From: Ancylobacter sp. WKF20
Lineage (GTDB): Bacteria; Pseudomonadota; Alphaproteobacteria; Rhizobiales; Xanthobacteraceae
Length of the DNA: 64,000 nt
Assembly: GCF_029760895.1 (NCBI RefSeq)
Contig: NZ_CP121679.1
Location: 1,364,001-1,428,000 of the forward strand
Direction of reading: 5' to 3'
Positions 1 through 64,000 of the stretch are shown one piece after another (the stretch's first letter is position 1; every line of letters begins with the position of its first letter). A model generated the notes under the pieces. The model made no database searches and was not told the origin of the DNA. It saw nothing but the letters and a program-made list of their open reading frames with translations. The position numbers and the translations under genes were made by a program.

Positions 1-1
1 C

Positions 2-313
2 GGCACGGCACGCCTTGCCGGCATTATGGCGGCCAAGCGCACCCATGAGCTGATTCCGCTCTGCCACGCGCTGCTGCTGTCGAAGGTCGCGGTGGAGATC
101 GAACCGGATGCGGCGCTTCCGGGTTTGCGGGTGCGGGCCACGGTGCGCACCAGCGGCCAGACCGGCGTGGAAATGGAAGCACTCACCGCTGTCTCCGTCG
201 CCTGCCTCACCGTCTACGACATGGCCAAGGCGGTGGACCGGGGCATGCGGATCGAGGCGATCCGGCTGCTGGAGAAATCCGGCGGCCGCTCCGGGCATTG
301 GCAGGCCGACTGA
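2..313 (+). CDS. moaC: Cyclic pyranopterin monophosphate synthase MoaC (5'-truncated by window edge)
   Basis: The last 103 residues of MoaC, which converts 3',8-cyclo-7,8-dihydro-GTP to cyclic pyranopterin monophosphate in molybdenum cofactor synthesis. The reading frame is open from base 2. Seen: [13 protein letters not shown], the family block [20 protein letters not shown], and the C-terminal [12 protein letters not shown]. The usual LCHPLPL segment reads LCHALLL here, so two prolines are replaced while the active-site histidine is kept. Roughly the first third of the protein is outside the window. moeA follows after 16 bases, so the two are likely cotranscribed. Confidence 0.95.
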
Positions 314-329
314 ACAAGGGGAACACGCC

Positions 330-1556
330 ATGGCGCTGATGCCGGTTGAAGAGGCGCTGGCGCGCCTGCTCGCTTCCGCCGCTCCCCTGCCGACCGAGCG
401 CGTGCCGCTCATGGACGCCGCCGGCCGGGTGCTGGCCGAACCGCTCATCGCCCATCGCACCACGCCCGGCGCCGATGTCTCGGCCATGGACGGCTATGCC
501 GTGCGGGCGCAGGACGCGGCCGAACTGCCGGCTACCCTCACCTTGATCGGCGAATCGGCGGCCGGACGGCCCTTCCCGGACGAGGTGTTGCCCGGCACAA
601 CGGTGCGCATCTTCACCGGCGCGGTGATGCCCATCGGGGCCGACGCCGTGGTGATCCAGGAGGACACGCTGCGCGAGGGTAATCGGGTCGCCATTCGCGA
701 GGCGGCGACGCCCGGACGCCATATACGCCGCGCCGGTGGCGATTTCGCCAGCGGCGAGGCGTTGCTCGCCCCCGGCCACCGGCTGCGGGCCCGCGACCTC
801 GCGCTCGCCGCCTCGGCGGATATAGCCGAGCTCAGCGTGTACCGACGCCCGCGCGTGGGCCTTCTTTCCACCGGCGACGAACTGGTGCGCCCCGGTGCGG
901 GCGCGGGCGCGCATCAGGTGATCCTCTCCAACATCTATTCGGTCGGCGCGCTCGCCCGCGCGGCGGGGGCCGAGGTGACGGATTTCGGCATCCTGCCGGA
1001 TGACATGGCGGCGACACAGGCGGGCGTGAGTTCGGCGCTCGCCGCCGGCTTCGATGTGCTGGTGACGACGGGCGGCGCCTCGGTGGGCGACCACGACCTC
1101 GTCGCCCCAGCGCTGACCGCGCAGGGCGTGGCGCTCGATGTCCACAAGGTCGCGCTGCGCCCGGGCAAGCCGCTGATGTTCGGCACCTACGCCCATGCGG
1201 CATCCGTCAGCCATGTGCTTGGCCTGCCCGGCAACCCGGTCTCCGCCCATGTCTGCGCCCTGCTCTATCTCGTGCCGCTTCTGAAGGCGCTACAGGGAAT
1301 TGAAGTGCCACCCTGCGTGCCGCTCAAGCCCGCCCGCCTCGCCACCGACATCAGGGCCAACGAGATGCGCATGGATTTCCAGCGGGCGCAGATCGTCGGG
1401 GATCAGGACGGCCTGCCGCTGGTGCGCCCGCTGCCGGTGCAGGACAGCTCCATGCTCTCCGTGCTCGCCCGCGCCGACGTGCTGCTGGTGCGCCAGCCGC
1501 ACGCGCCGGCGGCGAAGGCGGGCGAGCCCTGCGAGATTCTGCCGCTCGAGGATTGA
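330..1556 (+). CDS. moeA: Molybdopterin molybdenumtransferase MoeA
   Basis: 408-residue MoeA, which inserts molybdate into adenylylated molybdopterin in the cytoplasm. The MoeA N-terminal domain carries SAMDGYAV at 51-58. The MoCF/MogA-like domain carries TTGGASVGDHD at 246-256 and GLPGNPVS at 298-305, followed by the C-terminal beta domain. Length is typical. The ATG at 330 is chosen because AAGGGG lies 8 bases upstream; an earlier in-frame start would run back through moaC. Same-pathway neighbour moaC is immediately upstream. Confidence 0.96.
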   Translation: MALMPVEEALARLLASAAPLPTERVPLMDAAGRVLAEPLIAHRTTPGADVSAMDGYAVRAQDAAELPATLTLIGESAAGRPFPDEVLPGTTVRIFTGAVMPIGADAVVIQEDTLREGNRVAIREAATPGRHIRRAGGDFASGEALLAPGHRLRARDLALAASADIAELSVYRRPRVGLLSTGDELVRPGAGAGAHQVILSNIYSVGALARAAGAEVTDFGILPDDMAATQAGVSSALAAGFDVLVTTGGASVGDHDLVAPALTAQGVALDVHKVALRPGKPLMFGTYAHAASVSHVLGLPGNPVSAHVCALLYLVPLLKALQGIEVPPCVPLKPARLATDIRANEMRMDFQRAQIVGDQDGLPLVRPLPVQDSSMLSVLARADVLLVRQPHAPAAKAGEPCEILPLED

Positions 1557-1604
1557 CCCCGCGAGCCGCAGCCTGTGTTCTGGACATCAAGCTGGGGGCT
1601 GGCG

Positions 1605-1997
1605 ATGGACATCAATCTTCCCGACGTGAAGGTGGAGGTGGAAGCCGCCTTCGACCGCTATGAGCAGGCGCTGGTGAGCAACGATGTCGCCGGGCTCGAC
1701 GCGCTGTTCTGGGCCGATCCGACCACCATTCGCTATGGCAATGGCGAGAATCTCTACGGCATCGAGGCGATCCGCGCCTTCCGCAAGGCCCGCTCGCCGC
1801 ATGGGCTGGAGCGGACGCTGGATAAGACCGTCATCACCACCTATGGCCGCGACATGGCGGTGGCGTCCACTCTGTTCCGACGCGAGACCATGCCCGGCCG
1901 TGTCGGCCGGCAGATGCAGACCTGGATGCGCACGCCCGAGGGCTGGAAGGTCGTGGCGGCGCATGTGAGCGTCATCGCCGATCCCGACGAAGGATGA
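1605..1997 (+). CDS. AtzH/HpxZ-like protein (DUF3225, SnoaL-like fold)
   Basis: 130-residue SnoaL/NTF2-like protein of the DUF3225 family, which includes HpxZ of oxalurate catabolism and AtzH of cyanuric acid catabolism. Seen: an N-terminal helix with [20 protein letters not shown], then [13 protein letters not shown] and the end [18 protein letters not shown], all typical of the family. The ATG at 1605 is preferred because GGGGGCTGGCG precedes it; an upstream in-frame ATG at 1575 would add ten residues with no match. It lies 48 bases after moeA. The nearby allophanate hydrolase suggests the AtzH-type role (as I recall it, clearing 1,3-dicarboxyurea to allophanate), which is inference. Confidence 0.8.
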
Positions 1998-2097
1998 TGC
2001 CGCGCGCCGCGCGACGGACCGGGCGCATCATGCTAGCCTCGCCGCCTCGCCTCGCTACTCGTGCGTGGCGCGTTCGTCCTTCGGGTTGTTGAGCACG

Positions 2098-2790
2098 ATG
2101 TCTCTCGCCGTGATTCCGCCGGTCGCCGGCCCCCTCTCCGAGGCCCGCAAGCGGGTGACCCGCGCCGAGGAATTGCGGCTCCAGCTTGCCGACGAGATCA
2201 CCCGCGGCCGCCTGCCCCCCGGCACGGCGCTGGACGAAACGGTGCTGGCCGCCCGATTCGGCGTGTCCCGCACGCCGGTGCGCGAGGCGCTGCGCGAGCT
2301 CGCCGCCTCCGGCCTGGTCGATGCCCGCCCGCATCGCGGCGCCGTGGTCGCACGCCCCAGCCTTGAGCGGCTGCAGGACATGTTCGACGTCATGGCGGAG
2401 CTGGAGGCGCTGTGCGCCGGCCTCGCGGCGCTGGCCATGACCCCGGCGGAGCGCCGGCAGCTCGACCAGCTTCACCAGAGCATGGGCGACATGATGCGCG
2501 CGGGCGACTTCCCCGCCTATCGCGAGGCGAATGAGCAGTTCCACGCCGCGCTCTATGCCGGCAGCCATAACGACTATCTGGTGGAAATCACCGTCGGCAC
2601 GCGGCGGCGCCTCTCGCCCTTCCGGCGCGCCCAGTTCCACGCGCTCGGCCGCCTCGCCCTGTCCCATCGCGAGCATGACCGGGTGGTAACGGCCGTGCTG
2701 CGGGGCGAGCGGGAAGCGGCGGCAGCCGCCATGCGCTCGCACATCACCATCGTCCACGACGCCTATGAGCAATACGCTCAGACCGTTTGA
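2098..2790 (+). CDS. GntR-family transcriptional regulator, FadR subfamily (FCD domain)
   Basis: 230-residue regulator. The N-terminal winged helix-turn-helix carries LPPGTALDETVLAARFGVSR and TPVREALRELAASGLV, diagnostic of GntR. An all-helical FCD ligand-binding domain follows, with EANEQFHAAL and the histidine-bearing SHREHDRVVTAVLRG and AMRSHI segments that usually bind a metal. The ATG at 2098 is chosen by homology length; a GTG at 2065 in frame is possible, and neither has a strong ribosome site. It is convergent with the allophanate hydrolase gene and is the obvious candidate to control it; the inducer is unknown. Confidence 0.85.
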   Translation: MSLAVIPPVAGPLSEARKRVTRAEELRLQLADEITRGRLPPGTALDETVLAARFGVSRTPVREALRELAASGLVDARPHRGAVVARPSLERLQDMFDVMAELEALCAGLAALAMTPAERRQLDQLHQSMGDMMRAGDFPAYREANEQFHAALYAGSHNDYLVEITVGTRRRLSPFRRAQFHALGRLALSHREHDRVVTAVLRGEREAAAAAMRSHITIVHDAYEQYAQTV

Positions 2791-2826
2791 TCTCAGGCAC
2801 TTACGGGCACCGGCTGATTCGACCTC

Positions 2827-4650
2827 TTAGCCCGCCGGCGCCAGAGCCCCGCGCTTTGCCGCCTCATCCGCCAGAAAGGCGCGCCAGCCGCCGAAGCTGG
2901 TGATGTCACGCGCCGCCGGTGCAGCGGCCGCCTCCATGGCGAAGCCCTTGACCGCCGTGCCGTCCTCGAGCGTCACCGTGGCGATGCCAAGGGGCGCGGG
3001 AATGCCGGCCACCAGTCGCCCGAAAGCGGCTTCCGGCAGCGCCCAGACCTCACAGGCGATGCGCGTCCCGGAGCCCGCGGCGCCGCGCAGCAGGCCGGGC
3101 CGGCGCACCCGGCCCTCCGGCAGCAGGAAGAGGCGATAATCCGGGCTGGTCCGCGCCTCGCGGATGAACAAACCGCCGGACTCCACCAGCTCGCCATTGA
3201 GCGGCAGGCCGGACAAATGCGCCCCGAACAGGGCGACCGCCACATAGCCCGGCGCCGGAGCCGGAACGGCCGCCAAGGCCGGCGGATGAGCGGCCCCGGT
3301 CGCGCCGAGCGTCAGCCCGGTATCACGATGGAAGGCGGCACCAAGCGCGGCCAGATGCGCGTCCTGCCCCGCCGGCGCCAGCAAAGTGATGCCCGCCGGG
3401 GCGCCATCGGCGCGAATCTCTGCCGGCACGGCGAGGCCGCACATGTCGAGCAAGTTGACGAAATTCGTGTAGACGCCGAGCTGGCTGTTGCAGCGCACCG
3501 GCTCGGCCAGCATCTGCGCGACCGTGAACACGGTCGGCATGGTCGGCACCATCAGCGCGTCGATGCCGGCGAGCGCCGCCCGCGCCTGCGCCTTCAGCTC
3601 CGCCAGCCGGTACTGGCCGCGAAACGCCTCGACGGCGCTGAAATGGCGGCCCTGCTCGATGATGCCGGCGACCACCGGATGCACCGACGCGGGCCGCGAT
3701 TCGAGAAAGGCGCCGACCGCCGCGTAGCGCTCCGCCACCCAAGGCCCCTCATAGAGCAGCCGCGCCGTCTCGAAGAACGGCGTGAGGTCGATCTCGACCA
3801 GCCGCGCGCCCAGCCGCGCCATGCGCTCGGCGGCGCGCCGGAACCCCGCCTCCGAGGCGCGGTCGCCAAAGGTCACGAGATCCTGCGCGCGCGGCACGGC
3901 GAGCGTCGGGCCGGCCGGAAAGCCGGCGAGACCTCCCAGCGGCAGGACGCGCGAATAGGGATCATCCTCGTCCGCCCCGGCCATGACGGAGGTCGCCAGC
4001 AGCGCGTCTTCCACCGTGAGCGCGAAGACCGACACGCAGTCCAGCGAGCGGCAGGCCGGCACGACGCCGCGTGTCGAGACAAGGCCGAGACTGGGTTTGA
4101 GGCCGACGATATTGTTCAGCCCGGCCGGCACGCGGCCGGAACCAGCCGTGTCCGTCCCCAGCGCAAAGGCGACCAGCCCCGCCGCGACCGCAACCGCCGA
4201 GCCAGAGCTGGACCCCCCCGGCACCAGATCATCGCGCACGGCGTTGCGCGGCGTGCCATAGGGCGAGCGCGTGCCATTGAGCCCGGTGGCGAACTGATCG
4301 AGATTCGTCTTGCCGAGAACAATCGCCCCCGCCCGGCGCAGCCGCGCCACGGCCGCCGCGTCGCGCGTGGCGGGATAGGCGTAGTCTGGGCAGGCGCAGG
4401 TGGTCGGCAGGCCGGCGACGTCGATATTGTCCTTCACCGCGAAGGGCACGCCGTAGAGCGGCATCTGGGCGGGATCGGCGCCCTCGAGCCGCGCGAGCTG
4501 GGCCGCGATGCCGGCATCGTCGACCAGCGCCATGAACACCGCCGGATCGCCATGCGCCACGATGAGCGCCCGTGCCCGCGCCACCGTTTCCGCCGGCCGG
4601 GCCCGCCCCGCGCGGTGGGCGGCGAGAATGTCAGCTATGGTTCCGATCAC
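2827..4650 (-). CDS. atzF: Allophanate hydrolase (AtzF type)
   Basis: 607-residue amidase-signature enzyme hydrolysing allophanate to ammonia and CO2. Domain 1 is the amidase with the Ser-cisSer-Lys triad in place: Lys73 in [10 protein letters not shown], Ser147 in PGGSSSGSA, Ser171 in [13 protein letters not shown]; the 74 and 24 residue spacings match the family. Domain 2 (about 455-600) is the allophanate-hydrolase C-terminal domain with [17 protein letters not shown] and FGGWRAFLA, thought to decarboxylate N-carboxycarbamate. The start is a GTG with AAAGG nine bases upstream. No urea carboxylase or cyanuric acid hydrolase gene is in the window, so the source of allophanate is not shown. 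Confidence 0.93.
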
Positions 4651-4680
4651 GACTCGCGCCTTTCGTGCTGCACGCAGGAC

Positions 4681-4718
4681 TATGCATAGGCATTAGGCAA
4701 TATCTGGGCCATTGCATA
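4681..4718 (-). promoter_or_regulatory. Possible regulator-binding repeats upstream of atzF
   Basis: Two copies of TGCATA (4683-4688, within the palindrome TATGCATA at 4681-4688, and 4713-4718 within TTGCATACA) are exactly 30 bases apart, about three helical turns. They lie 33 and 63 bases upstream of the atzF start. FCD-type GntR regulators bind short palindromes, so this may be the operator of the GntR protein encoded downstream. This is inference from position only. Confidence 0.35.
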
Positions 4719-4779
4719 CAGATAGCCGACCTGCCCGTCGCGCGCCAGAGTTGCGGCAGGGTGAGAATTCCCCGTTGTG

Positions 4780-4794
4780 GAACACACAAAGAAC
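4780..4794 (+). promoter_or_regulatory. LexA operator (SOS box) 1 of lexA
   Basis: GAAC-ACACAAA-GAAC, a perfect match (on the complementary strand GTTC-N7-GTTC) to the alphaproteobacterial LexA operator. It lies 69-83 bases upstream of the lexA start, as expected for autoregulation. Confidence 0.85.
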
Positions 4795-4805
4795 GGATAG
4801 TGTTT

Positions 4806-4820
4806 GTTCGTGATTTGTTT
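4806..4820 (+). promoter_or_regulatory. LexA operator (SOS box) 2 of lexA, one mismatch
   Basis: GTTC-GTGATTT-GTTT, one base from the GTTC-N7-GTTC consensus. It lies 11 bases after the first box and 43-57 bases before the lexA start. Together they form a two-operator promoter in the short divergent region shared with atzF. Confidence 0.6.
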
Positions 4821-4862
4821 CGCTTAACGGCCCTCGGGCACCCTACAGACGGATCGGGATCG

Positions 4863-5564
4863 ATGCTCACCCGCAAACAGCACGAGCTGCTGCTCTTCAT
4901 CGACGAACGCCTGAAACGGGACGGCGTGCCCCCCTCTTTCGAGGAAATGAAGGAGGCGCTCGATCTGCGGTCGAAATCGGGCATTCACCGCCTGATCACG
5001 GCGCTGGAAGAGCGCGGCTTCATCCGCCGCCTGCCCAACCGGGCCCGCGCGCTCGAAGTGCTCCGCCTGCCGGAGGACGCGCAGGCCCGCCCCGCGCGTG
5101 GCGCCTTCGCCCCCAATGTGATCGAAGGCAGCCTCGGCCGGGTGAAGCTGCCCTCCGCCGCGGTGGAGGAGGATTCCCGCCGCCCGGTAGCGATCCCCAT
5201 CGTCGGCCGCATCGCCGCCGGCTCACCCATCTCCGCCATCCAGTCGCCCGACAGCACGATCAACATGCCGCCGGAAATGCTTTCGGGCGGCGAGCATTTC
5301 GCCCTTGAGGTGCGTGGTGATTCGATGATCGAGGCCGGCATCTTCGATGGCGACCTCGCGCTGATCCGCAAATCCGATACCGCCAGCACCGGCGACATCG
5401 TGGTGGCGCTGATCGACGACGAGGACGCTACGCTGAAGCGCCTGCGCCGCAAGGGCGCGTCCATCGCGCTGGAAGCCGCCAACCCGGCCTATGAGACCCG
5501 CATTTTCGGACCCGACCGGGTGCAGATTCAGGGCCGGCTCGTCGCGCTGTTCCGGCGCTACTGA
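4863..5564 (+). CDS. lexA: SOS response repressor LexA
   Basis: 233-residue LexA: a self-cleaving repressor of DNA-damage genes. The N-terminal winged helix (1-65) begins [12 protein letters not shown] with [18 protein letters not shown] as recognition region. The cleavage site Ala119-Gly120 is in [11 protein letters not shown]; the S24 peptidase dyad is Ser154 ([10 protein letters not shown]) and Lys192 ([10 protein letters not shown]). The alphaproteobacterial form has a longer linker than E. coli LexA. The ATG at 4863 starts exactly at the conserved MLTRKQ. Two LexA operators precede it. Its stop overlaps the end of comEC by 7 bases (convergent). Confidence 0.97.
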
Positions 5565-8560
5565 GCGGGGATGGTCGCGCTTCCGGGCGCGGCCCGCGGA
5601 TCGGCAACACTGGAGCCGTTGCGTCTTTCCGGCGTGACGGATGGTGCTGCCGGCAACCACGGCCTGGCGCCATCCGGCGGGCGCGAGTCGACCACCCGCC
5701 AGACGACCTTGGGTCTCAGTTCTGGTGGATGTGCGGTGGGCAGTTCAGGAGCCGTCGCGCGCGACGAGGGGGACAGAACCACCTCGGAAGGCTGGGGCTC
5801 ACGGGCATCGGCCACGCCGGTTGTGATCGGCGACACGGCGCCGGGTGTCTTCACCCCGTATGTCGCGTCGTCTGGCGGCGCGCCGGCGGATGGGGTCTTC
5901 TCGGTCACCGTCGGCGATGGCGCACCCGTGAGCCAAGGTGTTCGCTCGTCAGGCAACGTAGCGCTGGAGCCATCGGTGCGAGCGCTCTCCAGGTTGCCTA
6001 TGGGGGCGTCTCGCTGAAGAGTCGCTTGGGCGCGCGCATCCAGAGAAGCATCTGCACCCATCGCCGCCGCGTTCTGTACGGGAGGAGGCGCAGCCCGCCC
6101 CACCTCGCTTGGCGCAGGAGCCTGCGCCACCCGTCCCGCCGCGCTTGGCGCAGCAGCCGGCGCCGTCATCTCCGCGCCGCCCTCGACAGCAGCGCCGACC
6201 GCGCCGCCCCCGCCCCCATCTTCATCGTCAGTGATACCATCTTCGGCATCAGCAAAGCCGGTGAGCCCGACCCGCACCGCGGGCTCCGGCCCGACCGCCT
6301 CGCGATACAACGCCAGCGCCGAGGTCTGCCGTCGTGGGTCGATGCGCAGCACCTGCGCCGCGCAATCCTTGGGCGGCGCCTCGGTGGTGATCAGCAGCGC
6401 CACGCGCCGGCAGTCCTCCTCCAATGAGTCGCGGTGGCGCGACAGCGCGATAATCTCGCCGCCCGCCGTTTGCAGCGTGCAGCCCAGCGGATCGCAGCGC
6501 GCCGCCTGCGTCAGGGTCGGGTCCGCGAGGCGCGTGCGCTCACCCTCGGCGCTGAGCCATTGCTCGACGACGAAGCGGCCGGCTAGGCCGCGATCACGGT
6601 CGCCCATCAGCGTCAGCCGCCCGTCGCTCTGGCGCACCGCCACCGTCCGCCCCTCGCGGTCGACCAGTATGTCCGGCCGCTCGCGCAGCGGCGCCAGCGC
6701 AAGCCCGGCCAGCGCCAGCACGGGCGCCACAAGCACCAGCCGGCTGCGCAATAGGCAGAGGGCGGTGAGCGCCAGCGCGAACAGTACGAGACTCGCCAGC
6801 GGCAGCGCCGGCAGGCCGCGATCGGCACCGGGCACGGCGGCGACGGCGCGGGAGATGTCGACCATCCGCCCGATGCCCCAGCCCATCACATGCCAGGCCG
6901 GCGCGTCCCAGCCGAACGGAATGAGCAGCGCCCCCGCCAACCCCGCCGGCATGATGATGAAGGAGGCAATCGGCATCGCCCCGAGATTGGCGATGAGGCT
7001 CAGCGGCGCGAGGCGCTGGAAGTGATAGGCGGCGAAGGGCGCGGTCGCGAGGCCCGCCGCCAGCGATGTCAGCACCAGCGCGGCGATATAGACCGCCGGC
7101 CGATGCAGACAGCCCAGCCGCGCGCCCGGCAGTTCGGCCACCTGTCGTCCCCAATGCGCATAGGCGGCGACCAGCGCCAGCGTTGCGGCAAAGGACATCT
7201 GCGCGCCGGGATCGAGCACCGCCCAGGGTGTGAGCGCCAGCAGCAGCAGGGCGGCAACCGCCAGGGTACGGAGCGTCAGCGCGGGCCGGCCGAGAGCGAC
7301 GCCGGCGAGCACGATGAGCGTCATCAGATAGGCGCGCTGCGTCGCCACCTCGCCGCCGGACAGCACGAGATAAAAGGTCGCCGCCAGCGCGGCCGGCACC
7401 GCCGCCCAGTTCTTGATCGGGTAGCGCAGCGCCAGCGCCGGCGAGAGCGCCAGCAGCGCCCGCACCAGAAAGAACATGCCCGTCGCCACCAGCGCCATGT
7501 GCAGGCCGGAGATGGACAGGACATGCGAGAGGCCGGCCACCCGCATGCTCTCCTCGATGCTCTCCGGCACCCCGTCGCGCAGCCCCGTCACCAGGGCGAC
7601 AGCGATCGCCGCATCGCCCTGCGTCTGCGCCGAGGCTCCCGGCGGCAGCAGCGCCGCGCGGATGCGGTCGGCAATCGTCGCCCGCGTGGCCGCAAGCCAG
7701 GCGCTGACGGAAAGACCAGCCGGAGGCGGAGCGGTGGCCGGCACAACCGCTACCTTGCCGAGCGCGAATCCGGTGGCGCCGATCCCTTCCAGCCAGGCCA
7801 GCCGGCCGAAATCGAAACCGCCGGGATAGGCGGGCCCGGGTGGCGGAGCGAGGCTCGCCCGCAGCGCCACATGGGCGCCGACCTCGGGCGGCGTGCGGCT
7901 CGTCAGCGTCACCCGCACGCGGCGAGGCGCGGTCTCGCCCCGGCCGTCGAACCGCGTGAGTGCGAGGGTGATGCGGCTGCCGCGCGCCCGCTGCTCCGCC
8001 GCCTCGACGAAACCGGCAATCTCCACCCCGTCGACCGCGCGTTGCAAAACCGGATGGGCGATACGCTGCACCTGCAGGCTGGCGGTAGCGAAGCCGGCGG
8101 CGAGGGTCGCCAGCAGCGCCAGCAGATGGAAGGCCAGTGGCCGCTCGCGCGCCAGCAGGGTGAGCGCAGCGAGGCCGACAGCGGGGATCAGCCCGGCATA
8201 GGGCCAGGGCTCGCGCGGTGCCCCGAAATAAAGCGCGATGCCGGCCGCGAACACCACCGGCAGGAACAGGAAGAAGCGCCGCTCGGCCACCTCCAGCGCG
8301 AGCGCCGCGCCCAGCGCCTCGGCAAACCGTCCGGCGATCCCCGGCAGGTCAATGAGGCCGCCTCGCGCGCCGCGCGGCACGCCGAAGGCGATGGCCCGCG
8401 CCCGCCCGCGCGCCCTTGATCCGGCTTCATCGCTGTGACGCCCCCGACGGGGCTCGCCCGCGTCCTGCACGCCCTGCCCCAGTCTCGGCGGCGCGCTGTT
8501 GAGGAGCGAACGCCAGCCATGCGGCGCCGCCATTTCCCACGCCGGGGAGCTATGGTACAC
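5558..8560 (-). CDS. comEC: ComEC/Rec2-family DNA uptake channel protein with large low-complexity insertion
   Basis: Up to 1000 residues; inner-membrane channel of the ComEC family for single-stranded DNA import. Seen: N-terminal DUF4131 region (about 95-270), then the competence domain with the hallmark [16 protein letters not shown] near residues 346-361 and many membrane helices to about residue 625. A soluble C-terminal domain follows. Between LALYREAVG (about 750-757) and [17 protein letters not shown] (about 952-968), which look like adjacent pieces of one ending, lies a roughly 195-residue Ala/Pro/Ser/Thr/Gly-rich segment. The start shown is GTG at 8560; ATG at 8533 is an equally good choice. 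Divergent from gltX. Confidence 0.85.
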
Positions 8561-8623
8561 GCACCGTCCGCATCCGCCATGCTGTGCCGTCGCCCGCTAC
8601 CGGCGACGCGAGACGGAAGAGAT

Positions 8624-10060
8624 ATGTCCGAGACCGTCGTTACCCGCTTCGCCCCCTCGCCCACCGGTTTCCTGCACATTGGCGGCGCGCGCACCGCGCT
8701 GTTCAACTGGCTCTATGCCCGGGCGAAGGGCGGCACGATGCTGCTGCGCATCGAGGACACCGACCGGCAGCGCTCCACCCCCGAGGCGATCGACGCCATC
8801 ATCGACGGGCTGAAATGGCTCGGCATCGACTGGTCCGGCGACGTGATCTACCAGTTCGCCCGCGCCGAGCGGCACCGCGAGGCGGTGGAGCAGATGATCG
8901 CCGCCGGGCGCGCCTATCCGTGCTTTGCGACCGCGCAGGAGCTGGAGGAGATGCGGGAGAGCGCGCGTAGGGAAGGCCGCCCGCCGCGCTATGACGGGCG
9001 CTGGCGCGACCGCCCGGCCTCGGATTACCCGACCGACCGCAAGCCGGTGTACCGCCTGAAGGCGCCGACCGAGGGCGAGACGGTCATTGAGGATCTCGTG
9101 CAGGGCCGCGTCGTCATCCCCAACAAGGATCTCGACGACCTCGTGCTGCTGCGCTCGGACGGCACGCCGACCTACATGCTCTCGGTCGTGGTCGACGATC
9201 ACGACATGAACGTCACCCACATCATCCGCGGCGACGACCATCTGACCAATGCGGCGCGGCAGACGCAGATCTATCTCGCGCTCGGCTGGACCGTGCCCAA
9301 GATGGCGCACATCCCGCTGATCCACGGGCCGGATGGCGCCAAGCTCTCCAAGCGCCATGGCGCGCTCGGCGTCGATGCCTACCGCGCCATGGGCTATCTG
9401 CCGGCCGCGTTGCGCAACTATCTGGTGCGGCTCGGCTGGAGCCATGGCGACCAGGAAATTTTCTCGACCGACGAGATGAGCCAGCTCTTCGATCTCGACC
9501 GCGTGGGCCGCTCGGCGGCGCGCTTCGACTTCGCCAAGCTGGAGAACATCAATGGGCTCTATATGCGGGCGACGCCCGATGCGGAGCTGCTGGCGGCGCT
9601 GGATGAGGTGCTGCCGCATCTGCCGAACGGCGCGGAGATCGCCGCCGCCCTCACCCCCGAGCGCCGGGCGCAGCTTCTCGCCGCCATGCCCGGCCTGAAG
9701 GAGCGCGCCAAGACGCTGGTCGAGCTGATCGACAGCGCCAGCTACATCTGGAAGTCCCGCCCCTTCCCGCTGGAAGAGAAGGCGCAGGCGCTGCTCACCC
9801 CCGAGGCGCGCGACCTGCTCGCCGCGACCGGCGCGGCACTGGCCGGCGTCAGCGACTGGACCGCTGCCACCACCGAGGCCGCCGTTCGACAGGTGGCGGA
9901 GGCGAAGGCGGTGAAGCTCGGCGCGCTGGCCCAGCCGCTGCGCGCGGCGATGACCGGCCGCACCACCTCGCCCGGCATTTTCGACGTGCTGGCGGTTCTC
10001 GGCAAGGACGAGACGCTGGCGCGCATCGGCGATCAGGCGAGCGCCGCGCCTGCCGCCTGA
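8624..10060 (+). CDS. gltX: Glutamyl-tRNA synthetase
   Basis: 478-residue class I aminoacyl-tRNA synthetase charging tRNA-Glu (and often tRNA-Gln in bacteria lacking GlnRS, giving substrate for GatCAB). Seen: [20 protein letters not shown] with the HIGH-type motif at 18-21, the KMSKS-type loop KLSKRHG at 240-246, and the GluRS-specific RGDDHLTN at 202-209. The ATG at 8624 begins at the conserved N terminus. Whether the enzyme is discriminating is not decided here. Confidence 0.96.
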
Positions 10061-10370
10061 CGGCGGCGGCGAGGCTTGCGCCAAGCTTGCAACGGCCTTG
10101 CCCCGGACGGTCCTGCCGGACCGCGCGGGGCGGATTTGATGCGCCTGCGAGATACGTAAAAGCCTGTACGGCAAGGATTCCCGTCGCTTCGTCTTACGCC
10201 CTTCGCTGCGCTTGCGAGCAGGGGGCGAAACCGCTACGACTCCCTGCACAGGCTGCGGCATGGCCTCACCCGCCCGCTTGCCCCGCCATCCAGCCAGACG
10301 CCGAAAGCGCGCAGCGGCACCGGCAAAGGGTGCACCGTTCTTTCGGCTCCATATGCTCAGGGAGACGCGC
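10061..10370 (+). other. Gene-free stretch between gltX and gltA
   Basis: 310 bases without a convincing coding region. It begins with a GC-rich hairpin at 10101-10130 that probably ends gltX transcription. A second imperfect hairpin uses CGCCC (10197-10201) with GGGCG (10223-10227) and CTGC with GCAG inside. gltA's ribosome site AGGGAGA lies just before 10371. The rest presumably carries the gltA promoter and a 5' leader, but I cannot point to convincing -35/-10 elements. Confidence 0.5.
10101..10130 (+). terminator. GC-rich hairpin after gltX
   Basis: CCCCG-GA-CGGTCC-TGCC-GGACCG-CG-CGGGG: six perfect inner pairs with a four-base loop, and five outer pairs across a small internal loop. There is no T-tract, so it may be a weak or Rho-assisted terminator. 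Confidence 0.45.
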
Positions 10371-11681
<1,311 letters not shown>

Positions 11682-11688
11682 GGCGCCC

Positions 11689-11765
11689 CCCGGCGAGTAG
11701 CGCCTCGCCGGGCTGACACGTTTCAGGAGCCCTGTCTTCCCACCGGAAGGCGGGGTTTCTTATTT
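11689..11765 (+). terminator. Tandem hairpins between gltA and lpxB
   Basis: First hairpin: CCCGGCGAG (11689-11697) with CTCGCCGGG (11704-11712), nine perfect pairs and a six-base loop, eight bases after the gltA stop. Second: CCCACC-GGAA-GGCGGG with one mismatch (11739-11754), followed by the T-rich GTTTCTTATTT. The second looks like the intrinsic terminator of gltA. The genes are convergent, so both strands may use the region. Confidence 0.6.
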
Positions 11766-11794
11766 AAAGGGTGCCGCAGGGAGCGGGATGGCCC

Positions 11795-12967
11795 TCAGCG
11801 GGCGAGCAGGTCCAGAACAGCCTGCGCGGCGCGCTCACCGGGGCTTGCGCCATCAAGCCCCATCACCACGTCGAGCCGGGCGAAGGCGGCAAGCTGCGCG
11901 TCCCGCTCGGGCCCGCCCTCGATCAGCCGCGCGAGTTGGTCGGCCATGGCCGGCGGGTCGATATGCCATTGCAGATATTCCGGCACCGCCTTCTCCTTCA
12001 GAATCAGGTTCGGCAGGATGGCCGTGTCCACCTTGATAAGGTAGGGCAGGATGTACCCCTCCAGCCACGGCACCTTATAGGCCGCCACGGTCGGGATACC
12101 CGCCAGCGCCAGTTCCAGCATCACGGTGCCCGATGCTGCCAGCGCCGCGCGGGCGACGCGGAACGCCGCGTGTTTCTCAGCCTCTTCCACGACGATACGT
12201 GGCTTCACCGGCCAGCCGGCGACCATCGCCTCGACCTCGGCCAGCCGCTTCGGCAGAGTCGGCAGCACGAAATCAACGCGAGGCAGCTTCTGGTGCAGCC
12301 GGCCAAGCACATCGCCGAACACAGTGCCGAGCCGTGCCAGCTCCGCGCGGCGGCTGCCGGGCAGCACCAGCATGACCGGACGATCCGAGGCGCGGAGCCT
12401 CGCTTCCTCGGCATTGGGCCGCAGATGCTCGAGCATGCCGATGAGCGGGTGCCCGACATAGATTGTCGTCGGCCCGCCAAGATCGGCCATCACCTGCGGC
12501 TCGAAAGGCAGCACGGCGAGAACGCGGTCGATATCCGGCGCCATCGCCTTCGCACGCCCCTCGCGCCAGACCCACACCGTCGGCGCGACATATTTCACGA
12601 TGGGCAAATGCGGCAGCTTGCGGCGCACGCGATGGGCGACGCGGTGGGTGAAGTCCGGCGCATCGACCAGCACCAGCACATCCGGCGGCGCGGCGACGAT
12701 GGCATCCACTGTCGCGCGCAGGCGGCGCAGAATGCGCGGCAAGCCGGCGATAACCTGCGCGAAGCCCATGGCGGTGATGTCTTCCATGGGGAACAGCGAG
12801 GACAACCCCAGCGCCTGCATCCGCCCGCCACCGACGCCGCGAAACCGCGCGCCGGGAACCCGCGCGCGCAAGGCAGCCATCAGCCCCGCCGCCAGGATAT
12901 CGCCGGATTCCTCACCCGCGACGAGAAACACGTCGAGCGGCTTCGGGCCAGTCGCCGGCTCGGTCAC
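11795..12967 (-). CDS. lpxB: Lipid-A-disaccharide synthase
   Basis: 390-residue GT19 glycosyltransferase joining UDP-2,3-diacylglucosamine and lipid X to make the lipid A disaccharide at the inner face of the inner membrane. Seen: FLVAGEESGD (usually AGEASGD), FRGVGG, DAPDF, and YVAPTVWVWREGRAK, the family's YVSPxVWAW block, plus the PGSRRAEL loop. The start is GTG at 12967, overlapping the lpxI stop by four bases (GTGA), so translation is coupled. Last gene of the minus-strand envelope block. Confidence 0.95.
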   Translation of the reverse strand: MTEPATGPKPLDVFLVAGEESGDILAAGLMAALRARVPGARFRGVGGGRMQALGLSSLFPMEDITAMGFAQVIAGLPRILRRLRATVDAIVAAPPDVLVLVDAPDFTHRVAHRVRRKLPHLPIVKYVAPTVWVWREGRAKAMAPDIDRVLAVLPFEPQVMADLGGPTTIYVGHPLIGMLEHLRPNAEEARLRASDRPVMLVLPGSRRAELARLGTVFGDVLGRLHQKLPRVDFVLPTLPKRLAEVEAMVAGWPVKPRIVVEEAEKHAAFRVARAALAASGTVMLELALAGIPTVAAYKVPWLEGYILPYLIKVDTAILPNLILKEKAVPEYLQWHIDPPAMADQLARLIEGGPERDAQLAAFARLDVVMGLDGASPGERAAQAVLDLLAR

Positions 12968-13851
12968 GACGCGCCCTCGCGCGGGGCAATGCCATAGATG
13001 AACAGGCCAGCCGCGTCGGCCGCCGCGACGAGGCGCGCGAGATCCGCGACGATCACGCCGCCGGCCTCGACCGCGATCCCCGCAAGCCCGGCGCGCGCCG
13101 CGCCTTCCACCGTGCGCTCCCCCAGCGAGGGCATGTCGAGCCGCCGGTCCTGCCCAACCTTGGGCAGCTTCACCAGCACGCCGCAGCGCGCGGCGCGGCG
13201 GATGCGGCCATTGGCGCGAAGTTCGGCGACGCGGGCGAGCATGAGGTCAGTGCCCTCCGCCGCCTCCATGGCGACGACGTGGCGCCCCATCACAACGAGC
13301 CCCTGCCCAATGTCGAGCGGCCCTGTGATATCAAGCACATGGCGGGCGACGTTAATGTCGTCCAGCTCCTCGCGGCTGACGCTGACCGCACCCAATTGAC
13401 CGGCCGGCACCAGAATATCCGGCGCGACTTCATGCGCGCCGAGCAGGCGGAAACCGGTCTCCTCGACCAGTTTGCCAAGGCTGCTCAACAGATGATCGTC
13501 GCCGCCGCGCATCATGTGGAGAACACGCGGCAGCAGCGTCAGCGTCGTCCAGTCGAGACGTATGTCGCGGATTCGGGGGCGCAGCACATTGCCGATGAAC
13601 ACCACGTCGCGGCAGCCGCGCCGGCGCAATTCGCGCGTCAGCAGCCCGAAGCGGCCGATGGGGATCCACACATGCGGCCAGGCCTCCACTTCCGGCCCGG
13701 CGAAGCCGCGGACCGGAAACAGCACGACCTCACGGCCCGCCTTCTGCGCCGCCCGCGCGACGGCGAGCGGAAAAGTGCCGCCGCCGCAGATGATGGCGAG
13801 GGGGCCGGCCGAGCCCTGTGCCGGCTCAGGCGGCTTCGGGCTCGACGACAT
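12964..13851 (-). CDS. lpxI: UDP-2,3-diacylglucosamine pyrophosphatase LpxI
   Basis: 295-residue DUF1009 protein, the alphaproteobacterial alternative to LpxH, releasing lipid X and UMP from UDP-2,3-diacylglucosamine. Seen: the N-terminal LAIICGGGTFPL, GRFGLL, VLHMMRGGDDHLLSSL, and a C-terminal domain with GVLVKLPKVGQDRRLDMPS and IYGIAP, all typical of LpxI. The ATG at 13851 is chosen (an in-frame ATG at 13866 also exists); either way the start overlaps the 3' end of lpxA, consistent with a tightly packed operon. Confidence 0.92.
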   Translation of the reverse strand: MSSSPKPPEPAQGSAGPLAIICGGGTFPLAVARAAQKAGREVVLFPVRGFAGPEVEAWPHVWIPIGRFGLLTRELRRRGCRDVVFIGNVLRPRIRDIRLDWTTLTLLPRVLHMMRGGDDHLLSSLGKLVEETGFRLLGAHEVAPDILVPAGQLGAVSVSREELDDINVARHVLDITGPLDIGQGLVVMGRHVVAMEAAEGTDLMLARVAELRANGRIRRAARCGVLVKLPKVGQDRRLDMPSLGERTVEGAARAGLAGIAVEAGGVIVADLARLVAAADAAGLFIYGIAPREGAS

Positions 13852-14659
13852 GATCGACCGCATCAACGGGAACGGTCAGGCGGCGCTTGCCGGCGCTGCG
13901 CACGAAATCGACGATGAGCATGACATTCGCCTCGTCGCCAAACTGCGCCGCCACCCGCTCCGTGCGCTCGGCCAGCGTGCCGGCGCTGTAGAACAGCTCA
14001 CGATAGGCCGCCTGCAAGGCGCGCCGCTGCGCCAGCGTCAGGCCACGACGCTTGAGGCCGGTGTAGTTGAGCGAGCGCAGGCCCGGATGCCCCTCCATCA
14101 TCAGCCCGAAGGGGATGATGTCGAAGTGCACGCCGCACATACCCCCAATCATGGCGCCCGTGCCGATGCGGGTGAACTGATGGACAGCGGAGAGGCCGCC
14201 GATGAACACGTTGTCCCCCACCGTGCAGTGGCCGGCCAGCGTCGCGTTATTGGCGAAGATGACCCGATCGCCGACGATGCAGTCATGCGCCACATGGCTC
14301 GCCGCCATGAACATGCAGCCCTCGCCGACCACCGTTTCCATGTGACCACCGACCGTGCCGGTGTTCATCGTCACATGCTCGCGGATGACGCAGTTGCGGC
14401 CGATCCGCAGACGGGTCGGCTCGCCCTTGTAGTGATGCGACTGCGGCGGAAAGCCGAGCGCGGCGAAGGGATAGACGCTTGAGCCTTCGCCGACGGTCGT
14501 GTGGCCAGCAAGCGCCACATGCGAGATGAGTTTCACCCCGGCCTCGAGCACGACATTGGCACCGACGGTGCAGAAGGGCCCGATCTCGACCCCCTCGCCG
14601 AGGACGGCACCGTCCTCGACCCGCGAGGTGGGATCGATCTTCACGGAGGAAACGCTCAT
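13826..14659 (-). CDS. lpxA: UDP-N-acetylglucosamine acyltransferase LpxA
   Basis: 277-residue left-handed beta-helix acyltransferase that performs the first step of lipid A synthesis, adding a 3-hydroxyacyl chain from ACP to UDP-GlcNAc. Hexapeptide repeats run to about residue 190; the catalytic histidine is His125 in SHVAHDCIVG, the same number as in E. coli. The C-terminal helical part has LNYTGLKRRG and LFYSAGTL. The ATG shares one base with the TAA stop of fabZ (TAATG). Confidence 0.96.
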   Translation of the reverse strand: MSVSSVKIDPTSRVEDGAVLGEGVEIGPFCTVGANVVLEAGVKLISHVALAGHTTVGEGSSVYPFAALGFPPQSHHYKGEPTRLRIGRNCVIREHVTMNTGTVGGHMETVVGEGCMFMAASHVAHDCIVGDRVIFANNATLAGHCTVGDNVFIGGLSAVHQFTRIGTGAMIGGMCGVHFDIIPFGLMMEGHPGLRSLNYTGLKRRGLTLAQRRALQAAYRELFYSAGTLAERTERVAAQFGDEANVMLIVDFVRSAGKRRLTVPVDAVDHVVEPEAA

Positions 14660-15147
14660 TACTTCTGTGCCTCTCGGGCGATCATCGCCCCGACTTCTGC
14701 CTCAGCGACGAGCTGGCCATCGACCTTGGCCTCGCCCCGGAACCACCACATGTTCCGGCGCTTCGACATCTGCGTCATGTGGTATTCGAGAACATCGCCG
14801 GGCACGACCGGCTTGCGGAACTTCGCCTTGTCGATGGTCATGAAATAGACCAGCGAGGGCGGGCCATCGTCCGGCCGGCCGAGCAGGCAGATCGTGCCGG
14901 CGGTCTGCGCCATGCCTTCGAGGATGAGCACGCCGGGCATCACCGGGTTGTCCGGGAAATGGCCCTGGAAATGCGGCTCGTTCGCGGAGACGTTCTTCAC
15001 GCCGATGGCGCTCTTGTCGCCGTCGATCTCGACGATCTTGTCGACCATGAGGAAGGGGTAGCGGTGCGGCAGGGCGGCGAGGATGCGCATGATGTCGGCG
15101 GAGCCGAGCGTCGGCGTTTCGATCTTGCTGTCGGTCTGAACGTCCAT
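14659..15147 (-). CDS. fabZ: 3-hydroxyacyl-ACP dehydratase FabZ
   Basis: 162-residue hot-dog-fold dehydratase of type II fatty acid synthesis, making trans-2-enoyl-ACP. Catalytic His63 is in [12 protein letters not shown] and Glu77 in [22 protein letters not shown] is the usual N-terminal block. The ATG at 15147 begins the conserved region; an open frame extends upstream into lpxD but without similarity. The stop and lpxA start overlap. FabZ and LpxA/LpxD compete for 3-hydroxyacyl-ACP, so their linkage is meaningful. Confidence 0.96.
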
Positions 15148-15152
15148 GTCCT

Positions 15153-16217
15153 TCACTGCCCTTGCTGACCACCGGCGGCCGGGCGCTCGACACGCGCCAG
15201 GCGCTGCACGGCCATGACCTCGCGGAACCACTCGCGCATCGGCTTGGCGGGAGAACCACCCCACTCGACGCCCGGCGGCACATCGTCCTTCACATTGCTC
15301 GACGCGGCGATGCGGGCACCGTCACCGATCTTCACATGGCCGATGACGCCCACCTGCCCGCCCAGCATCACGAAGTCACCCAGCGTGGCGCTGCCGGCGA
15401 TACCGGTCTGCGACACCACGATGCAATGGCGACCGATGACCACGTTGTGGGCGATCTGAACGAGATTGTCGATCTTGCTGCCCTCGCCGATCACCGTGTC
15501 GCGCAGGCCGCCGCGATCAATGGTGGTGCCGGCGCCGATCTCCACATCGTCCTGCAGGATGACGCGCTTGATCTGCGGCACCTTGGCGTGCCCTCTGGCG
15601 CCGCCGAGATAGCCGAAGCCATCCTGCCCGATGCGGGCGCCGGGATGGACGATGACGCGGTCGCCGAGCAGCGCATGCTGCAAGCTGGCACCCGGACCGA
15701 TGGAACAGTTGCGCCCGATGCGCACGCCGGCCCCGATGATCGCACCCGCCGCGATCACCGTGCCGCCTCCGATCTCTGCGCCCGGCCCGACAACCGCGCC
15801 GGGATCGACGGTGACGTCGCTCTCCAGGCGGGCCTGCGGATGCACCACAGCGCCAGCAGCGATGCCGGTCGCACCGAAGGCGGAGCCGGGCCGCAGCAGG
15901 GCGGCATGGAACTGGCGGGCGATGGCGACGAAGGCCGGGTAGGGCTTGGGCACGACCAGCGCGACCGCCCCGGCGGGCACATGATCGACAAAGCGGGGGC
16001 TGACGAGAACGGCGCCGGCACGAGTCGCCTGAAGCTCCCCGACATGGCGCGGGCCATCCATGAAGGCCACGTCCCGAGGGCCCGCCTCATCAAGGGAAGC
16101 GACGCCGGAGAACTGGCGTCCACCATCCACGCCCTCGGGCAGAGGCGCGCCGACAGACGCGGCGATCTCGGCCAGAGAAAGCGGGGTAGGCGCGGGATAA
16201 AAGACGGGATCGCTCAT
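15153..16217 (-). CDS. lpxD: UDP-3-O-(3-hydroxyacyl)glucosamine N-acyltransferase LpxD
   Basis: 354-residue N-acyltransferase, third acyl-chemistry step of lipid A synthesis. The N-terminal uridine-binding domain (1-105) ends before a long hexapeptide beta helix (about 115-310). The catalytic histidine is His257 in [18 protein letters not shown] at 197-203 is the family landmark. The C-terminal helix carries MREWFREV. It ends five bases before fabZ. The upstream 88-base gap to bamA holds a strong hairpin. Confidence 0.95.
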
Positions 16218-16255
16218 GGTCGGTTGCCGTGCGGCCGGGGCCCCTCAAACGCAGA

Positions 16256-16279
16256 GGCGGCCCGGAGAACCGGGCCGCC
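16256..16279 (-). terminator. Strong hairpin between bamA and lpxD
   Basis: GGCGGCCCGG-AGAA-CCGGGCCGCC: ten perfect GC-rich pairs and a tetraloop, 26 bases after the bamA stop on the coding strand. It is not followed by a clear T-run (TCTGCGTTTGAGG), so it may attenuate rather than stop transcription into lpxD, or protect the bamA mRNA 3' end. Confidence 0.5.
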
Positions 16280-16305
16280 GTGCAGATTGCCGTCAGATCA
16301 GACTA

Positions 16306-18741
16306 TCAGAAACGGGTGCCGCCGCTGAAGCGGAAAGCCTGCGTCTGGTCGTAGTCTTCCTTGGTGAGCGCCCAGGCATAGTCGAAGCGCAGCGGGCCGA
16401 AGGGCGACTTCCAAATCAGGCTCACGCCGACCGAGGAGCGGATCAGGTCGCTATCCGCCACGCAAACCGCGCCGGTGGCATTTGATGACCCCGCCGGGCA
16501 GTCGGCTTCGTTCTGCGCCGTGGTAGCAGCGTCAAACGTGGTCGCACCCTGATAGTCCCACAGCGAGCCAGCGTCGGCGAACACCGCAGCCCGCAACCCC
16601 AGCTCCTTCGGCATGAAGGTGAGCGGGAACTGCAGCTCGGCCGTCGTGCCCCAGTACAGCGTGCCGCCGATGGCATCCGCGTCAGAATAGTCGCAGACGC
16701 CGTTCACACAACCCGACGCAAGGTCACGCGGGCCAATGCCGTTCGGCTCGAAGCCGCGCACGAGGTCCGGGCCCTTGAAGAAATTGTCGAGGATGCGCAG
16801 ATCCTCGCCGCCCCACGAGGTCACGTTACCCGCCTGGCCGCGCAGCATGAGCACCACGTCGCCATAGACCGGGAAGTAGAAGCGCGAGTCGAAGGTCGAG
16901 CGGATGTAGTTCACGTCGCCGCCGAGACCGGCCAGATCCTGCTTGAACTCAATCAGGTAGCCGTTCGTCGGATCCGTGTTGTTGTCCAGCATGTTGTAGC
17001 TGAGCGTGTAACCAACGGCCGAGGTGATGGCCGGATCGTTGTTCACCTCGAGCAGCGCCCAGGAGACGTTGCCGTAATCCTGGATGTCTTCCTCGTCGAT
17101 CGAGATTTCCTTCTGATACAGGCTGTAGCGCAGACCCAGCGTCAGCTCGTCGGTCAGCGGCAGGGCCACGCGCAGCGTACCGCCGCCCGTCGTCGTGTCA
17201 TACGGGCTGTACGAGGTCGCCTGCGTCTCCTTGTAGTAAAGGTCGAAGCCGGCAGCGACGCGGTAGTCGAGGAAGTAGGGCTCAGTGAAGTTGAAGTCGA
17301 TGCCCTGCGCGTTCTCACCCAGCGAGCCGGCGAGGCGGACATACTGGCCACGACCCAGGAAGTTCTTCTCGGACACCGCGACTTCGCCGATGAAGCCGTC
17401 CGCCGTGGAGTAACCGCCCGAGATGGAGAACTCGCCGGTGGGCTGATCCTCAACCTGCACCACGAGGATCACGCGATCGGGCGCGGTGCCCGGCTCGGTG
17501 GTGATCTTCACGTCCTTGAAGTAGCCGAGGTTGCGCAAGCGGCGCTCGGCGCGGTCGATCAGCACGCGGTTATAGGCATCGCCTTCCGCCAGATCGAACT
17601 CGCGACGGATGACCCAGTCGCGGGTGCGGGTGTTGCCGCGGATTTCGATGCGCTCGATATAGACGCGCGGGCCTTCCTCGACGGCGAAGACCAGCGAGAT
17701 GGTGCGGGTCTGCACGTCGCGGTCGCCGCGCGGGCGCACCTGGGCGAAGGCATAGCCGCTCTTCGACACCTCGATCGTAGCGTTCTCGACCGACTTCTCG
17801 ACCAGCTCGGCGTTGTAGACCTGGCCCTTCTGCACGCGCAGCGCCGCGCGGATCCGGGCCGGATCGACGTCCTTGATGTTGGAGACGACGTCCACCGTGC
17901 CGACGCGGTACTGCGGGCCCTCGTCGATGACATAGGTCAGCACGAAGCCGTTCTTGCCGCGGTCGAGATCCGCCGTCACCGAGACGATGCGGAAATCGGC
18001 ATAGCCGTGCCGCAGATAGAACCGGCGCAGCAGTTCCTGGTCGGAATTGATGCGGTCGACATCATAGACGTCGGTATTCTTGATCCAGGACAGCCAGTTG
18101 GTCTCGGTCGTCGTCAGCTCTTCCTTGAGCTTGTACTCGGAGAAGGCCTTGTTGCCGACGAAGACGATACCGGCGACGCCGAGCTTCTCGCCTTCGGTGA
18201 TCTCGAAGACGAGGTCGACACGGCCCTGCCCGCGCTCGATGGTCTTCGGCACGACCTTCACATCGTAGCGGCCCGAGCGGCGGTAGAGTTCGATGATGCG
18301 CTGGGTGTCGGCCTGCACCGTGGTCTTGGAGAACGGCGCGCGGGCCTTGGACTGAACCTCGCTGGCGAGCTGCTCGTCCTTGATCTTGCGATTGCCCTCA
18401 AACGCCACGCGGTTGATGACCTCGTTCTCGGTCACGCGCACCACGAGGCGATTGCCGCTGCGGCTGACATTGACGTCCGAGAACAGACCGGTCGCGTAGA
18501 GCGCCTTCAGCCCCTCGTCGATCTTGGCCGGCGTCAACGCCTCGCCCGGCTTCGACGCGAAATAGGACCGGATCGTCTCCGCATCCACACGCTGATTACC
18601 CTCAACGACAATGGAACTTGCAGTCTGAGCGACCGCAGCCACAGGCGCGACGACCGTTCCGGCAACCCCCGCGACAGCCATCAGTGCAACAACACTGGCG
18701 ACCGACGCCAACTTACTCACGAACCGGAAACTACCAGCCAT
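16306..18741 (-). CDS. bamA: Outer membrane protein assembly factor BamA
   Basis: 811-residue Omp85 protein, core of the BAM complex that inserts beta-barrels into the outer membrane. A signal peptide (1 to about 38, ending PVAAVA) is followed by five POTRA repeats (about 40-430; for example IVVEGNQRVDAETI starts the first) and a 16-strand barrel. The barrel has the VRGFEPNGIGPRDL segment of strand/loop 6 and ends in TRF, with the terminal Phe of outer-membrane barrels. A Cys-containing extracellular loop lies near the end. It sits between rseP and lpxD as in most alphaproteobacteria. Confidence 0.96.
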   Translation of the reverse strand: MAGSFRFVSKLASVASVVALMAVAGVAGTVVAPVAAVAQTASSIVVEGNQRVDAETIRSYFASKPGEALTPAKIDEGLKALYATGLFSDVNVSRSGNRLVVRVTENEVINRVAFEGNRKIKDEQLASEVQSKARAPFSKTTVQADTQRIIELYRRSGRYDVKVVPKTIERGQGRVDLVFEITEGEKLGVAGIVFVGNKAFSEYKLKEELTTTETNWLSWIKNTDVYDVDRINSDQELLRRFYLRHGYADFRIVSVTADLDRGKNGFVLTYVIDEGPQYRVGTVDVVSNIKDVDPARIRAALRVQKGQVYNAELVEKSVENATIEVSKSGYAFAQVRPRGDRDVQTRTISLVFAVEEGPRVYIERIEIRGNTRTRDWVIRREFDLAEGDAYNRVLIDRAERRLRNLGYFKDVKITTEPGTAPDRVILVVQVEDQPTGEFSISGGYSTADGFIGEVAVSEKNFLGRGQYVRLAGSLGENAQGIDFNFTEPYFLDYRVAAGFDLYYKETQATSYSPYDTTTGGGTLRVALPLTDELTLGLRYSLYQKEISIDEEDIQDYGNVSWALLEVNNDPAITSAVGYTLSYNMLDNNTDPTNGYLIEFKQDLAGLGGDVNYIRSTFDSRFYFPVYGDVVLMLRGQAGNVTSWGGEDLRILDNFFKGPDLVRGFEPNGIGPRDLASGCVNGVCDYSDADAIGGTLYWGTTAELQFPLTFMPKELGLRAAVFADAGSLWDYQGATTFDAATTAQNEADCPAGSSNATGAVCVADSDLIRSSVGVSLIWKSPFGPLRFDYAWALTKEDYDQTQAFRFSGGTRF

Positions 18742-18920
18742 TTGGTGCGCAACCTTACCGTTGTTCTGACATCACGCCGGCCGCGGCCGCAGCTCGGCAT
18801 GATCTTCACCCTGCGACCCCGCTTGTACAGACTTTTGGCAAGCCTGCAAACCGAGCCACCCCGACACCCACGCCTTTTCCGCACGGCGTGGCCCGAGGGC
18901 AACGCCGCAGCGGAAGCAGC

Positions 18921-20066
18921 TTAAGACTTTGAAATAGTGAGAATATCGTTCCACGTTGCAAAGATCATCAGCATCAACACCAGCGCCAATCCAATGCGGA
19001 AACCCACCTCCTGCGCCCGCTCGCTGAGCGGACGGCCGCGCAGCGCCTCGATGGCGTAGAAGAGCAGGTGCCCCCCGTCCAGCAACGGTACGGGAAAGAG
19101 GTTAAGAAGACCGATCGAAACCGACAGAACCGCCGCAAGCTGCAGCAGCGCCGCGACGCCGAAGGTCGCGACCTGGCCGGAAACCTGCGCAATTCGGATC
19201 GGCCCACCGAGTTGGTCCGCTGATTCCCGGCCCGTCACCACGCCACCGAGATAGCTGAAGGTGCGGTCGACGATGAACCACACTTCCTTGCTGGCCATGC
19301 CGACCGCCGCCACGGGGCCGAATCGCTCGGTCTTCACCTCGCCACTGCCCGTCGAGCGGGCGATTCCGAGAACGCCGAGTCGATGGACATTGCCGAAGCT
19401 GTCCGTCACCTCGCGCCGGTCGGGCGTCGCGGTGAGCGTTAGGCGCTGGCCGCCGCGCTCGATCTCGACGGCGAGCGGCTGATCGGCACTGGCGCTGACA
19501 ATGCGCTGCATGTCGCCGAAGGTTTCGATCTTGGCGCCGTCAATCGACAGGATGAGATCGTTCGGCTGGAAGCCGGCGCGCTCAGCGGCGCTGCCGGCCT
19601 GTACGGTGTCGACCTGCGGCACGGTCACCTGCCGCCCGACCGTCATGAACAGCCCGGCGAAGATGACGATGGCGAGAATGAAATTGGCGATCGGCCCGGC
19701 GGCCACGATGGCCGCGCGCGCCGCGACCGGCTTGTGGAAGAAGCTCTCACGCCGGTCCGTCTCGCTCATGCCGGCAAGCGTCTCGCGGTCCGGGGTCGAG
19801 GCGGCGTTGTCATCGCCGAGAAACTTCACATAGCCGCCGAGCGGAATGACGGACAGCTTCCAGCGCGTGCCGTGACGGTCGTAGAAGCCGGCAATTTCCG
19901 GCCCGAAACCCACGGAGAACGCCACAACGCGCACCCCCGCGCGCCGGGCGACCCAGAAGTGGCCGAGCTCATGGAAGAAAACCACGATGGTCAGCACGAA
20001 CAGAAAAGGGATCACATAGCCGAGGAGCCAGCTTGCGGTGCCGCCCATCGAGGCGAGAAATTCCAT
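18921..20066 (-). CDS. rseP: Site-2 intramembrane zinc metalloprotease RseP
   Basis: 381-residue M50 family protease of the inner membrane that cleaves anti-sigma factors and signal-peptide remnants. The zinc motif HELGH is at 32-36 in the first helix and the third ligand motif LDGGH at 329-333. Between them are the GGYVKFLGD loop and one PDZ domain (about 140-215; AERAGFQPNDLILSIDG). E. coli RseP has two PDZ domains, so this is the shorter form common in alphaproteobacteria. The ATG at 20066 matches the family start. Downstream bamA begins after 179 bases. Confidence 0.95.
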   Translation of the reverse strand: MEFLASMGGTASWLLGYVIPFLFVLTIVVFFHELGHFWVARRAGVRVVAFSVGFGPEIAGFYDRHGTRWKLSVIPLGGYVKFLGDDNAASTPDRETLAGMSETDRRESFFHKPVAARAAIVAAGPIANFILAIVIFAGLFMTVGRQVTVPQVDTVQAGSAAERAGFQPNDLILSIDGAKIETFGDMQRIVSASADQPLAVEIERGGQRLTLTATPDRREVTDSFGNVHRLGVLGIARSTGSGEVKTERFGPVAAVGMASKEVWFIVDRTFSYLGGVVTGRESADQLGGPIRIAQVSGQVATFGVAALLQLAAVLSVSIGLLNLFPVPLLDGGHLLFYAIEALRGRPLSERAQEVGFRIGLALVLMLMIFATWNDILTISKS

Positions 20067-20185
20067 GGTTCAGTTCCCAAAACCGGCACGGGGACAAAGG
20101 CGCCGCGTCACACAGGAGGATGGTTGAAGGCGAAGTTGGGCGAAAGTCCGTATGCCGTCAAAATCCGGCACGATTCCCGCCGGCA

Positions 20186-21061
20186 TCACCACGCCAGAAG
20201 GCCGAGCGCCGGGGCGGTGGGATCGCGCAGCAGGCCAAGAGCCAGCGCGAAAGCGCCGGCAGCGATGAAGCCATCCAGCCGGTCCATCAGCCCACCATGG
20301 CCGGGAATGAGCGCGCTGGAATCCTTCACGCCAAACCGGCGCTTCATCGACGATTCGAAGAGATCGCCCGCCTGGCTCACCACGCTCGCGAGAAAAGCCG
20401 CCGGAGCGGCGAGCAGCGCGGAGGAGAGCCCACCGACATAAAGCGTCAGCATTCCTGCGGCCATGCCGAAAACCGCGCCGCCAATGGCACCCGACCAGGT
20501 CTTGTTCGGGCTGACGCGCGGCCAGAGCTTCGGCCCGCCGATCAGGCGACCGCAAAAGTAGGCGGCGATGTCGGTGCTCCAGACGACGGCGAACAGCCAG
20601 ACGATGCTGAGCAGCCCGATCACCGGCTCGGCCCGCAGCATCAGCGCCGGCAAGGCGAGCGCGGCGGCGTAGAGCACGCCGAAAGGTGTCCAGAGCCGCA
20701 GCCGGCGCCCGCCCCGTGCAATCAGCGCGACGGCCACCATGCCGACGATGACAAGGGCGGAGGCGGCGGAGAGCGGGCGGATCGCCAGCATCAGCACCGC
20801 CCCAATCAACGCGAGCGAACCGACGATCAGCAGCGCGCGCTTGGGCTTGGCGCCGATCACGGTGAGCCATTCCCAGAAGACCAGCAGAGCGGTGATCAGC
20901 ACCACCAAGGTGAACGGCCAGTGGCCCCACAGGCAGACAGCGAGGACAAGGGGAGCGAGTACCAGCGCCGAAATCAGCCTGGGACGGAAATCGGCACCGA
21001 TCCGCACCAGCTCAATATCCCCTGGGCTCGATGCCACCGAAGCGCCGCTCGCGCCGGCCAT
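20186..21061 (-). CDS. cdsA: Phosphatidate cytidylyltransferase CdsA
   Basis: Up to 291 residues; inner-membrane enzyme making CDP-diacylglycerol from phosphatidate and CTP. Eight or so membrane helices and the signature [20 protein letters not shown] followed by [16 protein letters not shown] are seen. The ATG at 21061 overlaps uppS by 50 bases. A GTG at 21007 (273 residues) starts closer to the conserved [15 protein letters not shown] segment and would remove the overlap, so the true start is uncertain. The gene normally found next, dxr, is missing. Confidence 0.93.
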
Positions 21062-21800
21062 ATTCCGTCAACGCCCGCTCCAGCCAGCCCTTGTCGAAAT
21101 CCGGCCAAAGCACGGGCAGGAACACCAGCTCGGCATAGGCAGCCTGCCAGAGCAGGAAGTTGGACAAACGCTGCTCGCCACTCGTGCGGATGACCAGATC
21201 GAGCGCCGGCAGGCCCGCCGTGTCGAGCTCGGCGGCGAGGCTGTCGGCCGTCACGTCCTCCGCGCGCAGCTCGCCGGCCGCCACCTTGGCGGCAAGGCTG
21301 CGGGCGGCGCGGGCGATCTCGTTACGCGAGCCATAGTTGAAGGCGACGGTGAGGCACAGGCCGGTATTGGCGCGGGTCAGCGCCTGCGTCTCATAGAGCA
21401 GATCCTGCACCTCGGAATCGCCGGGATGTCCCTCGCCGATGATCCGAACCCGGACATTATTAGCGTGAAGGTCGCGCAGATCCGAGCGGATGAAGCGCTT
21501 GAGCAGCCCCATCAGCTCCGTCACCTCCGCCTCGGGGCGCGACCAGTTCTCGCTGGAGAAACTGTAGAGCGTGATCGCCTCGAGACCGATCTCACGGGCT
21601 GCCGTTACCGTGCGCCGCACCGCCTCGACGCCGCGCCGGTGCCCTTCGAAGCGCGGCATGCCATGCGCCTTCGCCCAGCGGCCATTGCCATCCATGATGA
21701 TGGCGACATGGCGCGGAAGCGCCGCGCTGCCGAGCGCGACGTCCTGCTTGTCCGTCCGGGAAGAGCTGCCGATCGACAACCCGAATTTGGCGATATTCAC
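21012..21800 (-). CDS. uppS: Undecaprenyl diphosphate synthase
   Basis: 262-residue cis-prenyltransferase that builds C55 undecaprenyl diphosphate for peptidoglycan and surface polysaccharides. Catalytic Asp37 is in [25 protein letters not shown] and the C-terminal [19 protein letters not shown] are diagnostic. The start is GTG at 21800, eight bases after a strong GAGGAGG ribosome site. The N terminus carries about 25 extra residues before the conserved domain. Confidence 0.95.
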
Positions 21801-21835
21801 GGAGCCCCCCTCCTCTGCCGCGGGTGGCGTGGCCG

Positions 21836-22399
21836 CTAGATGGCGAGGATTTCCTTTTCCTTCGCCGCGACAACCTGGTCGATCTCCGCGATCGACTGGT
21901 CCGTCGCCTTCTGCACCTGATCGGCGAGCCGGTCGAGATCGTCCGAGCTCATATCGCCGTCCTTCTCGGCCTTCTTGAGGCCATCGAGGCCGTCGCGGCG
22001 CACATGACGCACCGAAACACGCGCGGCTTCGGCATATTTATGCGCCACCTTGACCAGTTCCTGGCGACGCTCCTGCGTCAGCTCAGGAATGCGCACGCGC
22101 AGAACCTGGCCCTCGGTCTGCGGGTTGAGGCCGAGATTCGAATCGCGAATGGCCTTCTCGACCGCCGCCACCATGCCGCGATCCCACACCTGAACCGAGA
22201 GCATGCGCGGCTCGGGAACGTTCACCGAAGCGACCTGATTGAGCGGCATGTGGCTGCCATAGGCATCGACCTGGATCGGCTCCAGCAGGCTCGCCGAGGC
22301 GCGGCCGGTGCGCAGGCCACCGAGTTCAGTCTTGAGAACGCCAATGGCGCCCTGCATGCGACGCTTCAGATCGGCAATATCAGTCGGATCAGTGCTCAT
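21836..22399 (-). CDS. frr: Ribosome recycling factor
   Basis: 187-residue RRF, which with EF-G splits post-termination ribosomes. Seen: [20 protein letters not shown] near the N terminus, [18 protein letters not shown] in the middle, and the coiled C-terminal helix ending AAKEKEIL. The ATG at 22399 follows AGAGGTCCGC. It lies 35 bases before uppS and 143 bases after pyrH in the usual order. Confidence 0.97.
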
Positions 22400-22542
22400 G
22401 CGGACCTCTTCTACTCATCTGCCGGGCGCTGAGGCCTGGCGGGGGCGCCGGAACCGGTGCCGCGAAACGGGTCGGCGGCTATATCGAATGGAACGGCGCG
22501 CGTGGCAAGCGATTACGCCCGCCCTCCGGGAAGGACAAGCAA

Positions 22543-23277
22543 TTACGGTGCTACGGTGGTCGAGCGGCCCTCCCCGCGCAGCGCAGCGGCAATCGCGCCC
22601 GGCTCGCGGATCGAGAAGACGATGATCGGCAGCTTGGCCTCGCGCGCTAGCGCGAAGGCGGCGGCGTCCATCACCTTCAGATCTTTGGCCAGCGCCTCGT
22701 CATGGGTCAGCCGGTCATAGCGGGTCGCGGACGGGTCGCGCTTGGGGTCGGCGGTGTAGACGCCATCCACATTGGTCGCCTTCATCACCGCGTCGCATTC
22801 AAGCTCGGCGGCGCGCAGCACGGCGCCGGTGTCCGTGGTGAAATAGGGATTGCCGGTGCCGCCGGCGAGCAGAACGACGCGGCCGCGATCGAGATGGCGC
22901 GAGGCGGTCTGGCGGGCATAGGGCTCGCAGATGGTCGGCATGGGAATGGCGGACAGCGTGCGGGCCGGGCAACCGGCGGCCTCGACCGCCTTCTCCAGCG
23001 CCAGCGCGTTCATCACCGTGGCCAGCATGCCCATATGGTCCGCCGTGGCGCGGTCGAGCCCCTGGCCAGCGACGCTGGCGCCGCGCAGGATGTTGCCGCC
23101 ACCGACGACGACGGCGATCTGCGCCCCCGTGCTGCGGGCCTCGACCAGATCGGCGGCGATGCTCTCAATGGTCGGCCAGTGCAGGCCGAAGGCTTCGCTT
23201 CCCATCAACGCCTCCCCCGACACCTTCACCAGTACACGCGTGTAAGCGAGCTCGTTGGTTTCAGCGGGAGCGGACAT
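22543..23277 (-). CDS. pyrH: Uridylate kinase
   Basis: 244-residue hexameric UMP kinase of the amino acid kinase fold. Seen: [25 protein letters not shown], the [17 protein letters not shown] block and [13 protein letters not shown], all family signatures. The ATG at 23277 is preceded by GAGGTGCTTC; an open frame extends upstream but without similarity. An intrinsic terminator upstream separates it from tsf, so it probably has its own promoter in the 100-base gap. Confidence 0.96.
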
Positions 23278-23318
23278 GAAGCACCTCGGCTTGCGCGATT
23301 CGGGAGGGCGCAGACAGT

Positions 23319-23354
23319 AAAACACGCCGGACAGCCCTTGGGCGGTCCGGCGTG
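23319..23354 (-). terminator. Intrinsic terminator of the rpsB-tsf unit
   Basis: CACGCCGGAC (23323-23332) pairs perfectly with GTCCGGCGTG (23345-23354), with a further GCCC/GGGC inside the loop. On the minus strand it is followed directly by TTTTACTG. This is a proper Rho-independent terminator 23 bases after the tsf stop. Confidence 0.8.
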
Positions 23355-23377
23355 CGTTATCAACGGTAGACTTGAAA

Positions 23378-24301
23378 TCAGGCGCCGGCGGCCGCCGCGA
23401 CCTCAGCCGCGAAGTCGCTTTCCTGCTTCTCGACGCCCTCGCCGAGACCGAAGCGGACGAAAGCCACGAGCTTGATCGGCGCGCCGGCCTTGCCCTCGGT
23501 CTCCTTGACCGCCTGGGCGACCGTCTTGGACGGGTCGTGGATGAAGGCCTGCTCGACGAGCGTGACTTCCTTGTAGAAGGTCTTCAGGCCGCTCTCGACG
23601 ATCTTCTCGACCACGTTGTCCGGCTTGCCGGAGGCCTTGGCCTTCTCGGCGAGCACGCCCTTCTCACGGGCAACGACGTCAGCGTCGATGCCGGCGGCGT
23701 CGAGCGCCTGCGGGTTGGCGGCCGCGACATGCATGGCGATCTGGCGGCCGAGGCCGGCCAGCACGTCCTTGTCGCCGGTCGATTCGAGCGCGACGAGCAC
23801 GCCGATCTTGCCGAGGCCCTCGCCCACCGAGCCGTGGACGTAGGAGCTGACGACGCCCTGCGCGACTTCGAGCGAAGCGGCGCGGCGCAGCGTCATGTTC
23901 TCGCCGATGGTGGCGATGGCGGTCGAGATGGCTTCCTCGACCTTGCCACCGGCCGGATAGTCGCTGGCCTTGATGGTCTCGACGTCGGCGCCGGCGGTCA
24001 GGGCCACCTTGGCGATGTTCACGACGAGCTGCTGGAACTGCTCGTTGCGCGCCACGAAGTCGGTCTCGGAGTTGACCTCGACGAGCACGCCCTTGGTGCC
24101 TTCGATGGCGAGGCCGATGAGGCCCTCGGCGGCCACGCGGCCGGCCTTCTTGGCGGCCTTGGCGAGGCCCTTCTTGCGCAGCCAGTCGATGGCGGCCTCG
24201 ATGTCGCCTTCGACCTCGTTCAGCGCGGCCTTGCAGTCCATCATGCCGGCGCCGGTCTTGTCGCGCAGCTCCTTCACCATGCCCGCGGTGATGTTGGCCA
24301 T
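23378..24301 (-). CDS. tsf: Elongation factor Ts
   Basis: 307-residue guanine-nucleotide exchange factor of EF-Tu. Seen: [20 protein letters not shown], the signature [20 protein letters not shown], and [13 protein letters not shown] that contacts EF-Tu. The ATG at 24301 starts the conserved [10 protein letters not shown]; the open frame upstream is not conserved. It follows rpsB with a hairpin in the gap, as is usual for this operon. Confidence 0.97.
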
Positions 24302-24335
24302 GTTCGATCCCTCGATCTCAACTGTCATTTGACGA

Positions 24336-24368
24336 CACGGCCGGCCGGAGGGTTCCGGGCCGGCCGTG
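24336..24368 (-). terminator. Hairpin (possible attenuator) between rpsB and tsf
   Basis: CACGGCCGGCC (24336-24346) pairs perfectly with GGCCGGCCGTG (24358-24368) over eleven bases, loop of eleven. No T-tract follows on the minus strand. It probably partially terminates or stabilises the rpsB message; many bacteria have such an element here. Confidence 0.5.
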
Positions 24369-24414
24369 CGATGCAATGCTTGGCGTCAGATCATGACGCC
24401 GTCGCGAAGGCGGG

Positions 24415-25413
24415 TCACTCGACCTCGGCGGTCAGTTCCTTGGCCTGCGCCACCCAGCCATCGACGCGGCCCGGCAGGCCGACTTCCTCGCCCAGACGGT
24501 GGGCGTCGTCGGCGTTGAGGCCGGCAATCTGCGCGAAGTGGAAGATGCCGAGGTCGGTCAGCTTCTTCTCGATCACGGGGGACACGCCGGTGAGCTTCTT
24601 CAGGTCGTCGGCGATGCCGCGCGGACCGGAGAGCGGCTCGAGGCTGGTCCATAGGGTCTCAGCCGGCAGATCCTCGACGAGCGGAGCCTCGGAGGCGCCA
24701 AGGTCGATGCCGAAGTCGCCCTGGGCGCGGCCGATGCCGTCAATGGCGGCGCGGGCGATCAGGTCGCAATAGAGGTTGATCGCGCGGCCGGCGTCGTCAT
24801 TGCCGGGAACCGGGAAGGCGATGCCGTCCGGGTCGCAATTGGTGTCGAGGATGGCCGCGACCGGAATGCCAAGGCGGCGCGCTTCGGCGACGGCCAGGTC
24901 TTCCTTGTTGGTGTCGATCACGAAGAGGAGGTCGGGAATGCCGCCCATGTCGCGGATACCGCCGAGGGCGCGATCCAGCTTTTCCTTCTCGCGCTGGAGC
25001 GTCAGGCGCTCCTTCTTGGTGTAGCCGACGCCCTCACCCGCGTTGAGCAGCTCTTCGAGCTTCTTCAGGCGCGCGATCGAGTGCGAAATGGTCTTCCAGT
25101 TGGTCAGCATGCCGCCGAGCCAGCGGGAGTTCACATAATACTGGGCCGAGCGCTTGGCCGCATCCGCAACGGCATCAGCCGCCTGACGCTTGGTGCCGAC
25201 GAACAGCACGCGACCGCCACGGGCGACCGTGTCCGACACGGCCTGAAGCGCGCGATGCAGCGCCGGCACGGTCTGGGCCAGGTCGATGATGTGGATGTTG
25301 TTGCGGGTGCCGAAAATGAAGGGGGCCATCTTCGGGTTCCAGCGGTGCGACTGGTGACCGAAGTGCACGCCAGCCTCAAGGAGCTGGCGCATGGTGAAAT
25401 CAGGAATCGCCAT
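24415..25413 (-). CDS. rpsB: 30S ribosomal protein S2 (alphaproteobacterial, C-terminally extended)
   Basis: 332-residue S2. The core (1-255) has [38 protein letters not shown] and [12 protein letters not shown]-terminal extension of about 80 residues contains [20 protein letters not shown], a helix-hairpin-like unit ending [13 protein letters not shown]. Such an extension is common in S2 of this class but absent from E. coli S2 (241 residues). The ATG at 25413 opens the conserved [16 protein letters not shown] likely promoter lies about 145 bases upstream. Confidence 0.96.
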
Positions 25414-25556
25414 CGTCTTTTCTCGTCCGGTTGAGCCTCCGCGGGCGTGGCCGCGCCGAACCATTCGGCGACGGCACCGGAGCGTCCGGTTCAACCTCTT
25501 CCTGCAGAAATAGGAAAGGGAGCCCGGTCGCGATGCCCGCGTGCGGAATGGCGCGG

Positions 25557-25586
25557 CCTATACGCCAAAGCGCCCTACGGCGCAAG
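25557..25586 (-). promoter_or_regulatory. Candidate rpsB promoter
   Basis: On the minus strand, CTTGCG (25586-25581) and TATAGG (25562-25557) are separated by 18 bases, resembling the alphaproteobacterial housekeeping consensus. This would give an rpsB leader of about 135-140 bases, room for S2 autoregulation. Judged by eye only. Confidence 0.4.
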
Positions 25587-25616
25587 CGCCGCCCGGTCAG
25601 CACTCCCTGGCGAGGC

Positions 25617-28600
25617 TCACGCGGCCTCGACGTCGACCACGCCGGGCACCGCCTTCAGCGCGCCGGCGATCTGCGGCGAGAGGTTGAAACGGCCGGGCAG
25701 CTTCACCTCGACCTCCGTGGCGCCCCGCTCGCCCAGCAGCAGCACCAGCGCCACCTCGCCATCGCCCCGCCCATTGCCCGCCAGCGTGTTGAGGCGGGAA
25801 GCGACGCTCTCCAGCGGCTCGGGCGAGCGCAGGAAGATTCGCATGCTCTTCTGCATCCGCGCCGTTGCCGCGTCGAGCGGCTCGGCATTCTGGATGCGCG
25901 CACGGACATCCTCGCCCTGAAGCTCGGCAGACACCTGCAACAGCAGGGCCCTGCCCGGTTCCAGCAATTCGCGGAACTGGTTCAGCGCCTCGGAGAACAG
26001 CACCGCCTCGAACTGGCCGGAGGGGTCGGAGAGGCCGACAATGCCCATCTTGCTGCCGCTCTTGGTGCGGCGCTCCTGCCGACTCACCACGGTGGCGGCG
26101 AGACGCCCGAAGCCGTGGCCGGCCCGGACGGAACGCTGGAAATCGAGCCAGCGCTGCACACGTAGCTTCCCCAGCGCCTTGGCGTAATCGTCCAGCGGAT
26201 GGCCGGTGAGGAAGAAGCCGATGGCCTGATATTCGTTCTGCAGCCGCTCCGCCGGCAGCCAGGGCGCGACATTGGGAATCGGCAGCTCGGTCGCCTGCGC
26301 CGGCCCGCCGAACATGTTCCCCTGGCCGGACGCCACTTCCGCGCCGACCGAGGCGGCATGGGCCAGCACGGGGTCGATCGCTGCGGCGACGCGGGCGCGA
26401 TTCTTTTCCAGCGCGTCGAAAGCCCCTGCATTCACAAGGCTTTCCATGGTGCGCTTGTTCAGCGCCTTGGCGTTGATGCGGGCGGCGAAGTCCGACAAGC
26501 TGGTGAACGGCCGGTCACCGCGCGCCTCGACGATGGCGTCGACGGCATGGACGCCCACGCCCTTGATGGCGGCGAGCGCGTAGAGAATCTTCCCGTCCTT
26601 CACCGCGAATTCGCGGCCGGAATGGTTCACCGAGGGCGGCACCACCTCGATACCGAGGCGCTGCGCCTCCTGGCGGAATTCGGCCAGCTTGTCAGTGTTG
26701 CCCATATCGAGCGTCATCGAGGCGGCGAGGAATTCGGTGGCGTAGTTCGCCTTCATATAGGCGGTCTGGTAGGCGACCAGCGCATACGCCGCCGCGTGGC
26801 TCTTGTTGAAGCCGTAGTCAGCGAATTTCGCCAGCAGATCAAAGATTTCCGAGGCCTTGCCCTTCGGCACGCCGCGCTCCACCGCGCCGTCGACGAAGCG
26901 CTCGCGCTGCTTGTCCATCTCCGCGCGGATCTTCTTACCCATGGCGCGGCGCAGCAGATCGGCTTCGCCGAGCGAGTAGCCCGACAGCGTCTGGGCGATC
27001 TGCATCACCTGTTCCTGGTAGATGATGACGCCGTAGGTCTCCTTCAGGCTCGCCTCCAGCGCGGGATGGGCATAGGCAGCCTGCTCCTGGCCGTTCTTGA
27101 CCGCGCAATAGACCGGGATGTTGGCCATGGGACCGGGACGGTACAGGGCCACCAGCGCGATGATGTCCTCCAGCCGATCCGGCTTCATGTCGACCAGCGC
27201 GCGCCGCATGCCCGCGCTTTCCACCTGGAACACGCCCACGGTCTCGCCGCGCGTCAGCATGGCGTAACTCTTTGGGTCGTCGAGCGGAATGGTCGACAGA
27301 TCGAGCTGGATGCCACGCTGGGCGACGAGGCGGACGGCCGTCTGCAGCACCGTCAGCGTCTTCAGGCCGAGGAAGTCGAACTTCACCAGCCCGGCCTGCT
27401 CCACCCATTTCATGTTGTACTGGGTGACCGGCATGTCCGAGCGCGGATCTCGGTATAATGGCACCAGCTGCGCCAGCGGGCGGTCGCCAATGACGATGCC
27501 GGCGGCGTGGGTCGAGGCGTGGCGGTTGAGCCCTTCGAGGCGCGTGGCGATATCGAAGGCGCGCTTCACCACCGGATTGGCGTCGGCCTCCGCCTGAAGC
27601 CGCGCCTCGTCCGTGATCGCCTGCTTCAGCGTCACCGGATTGGCCGGATTCTGAGGCACCAGCTTGCAGAGCTTGTCGACCTGGCCATAGGGCATTTCCA
27701 GCACCCGGCCGACGTCGCGAAGCACACCGCGGGCCTGCAGCGTACCGAAGGTGATGATCTGCGCGACCTGGTCGCGGCCATAGCGCTGCTGGACGTATCT
27801 TATTACTTCGTCTCGTCTTTCCTGACAGAAGTCGATGTCGAAGTCAGGCATCGACACGCGCTCGGGGTTCAGGAAGCGCTCGAAGAGCAGGCCGAAGCGG
27901 AGGGGGTCGAGGTCGGTGATGGTGAGCGAATAGGCGACCAGCGAGCCGGCGCCCGAACCACGGCCCGGGCCGACCGGAATGCCTTGCGCCTTCGCCCATT
28001 TGATGAAGTCCGACACGATCAGGAAGTAGCCGGGAAACTTCATCTTTTCGATGATGGACAGCTCGAAGGCGAGGCGGTCCTCATAGTCCTTCACCGTCAG
28101 ACCCGGCGCCGGCCCGTGGACCGCGAGACGCTGGCGCAGCCCCTCCTCGGCCTGCAGGCGCAGCTCTTCCGCCTCGTCGCGGTCCATGGTGAAGCGCGGC
28201 AGGATGGGCTTCACGGTGCGCGGGCGATAGGCGCAGCGCTGGGCGATTTCCACCGTGTTGGCAAGGGCTTCCGGCAGATCAGCGAAGAGCGTCATCATCT
28301 CCGCGCGGGTGCGGAAACGGTGTTCGGGGGTGAGTTGGCGCCGGTCGCCCTCGGCGACGAGGCGGCCTTCGGCGATGCAGATCAGCGCGTCATGCGCCTC
28401 GTAATCGTCCTGAGCGGCGAAGAACGGCTCGTTGGTGGCGACCAGCGGGAGGTCAAGGCGGTAGGCGAGATCAATCAGCCCGGTCTCGACGCGGCGTTCC
28501 TCGGCGATGCCGTGGCGCTGCAGTTCGACATAGAGACGGTCACCAAATACCTCCCGCAAGGCGACCAGACGTTGCTCGGCAAGGTCCGCGCTGCCGGCCG

Positions 28601-29060
28601 CGAGGCTGCGGTCGATCGGTCCAGTGGGACCGCCAGTCAGTGCAATCAGGCCAGTGTGTGTGGTGTCCAGCCAGTCGAGATTGATGTGCGGCGCGCCGTC
28701 CGAGGCGGTCTCCAGATAGGAGCGCGACACCAGCTCCATCAGGTTGCTCCACCCCGCCTCCGAGGCGGCGAGCAGGACGATGCGCGGGCGCTCCGTTGCC
28801 AGCGGGCCGCGCGGGGCCGGGCCGGGCATGTCGATGGCGAGCGTGCAGCCAACGATGGGCTGGATGCCGGAGCCGGCCATCTTCTCGGAGAATTCCAGCG
28901 CGCCGAACAGATTGCCCGTGTCGGTCAGCGCGATGGCGGGCTGGCGGTCCTTCTTGGCGAGGTCCGCGAGCTTGGCGACGCTCAGCGCGCCTTCCAGCAG
29001 CGAGAAGGAGGAGTGCACATGCAGATGCACGAATCCGACATCGGTCGTGGCTTCGCTCAT
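25617..29060 (-). CDS. dnaE: DNA polymerase III subunit alpha (DnaE1)
   Basis: 1147-residue replicative polymerase. Order: PHP domain with HLHVHSSFSLLEGA (His12, His14, His16), polymerase palm with the catalytic PDFDID at 405-410 and GPGRGSGAGSLVAYSL at 364-379, helix-hairpin-helix region (IKGVGVHAVDAIV), then an OB fold (VSRQERRTKSGSKMGIVGL) and C-terminal domain. The ATG at 29060 follows GGAGACCCAC. The length and intact PHP residues argue for DnaE1, not the error-prone DnaE2. The gene upstream is a LexA-box-controlled small peptide gene on the same strand, 129 bases away. Confidence 0.96.
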   Translation of the reverse strand: MSEATTDVGFVHLHVHSSFSLLEGALSVAKLADLAKKDRQPAIALTDTGNLFGALEFSEKMAGSGIQPIVGCTLAIDMPGPAPRGPLATERPRIVLLAASEAGWSNLMELVSRSYLETASDGAPHINLDWLDTTHTGLIALTGGPTGPIDRSLAAGSADLAEQRLVALREVFGDRLYVELQRHGIAEERRVETGLIDLAYRLDLPLVATNEPFFAAQDDYEAHDALICIAEGRLVAEGDRRQLTPEHRFRTRAEMMTLFADLPEALANTVEIAQRCAYRPRTVKPILPRFTMDRDEAEELRLQAEEGLRQRLAVHGPAPGLTVKDYEDRLAFELSIIEKMKFPGYFLIVSDFIKWAKAQGIPVGPGRGSGAGSLVAYSLTITDLDPLRFGLLFERFLNPERVSMPDFDIDFCQERRDEVIRYVQQRYGRDQVAQIITFGTLQARGVLRDVGRVLEMPYGQVDKLCKLVPQNPANPVTLKQAITDEARLQAEADANPVVKRAFDIATRLEGLNRHASTHAAGIVIGDRPLAQLVPLYRDPRSDMPVTQYNMKWVEQAGLVKFDFLGLKTLTVLQTAVRLVAQRGIQLDLSTIPLDDPKSYAMLTRGETVGVFQVESAGMRRALVDMKPDRLEDIIALVALYRPGPMANIPVYCAVKNGQEQAAYAHPALEASLKETYGVIIYQEQVMQIAQTLSGYSLGEADLLRRAMGKKIRAEMDKQRERFVDGAVERGVPKGKASEIFDLLAKFADYGFNKSHAAAYALVAYQTAYMKANYATEFLAASMTLDMGNTDKLAEFRQEAQRLGIEVVPPSVNHSGREFAVKDGKILYALAAIKGVGVHAVDAIVEARGDRPFTSLSDFAARINAKALNKRTMESLVNAGAFDALEKNRARVAAAIDPVLAHAASVGAEVASGQGNMFGGPAQATELPIPNVAPWLPAERLQNEYQAIGFFLTGHPLDDYAKALGKLRVQRWLDFQRSVRAGHGFGRLAATVVSRQERRTKSGSKMGIVGLSDPSGQFEAVLFSEALNQFRELLEPGRALLLQVSAELQGEDVRARIQNAEPLDAATARMQKSMRIFLRSPEPLESVASRLNTLAGNGRGDGEVALVLLLGERGATEVEVKLPGRFNLSPQIAGALKAVPGVVDVEAA

Positions 29061-29152
29061 GTGGGTCTCCTGCGATTCGCGGTAGCTCCCTTTATGGTGG
29101 GCGCAGCCCCCGGCCGCGTCCACCCTGCGGGGGCGATGCTCCCCGCTGTCCT

Positions 29153-29171
29153 CAGGCCCGAACGGGGCCTG
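29153..29171 (-). terminator. Hairpin between the small SOS ORF and dnaE
   Basis: CAGGCCC-GAACG-GGGCCTG: seven perfect pairs, loop of five, beginning 18 bases after the stop of the 32-codon gene. There is no T-tract, so read-through to dnaE is possible. Confidence 0.35.
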
Positions 29172-29189
29172 CATCGGGCCCGGATGGGC

Positions 29190-29288
29190 TCAGACGCCGG
29201 TGAACACCCCGGCCCAGACGCCGACCATGGCGACGAACAGACCAACCGAGGCGAGAGCGGCGACTTCCTGGAGAAGGATGCGGATCAT
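29190..29288 (-). CDS. Putative SOS-induced 32-residue single-span membrane peptide
   Basis: A 32-codon gene with a textbook ribosome site: AGGAGG at 29299-29294 then five bases and ATG at 29288-29286, stop TGA at 29192-29190. The peptide starts MIRILLQEV and continues as an almost uncharged hydrophobic stretch (about residues 9-31) rich in Val, Ala, Gly with one Trp, enough for one membrane helix. Two perfect LexA operators lie just upstream (29303-29317 and 29349-29363). I do not recognise a family. In design it resembles the 29-residue Caulobacter SidA, an SOS-induced inner-membrane division inhibitor acting on FtsW; this likeness is inference, not sequence identity. Confidence 0.7.
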   Translation of the reverse strand: MIRILLQEVAALASVGLFVAMVGVWAGVFTGV

Positions 29289-29302
29289 GTCGACCTCCTA
29301 GG

Positions 29303-29317
29303 GAACATAATGAGAAC
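29303..29317 (-). promoter_or_regulatory. LexA operator (SOS box), proximal, perfect consensus
   Basis: On the gene strand GTTC-TCATTAT-GTTC, exact match to the alphaproteobacterial GTTC-N7-GTTC operator. It ends only 14 bases before the ATG of the 32-codon gene and nearly touches its ribosome site, so LexA bound here would cover the start region of the promoter. Confidence 0.85.
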
Positions 29318-29348
29318 ATGCACCCCATAATCCCCAGAATCAACCTAT

Positions 29349-29363
29349 GTTCTTCTTTCGTTC
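29349..29363 (-). promoter_or_regulatory. LexA operator (SOS box), distal, perfect consensus
   Basis: On the gene strand GAAC-GAAAGAA-GAAC (plus strand GTTC-TTCTTTC-GTTC), a second exact match, 31 bases upstream of the proximal one. The two boxes have opposite orientation, the same arrangement as the pair in the lexA promoter of this window. Confidence 0.85.
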
Positions 29364-29373
29364 CGACGCCTGG

Positions 29374-29388
29374 TTAACAGCACGGTAA
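29374..29388. promoter_or_regulatory. Possible CtrA-like site
   Basis: TTAA-CAGCACG-GTAA on the plus strand, one mismatch from the CtrA consensus TTAA-N7-TTAA, 10 bases beyond the distal LexA box. One near-match can arise by chance. Confidence 0.25.
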
Positions 29389-29462
29389 CGGACGAGATCC
29401 CGCACGGGAGAATCACCGCCCGCGCCGGGACTTAGCGTCATTGGGAGAAACAGATGGGCCGC

Positions 29463-29915
29463 TCAGTCGAGGCGCGGCGGCCAGGCCGTGTCGAGCCGCA
29501 CGCCGAGCAAACCGCCCTCGCCGACGATGATCGCCTCGCAGCGGGCCGGGCGCCCGTCCATCACCGCGTTGAACGCGTCCATCTCGCCCGGCTTGATATG
29601 GCCGACGCGGGCGCCGTCGACGAGAACCCAGATGCCGCGCAGCTCACCATTGCGGGCGACATCGGGGACCAGCTCGGCGGTGCAGTCATGGCCTTCGCGC
29701 CCCGGCCGCCCGGCGATGCGGCCGAGCACCGGCTGGTGCTCGTCGCTGCCGGCGACCGCGTGGTCATAGCCGCCATCGCCCGCCAGCATCGCGGCCGCCT
29801 GCGGGGCGACCACGCGCTCGCCCGTCCAGCGCAGCAGGATGATGAGCGCGAGCGCGGCCGCGACGCCGAGGGCGAGCAGCGACATGTGGTCGAGATCGGC
29901 GATCAGATTCGGCAT
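29463..29915 (-). CDS. Membrane-anchored protein with HIRAN-like C-terminal region
   Basis: 150 residues, not firmly recognised. One N-terminal membrane helix (about 10-30, SLLALGVAAALALIILL) is followed by a soluble domain. Its pattern (GSDEHQPVLGRIAG, then AELVPD..NGELRGIWVLVDGARVGHI, then an alpha helix and RCEAIIVGEG) recalls HIRAN-type domains, which have a similar repeat of L-E-N-D-A-V-V-G-V-G-Y-L positions. The assignment is tentative. ATG at 29915 is used; ATG at 29885 is the alternative. It lies 118 bases after lolD on the same strand. Confidence 0.6.
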   Translation of the reverse strand: MPNLIADLDHMSLLALGVAAALALIILLRWTGERVVAPQAAAMLAGDGGYDHAVAGSDEHQPVLGRIAGRPGREGHDCTAELVPDVARNGELRGIWVLVDGARVGHIKPGEMDAFNAVMDGRPARCEAIIVGEGGLLGVRLDTAWPPRLD

Positions 29916-30033
29916 CGGGCCCGACTCATGAGGAAACGCCCGATGCTAGGGCGCGCATCGGTTGCGGCAAATCGGGAAAGTTGCGGGGGCGGCAGGGATG
30001 AGGCGAGGCCGGCATGAGGCCCCTCCCCACCAT

Positions 30034-30726
30034 TCAGCCGAGTTCGACCACCTTGCCGTCCTGCAGCGTCACGCGCCGGTGCATACGGCTCGCCAGCTCC
30101 AGATTATGCGTGGCGATCAGTGCCGCGAGGCCGGTCGCCTCCACGAGCTGGGACAGCGCGTGGAACACATGGTCGGCGGTGTGCGGGTCGAGATTGCCGG
30201 TCGGCTCGTCGGCCAGCAGCAGGCGCGGCGCGTTGGCGACAGCGCGGGCGATGGCGACGCGCTGCTGCTCGCCGCCCGACAGTTCGGCCGGGCGGTGATG
30301 CAGGCGCTTGGACAGGCCGAGATAGCCCAAGAGCTCCTGCGCCCGACGCGCGGCTTCCTTCTTGCCGAGACCGCGGATCATCTGCGGCAGCATCACATTC
30401 TCCTGCGCCGAGAACTCCGGCAGGAGGTGGTGGAACTGGTAGACGAAGCCGATGTCGGTGCGGCGGATCTGCGTGCGGGCGGCATCCGCCATGCCGCCGG
30501 TTGGCACGCCGCCGATATAGACCTCGCCGGCGTCCTGATGCTCCAGAAGGCCGGAGATGTGCAGCAGGGTCGACTTGCCCGTGCCGGAGGGTGCGACGAG
30601 CGCGACCGACTGGCCGGGCATGACGGTGAAGTCGGCGCCGCGCAGGATCTCCAGCTTGCCTTCGCCCTGGGTGTAGGACTGCTGGACGTTGTCGAGGCGC
30701 AGGGCCGCTTCCATGGGACCGGACAT
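30034..30726 (-). CDS. lolD: Lipoprotein-releasing ABC transporter ATPase LolD
   Basis: 230-residue ATPase that powers release of outer-membrane lipoproteins from the inner membrane together with the LolC/E protein encoded just upstream. Walker [10 protein letters not shown] at 45-53, signature LSGGEQQR, Walker [13 protein letters not shown] and the H-loop THN are present. The ATG at 30726 lies eight bases after the lolC/E stop; ATG at 30714 is another possible start. Confidence 0.94.
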
Positions 30727-30734
30727 GCTGCCCC

Positions 30735-32123
30735 CTACTCGTAGCGCAGCGCTTCCACCGGATCGAGGCGCGCAGCGCGCCAGGACGGGTAGAGCGGGGC
30801 GAGGAAGGAGAGGATGAGCGCCATGATGACCACGGTGGCGGTCTCGCCGGCATTCATCTCGGCCGGCAGGCGGCTGAGATAATACAGCTCCGGTGAGAAC
30901 AGCTCGGTCGCCGTCAGCCAGGAGATGAACTGGCGGATCTCCTCGACATTGAGGCACACGACGAGACCGAGCGCGAAGCCGGCCAGCGTGCCGACCACGC
31001 CGATGGCGGCGCCGGTGACGAGGAAGATGCGCATGATGGCGCCGCGCGTCGCGCCCATGGTGCGCAGGATGCCGATGTCGCGCCCCTTGTCCTTCACCAG
31101 CATGTTGAGGCCGGAAATGATGTTGAAGGCCGCCACCACCACGATCAGCGTGAGGATGAGGAACATCACATTGCGCTCGACTTGCAGCGCGTTGAAGAAG
31201 GTGGCGTTTCGCTGCCGCCAGTCGACGATATAGATCGGCCGCTCGGCCGCGGCATGCACGGCGGCGCGGAAATGATCCATGTTGTCGGGGTTGTCGGTGT
31301 AGACCTCGATCGCGGTCACATCGCCATTCTTGTTGAAATAGGCCTGGCTCTCGGGCAGCGGCATGAAGACGAAGGCGCTGTCATATTCCGACATGCCGAT
31401 CTCGAACACCGCCGCGATCTTGTAGACCTTGATACGGGGCGTCGTGCCCATGGGCGTCACCGCGCCGCGCGGGGCGACGAGGGTGAGATTGTCGCCCGCC
31501 TGCAGCGAGAGCTGGTCGGCGAGGCGCTTGCCGATGGCGATGCCGGAGCCCGCGTCGAAGCCCTCAAGCGTGCCCTGCTTGATGTTGGCGCCGATGGCCG
31601 GGAGCTTGCGCAGATTCTCCTCGGAGACGCCGCGCACCAGCACGCCACCGGCATTGAACGCCGAGGAGGCGAGCGCCTGCCCTTCCACCAGCGGCACGGC
31701 GAGCGTGATGCCGGGAACGCCGGCGATGCGCTTGGCGACGGCGTCATAATCGGTGAGCGGGCTGTCCAGCGGCTGCACCAGCAGATGGCCGTTAAGGCCG
31801 AGGATCTTCGACAAGAGCTCGGTGCGGAAGCCGTTCATCACCGCCATGACGATGATGAGCGTCGCCACGCCCAGCATGATGCCGAGGAAGGAGAAGCCGG
31901 CGATGACCGAGATGAAGCCTTCCTTGCGGCGCGCGCGCAGATAGCGCAGCGACAGCATCCACTCGAAGGCGCTGAACGGGCGCGTGCCTGTCGGCTCCCC
32001 GCCCGCCTCAGCGGCCGGGGCCGCCTTGGCCGGCGCGGCCTTCGCCTTGGCCTTACCGGCGCTGCCGCCGGTGACGCTCGTGGCGCTGGTCGTGGCGCTT
32101 TTGGCCCGCCGGATCAGATTCAT
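30735..32123 (-). CDS. lolC: Lipoprotein-releasing ABC transporter permease LolC/LolE family
   Basis: 462-residue inner-membrane permease with four helices: one near residue 70-95 ([20 protein letters not shown]), then a large periplasmic MacB-type domain, then three at the C terminus (from [20 protein letters not shown]). The end [21 protein letters not shown] is the family signature. Only one permease gene is present, so the transporter is probably a homodimer (LolF type). An Ala/Lys-rich stretch of about 45 residues precedes the conserved [18 protein letters not shown]. Its ATG overlaps the proS stop by four bases (ATGA). Confidence 0.92.
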
Positions 32124-33442
32124 CCGAGGATCCGTTGCAGCGCCGCCGAGACGGAGAGCGTCTCGCGCGAGCCATCGGCGCGGCGCTTGAGTTCCACCGT
32201 GCCGGCGGCAAGGCCCTTGGGCCCGACGATGATCTGCCAGGGCAGGCCGATCAGGTCGGCGGTGGCGAATTTGGAGCCGGGGCGCTCGTCGGTGTCGTCA
32301 TAGAGCACGTCGACATTGCGGGCAGTCAGCTCGGCATAGATGGCGTCGCAGGCGGAGTCGGTCGCCGAGTCACCCGCCTTGAGGTTCAGCAGGCCGACGC
32401 GGAAGGGCGCGATGGCCTCCGGCCAGATGATGCCGTTCTCGTCATGCGAGGCTTCGATGATCGCCGCGGCGAGACGCGAGGGGCCGATGCCATAGGAGCC
32501 CATATGCACGGGACGCTCCACGCCGTCCGGGCCGGTGACCTTGGCGCCCATCGGCTCGGAATACTTCGTGCCGAAATAGAAGATGTGGCCCACTTCGATG
32601 CCCCGGGCAGACAGGCGCTGGCCATCGGGAATCGCGGCGAACGCAGCCTCGTCATGCTTCTCTTCCGTGGCCGCATAAAGGCTGGTCCAGCGGTTCACGA
32701 TGTCCTGAAGCGCGGCCGGGTCGTCGAAATCCACGTCGGAGCCGGGGGTGCCCATCTCCAGGAAATCGGAATGGCAGAATACCTGGCTCTCGCCGGTGGA
32801 GGCGAGGATGATGAATTCGTGGCTGTGATTGCCGCCGATCGGGCCGGTGTCGGCGACCATCGGGATCGCCTTGAGGCCGAGCCGCGCGAAAGTGCGCAGA
32901 TAGGCGACGAACATGCGGTTATAGGACGTCACCGCGCTCTCAAAATCGAGGTCGATCGAATAGGCGTCCTTCATCAGGAATTCGCGCGAGCGCATGACGC
33001 CGAAGCGCGGGCGCACCTCGTCGCGGAACTTCCACTGGATGTGGTAGAGGTTCAGCGGCAAGTCCTTGTAGGACTTCACATACGCGCGGACGATCTCGGT
33101 GAGCATCTCCTCATTGGTCGGCCCGTAGAGCATCTCGCGCTCGTGCCGATCCTTGATGCGCAGCATCTCCTTGCCGTAGTCGTCATAACGCCCGCTCTCG
33201 CGCCAGAGATCGGCCGACTGGATGGTCGGCATCATGATCTCGATGGCACCGGCGCGATTCTGCTCCTCGCGGACCACGTTGCAGATCTTGTCGAGCACGC
33301 GCTTGCCGAGCGGCAGCCAGGCATAGATGCCGGCGCTCTCCTGCCGGATCATGCCGGCGCGGAGCATGAGGCGGTGCGAGACGATTTCCGCTTCCTTCGG
33401 CACTTCGCGGAGGATGGGAAGGAAGTAGCGGGAGAGGCGCAT
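32120..33442 (-). CDS. proS: Prolyl-tRNA synthetase (short alphaproteobacterial type)
   Basis: 440-residue class II synthetase lacking the editing insertion found in the 570-residue E. coli enzyme. Seen: [20 protein letters not shown], motif 2 region [20 protein letters not shown], motif 3 [11 protein letters not shown], and the anticodon-binding domain beginning [10 protein letters not shown]. The ATG at 33442 (MRLSRYFLP) is preferred over an in-frame GTG twelve bases upstream. A long 5' leader lies between it and the candidate small RNA. Confidence 0.95.
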
Positions 33443-33623
33443 CGGCAAACTCACGATTCGGCCGGGGTCGGGCCCATCAATAATGGCGGAGAGAAACCGG
33501 ATCGGTCAGCAAAATACAAGCCCTCGCGCGTGGAGGCGCCCCGCCCGGCCCGTGCGCGACGGCGCGAACCGAACGCCGACGCGAGGAAAATGACGGTTTC
33601 CAAGTAATGGCAACGTTTCCTGC

Positions 33624-33688
33624 TGCGTCGCACCATAGTTCTTTTGCGACGCAAGGATGACAAGTCATGCTTTGTTGATCTATGGTGC
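33624..33688. repeat. Nested, mutually exclusive inverted repeats
   Basis: TGCGTCGCA (33624-33632) pairs with TGCGACGCA (33645-33653), and GCACCATAG (33630-33638) pairs with CTATGGTGC (33680-33688). Both are nine perfect bases and share 33630-33632, so the two stems cannot form together. A near-palindrome ATGACAAGTCAT lies between. Position suggests a regulatory role for proS or the small RNA promoter. Confidence 0.55.
33657..33686 (+). promoter_or_regulatory. Candidate promoter of the small RNA
   Basis: ATGACA (33657-33662, five of six with TTGACA) and TATGGT (33681-33686, four of six with TATAAT) are spaced 18 bases on the plus strand. Transcription would start near 33693, just before the first small-RNA hairpin. 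Confidence 0.4.
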
Positions 33689-33690
33689 CG

Positions 33691-33860
33691 GCCTCTAGAA
33701 AGAGGTCCGCCAGTCGCCGCTGTTAAGCGCGATGCCGGTCCAGGTCTCGGGAGGAATGACGGCAAAGAAAGCCCCCCGGCAGATGTCGAAACGACACGGA
33801 ATCGGGTGCGGGCGGCCAGTTGAAAAAAGGGCGGGACAGCATTGTCCCGCCTCTTTTTTT
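33691..33860 (+). ncRNA. Candidate structured small RNA
   Basis: About 170 bases downstream of a promoter-like element and ending at a strong T-tract terminator. Predicted hairpins in order: CCTCT-AGAA-AGAGG (33693-33706), TCG(C)CGCT-GTTA-AGCGCGA, TGTCG-AAA-CGACA (about 33784-33796), and the terminator. No open frame closes before the terminator. The place, between proS and a DUF1467 gene, matches the context I vaguely recall for a conserved Rhizobiales small RNA family (alpha-r45), but that identity is unverified. Confidence 0.45.
33823..33860. terminator. Strong bidirectional intrinsic terminator
   Basis: GGCGGGACA (33830-33838), loop GCAT, TGTCCCGCC (33843-33851): nine perfect pairs. TCTTTTTTT follows on the plus strand and AAAAAAG precedes it, giving a T-run on the minus strand as well. 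It can end both the candidate plus-strand RNA and the minus-strand nuo-birA-rnj-mce-DUF1467 transcript. Confidence 0.9.
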
Positions 33861-33916
33861 GCCCGGTGTGATGTGACTTCCGGCGATGCGGCGCGCGCCA
33901 GCGCCAACCGGCGCGC

Positions 33917-34192
33917 TCAGTCGACCTTGTACATCTTCACCGGCATGGGGAACATGTCGAGCGTGAGCCGGCCGGTCTCCACCGACCAGGCGAACAGCCC
34001 GACGATGACGCCCGCGACCACGGTGGTCACCAGCATCTTCGGGATCAGCAGCGGGCTCTGCGGCGCGCCGGGCTCGGTGCCGTCCTCCTGCGCGCCGTCC
34101 TCATGCTGCGAGCGCACGCCGAAGGGCAGCACGGCGAAGATCACCGTCCACCAGACGATGAAATAGATGGCGATATAGGTGCCGACGCCCAT
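33917..34192 (-). CDS. DUF1467 family two-helix membrane protein
   Basis: 91 residues with two membrane helices (about 5-25 and 50-70). Family features seen: YFIVWWTVIFAVLPFGVRSQ and a C terminus VDMFPMP-like (LDMFPMPVKMYKV). DUF1467 proteins are widespread in alphaproteobacteria next to mce and proS; the function is unknown. It begins nine bases after the mce stop, so it is the last gene of the operon, with a terminator 57 bases downstream. Confidence 0.85.
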   Translation of the reverse strand: MGVGTYIAIYFIVWWTVIFAVLPFGVRSQHEDGAQEDGTEPGAPQSPLLIPKMLVTTVVAGVIVGLFAWSVETGRLTLDMFPMPVKMYKVD

Positions 34193-34201
34193 GACCCGCC
34201 C

Positions 34202-34606
34202 TCACGCCTCTTCCAGCTCGACCAGCGTCCCCAGGAAGTCCTTGGGATGCAGAAACAGCACCGGCTTGCCATGCGCGCCGAGGCGCGGCTCGCCGGAGCC
34301 CAGCACGCGCGCTCCGGCCGCCAGCAAGCGGTCGCGGGCGGCGCGGATGTCGTCCACCTCATAGCAGAGGTGATGGATGCCGCCCTCGGGATTGCGTTCG
34401 AGGAACTTGGCGATGGGCGAGGCCTCGCCCAGCACGCCGAGCAACTCCACCTTGGTGTTGGGCAGCACGACGAAGACGGTGTTCACCCCATGCTCGGGCT
34501 GCGGCACCACCTCCGACACCTCGCCGCCCAGCGTGTCGCGATAGGTGGCGATGGCCGCGTCGAGATCCGGCACGGCGATGGCGACATGGTTGAGGCGGCC
34601 GATCAT
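34202..34606 (-). CDS. mce: Methylmalonyl-CoA epimerase
   Basis: 134-residue glyoxalase-fold (VOC) metalloenzyme interconverting (2S)- and (2R)-methylmalonyl-CoA in propionate metabolism. Metal ligands are visible: His7 in GRLNHVAIAV, the His in GGIHHLCYEV, and the terminal Glu in LVELEEA. HPKDFLGTLVELEE is typical of the epimerase within the VOC superfamily. Its position after rnj is common in alphaproteobacteria; the mutase genes are not in the window. Confidence 0.9.
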   Translation of the reverse strand: MIGRLNHVAIAVPDLDAAIATYRDTLGGEVSEVVPQPEHGVNTVFVVLPNTKVELLGVLGEASPIAKFLERNPEGGIHHLCYEVDDIRAARDRLLAAGARVLGSGEPRLGAHGKPVLFLHPKDFLGTLVELEEA

Positions 34607-34688
34607 GTGAACGCTCCCGAGCTACCCCCGCCCAGGCCCGGCTGAACCAGCCGACCCGCAGGCGGGGTGATGCTTCTACGTCAGCCGT

Positions 34689-36377
34689 TCATACCGTGAT
34701 CACCAGAACATGGCAGAGCGGCTTCTTGCCCCACGCCTGGTTGACCGAGGAGCGCACCGCGCGGGTGAGCGACTCGGCAACCGCATCGGCGTCGCGCCGA
34801 CGCGCCTTGGGCAGGCCGTCGAGGCAGTCGAGAATTGCGTCCTCGATGACGTCGTCGATCGGCTTGCCGCCGACGCCGTGCTGCGGCAGGCCGGAGAGGT
34901 CAATCATCGGGTCGCCGACCACCTCGCCCTTGGCGGTCATCGCGACCGCCACCGAAACGAGCCCGGCGAAGGAGAGGCGCCGGCGCTCGGCGACGGCGGC
35001 ATCGGCCGCGTTCACCAGCACATGCCCGTCCTTGTAGAGCCGGCCGAACGGGATCTCCTCGATCACCTCGGCGCTGGCCGTCGGGTCGGCGCTGATGAGG
35101 CGGACCACATCGCCATCGACGAGGCGCACCACCTCACGCACGCCCATGGCGCGGGCGAGTTCGGCATGCTCGGCCAGATGCATCGGCTCGCCATGCACGG
35201 GCACGGAGACCTGCGGGCGCAGCCAGCGGTACATCTGCTCCAGCTCGCCGCGGCGCGGATGGCCGGAAACATGGACCAGCGCGTCACGGTCGGTCAGCAC
35301 CTTCACGCCCTGAAGCACCAGCGCGTTGATGATGCGGTTCACCGCGCGCTCATTGCCGGGAATGGTGCGCGAGGAGAAGATCACCTGATCGCCCGGCGAG
35401 AGGGCGATCTCGGGATGATCGTCATCGGCGATGCGGGCGAGCGCCGCGCGCGGTTCGCCCTGGCTGCCGGTGAGGATCGCCACCACCTTGTCGCGCGGCA
35501 GGAAGCCATAGGCATCCACCGGGCGGAAGGCGGGCAGCCCGTCCAGCAGCCGCTGCTCGCGGGCGACACCAATGACGCGCTCCATGGCGCGGCCCACCAG
35601 CACGACCTCGCGGCCGGTGCGGATCGCCGCCTCGGCGATCGAGCGGATACGCGCGACATTCGAGGCGAAGGTCGTCACCGCCACGCGCGCCGGCGCCTTG
35701 GCGATCAGCTCGGCCAGCACATGCTGAACATCCGTCTCGGAAGGCGAGATGCCCTCGCGGATGGCGTTGGTCGAATCGCAGATGATCGCCCGCACGCCCT
35801 CATCGCCCAGCGCGGTGAAGCGGGCGGGATCGGTGACGTTGCCGACCACGGGGGTCGGGTCGATCTTCCAGTCGCCGGTATGGACGACGAGGCCGAGCGA
35901 GGTGCGGATGGCCAGCGAATGGCTGTCGGGAATCGAATGCGCCACCGGGACGAACTCGACCTCGAAGGGGCCGATCTGCGCCCGCCCGCCGCTGGGGACA
36001 ATGTGGAACGGGATTTTCGGCGCGCCCGGCTCGCCGAGCCGCCGGGCTTCCGCTAGGCCGTGGGTGAAGGGCGTGGTGTAGACCGGGCAACCGAGGCGCG
36101 GCCACAGATCGACGAGGGCGCCGACATGGTCCTCATGGCCATGGGTCAGCACCAGCCCGACCAGATTGCCCTGCTCGCGCTCCCGCTCCAGGAAGGTGAC
36201 GTCCGGCATGATGATGTCGATGCCGGGAATGTCGGGCGAGGCGAAGGAAATGCCGAGATCGACCGCCAGCCATTTGCGACGGTTGCGCGGGCCGAATCCG
36301 TACAGGCCCAAATTCATGCCGATCTCGCCCACGCCGCCCAGCGGCGCGAACACCAGCTCCTCCGTTGATTTGCTCAC
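34689..36377 (-). CDS. rnj: Ribonuclease J
   Basis: 562-residue metallo-beta-lactamase/beta-CASP RNase with 5'-3' exonuclease and endonuclease activity in mRNA decay and rRNA maturation. Zinc motif HGHEDH at 79-84, PVAHSIPDSHS, HTGDWKID and the beta-CASP SGHPRRGELEQM are seen, with a C-terminal domain to residue 562. The start is GTG at 36377 with AAAGG nine bases upstream, overlapping no neighbour. It follows birA by 11 bases. Confidence 0.94.
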   Translation of the reverse strand: MSKSTEELVFAPLGGVGEIGMNLGLYGFGPRNRRKWLAVDLGISFASPDIPGIDIIMPDVTFLEREREQGNLVGLVLTHGHEDHVGALVDLWPRLGCPVYTTPFTHGLAEARRLGEPGAPKIPFHIVPSGGRAQIGPFEVEFVPVAHSIPDSHSLAIRTSLGLVVHTGDWKIDPTPVVGNVTDPARFTALGDEGVRAIICDSTNAIREGISPSETDVQHVLAELIAKAPARVAVTTFASNVARIRSIAEAAIRTGREVVLVGRAMERVIGVAREQRLLDGLPAFRPVDAYGFLPRDKVVAILTGSQGEPRAALARIADDDHPEIALSPGDQVIFSSRTIPGNERAVNRIINALVLQGVKVLTDRDALVHVSGHPRRGELEQMYRWLRPQVSVPVHGEPMHLAEHAELARAMGVREVVRLVDGDVVRLISADPTASAEVIEEIPFGRLYKDGHVLVNAADAAVAERRRLSFAGLVSVAVAMTAKGEVVGDPMIDLSGLPQHGVGGKPIDDVIEDAILDCLDGLPKARRRDADAVAESLTRAVRSSVNQAWGKKPLCHVLVITV

Positions 36378-36388
36378 TCAGTTGCCTT

Positions 36389-37159
36389 TCAAGCCTGCAG
36401 GCCGGGCGCGGGAAACACGTCGCCGGCATTGATCGTCTCGCGTGCGCCATCGGCGCGTCGGAGAACCATAGCACCGGAAACATCCAGTGCCTCGAAGATG
36501 CCGTGCGTCTCACGTTCGCCGAGACGAACGGTCACGGCCCGCCCCACACCGGGGGCGCGTTTCAACCAGGACTCGCGGGTCGCCTCGAACCCCTGCCCGC
36601 CCGCCCATTCCGCCAGCCGCGCCCGCATCGCGGCATCGAGCGCGGCCAGCAGCGCCTCGGGCGCGGTCGGGAAGCCGGCGGCGCCGAGATCCGTCGTCGG
36701 ATAGGGCGCGTCGAGCGGGTGGTGGGCGCAGTTGACGCCAAAGCCGATCACCGCGGCGTTGCGCGCATCGGGCAGCACGGTGCCTTCAATGAGGATGCCG
36801 GCGAGCTTGGCGCCGTCGATCTGCACATCGTTCGGCCATTTCACGCCGATGCGCAACGGGTCGATGCCGGTGACGTCGCGCACCGCGTCATGCAGCGCCA
36901 GCGCCGCGACAAAGCACAGTTCCGGCAGGCGTGCCGTCGGACCAGGCTGCACCAGCAGCAGCGAGGCGTAGAGATTGCCGGGCTCGGAGCGCCAGACTCG
37001 GCCGCGCCGCCCCCTGCCCTGCGTCTGCCGGCTCGCCACGAACCAGCAAGGCGCCGGACCGGTTGCCCGGGCCAGCGCCTCCGCATTGGTCGAACCGATC
37101 TCGTCGAAACGAACGACCGGCGTCGCGCCAGCCGCTGTCCCGCCTGGGAGTCGCGCCAT
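36389..37159 (-). CDS. birA: Biotin--[acetyl-CoA-carboxylase] ligase (no DNA-binding domain)
   Basis: 256-residue biotin protein ligase. The biotinyl-AMP loop GRGRRGR is at 48-54 and KWPND at 107-111, with GILIEG following; a C-terminal SH3-like domain carries GIFEALDVSGAMVLRR. The protein starts directly with the catalytic domain, so it lacks the N-terminal winged helix of E. coli BirA and cannot be the bifunctional repressor. It begins two bases after nuoN, so it is transcribed with the nuo operon. Confidence 0.94.
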   Translation of the reverse strand: MARLPGGTAAGATPVVRFDEIGSTNAEALARATGPAPCWFVASRQTQGRGRRGRVWRSEPGNLYASLLLVQPGPTARLPELCFVAALALHDAVRDVTGIDPLRIGVKWPNDVQIDGAKLAGILIEGTVLPDARNAAVIGFGVNCAHHPLDAPYPTTDLGAAGFPTAPEALLAALDAAMRARLAEWAGGQGFEATRESWLKRAPGVGRAVTVRLGERETHGIFEALDVSGAMVLRRADGARETINAGDVFPAPGLQA

Positions 37160-37161
37160 CC

Positions 37162-38589
37162 TCAGAAGAGCGCCCGTGCCGCCACGCCCGCCGCCGCCAG
37201 CAGCGGGGCCGGATAGACGAAGAGCAGGATGGTGAACAGGCCGGAGATCGCCAGCACGGCGCGCAGTTCCGACGGCATCGGCTCGAAGGCCGGGGCCGGC
37301 TCGTCGAAATACATCACCTTGACGACGCGCAGATAGTAGAAGGCGCCGACCACGCTGGAGAGCACGCCGATCACCGCGAGGGCATAGAGACCCGACTCGA
37401 TGGCGGCGAGGAACACGTAGTACTTGGCGAGGAAGCCGGCCAGCGGCGGGATGCCGGCGAGCGAGAACATCAGCGCCGCCAGCATGAACGCCTTCACCGG
37501 GCTGGTGCGGGCGAGGCCGGCGAGGTCGTCATAATTCTCCACCATGCCGTCCTTGCGGCGCATGGAGAGGATGCAGGCGAAGGTGCCGAGCGTCATCGCC
37601 ATGTAGACGGCCATGTAGACCAGCACGCCGCGCACGCCCTGCTCCGTGCCGGCGGCAAGGCCGACCAGCGCGTAGCCCATATGGCCGATGGACGAATAGG
37701 CCATCAGGCGCTTGAGGTTGCGCTGGCCGATGGCGCCGAAGGAGCCGAGCGCCATCGAGGCGATCGAGACGAAGACGATGATCTGCTGCCACTCGTGAAC
37801 GACATTCGGCAGCGCCTCGGTGGCGAAGCGCACGAACACCGCCATGGCCGCGACCTTCGGGGCCGCCGCGAAGAAGGCGGTAACCGGGGCGGGCGCGCCT
37901 TCATAGACGTCCGGCGTCCACATGTGGAACGGCACGGCCGAGACCTTGAAGCACAGGCCGGCGAACATGAAGACGATGCCGAAGATCAGCCCGAGTGAGG
38001 GCTCGCGCGCGGCCTGGGCGATCTGCGCGAAGTTCACCGTGCCGGTGAAACCGTAGATCAGCGAGGCGCCGTAGAGCAGCATGCCGGACGAGAGCGCGCC
38101 GAGCACGAAGTACTTCAGGCCCGCCTCGGTGGAGCGCACCGACTCGCGGTTGTTGGCGGCGATGACGTAGAGCGCGAGGCTCATGAGCTCGAGGCCCATA
38201 TAGAGCGCGATCAGGTCGCCGGCCGAGATCAGCATCATCATGCCGAGCGTGGAGAGCAGCACCAGGATGGCGAACTCGAAGCGGCTCTGCTTCTCGATCT
38301 TCAGCCAGTCCACGGACATGGCGAGCGTCGCCCCGGCGCCGATCAGCGCCAGCACCTTGAGGAAGCGCGAATAGGCGTCGACCTGGAAGCTGCCATTGAA
38401 CAGCACCGCCTCGGTGGGACCGAGGACGACGAGCACGAGCGCGGCGAAGAGAGCCGCGAGCGCGAAGCCGTTCACCATGTCGGTCGACTTCGGCCCGACA
38501 AACGCGCCGAACAGGATCAGCGCGATGGCGGAGACGGCCAGCAGCAGTTCGGGCAGCGCGGGGCCGAGCGCGGCAAGGGAGAAGGTCAT
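37162..38589 (-). CDS. nuoN: NADH-quinone oxidoreductase subunit N
   Basis: 475-residue antiporter-like proton-pumping subunit of the complex I membrane arm with 14 predicted helices. Seen: [17 protein letters not shown] with the conserved Glu, the [17 protein letters not shown] segment with the pumping Lys, [18 protein letters not shown], and [14 protein letters not shown]. Last nuo gene; 31 bases after nuoM. Confidence 0.96.
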
Positions 38590-38620
38590 TGGCGGGGCTC
38601 CGCGGTCATCGGGTCACGGT

Positions 38621-40135
38621 TCAAGGCAGCACCAGGCTCGCGGCCTTGATGGCGTCGGCGGCCACATCGGCACGGGCAACGATCGCGTTCACGGCGACGC
38701 TGCAGGCATCGAGAATGGGCTGGGGCCACACGCCGAACAGGACGGTGAAGAACAGCAGCGGGATGAGCGAGGCCATCTCGCGGCCATTGAGATCGAGAAT
38801 GCCCTTCAGGCTGTCCTTCTCCAGCGGCCCGAAGATCACCCGGCGGTACAACCAGAGCGCATAGGCGGCGGAGAGGATGACGCCGGTGGTGGCGAACAGC
38901 GCGACCCAGGTGTTGCGGCCGAAAGCGGCGAGCAGCGTCAGGAATTCGCCGATGAAGCCCGACGTGCCCGGCAGGCCGACATTCGCCATGGTGAAGACCA
39001 TGAACACCGTGGCGTAGATCGGCATGCGATGCACGAGACCGCCATAGGCCGAAATCTCGCGGGTATGCATCCGGTCATAGACCACGCCGACGCACAGGAA
39101 GAGCGCGCCCGACACGAAGCCGTGGCTGACCATCTGGAACACCGCGCCCTGGATGCCTTCCTGGGTAAGGGTGAAGATGCCCATGGTCACGTAGCCCATG
39201 TGAGCGACGGACGAGTAGGCGATCAGCTTCTTGATGTCTTCCTGAACCAGCGCGACCAGCGAGGTGTAGATGATCGCGATCACCGACAGGGTGAAGACGA
39301 AGGGCGCGAAATAGGCCGACGCCTCCGGGAACATGGGCAGGCTGAAGCGCAGGAAGCCGTAGCCACCCATCTTCAGCAGGATGCCCGCCAGGATGACCGA
39401 GCCGGCGGTCGGTGCCTCGACGTGGGCGTCGGGCAGCCAGGTGTGCACCGGCCACATCGGCATCTTCACCGCGAAGGAGGCGAAGAAGGCCAACCAGAGC
39501 CAGTACTGCATGCCCGCCGGGAAATCGAACTTCAGCAGGGCGTTGATGTCCGTCGTGCCCGCCTGCCAGTACATGGCCATGATGGCGAGCATCATGAGCA
39601 CGGAGCCGGCCAGCGTGTAGAGGAAGAACTTGAACGTCGCGTAGATGCGCCGCTTGCCGCCCCAGATGCCGATGATGAGGAACATCGGGATCAGGCCACC
39701 TTCGAAGAAGATGTAGAACTGCAGCAGATCCAGCGACGAGAACGTGCCGATCATCAGCGTCTCGAGCACCAGGAAGCAGATCATGTACTCCTTGACGCGG
39801 ACCTTGATCGACTCCCAGCTCGCGAGGATGCACATCGGCATCAGGAGCGTGGTGAGCAGGACGAAGGGCAGCGAGATGCCGTCCACGCCCATGCGGTAAT
39901 TGGCGATCTCGCCGAGCCAGGGCGTGTTCTCGACGAACTGGAACTCGGTGCCCGAGGCATCGAACCCGAACAGCAGCAGCAGCGAGATGACGAAGGTGAC
40001 CAGCGTCGCCCAGAGCGCGACCCAGCGCGTGTTGCGCTGGGCGATCTCGTCATCGCCGCGGATCATCAGGACGATCAGCAGCGCGCCGACGAGCGGCAGG
40101 AAGGTGACGACCGAAAGGATGGGCCAGTCGTACAT
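38621..40135 (-). CDS. nuoM: NADH-quinone oxidoreductase subunit M
   Basis: 504-residue antiporter-like subunit. Seen: [20 protein letters not shown] with the conserved Glu, [20 protein letters not shown] and the Lys-bearing [15 protein letters not shown], then [16 protein letters not shown]. The ATG is one base inside the nuoL stop (TGATG), a coupled junction. Confidence 0.97.
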
Positions 40136-42063
40136 CAGTGCGCCCCGCCAAACATGAACCAGGTGATGAGGGCCGCGACGCCGACGAGCATCACGAATGC
40201 GTAGTGGTAGAGGTAGCCGGTCTGCAGGCGCACGACGCGGTTGGTCACGTCGATCACGCGGGCCGACACGCCGTTCGGGCCGTAGCCGTCGATCACCCGC
40301 ACGTCACCCTGCTTCCACAGGAACTTGCCGATCCACAGCGTCGGGCGGACGAACAGGAAGTCGTAGATCTCGTCGAAGTACCACTTGTTGAGCAGGAAGC
40401 GGTAGCCGACGTCATTCTGCTTGGCGATCGCCTTCGGCACGGCCGGGTTGGCGATGTACATCCAGTACGCCACCACGAAGCCGAGCGCCATCATCACCGT
40501 CGGCGACCACTTGGCCCAGGCGGGGATGTGGTGGATCTCCTCGAGGATCTTGTTGTCCGGGGACATGAAGATCGCCTCGCGGAAGAAGTGCTCCACGTCG
40601 TGGCCGACGAAGTACGGGTAGAGGATCATGCCCGCGAACAGCGCACCGACCGACAGCACCCCGAGCGGGATGAGCATGACCAGCGGCGACTCATGCGCGT
40701 GCTCATAGTGGTGATGGTCGTGCGGATGGCCATGGAACGTCATGAACATCTGCCGCCAGGTATAGAAGGAGGTGAGCAGCGCCGCGCCAACCGTCAGCGT
40801 GAACGCATAGGCCGAGATCGGGCTGTGGCTCATGAACGCGGTCTCGATGATCGCGTCCTTGGAGAAGTAGCCGGCGGTGAAGGGGAAGCCCGTCAGTGCC
40901 AGGCCGCCGATCAGCATGGTGGCGTAGGTAAAGGGGATCTTCCGCCACAGGCCGCCCATGTGCCGCATGTCCTGCTCATGGTGCATCGCGTGGATGACCG
41001 AGCCGGCGGCAAGGAACAGCAGCGCCTTGAAGAAGCCGTGCGTGAGCAGGTGGAAGACGCCGACCGAATAGGCGCCCGCGCCCAGCGCGGTGAACATGTA
41101 GCCGAGCTGCGAGCAGGTCGAATAGGCGATCACGCGCTTGATGTCGTTCTGCACGCAGCCGACCGTCGCCGCGAAGAAGGCGGTGGTGGCGCCAACAAAC
41201 ATGACGACGTTGAGCGCGAAGGGCGACAGCTCGAACAGCGGCGACAGGCGCGCCACCATGAAGACGCCGGCGGTGACCATGGTCGCGGCGTGAATGAGCG
41301 CCGACACCGGGGTCGGGCCTTCCATCGCGTCCGGCAGCCAGGTGTGCAGGCCGAGCTGGGCGGACTTGCCCATGGCGCCGATGAACAGCAGCAGGCAGAT
41401 CACGGTCGGCGCGTGCCACTCATGGCCGAGGAACAGGATGTTCTTGTCCATCAGCGTGGGCGCGGCGGCGAAGACCTGCTCGAAGGCCACCGAGCCGGTC
41501 ATCAGATAGACCGCGAAGATGCCGAGCGCGAAGCCGAAGTCGCCGACGCGGTTGACGATGAAGGCCTTCATCGCGGCGGCGCAGGCGGAGGGCTTGTCGT
41601 ACCAGAAGCCGATCAGCAGGTAGGAGGCGAGACCGACGCCCTCCCAGCCGAAGAACAGCTGCACGAGGTTGTCGCTCGTCACCAGCATCAGCATGGCGAA
41701 GGTGAACAGCGAGAGATAGGCGAAGAAGCGCGGGCGGCTCGGATCCTCGTGCATGTACCCCATGGAATAGAGGTGCACGAGCGAGGACACGGTGGTGACC
41801 AGGATCAGCATCACCGCGGTCAGCGTATCGACGCGGATCGCCCAGTTCACATGCAGGTCACCGGAGGCGAACCAAGTGAACAGCTCGACCGTACCGTCAT
41901 GGCCACCGAACGCGACCTGGAAGAACACGATCCAGGCGAAGAAGGCGGAGACGAAGAGCAGGCCGGTGGTGATGAGCTCGGACGGACGGGCGCCGAGAAC
42001 GCGCCCGAACAAGCCGACGACCAGGAAGCCGACCAGGGGGAGGAAGACGATGGCCTGAAACAT
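40135..42063 (-). CDS. nuoL: NADH-quinone oxidoreductase subunit L
   Basis: 642-residue distal antiporter-like subunit with the long lateral helix at its C terminus. Seen: [56 protein letters not shown] histidine-rich cytoplasmic loop [15 protein letters not shown] (about 450) precedes helix 13, a common feature of alphaproteobacterial NuoL. Confidence 0.97.
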
Positions 42064-42073
42064 GGTGGCTCCC

Positions 42074-42382
42074 TCAGCCCTTCATCGTGTTGATGTCCTC
42101 GACGGCGATCGACCCGCGATTGCGGAAGAACACCACGAGGATGGCGAGGCCGATGGCGGCCTCGGCGGCGGCGACCGTCAGCACGAAGAGCGCGAAGATC
42201 TGGCCGGTGATGTTGCCGAGGAACACCGAGAAGGCGACGAAATTGATGTTCACCGCCAGCAGGATGAGTTCGACCGACATCAGGATGACGATGACGTTCT
42301 TCCGGTTGAGGAAGATGCCGAGCGTACCGAGCGTGAACAGGATGGCCGCGACGGTGAGGTAATGCGGGAGACCGATCGCCAT
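42074..42382 (-). CDS. nuoK: NADH-quinone oxidoreductase subunit K
   Basis: 102-residue three-helix subunit (ND4L homologue). The two conserved membrane glutamates are visible in [15 protein letters not shown] and in [13 protein letters not shown]. NuoK starts three bases after nuoJ and ends ten bases before nuoL. Confidence 0.97.
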
Positions 42383-42385
42383 GGC

Positions 42386-42991
42386 TCAGAGCCCCTTGCC
42401 CGAGGGCACCTTGACGACGTCGATCGCCATCGCCTTGGTGCGTGCGTTCTGGACCGGGATGCTCTGGCGCTTGACGTTCTCCTTGTGGCGGAGCGTCAGC
42501 ACGATGGCGCCGATCATGGCGACCAGCAGGACGAGGCCGGCCGCCTGGAAGAAGTAGATATAGTCCGTGTAGAGCACGCGGCCGATCTGCACCGTGTTGG
42601 ACACGTCGCTCGCCGTGGAGGCGACCGCCCCGGTCACGCCCTGGCCGAAGGTCCAGGAGCCGAACACCAGCACCAGCTCGGCCAGGAAGACGAGGCCGAC
42701 CAGCGCGCCCACCGGCAGATATTGCAGGAAGCCCTGGCGCAGCTCGACGAAGTCGACGTCGAGCATCATGACCACGAAGAGGAACAGCACCGCGACCGCG
42801 CCGACATAGACGACGACGAGCAGCATCGCGAGGAACTCGGCCCCGATCAGGATGAACAGGCCCGAGGCGTTCACGAAGGTCAGGATCAGGAACAGCACCG
42901 AATGAACGGGGTTCCGCGACGCGATGACCATGAAGGCCGAGGCGACCGCCACCCCGGCGAAAAGATAGAAGAACAGCGCGGCGAGGCTCAT
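42386..42991 (-). CDS. nuoJ: NADH-quinone oxidoreductase subunit J
   Basis: 201-residue five-helix subunit (ND6 homologue). Seen: the pi-bulge region VVVYVGAVAVLFLFVVMMLDVD in helix 3. The ATG at 42991 is used because GAGGGG lies eight bases upstream; an in-frame GTG three codons earlier is less likely. A 31-codon ORF fills the gap between it and nuoI and overlaps this ATG. Confidence 0.96.
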   Translation of the reverse strand: MSLAALFFYLFAGVAVASAFMVIASRNPVHSVLFLILTFVNASGLFILIGAEFLAMLLVVVYVGAVAVLFLFVVMMLDVDFVELRQGFLQYLPVGALVGLVFLAELVLVFGSWTFGQGVTGAVASTASDVSNTVQIGRVLYTDYIYFFQAAGLVLLVAMIGAIVLTLRHKENVKRQSIPVQNARTKAMAIDVVKVPSGKGL

Positions 42992-43083
42992 GCCCGGCAC
43001 CCCTCAATCGTCCCGGCCCGCGTGGCGCGCAGGGCGCCGGCAGCCTTGGCGGCTTGTCTCGTTATGGTCTTCACGTCGTCCAT
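42988..43083 (-). CDS. Possible 31-residue leader ORF between nuoI and nuoJ
   Basis: ATG at 43083, 11 bases after the nuoI stop, runs 31 codons to a TGA that overlaps the nuoJ ATG (ATGA). The peptide begins MDDVKTITRQAAKAAG and is basic and Ala-rich, with no membrane helix. It exactly fills an otherwise empty gap in a tight operon, so it could be a translated coupling peptide for nuoJ; only a weak G-rich ribosome site precedes it. It is not recognised. Confidence 0.35.
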   Translation of the reverse strand: MDDVKTITRQAAKAAGALRATRAGTIEGCRA

Positions 43084-43094
43084 CCCCCGGCCGC

Positions 43095-43583
43095 TCAGCG
43101 ATACGGCGCGTCGAGCTCGATATTCCGAGCGATCTCGCGTTCCCAGCGGTCGCCGTTCGCGAGCAGCTTGGCCTTGTCGTAATAGAGTTCCTCGCGCGTC
43201 TCGGTGGCGAACTCGAAGTTCGGTCCCTCGACGATCGCATCGACCGGGCAGGCCTCCTGGCAGAAGCCGCAATAGATGCACTTCACCATGTCGATGTCGT
43301 AACGCGTGGTGCGGCGGGTGCCGTCATTGCGGCGCGGGCCGGCCTCGATGGTGATGGCCTGCGCCGGGCAGATGGCCTCGCACAGCTTGCAGGCGATGCA
43401 GCGCTCTTCCCCGTTCGGGTAGCGGCGCAGCGCGTGCTCGCCACGGAAGCGCGGGCTCACCGGCCCCTTCTCGAAGGGGTAGTTGAGCGTCGCCTTCGGC
43501 TTGAAGAAATAGCGCATCGCCAGGAAGAACGCCGAGACAAACTCGGTGAGCAGCAGCTGGCGGGCCGCCAGATCCAATCTCAT
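43095..43583 (-). CDS. nuoI: NADH-quinone oxidoreductase subunit I
   Basis: 162-residue ferredoxin-like subunit carrying clusters N6a and N6b in the arm-membrane junction. Both 4Fe-4S motifs are complete: Cys62, 65, 68, 72 ([12 protein letters not shown]) and Cys102, 105, 108, 112 ([12 protein letters not shown]). The ATG at 43583 lies ten bases after the small membrane-protein gene. Confidence 0.97.
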
Positions 43584-43593
43584 GACGCTCTCC

Positions 43594-43857
43594 TCATTCG
43601 GCCATGGCCGCAGCGAGGCCGAAGCCCAGCAGCGGCATCGAGACGGCGAACACCCGGATCACCGTCTTCCACCATGAAATGACACCCTCAAGCTGATCCC
43701 GGCTCAGCTTGCGGGCTTCCCTAGAACCGCGGATCGACATCTCGACGAACCGCGGCAGAATGAACCATTCGAGGGCACCGAACAGGGCGCCGGCGAGAGC
43801 CCCCGTCCAACCGACGGCGGAGGCTTCCATCAGGGCAGCGAGAACCCCGTCATCCAT
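43594..43857 (-). CDS. Small two-helix membrane protein within the nuo operon (unknown)
   Basis: 87 residues with a hydrophobic segment around 18-40 ([19 protein letters not shown]), a charged middle ([17 protein letters not shown]) and a second helix near 68-86 ([20 protein letters not shown]). The ATG at 43857 is one base after the nuoH stop, with GGGGGCTGAG as ribosome site inside nuoH, and the stop is ten bases before nuoI. The placement shows it is part of the operon. It is not one of the 14 core subunits, and I recognise no family. Confidence 0.8.
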
Positions 43858-43858
43858 C

Positions 43859-44893
43859 TCAGCCCCCGCCGGGCGCAAGGCCCGTGAAGTGCAGCACGCT
43901 GGCGACCAGAACCACCATGCCGAGCGAGATCGGCAGGAACACCTTCCAGCCCAGACGCATCAGCTGGTCGTAGCGGTAGCGCGGAACCATCGCCTTCACC
44001 ATGGCGAACATGAAGAAGACCAGCAGCACCTTGAGCAGGAACCACACAATGCCCGGCACCCAGGTGAAGGGCGCGATCGGCACCGGCGGCAGCCAGCCAC
44101 CCATGAACAGGATGGTGGTCAGCGCGCACATGGTCATGATCGCCACATACTCGCCGAGCATGAACATCATGTACGGGGTCGAGCCGTATTCCACCATGAA
44201 GCCCGCGACCAGCTCGGATTCCGCTTCGCCCAGATCGAAGGGCGGGCGGTTCGTCTCGGCCAGCGCCGAGATGAAGAAGATCACGAACATCGGGAACAGC
44301 GGCAGCCAGTACCAGCCCAGAATGCCATAGGGCGTGTTCTGCGCCTCGACGATGGCCGAGAGGTTCAGCGAGCCCGCGCACATCAGCACGGTGACGATGA
44401 CGAAGCCGATGGAGACCTCATAGGACACCATCTGCGCCGCCGCGCGCAGCGCCGACAGGAAGGGGTACTTCGAGTTCGACGCCCAGCCGCCCATGATGAC
44501 GCCGTACACGCCGAGCGAGGAGATCGCGAAGATGTAGAGCACGCCGACATTGATGTCGGCGACCACCCAGCCGGCGTCGATCGGCACCACGGCCCAGGCG
44601 GCGAGCGCCAGAAGGCAGGTGACGAAGGGGGCGAGCAGGAACACGCCCTTGTTCGAGCCGTCGGGGATGACCGGCTCCTTCAGCACGAACTTGATCAGAT
44701 CGGCGAAGGACTGGAACAGGCCGAAGGGCCCGACCACGTTCGGACCGCGCCGCAGCTGCACCGCCGCCCAGATCTTGCGATCGGCCAGCAGCACATAGGC
44801 GACGACGATGAGCAGGCCAACCAGCAGACCCAAGCTCTGGGCCACGATGATGACAACCTGAAGAAGAGTATCGAGCCAGCTTGTGGTGGTCAT
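43859..44893 (-). CDS. nuoH: NADH-quinone oxidoreductase subunit H
   Basis: 344-residue eight-helix subunit (ND1 homologue) forming the quinone chamber with NuoB and NuoD. Seen: [59 protein letters not shown] and [16 protein letters not shown]. The ATG at 44893 follows nuoG by 13 bases. Confidence 0.97.
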
Positions 44894-44906
44894 GCTCCCC
44901 CTCCCC

Positions 44907-46985
44907 TCACTCGGCCGCCGCCGCGAGGCGGCTTGAGGCGAGCGCGGCGCATTCGGCCATCACCGCGGAGGCCCGCGCGATGGGGTTGGTCAGATAGAAC
45001 GAGGTCACCGCCGCGCGGAATGGCGCGCGCTCGGGCGTGCCACCGGCATTGGCCAGCGCCACGATGGCCGCCGGATCGGCCGGCTCGACATGGTCGATCC
45101 GGGCGAGGTGCGGGTGCACGGCGTAGAGCGCGGCGCGCAGCTGAGCCAGATTGTCGAAAGGCAGCCGCGTGCCGAGCATGTCGGACAGCGCGCGCAGCAC
45201 TGCCCAATCCTCGCGCGCCTCGCCGGGCGGGAAGGCCGCGCGGTTGGCGAGCTGCACACGGCCCTCGGTGTTCACATAGGTCGCCGACTTCTCGGTATAG
45301 GCCGCGCCCGGCAGGATGACGTCGGCGCGATGGGCGCCGCGGTCACCATGGGTGCCGAGATAGACCACGAACGCGCCCGGCGCGATGTCGATCTCGTCCG
45401 CGCCGAGGGCGAACAGCACATCCACCCCGCCCGGGTTGGTCATCGCGACGGCATCGAGCCCGCCGGCGCCCGGCACGCAGCCGACATCCAGCGCACCGAC
45501 GCGGGCGGCAGCGGTGTGCAGCACGCCGAAGCCGTTCCAGCCATCCTTCACCGCCCCGACCGACACGGCGAGCCGCGCAGCGAGCGCGAGCACCGCCGCC
45601 CCGTCAGCGCGGGAGAGAGCCCCCTGCCCGATCAGGATCAGCGGACGCTGCGCGCCCTTGAGCGTCGCGGCGAAGGTGCCCTCGCCGACGAGGTCGGTCA
45701 GCGTATCGGGGCCGGCGCCGAGATACTCATAGGGATAGGTCAGGTCGACATGCTCGCCGACGAGGCCAACCGGGAAATTGCCCTGCAGCCAGCGCTTGCG
45801 GATGCGGGCATTGAGCACGCTCGCCTCGCGGCGCGGGTCGGCGCCGATGATGAGCAGCGCATCGGCCTGCTCGATGCCGGCGATGGTCGGGTTGAACACA
45901 TAGGTCGCGCGGCCGAGCGCCGGGTCGAGCTTGGTGCCATCCTGACGGGCGTCGATATTGGTCGAGCCGAGGCTCGCCAGCAGCGTCTTGAGCGCGAAGG
46001 CTTCCTCGACCGAGGCGAGATCGCCGACCAGACCGCCGATGCGGTTGCCCGGCACGCCCTTCACCTTGGCGGCGATGGCGGCGAAGGCCTCCGGCCAGCT
46101 CGCGACCTTCAGCTTGCCGCCGACGCGCACATAGGGGCGGTCGAGGCGCTGGCTCTTGAGGCCGTCCCAGATGTAGCGGGTCTTGTCGGAGATCCACTCC
46201 TCGTTCACGTCCTCATTGAGACGCGGGAGGACGCGCATGACCTCGCGGCCGCGCGTGTCGACGCGGATGTTGGAGCCGACCGCGTCCATCACGTCGATGG
46301 ATTCGGTCTTCACCAGCTCCCACGGACGGGCGTGATAGGCATAGGGGCGCTGGGTCAGCGCGCCGACCGGGCAGAGGTCGGCGACATTGCCCTGCAGCTC
46401 GGACGACATCGCCGCCTCGAGATAGGTGGTGATCTCCATGTCCTCGCCGCGGCCAATGGCGCCGAGCTCGGCAACGCCGGCGACTTCGGTGGTGAAGCGC
46501 ACGCAGCGGGTGCACTGGATGCACCGGGTCATCGAGGTCTTGATCAGCGGGCCGATATACTTGTCTTCGACCGCGCGCTTGTTCTCGGCGTAGCGGGAGG
46601 TGTCCACGCCATAGGCCATGGCCTGGTCCTGCAGATCGCACTCGCCGCCCTGATCGCAGATCGGGCAATCCAGCGGGTGGTTGATGAGCAGGAACTCCAT
46701 CACACCTTCGCGCGCCTTCTTCACCATCGGGCTCTTGGTGAGCACGACGGGAGGCTCGCCATTCGGGCCCGGGCGCAGGTCGCGCACATTCATCGCGCAG
46801 CTCGCCGTCGGCTTGGGCGGGCCGCCCTTCACCTCGACGAGACACATGCGGCAATTGCCGGCGATGGACAGCCGCTCATGGAAGCAGAAGCGCGGAATTT
46901 CCGCACCCGCCGCCTCGCACGCCTGCAGCAGCGTGTACTCGGCGGGAACCTCGACCTCGATGTCGTCGACGATGATCTTGGCCAT
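44907..46985 (-). CDS. nuoG: NADH-quinone oxidoreductase subunit G
   Basis: 692-residue subunit. The N-terminal 2Fe-2S ferredoxin domain has Cys34, 45, 48 and 63. The next cluster has His103, Cys107, 110, 116 ([14 protein letters not shown]), followed by the [10 protein letters not shown] cluster. The molybdopterin-oxidoreductase-like domain fills the rest without a functional cofactor, as in mitochondrial NDUFS1. The ATG at 46985 lies eight bases after nuoF. Confidence 0.96.
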
Positions 46986-46993
46986 GTTGCTCT

Positions 46994-48295
46994 CTACTCC
47001 GCCGCGACCGGAACCGGGTCGGAATGCGGGTTCGCCGAATACTGATCGATCCGCTTCTCGATCTCCGGCCGGAAGTGCCGGATGAGACCCTGGATCGGCC
47101 ACGCCGCCGCATCGCCCAGCGCGCAGATGGTGTGGCCCTCGACCTGCGTCGTGACCTGAAGCAGCAGGTCGATCTCGCGCTTCTGCGCGCGGCCGGCGAC
47201 CATGCGGTCCATCACCCGCCACATCCAGCCCGTGCCCTCGCGGCAGGGCGTGCACTGGCCGCAGCTCTCATGCCGGAAGAAGTAGGAGATGCGGGCGATC
47301 GCCTTGATGACGTCGGTGGACTTGTCCATCACCAGCACGCCGGCGGTGCCGAGGCTCGACTTCACCGCGCGGCAACCGTCGAAGTCCATGATCAGGTCGT
47401 CGCACTGGTCGGCCGGGATGATCGGGCAGGACGCGCCGCCGGGGATGATGGCGAGAAGGTTATCCCAGCCGCCGCGCACGCCGCCGCCATGCTTCTCGAT
47501 CAGTTCCTTGAACGGAATGCCCATCGCGTCCTCGACGACGCAGGGCGTGTTCACATGGCCGGAGATACCATAGAGCTTGGTGCCGACATTGTTCGGCCGG
47601 CCGATGGCCGAGAACCACGCGGCGCCGCGGCGCAGGATGGTCGGGGCGACGGCGATCGACTCGACATTGTTGACGGTGGTCGGGCAGCCATAGAGGCCGA
47701 CATTCGCCGGGAACGGCGGCTTCAGGCGCGGCTGGCCCTTCTTGCCTTCCAGGCTCTCAATCAGCGCGGTCTCTTCGCCGCAGATATACGCGCCGGCGCC
47801 ATGGTGGACATAGATGTCGAAGTCCCAGCCATGCACGTTGTTCTTGCCGATGAGGCGCGCCTCATAGGCCTGATCGACCGCCGCCTGAAGGTTCTCGCGT
47901 TCCTTGATGAACTCGCCGCGCACATAGATATAGGCGGTGTGCGCGCCCATGGCGAAGCCGGCGATCAGGCAGCCCTCGACCAGATGGTGCGGGTCGTGGC
48001 GCAGGATCTCGCGGTCCTTGCAGGTGCCCGGCTCGGATTCGTCAGCGTTGACGACGAGATAGTGCGGGCGCCCGTCATTGTTCTTCGGCATAAACGACCA
48101 CTTGAGGCCGGTCGGGAAGCCGGCGCCGCCGCGCCCGCGCAGGCCCGAGGCCTTCATGTGCTCGATGATCCAGTCGCGACCGGCTTCGAGGATGGTTTTC
48201 GTCCCATCCCACGAGCCACGCTTCAGGGCGCCCTGCAGGCCCCAGTCGTGCTGGCCGTAGATATTGGTGAAGATGCGATCCTTGTCGGCAAGCAT
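46994..48295 (-). CDS. nuoF: NADH-quinone oxidoreductase subunit F
   Basis: 433-residue NADH- and FMN-binding subunit. FMN/NADH glycine-rich loop [13 protein letters not shown] at 51-63, [14 protein letters not shown] at 83-96, and the N3 4Fe-4S ligands Cys345, 348, 351 (ESCGQCTPC) and Cys391. The ATG at 48295 matches the family start; the frame is open further upstream within nuoE without similarity. Confidence 0.97.
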
Positions 48296-48305
48296 GGTTC
48301 GCTCC

Positions 48306-49172
48306 TCAGTCAGCCTTGCCGCCGGGCGGCGGGGCCACTGGCTTGGAAGGCTTTTCACTGTCGGCGTTGCCGGCAGCCTCGACGGCCTTGGCCGCGAGAG
48401 GCGCGGCGGGGGCCGGATCGGCCTTGGGCGGCGCCGGCGGGGCGGCGGGGGCAGCCGCCGGGGCGGGAGCAGCCGGGGCCGCCTCGCCATTGGCACGCGC
48501 TTCGATCGCCTGACGCGCCAGCGCCAGACCCGCACCCTTGCCGACCATCGAGCCGTCATAGAGCTCGGGCGCGAGCAGCGTCGCCTGCCCCGTCACGGGA
48601 GCGGAGAGGAAACGGCCATTCTGCGGGCCGGTGGCGGGAGTCTCGCCGCGCTCGAAGGCATCGAGGATCCGGTCGAGATCGGCCGGCGTCAGATCCTCAT
48701 AGACGTCCTTGAACACCTGGATCATAGGCGCGTTGGTACAGGTGCCCGCGCACTCGACCTCTTCCCAGGAGAAGTCGCCATTGTCCGACAGATGGAAGGG
48801 CTCGGCGTGAATGCGCTTCTTGCACACCTTCATCAGGTCTTCGGCGCCCCTGAGCATGCAGGGCGTCGTGCCGCAGACCTGGATATGCGCCTTGCGGCCC
48901 ACCGGCTGGAGCTGGAACTGGGTGTAGAAGGTCGCGATCTCGTAGACGCGGATGGGCGCCATGCCCAGCATGTCGCCGACATAGCGCATCGCCGGCTCGG
49001 AAACCCAGCCGCCGGCTTGCTCCTGCGCCCGCATGAGCAGCGGAATCACCGCGCTGGCCTGCCGGCCCGCGGGGTATTTCGCGATGGTCTTCTCGGCCCA
49101 GGCGAGATTCTCGTCCGTGAACGCGAAGCTCTCGGGCTGGACCTCTTTTGGCGCAAGCCTACGGACAGACAT
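48306..49172 (-). CDS. nuoE: NADH-quinone oxidoreductase subunit E with low-complexity tail
   Basis: 288-residue thioredoxin-like subunit. 2Fe-2S ligands Cys100, Cys105, Cys141 and Cys145 are in place, with helical N-terminal ERLxx-type repeats and [16 protein letters not shown]. The conserved domain ends near 205-215. The last 70 or so residues are Ala/Pro-rich ([13 protein letters not shown]) and likely disordered. Many alphaproteobacteria have lengthened NuoE tails, so this is a variant of a known trend. Confidence 0.95.
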
Positions 49173-49210
49173 GCCGTACCCTTCCGATCGGAACGCTCAC
49201 CCTGCCGGGC

Positions 49211-50410
49211 TCAGCGGTCCACTTCACCGAACACGATGTCGAGCGAACCGAGGATCGCCGACACGTCCGCAAGCATGTAGCCGCGGCACAGGAAATCCAT
49301 CGACTGAAGGTGCGCGAAACCGGGCGCGCGGATCTTGCAGCGATAGGGCTTGTTGGTCCCGTCAGAGACCAGATAGACGCCAAACTCACCCTTCGGCGCT
49401 TCCACGGCGGCGTAGACGTCGCCGGCCGGAACATGGAAGCCTTCGGTGTAGAGCTTGAAGTGGTGGATGAGCGCTTCCATCGAGCGCTTCATCTCGCCGC
49501 GCTTGGGCGCGACGATCTTGTTGTCGACGGCGGCGACCGGGCCGCTCTCCTTCAGGAGGCGCTCGCAGCACTGGCGCATGATGTACGCCGACTGGCGCAT
49601 CTCTTCCATGCGGATGCAGTAGCGGTCGTAATTGTCGCAGTTCTTGCCGATCGGAATGTCGAATTCCAGCTCGTCATAGCACTCATAGGGCTGCGACTTG
49701 CGCAGATCCCACGCCGCGCCCGAGCCGCGCACCATCACGCCGGAGAAACCCCAGGCCCAGGCGTCCTCAAGGCTGACGATGCCGATATCGACATTGCGCT
49801 GCTTGAAGATGCGGTTGTCGGTGAGCAGGCCCTCGAGGTCGTCGCAGACCTTCAGGAACGGGTCGATCCAGGCGAGGATGTCCTCGACCAGCGCGCGCGG
49901 CAGATCCTGATGGACCCCGCCCGGCCGGAAATAGGCGGCGTGCATGCGCGAGCCGGAGGCGCGCTCATAGAACACCATGAGCTTCTCGCGCTCCTCGAAG
50001 CCCCAGAGCGGCGGCGTGAGCGCGCCGACGTCCATCGCCTGCGTGGTCACGTTGAGCATGTGGGAGAGGATGCGGCCGATCTCGGAATAGAGCACGCGGA
50101 TGAGCTGGCCGCGCTTCGGCACGGTGATGCCGAGCAGGCGCTCGATCGCGAGGCAGTAGGCGTGCTCCTGGTTCATCGGCGCGACATAGTCGAGCCGGTC
50201 GAAATAGGGCACGGCCTGCGTGTAGGTCTTGGTCTCGATCAGCTTCTCGGTGCCGCGATGCAGCAGGCCGATATGCGGATCGACCCGCTCCACCACTTCG
50301 CCGTCCAGCTCCAGCACAAGGCGCAAAACGCCATGCGCCGCAGGATGTTGCGGGCCGAAGTTGATCTGGAAGTTGCGGACGCTCGGATCGACCTTGGTGG
50401 GTGCGTTCAT
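49211..50410 (-). CDS. nuoD: NADH-quinone oxidoreductase subunit D
   Basis: 399-residue 49-kDa subunit homologue lining the quinone site. Seen: [20 protein letters not shown] with the quinone-headgroup histidine, [13 protein letters not shown] with the conserved Tyr, and the C-terminal [12 protein letters not shown]. NuoC and NuoD are separate proteins here, unlike in E. coli. 15 bases after nuoC. Confidence 0.97.
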
Positions 50411-50425
50411 CTCTGGGCCCTCACC

Positions 50426-51040
50426 TCAGCCCGCCTTCGGGCTGCTGGCCTTCTCATCGCCCGGGAGCACGTAGTCCGGCCCCTCCCATGGCGACAGGAA
50501 GTCGAAGTTGCGGAACTCCTGGGCGAGCTTCACCGGCTCGTAGACGACGCGCTTGCGCTCATCGTCATAGCGCACCTCGACGAAGCCCGTGGTCGGGAAG
50601 TCCTTGCGGAGCGGGTAGCCGTCAAAGCCGTAATCGGTCAGCAGGCGCCGCAGCTCCGGGTGACCGGAGAACAGGATGCCGTACATGTCATAGGCTTCGC
50701 GCTCGAACCACAGCGCGCCGGGGAACACCGAGGTGGCGGACGGCACGGGCGTGGTCTCGTCGGTCTCGACCTTGATGCGCACGCGCGCGTTCAGGGTCGG
50801 CGACAGCAGGTGATAGACCACGTCAAAGCGCTTCTCGCGCTTGGGGTAGTCCACGCCGCAAATATCGATGAAGCTGACGAAGCGGCAGGACGGATCGTCC
50901 CGCAGGAAGGTCAGCACCTTGATCACATCGGGCGCGTCCACGAGGAGGGTGAGCTCACCGAAGGCGACGGCCGCGTCCTGCACGGCGTTCGGCAGCGCTT
51001 CCGACACATGCGCGCCAAGCTCTTTCAGCGTCTCGTCCAT
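50426..51040 (-). CDS. nuoC: NADH-quinone oxidoreductase subunit C
   Basis: 204-residue 30-kDa subunit homologue. Seen: [20 protein letters not shown] and the signature [20 protein letters not shown] followed by [19 protein letters not shown]. The ATG at 51040 (MDETLKELG) begins the family; the 92-base gap to nuoB is the largest within the operon and holds a short GCCGG-TGA-CCGGC hairpin. Confidence 0.96.
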
Positions 51041-51132
51041 GTCTTTCCCGTAGTCGTCAGTGCCGGTGACCGGCTTATTGATTGAGACAGACGTTGGCAG
51101 GGGGCCGGCGCGGGGGCGTCGGCCCGGAAGGA

Positions 51133-51711
51133 TCAGCGTTCGATGGTGCCGGTGCGGCGGATCTTCTTCTGCAGCAGCAGCACACCGTAGAGCAGGGCTT
51201 CCGCCGTGGGCGGGCAGCCCGGAATGTAGATGTCCACCGGTACGACGCGATCGCAGCCGCGGACCACAGAGTAGGAATAGTGGTAGTAGCCGCCGCCATT
51301 GGCGCAGGAGCCCATGGAGATGACGTAGCGCGGCTCCGGCATCTGGTCGTAGACCTTGCGCAGGGCCGGGGCCATCTTGTTGGTCAGCGTGCCGGCGACG
51401 ATCATCACGTCGGACTGGCGCGGTGAGGCGCGCGGCGCGAAGCCGAACCGCTCCACGTCGTAGCGCGGCATCGAGGTCTGCATCATCTCGACCGCGCAGC
51501 AGGCGAGGCCGAAGGTCATCCACATCAGCGAGCCGGTACGGGCCCAGTTGATGAGATCGTCCGTCGCGGTGACCAGGAAGCCCTTGTCGGCCAGCTCCGC
51601 ATTGACCTCGACGAAGAACGGGTCCGTGGCGCCGACCGGCTTGCCGGTGTTCGGGTCGATGATGCCCTTGGGCGCCGGAGCGACCAGTGGGCTATTCGCG
51701 CTCAATCCCAT
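51133..51711 (-). CDS. nuoB: NADH-quinone oxidoreductase subunit B
   Basis: 192-residue subunit with cluster N2. Ligands Cys71-Cys72 ([12 protein letters not shown]), then the Cys in [15 protein letters not shown] and in [15 protein letters not shown]. The ATG at 51711 overlaps the 3' end of nuoA by ten bases, implying coupling. [20 protein letters not shown] is the usual middle block. Confidence 0.97.
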
Positions 51712-52067
51712 TCGAGCGCCCCCTTCTTCCACTCGTAAACGAAACCGACGGTCAGCACGCCGAGGAATGTCATCATCGACCAGAAGCCGAGATTGCCCAG
51801 TTCCCCGAAGGTGATAGCCCAGGGGAACAGGAAGGCGACCTCGAGGTCGAAGATGATGAACAGGATCGACACCAGATAGAACCGGACGTCGAACTTCATG
51901 CGCGCGTCGTCGAACGCATTGAAGCCGCATTCATAGGCCGACATCTTTTCCGGGTCCGGCCGGCTGAAGGCCACCAGGAACGGCGCGACCAGGAGGGCGA
52001 TACCGATCACCGCTGAAACGCCGATGAAAATGACGACGGGCAGATAATCCTGCAGCAGGCTGCTCAT
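51702..52067 (-). CDS. nuoA: NADH-quinone oxidoreductase subunit A
   Basis: 121-residue three-helix subunit (ND3 homologue). The conserved loop [20 protein letters not shown] and the [12 protein letters not shown] helix with its Asp/Glu pair are present. The ATG at 52067 is chosen over an in-frame GTG at 52076 because AAGGG lies at a suitable distance. First gene of the operon that runs through nuoN, birA, rnj, mce and the DUF1467 gene. Confidence 0.97.
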
Positions 52068-52531
52068 GGACGGCACCCTTCCCGGTCAGCATACGTCGTC
52101 GGACGTACCATCGCAGTTGCGAAATATTCAAAGCACGCGGCAGGCTTATCGCACCGCCCTAGGCGAGGCAAGGGCAACGATGCGCCTTCTTCGCCGGCTG
52201 GTATACAGAATTCACAGCTTGAGGGCGAGCCAGGCGCCGGTCACGCTTTGGCGACTGAAAAAGATCAGGAATTTGAGATCTTAGAGGCATTTGACCACCG
52301 GCTCATGACGCGACGATCTGCCCCGCGTACCTTGCAGGTCAGTCCGGGCTCCACACCCCAATAGGGGCTGGCGCGGCGAGAGTCGGAGCGCGGAAAGGGC
52401 CTCACGACGACAGGGGCGATGCAAGCTTCGTGCAAGCCTGGAGCCGACAGTGGACGGTTGAAGGGCCCGTTGCCGGTGCGAAGGCGCAGAAGGCCCGGCG
52501 CGCCAAGGAGCGGCGCGCGGGGGCTATGGGA
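52068..52531. other. Gene-free leader region of the nuo operon
   Basis: 464 bases with no convincing gene. It should contain the nuo promoter. The best minus-strand candidate I see is TTGCCT (52071-52066 region of the plus coordinates 52166-52171) with GATAAG (52145-52150), spacing only about 15-16, so it is weak. A perfect hairpin TACGTC-GTCG-GACGTA (52092-52107) lies 25 bases upstream of nuoA. A short CCCC-AATA-GGGG hairpin is near 52360. Confidence 0.45.
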
Positions 52532-52870
52532 TCAGACGGAGGGAGCGTTCAGCACGTCGTCGGCGTCGATGCGAAGCGGTGCGGCGCGGCTGGAGTCGGA
52601 TCCATCGTTCATCTTGCGCAGGGCCGCCGCCTCGATGCGCATCCGGTGCTGGGAAAAGCGGCCCAGACGGTCGGCGGCGCTGTCGGCCGGTCGGCCTTCC
52701 AGCGCATCAAGCGCATCCCAGCTCACCTGACATTCGATGAGGTCATGATCGCCGCGCAGATGGAAGCGGATGGCGCGGGCCTCGGGCATGTCGTCCGGCG
52801 GCATGGCGGAGTGCGGCTTGCTGATATCGAGCGCCTCATTGGTCGGCGCGGCGGAGCGTTGATCGGTCAT
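52532..52870 (-). CDS. DUF1488-like small soluble protein
   Basis: 112 residues. An N-terminal disordered stretch is followed by RAIRFHLRGDHDLIECQVSW and HRMRIEAAALRKMNDG, an arrangement resembling DUF1488 proteins (short cytoplasmic proteins of unknown role). The ATG at 52870 has GAGGAGAAC in front; a longer open frame upstream is not conserved-looking. Divergent from the next gene across a 136-base region. The family assignment is tentative. Confidence 0.65.
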   Translation of the reverse strand: MTDQRSAAPTNEALDISKPHSAMPPDDMPEARAIRFHLRGDHDLIECQVSWDALDALEGRPADSAADRLGRFSQHRMRIEAAALRKMNDGSDSSRAAPLRIDADDVLNAPSV

Positions 52871-53006
52871 CGGGGTTCTCCTCGTGTCGGGGCTAACCGC
52901 CCAATCGCCGAGAAGTTCGGCCGAGGTACTGGAAGACCGGAGGGAGCGCGCCAGATTCGCGAGGCACATTCCGCGGCGAATCTCGGAGCGTAAGAAAGGG
53001 CAGAGC

Positions 53007-53474
53007 ATGGATGCGGCGCTGGTGTTCATCCCCGTCGTGGCGCTGGGCGTCGCGTTGATCGCGGGCGGCCTCGTTCTACACTTTCGGACCCGCCTGCGCA
53101 CGGCCGGGGCGGCCCGGATCGAGCGGCGGGAGGGGGCGCTGCATGTGCCGCTGATCGCCGCCTTTTCCGGCTGGAAGGGCATCCCGTGGGTGAGTTGGGC
53201 GCGGAGCAATGTTGCCCCGCGCCTCGTCATCCACGCGGAGCATGTCGAGTGCCGGGTGATCCGCACGCGGCGCAAGCCGCTCTCGCTCATCAGCCGGGTC
53301 GATTACCGCGCGACCATCGGCACCGAGAACATCGTGCTGGAATTCTCCGATTCTCTCACCAGCTTCGTCGGCAACACCGCCAACCGCGCCCTCACGCGCG
53401 AGGCGCTCGCGCATCTGGCGGGGTTGGGCTGCCCGCTCTCCGAGCGCGCACGCCTTCTGGTCGAGAAGGGATGA
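53007..53474 (+). CDS. Single-span membrane protein of unknown function
   Basis: 155 residues: one N-terminal membrane helix (about 4-26, LVFIPVVALGVALIAGGLVL), then a soluble part with alternating strands (RLVIHAEHVECRVI, ENIVLEFSDSLTSFV) and a final helix, somewhat like a PH-type barrel. The ATG at 53007 follows GAAAGGG at a good distance. I do not recognise the family. It is followed 61 bases later by a 59-codon gene on the same strand. Confidence 0.7.
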   Translation: MDAALVFIPVVALGVALIAGGLVLHFRTRLRTAGAARIERREGALHVPLIAAFSGWKGIPWVSWARSNVAPRLVIHAEHVECRVIRTRRKPLSLISRVDYRATIGTENIVLEFSDSLTSFVGNTANRALTREALAHLAGLGCPLSERARLLVEKG

Positions 53475-53535
53475 GCCCGGCGGAACGGATCGCGTGGCCC
53501 GGCATTGACCTCCATACCATCAGCAGGAGGCTCAC

Positions 53536-53715
53536 ATGATCATTGCCGACCAGCACCACCCGAAAGCGGCCGCGTCCAAGCCAGGCGATACCCGCCGCGA
53601 CGCCAAGAAGACTGAGCCGGCCAGCACGGGCACCGCCCGCAGCGCCCTGCCCCATGCCGGCGAGACCATCGGTGAAGAAAGCGGCACCGACAGCAAGACG
53701 CCGCCCAAGGGCTGA
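53536..53715 (+). CDS. 59-residue intrinsically disordered small protein
   Basis: ATG at 53536 with a perfect AGGAGG five bases upstream; TGA at 53713-53715. The protein is hydrophilic and rich in Lys, Ala, Thr, Ser, Gly and Pro (AKKTEPASTGTARSA, then SKTPPKG), with no hydrophobic core, so it is probably disordered. A hairpin follows. Not recognised; the strong ribosome site is the main evidence that it is translated. Confidence 0.55.
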   Translation: MIIADQHHPKAAASKPGDTRRDAKKTEPASTGTARSALPHAGETIGEESGTDSKTPPKG

Positions 53716-53742
53716 CCATACCGCCGTCGCAGACATGAACAG

Positions 53743-53768
53743 GCATCGCCGGCACACGCTGGCGGTGC
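53743..53768 (+). terminator. Hairpin after the 59-codon gene
   Basis: GCATCGCCGGC-ACAC-GCTGGCGGTGC: eleven pairs including two G-T pairs, 27 bases after the stop codon. No T-run follows, so its strength is doubtful. Confidence 0.4.
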
Positions 53769-53854
53769 CGAACTCGCTGACAATGCCGACGAACGACATC
53801 GCCCGGCCCAAAGCTAGAGAATGTTATTGAGGGAAAGTTCGACGCTCTGGTGAG

Positions 53855-53931
<77 letters not shown>

Positions 53932-54001
53932 AACGACCGGCCGATGTGTTGGCCCCGCGTCGAGTGGGGCGGGTGTTAAGGCAGGCCCCGGCGGGTGTCA
54001 A

Positions 54002-54044
54002 GCGGGGCGGTGGTCATCCACAGGGGGATAATCCACAGCCCCGC
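54002..54044. repeat. DnaA-box-like pair enclosed by an inverted repeat
   Basis: TCATCCACA (54014-54022) and TAATCCACA (54029-54037) each differ by one base from TTATCCACA and lie 15 bases apart in the same orientation. They are framed by GCGGGGC (54002-54008) and GCCCCGC (54038-54044). The inverted repeat may end transcription of the AI-2E transporter gene; the DnaA likeness may be fortuitous. Confidence 0.35.
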
Positions 54045-54061
54045 CCTTCACGGTCCCTTCC

Positions 54062-55180
54062 CTATCCCGGCAGTTGCGGCCGGCGCTTGGCGAATGCGCT
54101 GTCCATCAGAGCCATCGCCGCGATGAGCAGAGGCACGGAAAGGAAGGTGCCTGCCGGCCCCCACAGCCACGTCCAGAGCGCCATGGAGAGAAACACCGCG
54201 AAGGGATTGAGCGAGACGCGTCGCCCGACAATGAGCGGCGTCAGAAGCTGCCCCTCCACGCTGGTGATGGTCAGGAACGCCGCCGCCGGCAGCAGGCCAT
54301 GCACGACCGTCGGGAAGGTCACAATGCCCGCCAAGGCGAGGATCACCGTCATGACGGCTGGCCCGACATATGGGACGTAGTTGAGCAGGCAGGCCAGCGC
54401 GCCCCAGAGAGGCGGATTGGGCAGGCCCAAGGCCCAGGTGACGAAACCCGTGGCAGTGCCAAGCCCGATATTGATGAAGGTGGCGGTCACCAGATAGGCG
54501 CCCAGCCGATCCTCGATCTCGCGGAACACACGGAGCGCGGCAAGGCGCGTGGTGCGCGGCCCCATCGCCTGCACGACCCGCCGCTTGATCTGGATTCGGC
54601 CGGCGAGAAAAAACAGCAGTGAGCCGACGAAGAGGATGAACTGGCCGATGACGGGCGTGACCAGCCCCAGCGCGCTTTCCAGCATGCGGGAATCCGCGAT
54701 GGCCACCTTCATGGGCGGCTCCGCGACCCGCCCGAGCGATTCGATCGATTCGACGAAGCTGGCGATGCTGCGCATCATTGGCTGGAAGCTGGCGAAACGA
54801 TCCTGAAGGATGCCGCCGATCTCCGGCCCGCGCGCCGTCCATTCCGCCAGCGGCGTCGCCAGCATGACGGCGAGGCCATAGATGCCGGCCACCATCAGCG
54901 CCACCAGGAAGATCGACCCCACCGGCGTCGGAATGCCCCGCCGCCCCATCGCCTCGATGGCCGGGCCGATCACGCTGCCGATGATGACGGCCGCGACGAT
55001 CGGCACCAGGACCGGGCGGGCCACCACGAGGCTCACGCCCACGGCGACCATGGCGGTGGCGATGATCGCCACCTCCGTCGCCCGGCGCCACAGGCGATCG
55101 GTACGCTCCTTCACAGCCGGCGCGCCGGCAATGGCGACCGGCCGGCCGCCCGCCTCTTCCGTACCGCGCAACATGTCCAT
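54062..55180 (-). CDS. AI-2E family transporter (PerM/YdiK-type)
   Basis: 372-residue inner-membrane protein with paired N-terminal helices (VAIIATAMVAVGVSLVVARPVL), a cytoplasmic/periplasmic helical region, and four to five helices in the second half. Family landmarks: NYVPYVGPAVMTVILALAG, EGQLLTPLIVGRRVSLNPF and ALWTWLWGPAGTFLSVPLL. The substrate is unknown; members have been linked to AI-2 or sodium-proton exchange. ATG at 55180 is given, but ATG at 55174 has better ribosome-site spacing (GAGG nine bases upstream). Confidence 0.85.
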   Translation of the reverse strand: MDMLRGTEEAGGRPVAIAGAPAVKERTDRLWRRATEVAIIATAMVAVGVSLVVARPVLVPIVAAVIIGSVIGPAIEAMGRRGIPTPVGSIFLVALMVAGIYGLAVMLATPLAEWTARGPEIGGILQDRFASFQPMMRSIASFVESIESLGRVAEPPMKVAIADSRMLESALGLVTPVIGQFILFVGSLLFFLAGRIQIKRRVVQAMGPRTTRLAALRVFREIEDRLGAYLVTATFINIGLGTATGFVTWALGLPNPPLWGALACLLNYVPYVGPAVMTVILALAGIVTFPTVVHGLLPAAAFLTITSVEGQLLTPLIVGRRVSLNPFAVFLSMALWTWLWGPAGTFLSVPLLIAAMALMDSAFAKRRPQLPG

Positions 55181-55386
55181 AATCCTCGCCCCGCCCGGCG
55201 GCGTGCTGCCGCGAGCGGGAAACGTGCAGGAACACCGCCGGTTCCCCACGCAGCTCTCCACCCTGAACATGGGGGCCCGCGTAGACAAATCCGGCATTTC
55301 AGGCATTCTGCACTGCACAAGGGCGGGGGCCTTCCCGTGAATTGCGGCACGGGTTGCCTACTCTCCCCGTGAGGAGAATTTTCTAG

Positions 55387-56811
55387 ATGCTAAGTCCTGC
55401 TTCCATCGTACCCGTGGTCCTCGCCGGCGGCTCGGGGACACGGCTCTGGCCGGTATCCCGCGACAGTCTGCCCAAGCAGTTCCAGTCGCTCTACGGCACC
55501 AATACGCTGTATCAGGACACCCTGAAGCGCGTGTCCGACCGGTCACTGTTCAGCGCGCCGATCGTGCTGACGCATGAGGACTTCCGGTTCTTCGCCCGCC
55601 GTCAGGCGCAGGATATCGGCCTTGAGGCCACCGTCGTGCTGGAGCCGACGCGCCGTGATTCGGGCCCGGCGCTTCTTGCCGCAGCCATGGTCGCCCAGCG
55701 CCTCGCCGGCGAAGGCTGCCTCGTCCTTGCGCTCGCCGCTGATCATGTGGTGCTCGACAACGCGCTGTTCGTCGATGCCTGCCGCGCTGCAGCACGGGCG
55801 GCCAGCGACGGCCACATCGTTACCTTCGGCATCACCCCAACCGAGCCGAGCACCGCCTATGGCTATATCCGCCCCGGCGCCACCACGGGCACGGGCGAGG
55901 CCTCCAAGGTCGATGCCTTCGTCGAGAAGCCCGACAGCACCACGGCGGCGCGCTACCTCACCGAGGGCTATCTCTGGAACTCCGGCAACTTCCTGTTCCC
56001 GGCCAGCCTGCTGATCGAGGAGGCCGAGCGTTTCGAGCCCGAGATCGTCGCGGCGGTGCGCGAGGCGGTGGAACTCTCCATCGAGGATCTCGGCTTCATC
56101 CGCCTCGACGCCAAGGCGTTCGCCGACTCGCCCTCCAAGTCCATCGACTACGCGGTGATGGAGAAGACCACCCGTGCCGCCGTCGTCGAGGGCAAGTTCC
56201 GCTGGTCCGACATCGGCAGCTGGGACGCGCTGCGCGCGCTGGAACCGGGCGATGCCGCCGGCAACGTCACGCACGGCCCGGTGACGCTGCTCGATTCGAC
56301 CAACAACTACATCCACACCGACGGCCCGCTGGTCGCGACCGTGGGTGTCGACAACCTCGCCGTGGTCGCGACCGAGGATGCGGTGCTGGTCATGCCCGCC
56401 TCGCGCTCGCAGGATGTGAAGGCGCTGGTCAGCAAGCTGAAGAGCGACCGCCACAACGCCGCCAGCGAGCACCTGAAGGCGCACCGGCCCTGGGGCACCT
56501 ATCAGACCATCTGCCGCGGCGAGCGCTTCCATGTGAAGAAGATCGTCGTCGAGCCGGGCGGGCGCCTCTCGCTGCAGAAGCACTATCACCGCGCCGAGCA
56601 CTGGATCGTGGTGAAGGGCACCGCTGAAGTGACGCTCGACGGCCGGGTGTTCGAGGTGCGCGAGAACGAATCGACCTACCTGCCGCTCGGCGGCGTGCAT
56701 CGCCTCGCCAACCCCGGCAAGATCCCGCTGGAGCTGATCGAGGTGCAGACCGGCTCCTATCTCGGCGAGGACGACATCGTCCGCCTGGAAGACGTCTACA
56801 ACCGCAGCTGA
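55387..56811 (+). CDS. manC: Mannose-1-phosphate guanylyltransferase / mannose-6-phosphate isomerase
   Basis: 474-residue bifunctional type II PMI-GMP protein making GDP-mannose for surface polysaccharides. The nucleotidyltransferase domain has LAGGSGTRLWPVSR from residue 12, FGITPTEPSTAYGYI and FVEKPD; the C-terminal cupin isomerase domain begins HRPWGTYQTI and carries the zinc-binding QKHYHRAEHW from residue 397. The ATG at 55387 follows GAGGAGA. Divergent from the AI-2E gene, upstream of kdsD. Confidence 0.95.
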   Translation: MLSPASIVPVVLAGGSGTRLWPVSRDSLPKQFQSLYGTNTLYQDTLKRVSDRSLFSAPIVLTHEDFRFFARRQAQDIGLEATVVLEPTRRDSGPALLAAAMVAQRLAGEGCLVLALAADHVVLDNALFVDACRAAARAASDGHIVTFGITPTEPSTAYGYIRPGATTGTGEASKVDAFVEKPDSTTAARYLTEGYLWNSGNFLFPASLLIEEAERFEPEIVAAVREAVELSIEDLGFIRLDAKAFADSPSKSIDYAVMEKTTRAAVVEGKFRWSDIGSWDALRALEPGDAAGNVTHGPVTLLDSTNNYIHTDGPLVATVGVDNLAVVATEDAVLVMPASRSQDVKALVSKLKSDRHNAASEHLKAHRPWGTYQTICRGERFHVKKIVVEPGGRLSLQKHYHRAEHWIVVKGTAEVTLDGRVFEVRENESTYLPLGGVHRLANPGKIPLELIEVQTGSYLGEDDIVRLEDVYNRS

Positions 56812-56819
56812 TGCGGCCC

Positions 56820-56842
56820 GGCCGGCGGCGCGTCCGCCGGCC
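56820..56842 (+). terminator. GC-rich hairpin after manC
   Basis: GGCCGGCGG-CGCGT-CCGCCGGCC: nine perfect pairs, loop of five, eight bases after the manC stop. No T-tract follows, so it may act as a weak terminator between manC and kdsD. Confidence 0.45.
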
Positions 56843-56961
56843 CCTCCCCGGCCCCCTCCATTGCATCGACGGGCAAGGGCGCTTATTCAGCCCTGCCGTG
56901 GCGGTGAGCCGACGGCACCGACCGGCGGCATTGCCGGCCGCGCGATGAAGGGAGTATCGCT

Positions 56962-57978
56962 GTGGGCATGGTCCAGACGGAGACAACCCCCGCCGTTCCG
57001 ACGTCCCACCGGGACGAGCCGCTGCGCGACAGCGTCCGGCGTACCCTCGCGATCGAGGCCAAGGGCCTCGCCGCCCTGATCGACGCCATTGACGGCGCGC
57101 TGGGCGACGGCATGGAACTAGCCATACGCGGCATCGAGGCCGCGCGGGGCCGCGTCATCGTCACCGGCATGGGCAAGAGCGGGCATATCGGCCGCAAGCT
57201 CGCCGCGACGCTCGCTTCCACCGGCACCCCCTCACTGTTCATGCACGCCGCCGAGGCGAGCCATGGCGATCTCGGCATGGTGACGCCGGACGACGTGCTG
57301 CTCGCCCTCTCCTGGTCGGGCGAGACGGCCGAGCTGAGCGACATCGTGCATTATGCGCGCCGCTTCGCCGTGCCGCTGATCGCCATCACCTGCAATTCCG
57401 ACAGCACCCTCGGGCGCGCCGCCGATGTCGTGCTGGCGCTGCCCAAGGTCGAGGAAGCCTGCCCGAACGGGCTCGCGCCCACCACCTCCACCCTGCTCCA
57501 GCTCGCCGCCGGCGACGCGCTGGCCGTCACGCTGCTGGAGCGACGCGGCTTCTCGGCGTCCGATTTCCGCGTCTTCCACCCCGGCGGCAAGCTCGGCGCG
57601 CGCCTGCTCAAGGTCGCCGACCTCATGCATGGCGAGGACAGCGTCCCGCTGGTCGCGCGGGGCACGCCGATGAGCGCCGCGCTGATCGAAATCACCGGCA
57701 AGCGCTTCGGCTGCTGCGGCGTCGTCGACGCCAATGGCCGCCTCGTCGGCATCGTGACCGACGGCGACCTGCGCCGCCACATGAGCGGTGACCTGCTGAG
57801 CCATCCGGTCGAGACGGTGATGACGGCCTCCCCGCTCACCGTCGCGCCGGATGAGCTGGCCAGCGCCGCGCTGGGCCGCATGAGCCGCACGCAGATCACC
57901 GTGCTCTTCGCGGTGCGCGAGGGCGTGCCGGTCGGCATCCTGCACATTCACGATCTCCTGCGCGCCGGCGTCATCTGA
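56962..57978 (+). CDS. kdsD: D-arabinose-5-phosphate isomerase (KdsD/KpsF)
   Basis: 338-residue isomerase converting ribulose-5-phosphate to arabinose-5-phosphate, first step of Kdo synthesis. The SIS domain has [20 protein letters not shown] and SWSGETAEL with ASHGDLGM; two CBS repeats follow (about 220-335; [20 protein letters not shown]). The start is GTG at 56962, seven bases after GGGAG; an ATG two codons later is the alternative. kdsA follows after 29 bases, so this is a Kdo unit. Confidence 0.94.
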
Positions 57979-58007
57979 CCCCGCCCGCCCTTCCGCGAGG
58001 ACTTCCC

Positions 58008-58856
58008 ATGAGCGGCGTTTCCGCCAATGCCATCGTCACCCTCGGCGAGGTGCGCTTCGGCAATGATCTGCCGATCGCGCTGATCGCCGGCCCGTGCCAG
58101 ATGGAGAGCCGCGAGCACGCGCTGGAATGCGCCGCCGCGATCAAGGAGATCGCCACGCGCCGGGGGATCGGCGTGGTGTTCAAGACCTCCTTCGACAAGG
58201 CCAACCGCACCTCGATCAAGGGCGCGCGCGGCATGGGTATGAAGGCAGCGCTGCCGATCTTCGCCGAGATTCGCGAGCGCTACGGCATGCCGGTGCTGAC
58301 CGACGTGCATGATGACGACCAGTGCGCCCCGGTGGCGGAAGTGGTCGACGTGCTGCAGATTCCCGCCTTCCTGTGCCGCCAGACCGACCTGCTCATCGCC
58401 GCCGCCGCGACCGGCAAGGTGGTGAATGTGAAGAAGGGCCAGTTCCTCGCCCCCTGGGACATGAAGAACGTGGTCGCCAAGCTCACCGATTCGGGCAACC
58501 CGAACGTGCTGGTGACCGAGCGCGGCGCCTCCTTCGGCTACAACACGCTGGTCACCGACATGCGCTCGCTCCCCATCATGGCCGAGCAGACCGGCGCGCC
58601 GGTGATCTTCGACGCCACCCACTCCGTGCAGCAGCCGGGCGGCCAGGGCACCTCCTCCGGTGGCCAGCGCGAATTCGTGCCGGTGCTGGCGCGGGCAGCG
58701 GTGGCGGTCGGCGTCGCCGGCCTGTTCATCGAAACCCACCCCGACCCGGACAAGGCACCGTCCGACGGGCCGAACATGGTGCCGCTGAACCAGTTCGAGG
58801 CACTCATCGCCCGCCTTCAGGCGTTTGACGCGGTGGCAAAGGGCCACGGCGCCTGA
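58008..58856 (+). CDS. kdsA: 3-deoxy-8-phosphooctulonate synthase KdsA
   Basis: 282-residue TIM-barrel enzyme condensing phosphoenolpyruvate and arabinose-5-phosphate to Kdo-8-phosphate. Seen: [54 protein letters not shown] and the C-terminal [16 protein letters not shown]. The ATG at 58008 is preceded by GCGAGGACTTCCC. Its stop overlaps the start of the VanZ-like gene (TGATG). Confidence 0.97.
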
Positions 58857-59245
58857 TGGCGCCTGTAGGCCTGCCTTCCCGCTCCCCTCGCCTGCCCCGC
58901 TGGATCGAGACGCTGGCGCGCCTCGGCGCGCTCGCCTGCCTCATCGCGCTGCCGCTGCTCTCGCTGCTGCCGGCCGATGTCGTCGAGCGCACCGGGGCGG
59001 GGAAGAATCTCGAACACGCCATCGCCTATGCCGGCACGGGCCTGCTGCTCACGCTCGGCATCGCCGCGCCGCGTCGCCGGCTGATCGCCACGCTGCTGCT
59101 GATCGCGCTCGCCGCCACGCTGGAGACTGCGCAGGGCTTTACCGCCACTCGAAGCGCGGAGCTGGCGCAGTTCATCGCCGGCTCGATCGGCACACTCGTC
59201 GGCCTCGTCGCCGGCTCGCTCGCCCGGCGCTGGCTCGCTCATTGA
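58856..59245 (+). CDS. VanZ-like family membrane protein
   Basis: 129 residues with about four membrane helices (ALACLIALPLLSLLP; AIAYAGTGLLLTLGIA; LIATLLLIALAATLET; the last near the C terminus). The polar KNLEHAIAYAGTG, Glu in ATLETAQ and the R-A-E-L-A-Q-F segment before the last helix match VanZ-like proteins, whose function outside teicoplanin resistance is unknown. It is translationally coupled to kdsA, so an envelope role is a reasonable guess. Confidence 0.75.
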   Translation: MAPVGLPSRSPRLPRWIETLARLGALACLIALPLLSLLPADVVERTGAGKNLEHAIAYAGTGLLLTLGIAAPRRRLIATLLLIALAATLETAQGFTATRSAELAQFIAGSIGTLVGLVAGSLARRWLAH

Positions 59246-59259
59246 GCTTCCGAAAACGA

Positions 59260-59294
59260 CAACGCCGCGGCGACCCGACGGCCCCGCGGCGTTG
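59260..59294. terminator. Bidirectional terminator between the kds unit and pgm
   Basis: CAACGCCGCGG (59260-59270) pairs perfectly with CCGCGGCGTTG (59284-59294), loop of thirteen. On the minus strand it is followed by GTCGTTTTCGG, on the plus strand by CCTGTTTG. It lies between two convergent genes. Confidence 0.7.
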
Positions 59295-59325
59295 CCTGTT
59301 TGCCAGCCGCCGGAGCAGCCGCCCC

Positions 59326-60825
59326 TCAGAGGCTCTGGTTGTAGGCGCCGACTTCCGGGTGGGTGCGCAGCACGCCGTCCACCAGCTTGAACATGTCGTA
59401 CATGCGGGCCTCGGAGACCGGGCTCTCGACCACCACGACCAGCTCCGGCTTGTTGGAGGAGGCGCGCACCAGACCCCAGGAGCCGTCTTCCGCCGTCACG
59501 CGCACGCCGTTGACGGTGACGATGTCGCGGATCGCCTGGCCGTCGATCTTCCCGCCGCTGGCGGCCAGATCCTCGAAATGCTTCACCACGGCAGCAACGA
59601 CGCCGTACTTCTTCTCGTCCGCGCAGTGCGGCGACATGGTCGGCGAGGACCAGGTCTTGGGCAGCGCGTCGCGCAGCGCCGACAGCTTCTTGCCGGGGTT
59701 GCGGTCGAGCATGTCGAGAATGGCGATGGCCGAGACGAGGCCGTCATCATAGCCGCGCCCGATCGGCTTGTTGAAGAAGTAGTGGCCGGACTTCTCGAAG
59801 CCGACCAGCGCGCCGCTCTCGTTGACGCGGCGCTTCATGTAGGAATGGCCGGTCTTCCAGTAGTCGGTCTTGGCGCCATTGGCGATCAGCACCGGATCGG
59901 TGACGAACAGGCCGGTGGACTTCACATCCACCACGAACTGCGCTTCCGGGTAGATGGCTGAGAGGTCGCGGGCGAGCATCACGCCCACCTTGTCGGCGAA
60001 GATTTCCTCGCCATGGTCATCGACCACGCCGCAGCGGTCACCGTCGCCATCGAATCCGAGGCCGACATCCGCGCCGGAGGCGAGCACCGCATCGCGCATG
60101 GCGTGCAGCATCTCCATGTCTTCCGGGTTCGGGTTATACTTCGGGAAGCTGTGGTCGAGCTCGGTGTCGAGCGGCACCACCTCGACGCCCAGCGCCTCAA
60201 GGATGCGCGGCGCGAAGGCGCCCGCCGTGCCGTTGCCGCAGGCGACCACGGCCTTGATCTTGTTCTTCAGCTTCGGCCGGTCGGTGAGATCCTTGATGTA
60301 GATCTCCGGGAAATTCTCGACATAGACGTAGCTGCCGCCCTCGCGCGGCTTGCCAGCCCCGCTGAGCACGATTTCCTTCAGCCGGCTCATCTCGTCCGGG
60401 CCGAAGGTCATGGGGCGGTTCACGCCCATTTTCACGCCGGTCCAGCCATTGTCGTTATGCGAGGCGGTGACCATCGCGACGCACGGAATATCCAGCGCGA
60501 ACTGCGCGAAATAGGCCATGGGCGACAGGGCAAGGCCGATATCGTGCACCTTGATGCCCGCCGCCATCAGGCCGAGCGTCAGCGCCTGCTTGATCGAGGA
60601 GGAATAGCCGCGGAAATCATGGCCCGTCACCACCTCGGGCCGGATCCCCATTTCGTGGATCAGCGTGCCGAGGCCGAGGCCAAGCGCTTGCACCCCCATG
60701 AGGTTGAGCTCGCTGCCGAAAAGCCAGCGGGCATCATATTCGCGAAAGCCCGTCGGCTTGACGAGCGGCACGGTCTCATAGGCGTAGGTGTTGGGCTTGA
60801 GCGAAGCCTGGGGCAACGGAAACAT
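59326..60825 (-). CDS. Phosphomannomutase/phosphoglucomutase
   Basis: 499-residue alpha-D-phosphohexomutase supplying mannose-1-phosphate (for the ManC reaction) and/or glucose-1-phosphate. The phosphoserine is Ser122 in TASHNDNGWTG (120-130), the magnesium loop DGDGDR at 259-264, and GFEKSGHYFF and the C-terminal RASSNKPELVVVVES bind sugar and phosphate. ATG at 60825 is chosen because AGGAG precedes it at five bases; an in-frame GTG at 60831 is less likely. ManB/AlgC-type specificity cannot be told apart by eye. Confidence 0.92.
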   Translation of the reverse strand: MFPLPQASLKPNTYAYETVPLVKPTGFREYDARWLFGSELNLMGVQALGLGLGTLIHEMGIRPEVVTGHDFRGYSSSIKQALTLGLMAAGIKVHDIGLALSPMAYFAQFALDIPCVAMVTASHNDNGWTGVKMGVNRPMTFGPDEMSRLKEIVLSGAGKPREGGSYVYVENFPEIYIKDLTDRPKLKNKIKAVVACGNGTAGAFAPRILEALGVEVVPLDTELDHSFPKYNPNPEDMEMLHAMRDAVLASGADVGLGFDGDGDRCGVVDDHGEEIFADKVGVMLARDLSAIYPEAQFVVDVKSTGLFVTDPVLIANGAKTDYWKTGHSYMKRRVNESGALVGFEKSGHYFFNKPIGRGYDDGLVSAIAILDMLDRNPGKKLSALRDALPKTWSSPTMSPHCADEKKYGVVAAVVKHFEDLAASGGKIDGQAIRDIVTVNGVRVTAEDGSWGLVRASSNKPELVVVVESPVSEARMYDMFKLVDGVLRTHPEVGAYNQSL

Positions 60826-60916
60826 CGGCACTCCTGTCTCAGAGGCGGGAAAGGTGCAGTTCAGTCACAAGAACCGCTAGCATAATTCATGCCCGGGCCG
60901 CCAAGGCGGCCGGAAC

Positions 60917-61768
60917 TCACAGCGCGCGGCGCAGGGCGCCCGCCCCTCTCCACAGGCGCCAGATGCGCATCATAGGGGGCATTGCCGGCACTTCTATGAA
61001 CGGATCATGCGCCCGTTCCATGCGCTTCAGATCGCCGGGCACCAGCACCAGCGGCAGGAACGCCGGAAGAAGTGCCGGATCGGTGCCCGCGAGGCTCGCC
61101 AGCGCCCGTTCGTAATGCTTGAGCGCGAGGGCGCGCAGATCACCCAGCGCCGCCCTCAGCGCCGGCGTGGCGGTGCCCGACACGGCGTCATCCCGGCCAA
61201 GGCCATGGGCGGCGAGGATATCGAGCGGCACATAGCACTGGCCGCGCCGGGCGTGGAACGGGAAGGCCCGCAACAGGCCGGTCACCGCATAGGCCACGCC
61301 CGCATGGCCGGCCGCATCGGCCGAGCGCCGGTCGGCGGTGCCGGTGAGAATGATGCCGGCGAGACGGATCAGGGCGGAGGACGTCTCCCCCGCATAGCCC
61401 TCAAGGTCGTTCACCGACGGCATCGGGTCGTCATAGAGATCGAAGATGCGGGCATCGAGCAGGGCGAAGAAGGTCTCGCGCGGCAGATGGTGACGCTCGA
61501 CGGCCTCAAGCAGCGCCCCCGCCACCGGGTTTGCCCGCACATCGCCGCGCGCCTCGCCGATCAGCGCGTCGCTCCACCATTGCAGGCGGACCTCGCCGGC
61601 CATCGGGTTGCTGATCGCCTCGCGCACGCGGGCGACCTCGATGTTGAAGGCGTGCAGGGCGAAGAGCGCGCCGCGCAGCTCGGCTGGCGCGAACAGGTCC
61701 GCGACGTAGCGGTCGCGGTCGAAACCGCGCACCAGCGCCGCGCAATAGTCGGTATTCGATTCGCTCAT
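60917..61768 (-). CDS. Squalene/phytoene synthase-fold protein, NDUFAF6-like (probable complex I assembly factor)
   Basis: 283-residue all-alpha trans-prenyltransferase-fold protein. It has RLQWWSDALIGEARG and VARVREAISNPMAGE, typical of the alphaproteobacterial homologues of mitochondrial NDUFAF6. The first aspartate-rich Mg motif of true squalene/phytoene synthases is replaced by NIEVARVRE (42-50), so classical synthase activity is unlikely. It lies 18 bases after an Mth938/NDUFAF3-like gene and two genes from secF, a conserved neighbourhood. Confidence 0.82.
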   Translation of the reverse strand: MSESNTDYCAALVRGFDRDRYVADLFAPAELRGALFALHAFNIEVARVREAISNPMAGEVRLQWWSDALIGEARGDVRANPVAGALLEAVERHHLPRETFFALLDARIFDLYDDPMPSVNDLEGYAGETSSALIRLAGIILTGTADRRSADAAGHAGVAYAVTGLLRAFPFHARRGQCYVPLDILAAHGLGRDDAVSGTATPALRAALGDLRALALKHYERALASLAGTDPALLPAFLPLVLVPGDLKRMERAHDPFIEVPAMPPMMRIWRLWRGAGALRRAL

Positions 61769-61786
61769 GCGCCCCCGCGGCCGTCG

Positions 61787-62164
61787 TCAGGGCAGCGCGA
61801 GGAGCGCCGCCGCCACCGGCCGCCCCTCGGCCAGCAGCACGTTATAGGTCGAGGCCGCCGCGCGCGTCGGCATGGCATCGACGGAAATACCGACATCGCG
61901 CAAGTGCCAGCGCAGCGCATCCGGGATCGCCCAGGGATCAAGTCCGGTGCCGATCAGCAGGAGCTGGACGGCGCCGGCCTGCTCCAGCACGGGCCGCAGC
62001 GCGGCCGCGTCGATCTCGGCGGTCGCGCGCGGCCCCCAGGCATGGATGCCGGAGGGCAGCGCGAGGATCGAGCCGGCCGAGGCCATGCCGGCGAAGTGGA
62101 ACCCGCCGCGGCCATAACCGTCGATCGGCACCTGCTGCGGCAGATGAGCGTCGGCCTTGGCCAT
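61787..62164 (-). CDS. Mth938/NDUFAF3-like domain protein (DUF498)
   Basis: 125-residue protein of the Mth938-like fold; the mitochondrial homologue NDUFAF3 helps assemble complex I. Seen: VPIDGYGRGGFHFAG, LLLIGTGLDPWAIPD and the C-terminal DAMPTRAAASTYNVLLAEGR with VAAALLAL, typical of the family. It sits between secF and the NDUFAF6-like gene in one operon (38 and 18 base gaps). Confidence 0.88.
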   Translation of the reverse strand: MAKADAHLPQQVPIDGYGRGGFHFAGMASAGSILALPSGIHAWGPRATAEIDAAALRPVLEQAGAVQLLLIGTGLDPWAIPDALRWHLRDVGISVDAMPTRAAASTYNVLLAEGRPVAAALLALP

Positions 62165-62202
62165 AAGGGTCTCCCTGCGCGGCGCTGCCCGATGAAGACG
62201 CC

Positions 62203-63171
62203 TCAGGGCGCGAGGCGTTCCGCCTTGGAGTTCGCCGCGTTCTGCGCGTCCTTCTCGGCCTTCTCCGCCAGCGCACGGGTCGACACGCCGAGATAGATCA
62301 GCAGCGGCGAGGCGATGAAGATCGAGGTGTAGGTGCCGACCAGCACCACGCCGAACATCATGGTGATGGAGAAGCTGTGGATCGCCCGGCCACCGAACAG
62401 CACCAGCGCGAGCAGCGCCAGCGTCACGGTGACATGGGTGATGACCGAGCGCGACAGGGTGGAATTGATCGACTGGTTCAGCAGCTCGTCCGTCGGCATC
62501 TTCTTGTAGCGCCGCAGCATTTCGCGGATGCGGTCATAGATGACGATGGTGTCGTTCAGCGAGTAGCCGAGAATGGTCAGCAGCGCGGCGACGCTGGTCA
62601 GATCGAAGTCGATCTGGAAGATCGCCATGAAGCCGATGGTCAGCACGATGTCATGGAAGTTGGCGATGGAGGCGCCCAGTGCGAACTGCCACTCGAAGCG
62701 GAACCAGAGGTAGATCAGGATGCAGAGCACGGCGAGCATCAGGCCGACGATGCCGTAGCTGAGCAGTTCCTGCGACACGCGCGGGCCCACCACCTCGACA
62801 CGGCGATACTCCACGCCCTCGCCGAGCGCGGTGCGCACCTTGCCGACGACGGCCTGCTGGGCCGCCTCGCCGCCCGGCTGCTGGGCGACGCGGATCAGCA
62901 CCTCGCCATCATTGCCGATCTCCTGGATCTGCACCTCGCCAAGCTCGAGCGATTCGAGCTTGGAGCGCACATCGCCGATGTTCAGCGTGCTGTTGGGGTA
63001 GCGCACCTCAAGCAGCGTGCCGCCCTTGAAGTCGATGCCGAAATTCAGCCCGACCGTCATGAAGGCGACCAGCGCCACGATCGACAGGATCGCCGAGATC
63101 GGGAAGCTGATGCGCCGGAAGCGCATGAAGTCGAAATTGGTATCGTCCGGTACGATGCGGAGCAGACGCAT
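62203..63171 (-). CDS. secF: Protein translocase subunit SecF
   Basis: 322-residue RND-superfamily membrane protein partnering SecD to complete export through SecYEG using the proton gradient. Six helices, with GLNFGIDFKGGTLLEVRYPN in the first periplasmic segment, and the conserved ILGYSLNDTIVIYDRIRE and NSTLSRSVITHVT blocks. The ATG at 63171 follows the secD stop by 15 bases. Confidence 0.97.
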   Translation of the reverse strand: MRLLRIVPDDTNFDFMRFRRISFPISAILSIVALVAFMTVGLNFGIDFKGGTLLEVRYPNSTLNIGDVRSKLESLELGEVQIQEIGNDGEVLIRVAQQPGGEAAQQAVVGKVRTALGEGVEYRRVEVVGPRVSQELLSYGIVGLMLAVLCILIYLWFRFEWQFALGASIANFHDIVLTIGFMAIFQIDFDLTSVAALLTILGYSLNDTIVIYDRIREMLRRYKKMPTDELLNQSINSTLSRSVITHVTVTLALLALVLFGGRAIHSFSITMMFGVVLVGTYTSIFIASPLLIYLGVSTRALAEKAEKDAQNAANSKAERLAP

Positions 63172-63186
63172 GGGCTGTCGCCTTTC

Positions 63187-63999
63187 TCAGATTGGCACGC
63201 GCTGGGGGCGCCGCCAGCGCACCCACATCGCCACCATCAGGCGGGTCAGCGTGAAAGCCGTGAACACGGTGGTGATGATGCCGATGCCGAAGGTGATGGC
63301 GAAGCCACGCACCGGGCCCGAGCCGATATAGAACAGCACCGCCGCCGCGATGAAGGTGGTGATGTTCGAATCGAGGATCGTCGCCAGCGCGCGCGAGAAG
63401 CCCGCGTCGATGGCGGAGATCGCCGACCGGCCCGCCCGCGCTTCCTCGCGGATGCGCTCATAGATCAGCACGTTCGAATCGACCGCGATGCCGACGGTGA
63501 GCACCACGCCGGCAATGCCGGGCAGCGTCAGCGTGGCGCCGAGCATGGCAAGGATGCCGAAGATCATGCCGACATTGATCGCGACCGCCACGACCGCCAC
63601 CACGCCGAACAGGCCGTAGGTCGCGACCATGAACAGGGCGACGGCACCCGCGCCGACCAGCGAGGCGATGACGCCCGCGCGGATCGAGTCGGCGCCGAGG
63701 CCGGGGCCCACGGTGCGCTCTTCCACCACCTGCAGCGGCACCGGCAGGGCGCCGGCGCGCAGCAGGATGGCGAGATCGTTCGCCTGCTGCACGCTGAAGC
63801 TGCCGCTGATCTGGCCCGAGCCGCCGAGGATCGGCTCGCGGATGACCGGGGCCGAGATCACCTTGTTGTCGAGGATGATCGCGAAGGGCCGGCCGACATT
63901 GGCCTGCGTCGCCTCGGCGAAGCGGCGCGCGCCGTTCGTGTTGAAGCGGAAGGTGACGACCGGCTCGCGCGTCGTCGGATCGAAGCTCGGCTGGGCGTC
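63187..63999 (-). CDS. secD: Protein translocase subunit SecD (N-terminal part outside window)
   Basis: The last 270 residues of SecD; the frame is open to the window end. Seen: AIILDNKVISAPVIREPI, GSGQISGSFSVQQANDLAIL, LRAGALPVPLQVVEERTVGP, and the helix 4 signature GIAVDSNVLIYERIREE, all in the usual order. The first periplasmic domain lies beyond base 64000. Confidence 0.96.
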   Translation of the reverse strand, partial: DAQPSFDPTTREPVVTFRFNTNGARRFAEATQANVGRPFAIILDNKVISAPVIREPILGGSGQISGSFSVQQANDLAILLRAGALPVPLQVVEERTVGPGLGADSIRAGVIASLVGAGAVALFMVATYGLFGVVAVVAVAINVGMIFGILAMLGATLTLPGIAGVVLTVGIAVDSNVLIYERIREEARAGRSAISAIDAGFSRALATILDSNITTFIAAAVLFYIGSGPVRGFAITFGIGIITTVFTAFTLTRLMVAMWVRWRRPQRVPI

Positions 64000-64000
64000 G

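Follow-up and report, generated by a model that had tools for sequence, protein, structure and literature searches.

Introduction

SidA of Caulobacter is described as a 29-residue, SOS-induced inner-membrane division inhibitor which interacts with FtsW, and its lethality is suppressed by mutations in ftsW or ftsI; an inactive FtsW/FtsI/FtsN state is the model of those authors for its action (PMC4211646). Loss of sidA relieves the filamentation of a Caulobacter lexA mutant (PMC12700426), and genome-wide mapping led to a corrected start codon for the Caulobacter gene (PMC4117421). A second Caulobacter protein, DidA, has 71 residues, is SOS-independent and is activated by DriD (PMC4211646). SOS division inhibitors are usually described as unrelated between bacterial groups, and yneA, divS, chiZ and sidA have been called unrelated genes (PMC4211646). 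At the level of titles and abstract openings, no paper on SidA outside Caulobacter was seen among those listed, and an earlier mention is possible. A text search of a study of Bradyrhizobium small ORFs (PMC5082802) gave no hit for four terms. Here we describe a SidA-like locus in Ancylobacter sp. WKF20; "the window" is the whole stretch of 64,000 nucleotides that was analysed.

Results

A short ORF behind two operators and ahead of dnaE

The features of the locus, and the two that belong to lexA, are as follows (window coordinates).
25617..29060, minus strand: dnaE (replicative DNA polymerase III alpha), downstream of the ORF and on its strand; start taken from the homology match
29190..29288, minus strand: putative sidA ortholog, a 32-codon ORF MIRILLQEVAALASVGLFVAMVGVWAGVFTGV plus stop codon; from ORF scan, conservation and profile scores
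29294..29299, minus strand: AGGAGG ribosome-binding site with a 5-base spacer to the ATG; from sequence
29303..29317, minus strand: proximal LexA-type operator GTTCTCATTATGTTC; from pattern match and conservation
29349..29363, plus strand: distal LexA-type operator GTTCTTCTTTCGTTC, head-to-head with the proximal one; from pattern match and conservation
4780..4794, minus strand: operator GTTCTTTGTGTGTTC, about 70 bases before the lexA match; from pattern match
4863..5558, plus strand: lexA; from homology match

The sequence-only reading had proposed a hidden membrane-peptide gene here, and its elements were recovered at the positions it gave: the well-spaced AGGAGG, the 32 codons, the two exact GTTC-N7-GTTC sites at 29303-29317 and 29349-29363, and the hydrophobic helix, which appears as one hydrophobic stretch in the 32-residue peptide. 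On the minus strand the ATG lies at 29288-29286, the codons run down to 29193 and the stop codon occupies 29192-29190. The peptide has the length and the single helix of a SidA, its ORF lies just upstream of dnaE, and two exact predicted LexA sites stand in its promoter. The dnaE match begins at 29060, about 130 bases past the peptide stop if dnaE starts there; an in-frame ATG for dnaE is present further upstream. The peptide matched no Pfam or NCBIfam model. In 28900-29600 no terminator-like or promoter-like consensus was found, including no sigma-70 consensus promoter, and no Rfam family matched, antisense RNAs included. A 150-residue ORF at 29463-29915 (minus strand), between the operators and a lolD-like gene, also lacks a Pfam or NCBIfam match; relatives of it occur at 16 of the 29 same-genus loci.

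Conservation of the reading frame

Whole-genome searching of 61 genomes recovered the peptide from 35. These comprise 29 of 30 genomes of the same genus (the window's own included), 5 of 7 from other genera of the family and 1 of 24 from other families of the order. The sole same-genus genome without it, G020, is 91% complete with 8% contamination. The 29 same-genus loci give a pN/pS of 0.30 and a median omega of 0.22, indicating purifying selection; variable columns at codon positions 1, 2 and 3 number 17, 5 and 25 of 30. The AGGAGG is conserved in the same alignment, conservation drops right after the stop codon, and the spacer between the ORF and dnaE is unconserved. Because the ORF is present in 29 of 30 genomes, is under purifying selection and loses its conservation at the stop codon, we regard it, on comparative grounds, as a genuine unannotated gene. 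A search of relatives for the peptide together with the operator pair had been proposed, with loss of the frame beside retained boxes as the outcome that would speak against a gene; in the 29 same-genus loci both are kept, and the frame is conserved together with the operators.

The operators

By itself the operator pattern is weak evidence and is not decisive. The window contains three GTTC-N7-GTTC matches, as against a mean of 0.95 in shuffled sequence, and 8 of 100 shuffles reach three. Genome-wide there are 89 matches, and the pattern read in reverse still gives 54, which means that many a single match is noise. All 29 same-genus peptide loci carry at least two exact operators, and in 28 of them two stand head to head at a distance of 46 or 47 bases. 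Since the third match in the window precedes lexA, and since GTTCttgttatGTTC is given as a LexA box of two Caulobacter SOS genes (PMC12700426), GTTC-N7-GTTC is very probably the form of operator used by LexA of this organism. Both lexA and ftsW are present, as judged from sequence.

The association of peptide, operator and dnaE extends beyond the genus. A profile of 12 peptides was searched against 397 genomes of the order and matched 89 of them at E 0.01 or better. In a first set of loci, dnaE lies downstream on the same strand in 35 of 40, and all 35 of these have an exact operator; in a second set, from which one duplicate (L061) was omitted, 61 of 67 are linked to dnaE and 56 of the 61 have the operator. 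Both sets were picked by peptide similarity and not by operator, and together they give 96 dnaE-linked relatives, 91 with an exact operator and five with one-mismatch sites. Between the peptide stop and dnaE these loci have anything from 11 to 663 bases. Among 11 loci with no dnaE in the stretch examined, L024, L086 and L092 retain an operator and eight (L031-L034, L084, L097, L098, L103) have no exact one; of these, L098 falls within a long frame, has no start codon close by and probably matched by chance. Three loci of family f44 (L087, L090, L093) encode a 27-residue peptide, and the sole site found there, at -144, has one mismatch.

Relationship to Caulobacter SidA

We searched 14 named Caulobacteraceae genomes for dnaE, the one miss being the genome bin of L111. 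All 13 dnaE loci have a hydrophobic peptide of 29-30 residues just upstream. An exact box is present in 8 of the 13 but absent from 5, which counts against the SidA reading. When the 40-residue ORF of L198 served as query, a database search gave 43 proteins; 18 of them bear the NCBI or UniRef name "cell division inhibitor SidA", with Caulobacter or Caulobacteraceae as the organism. The peptides of L202 and L199 are identical with two SidA-named proteins, P0020 and P0015. The SidA side of the comparisons below consists of Caulobacteraceae sequences other than the SidA of C. crescentus NA1000.

Profile-profile comparison of 12 with 9 sequences gave E 4.9e-5 and a probability of 68. The key control used shuffles that preserve the hydrophobic block. 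Against it, the order profile scored seven Caulobacteraceae SidAs at a mean of 17.7 bits versus -3.7 for shuffled sequences, and none of 300 group shuffles did as well. In the reverse direction, the Caulobacteraceae profile scored 73 peptides of the order at a mean of 6.5 versus -4.0, with none of 200 shuffles as good, although several of the 73 score no higher than their own shuffles. Homology to SidA is strong for the profile and modest for the window peptide alone, which scored 9.9 bits with 3 of 200 shuffles as good. Counted by eye, 9 of 29 aligned residues (about 31%) are identical to SidA.

The window ORF is very probably a diverged SidA ortholog, the counterpart of the Caulobacter division blocker. 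We favor divergence over independent invention because the position before dnaE is the same and because the profiles are related beyond membrane composition. The sequence-only reading had left the two origins side by side, as an "independently arisen or highly diverged" peptide. The first is ruled out by the dnaE neighbour, with SidA-named Caulobacter ORFs in the same place, and by the shared operators and core; the second agrees with the 9 of 29 identical residues. What had been offered as an analogy can thus be put more strongly, very probably as SidA itself in diverged form.

Distribution in the order and the class

We also surveyed regions anchored on dnaE, located without use of the peptide. 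In the order, 90 of 91 genomes gave a DnaE match; partial matches (G068, G097, G123) were left out and 87 regions were cut. After removal of two whose slice was wrong at a contig edge (L339, L346), 85 regions from 47 families remained. An exact box occurs in 44 of the 85, and shuffles of the 87 regions gave a mean of 1.25 and at most 5. A SidA-like peptide above 8 bits lies on the dnaE strand in 41 of 85 regions (26 families) and on the opposite strand in 1 of 85, the 8-bit cut having been chosen after the opposite-strand scores were known. Since the sequences behind the scoring profile come from this order, some of them from the very genomes surveyed, the box count is independent of the profile but the peptide count is not. 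Box and peptide co-occur: 35 regions have both, 6 the peptide only, 9 the box only and 35 neither (Fisher p 1.3e-9). The single opposite-strand hit (L343, family f11; 26.6 bits) seems to be a true copy lying in the reverse orientation; two exact boxes lie elsewhere in its region, and other f11 genomes show unusual box-to-peptide distances.

In the class, 278 of 289 genomes had a DnaE match, and 87 regions were taken from the matches closest to the DnaE of the window; they are mostly one genome per family and lean to its relatives. An exact box is present in 26 of the 87 (shuffles: mean 1.3, largest 5), and in 20 of these 26, the window and two regions of its own order included, a candidate short ORF lies directly downstream. 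In the other six (L261, L265, L267, L271, L279, L292) no peptide was recognised, and the box, which is on the strand of dnaE, precedes the dnaE match by 61-91 bases. We scored 17 class peptides, chosen by eye downstream of boxes; two (L217, L219) come from the order of the window itself, and one of them, L217, had also served for training, as L101. For 11 of the other 15, at most 2 of 300 shuffles were as good; for L226, L289, L277 and L270 the numbers were 6, 9, 27 and 117. Counting against a general distribution, an exact box is missing from 41 of the 85 regions of the order and from 61 of the 87 of the class, so the gene is not universal, but these surveys indicate that a sidA-like gene beside dnaE is widespread in alphaproteobacteria.

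When ten sequences of the order were used as query, 1940 proteins matched at E 10 or better; among the best 120 the name SidA is absent, and the two listed with an organism (Phreatobacter, Bradyrhizobium) are named "hypothetical protein". A third search gave nine proteins, of which two, from Cohaesibacter, are likewise named "hypothetical protein".

Copies in prophages and viral contigs

Six same-genus genomes contain second copies (L031-L034, L084, L103). One of them, L103 (G000:C1:1174147), is in the window's own genome and is a weak hit (E 7.7e-4). No exact operator was found within 300 bases of these six copies; L034 and L084 have a one-mismatch site. L103 is surrounded by repressor, dNMP phosphatase, endonuclease and integrase families, L032 by a weak helicase-loader match and phage families of unknown function, and L034 by integrase, DnaA-like and beta-clamp proteins, with a Phage_CP76 match just under the cut-off. 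Phage genes were seen directly for these three, and the flanks of L031, L033 and L084 have DNA in common with those of L103 or L032. SidA-like copies without exact operators thus appear to reside in prophages.

Eighty viral contigs were reached via a neighbouring phage protein. Ranked by the order profile, the seven best viral ORFs are each on the same strand as this protein, and they score from 48.8 down to 11.9 bits as against 10.0 for the best reversed-sequence control. The ORF of contig L432 is identical to the L032 copy; those of L425, L431, L424, L454 and L461 look SidA-like and that of L436 looks spurious. When a profile was made from the six prophage copies instead, L432, L424 and L431 alone rose clearly above the noise among the 80 contigs. 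A tblastn search of named phages with one prophage peptide gave no match.

Discussion

Alternative readings of the locus

The operators could serve dnaE, the short ORF being a leader (upstream ORF) that tunes dnaE and has no role in trans. dnaE is on the same strand with no terminator-like site in between, the six class regions place a box before dnaE without a recognised peptide, and sORF25 of Sinorhizobium meliloti, detected by Ribo-seq, has been placed in the 5'-UTR of dnaE1, upstream-ORF roles having been suggested for such ORFs (PMC10117765). However, selection acts on the amino acids of the peptide while the spacer is unconserved and of very variable length, the peptide is related to SidA, which is trans-acting in Caulobacter, copies occur away from dnaE (L031-L034, L084, L103, L097), and no Rfam match was obtained around the ORF. 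We consider a pure leader unlikely. An attenuator was rejected on the unconserved spacer and the absence of an Rfam match in 28900-29600. The six boxed regions and sORF25 leave room for possible SOS control of dnaE or a leader role to some extent; sidA and dnaE could form one SOS operon, in which case the roles for the peptide and for dnaE would both be true.

Less probable still is that the peptide, though SOS-made and membrane-bound, does something other than inhibit the divisome, for example depolarise the membrane. Peptides of the TisB or DinQ type are controlled by antisense RNA and depolarise the membrane. E. coli has in DinQ a toxic, SOS-regulated peptide with a single helix (PMC3567139), and the single short helix found here is compatible with that type, but sequence and position tie the window peptide to SidA and no Rfam family, such as an antisense RNA, was found around the ORF. 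That a chance ORF sits beside operators for nothing or for something else has a negligible probability: ORFs of this size are common and many single matches to the operator pattern are noise, but the frame, the codon-position signature and the operators are all conserved among relatives, and presence in 29 of 30 genomes excludes chance.

Proposed function

We propose that the ORF is the sidA of this bacterium, encoding a LexA-repressed, SOS-made peptide that would hold the septal complex inactive until repair; we think this likely. Repression by LexA is predicted because the operators are conserved and lexA carries the same operator. LexA bound at the two operators would keep sidA off, and its removal upon DNA damage would allow the peptide to be made in the SOS response. 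The peptide would then enter the inner membrane as a single helix and, as in Caulobacter, hold the FtsW/FtsI/FtsN complex of septal wall synthesis inactive, so that division would be delayed until repair. The place before dnaE is probably ancestral, with some SOS read-through into dnaE possible. Of the SOS checkpoint peptide first envisaged, the hidden SidA-like membrane peptide under predicted LexA control has stood; arrest of division through FtsW/FtsN we infer from orthology.

A wider reading is more tentative, and we would put it at somewhat under an even chance: SidA might be an ancestral alphaproteobacterial SOS checkpoint, kept before dnaE across orders and largely unannotated, from which temperate phages of this group took copies lacking the LexA operator, with which a prophage could stop host division under control of its own. 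If SidA is an old gene beside dnaE, position could serve to locate the division checkpoint of many alphaproteobacteria, and the gene could then be annotated and deleted. Natural variation in the alignment can be used to ask which residues of a peptide of about 30 residues inactivate the septal wall synthase, and the prophage copies suggest a route for phage control of host division. The breadth of the family and the phage copies should be of interest to specialists.

Comparison with known systems

Three described systems stand closest. sORF25 of S. meliloti is likewise a short ORF just upstream of dnaE (dnaE1; PMC10117765); it may be the same gene as the window family, and we offer this as a lead. 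DidA of Caulobacter resembles the window peptide as a small DNA-damage-induced membrane protein directed at the same division complex, but it has 71 residues and is SOS-independent, whereas the window peptide has 32 and lies under LexA-type operators, which sets it apart from DidA. SidA of Caulobacter shares its length class, single hydrophobic helix, LexA-type operators, position at dnaE and related core. The two differ in length (29 versus 32 residues), are about 31% identical, and the genus of the window has two operators 46 bases apart, unlike Caulobacter sidA.
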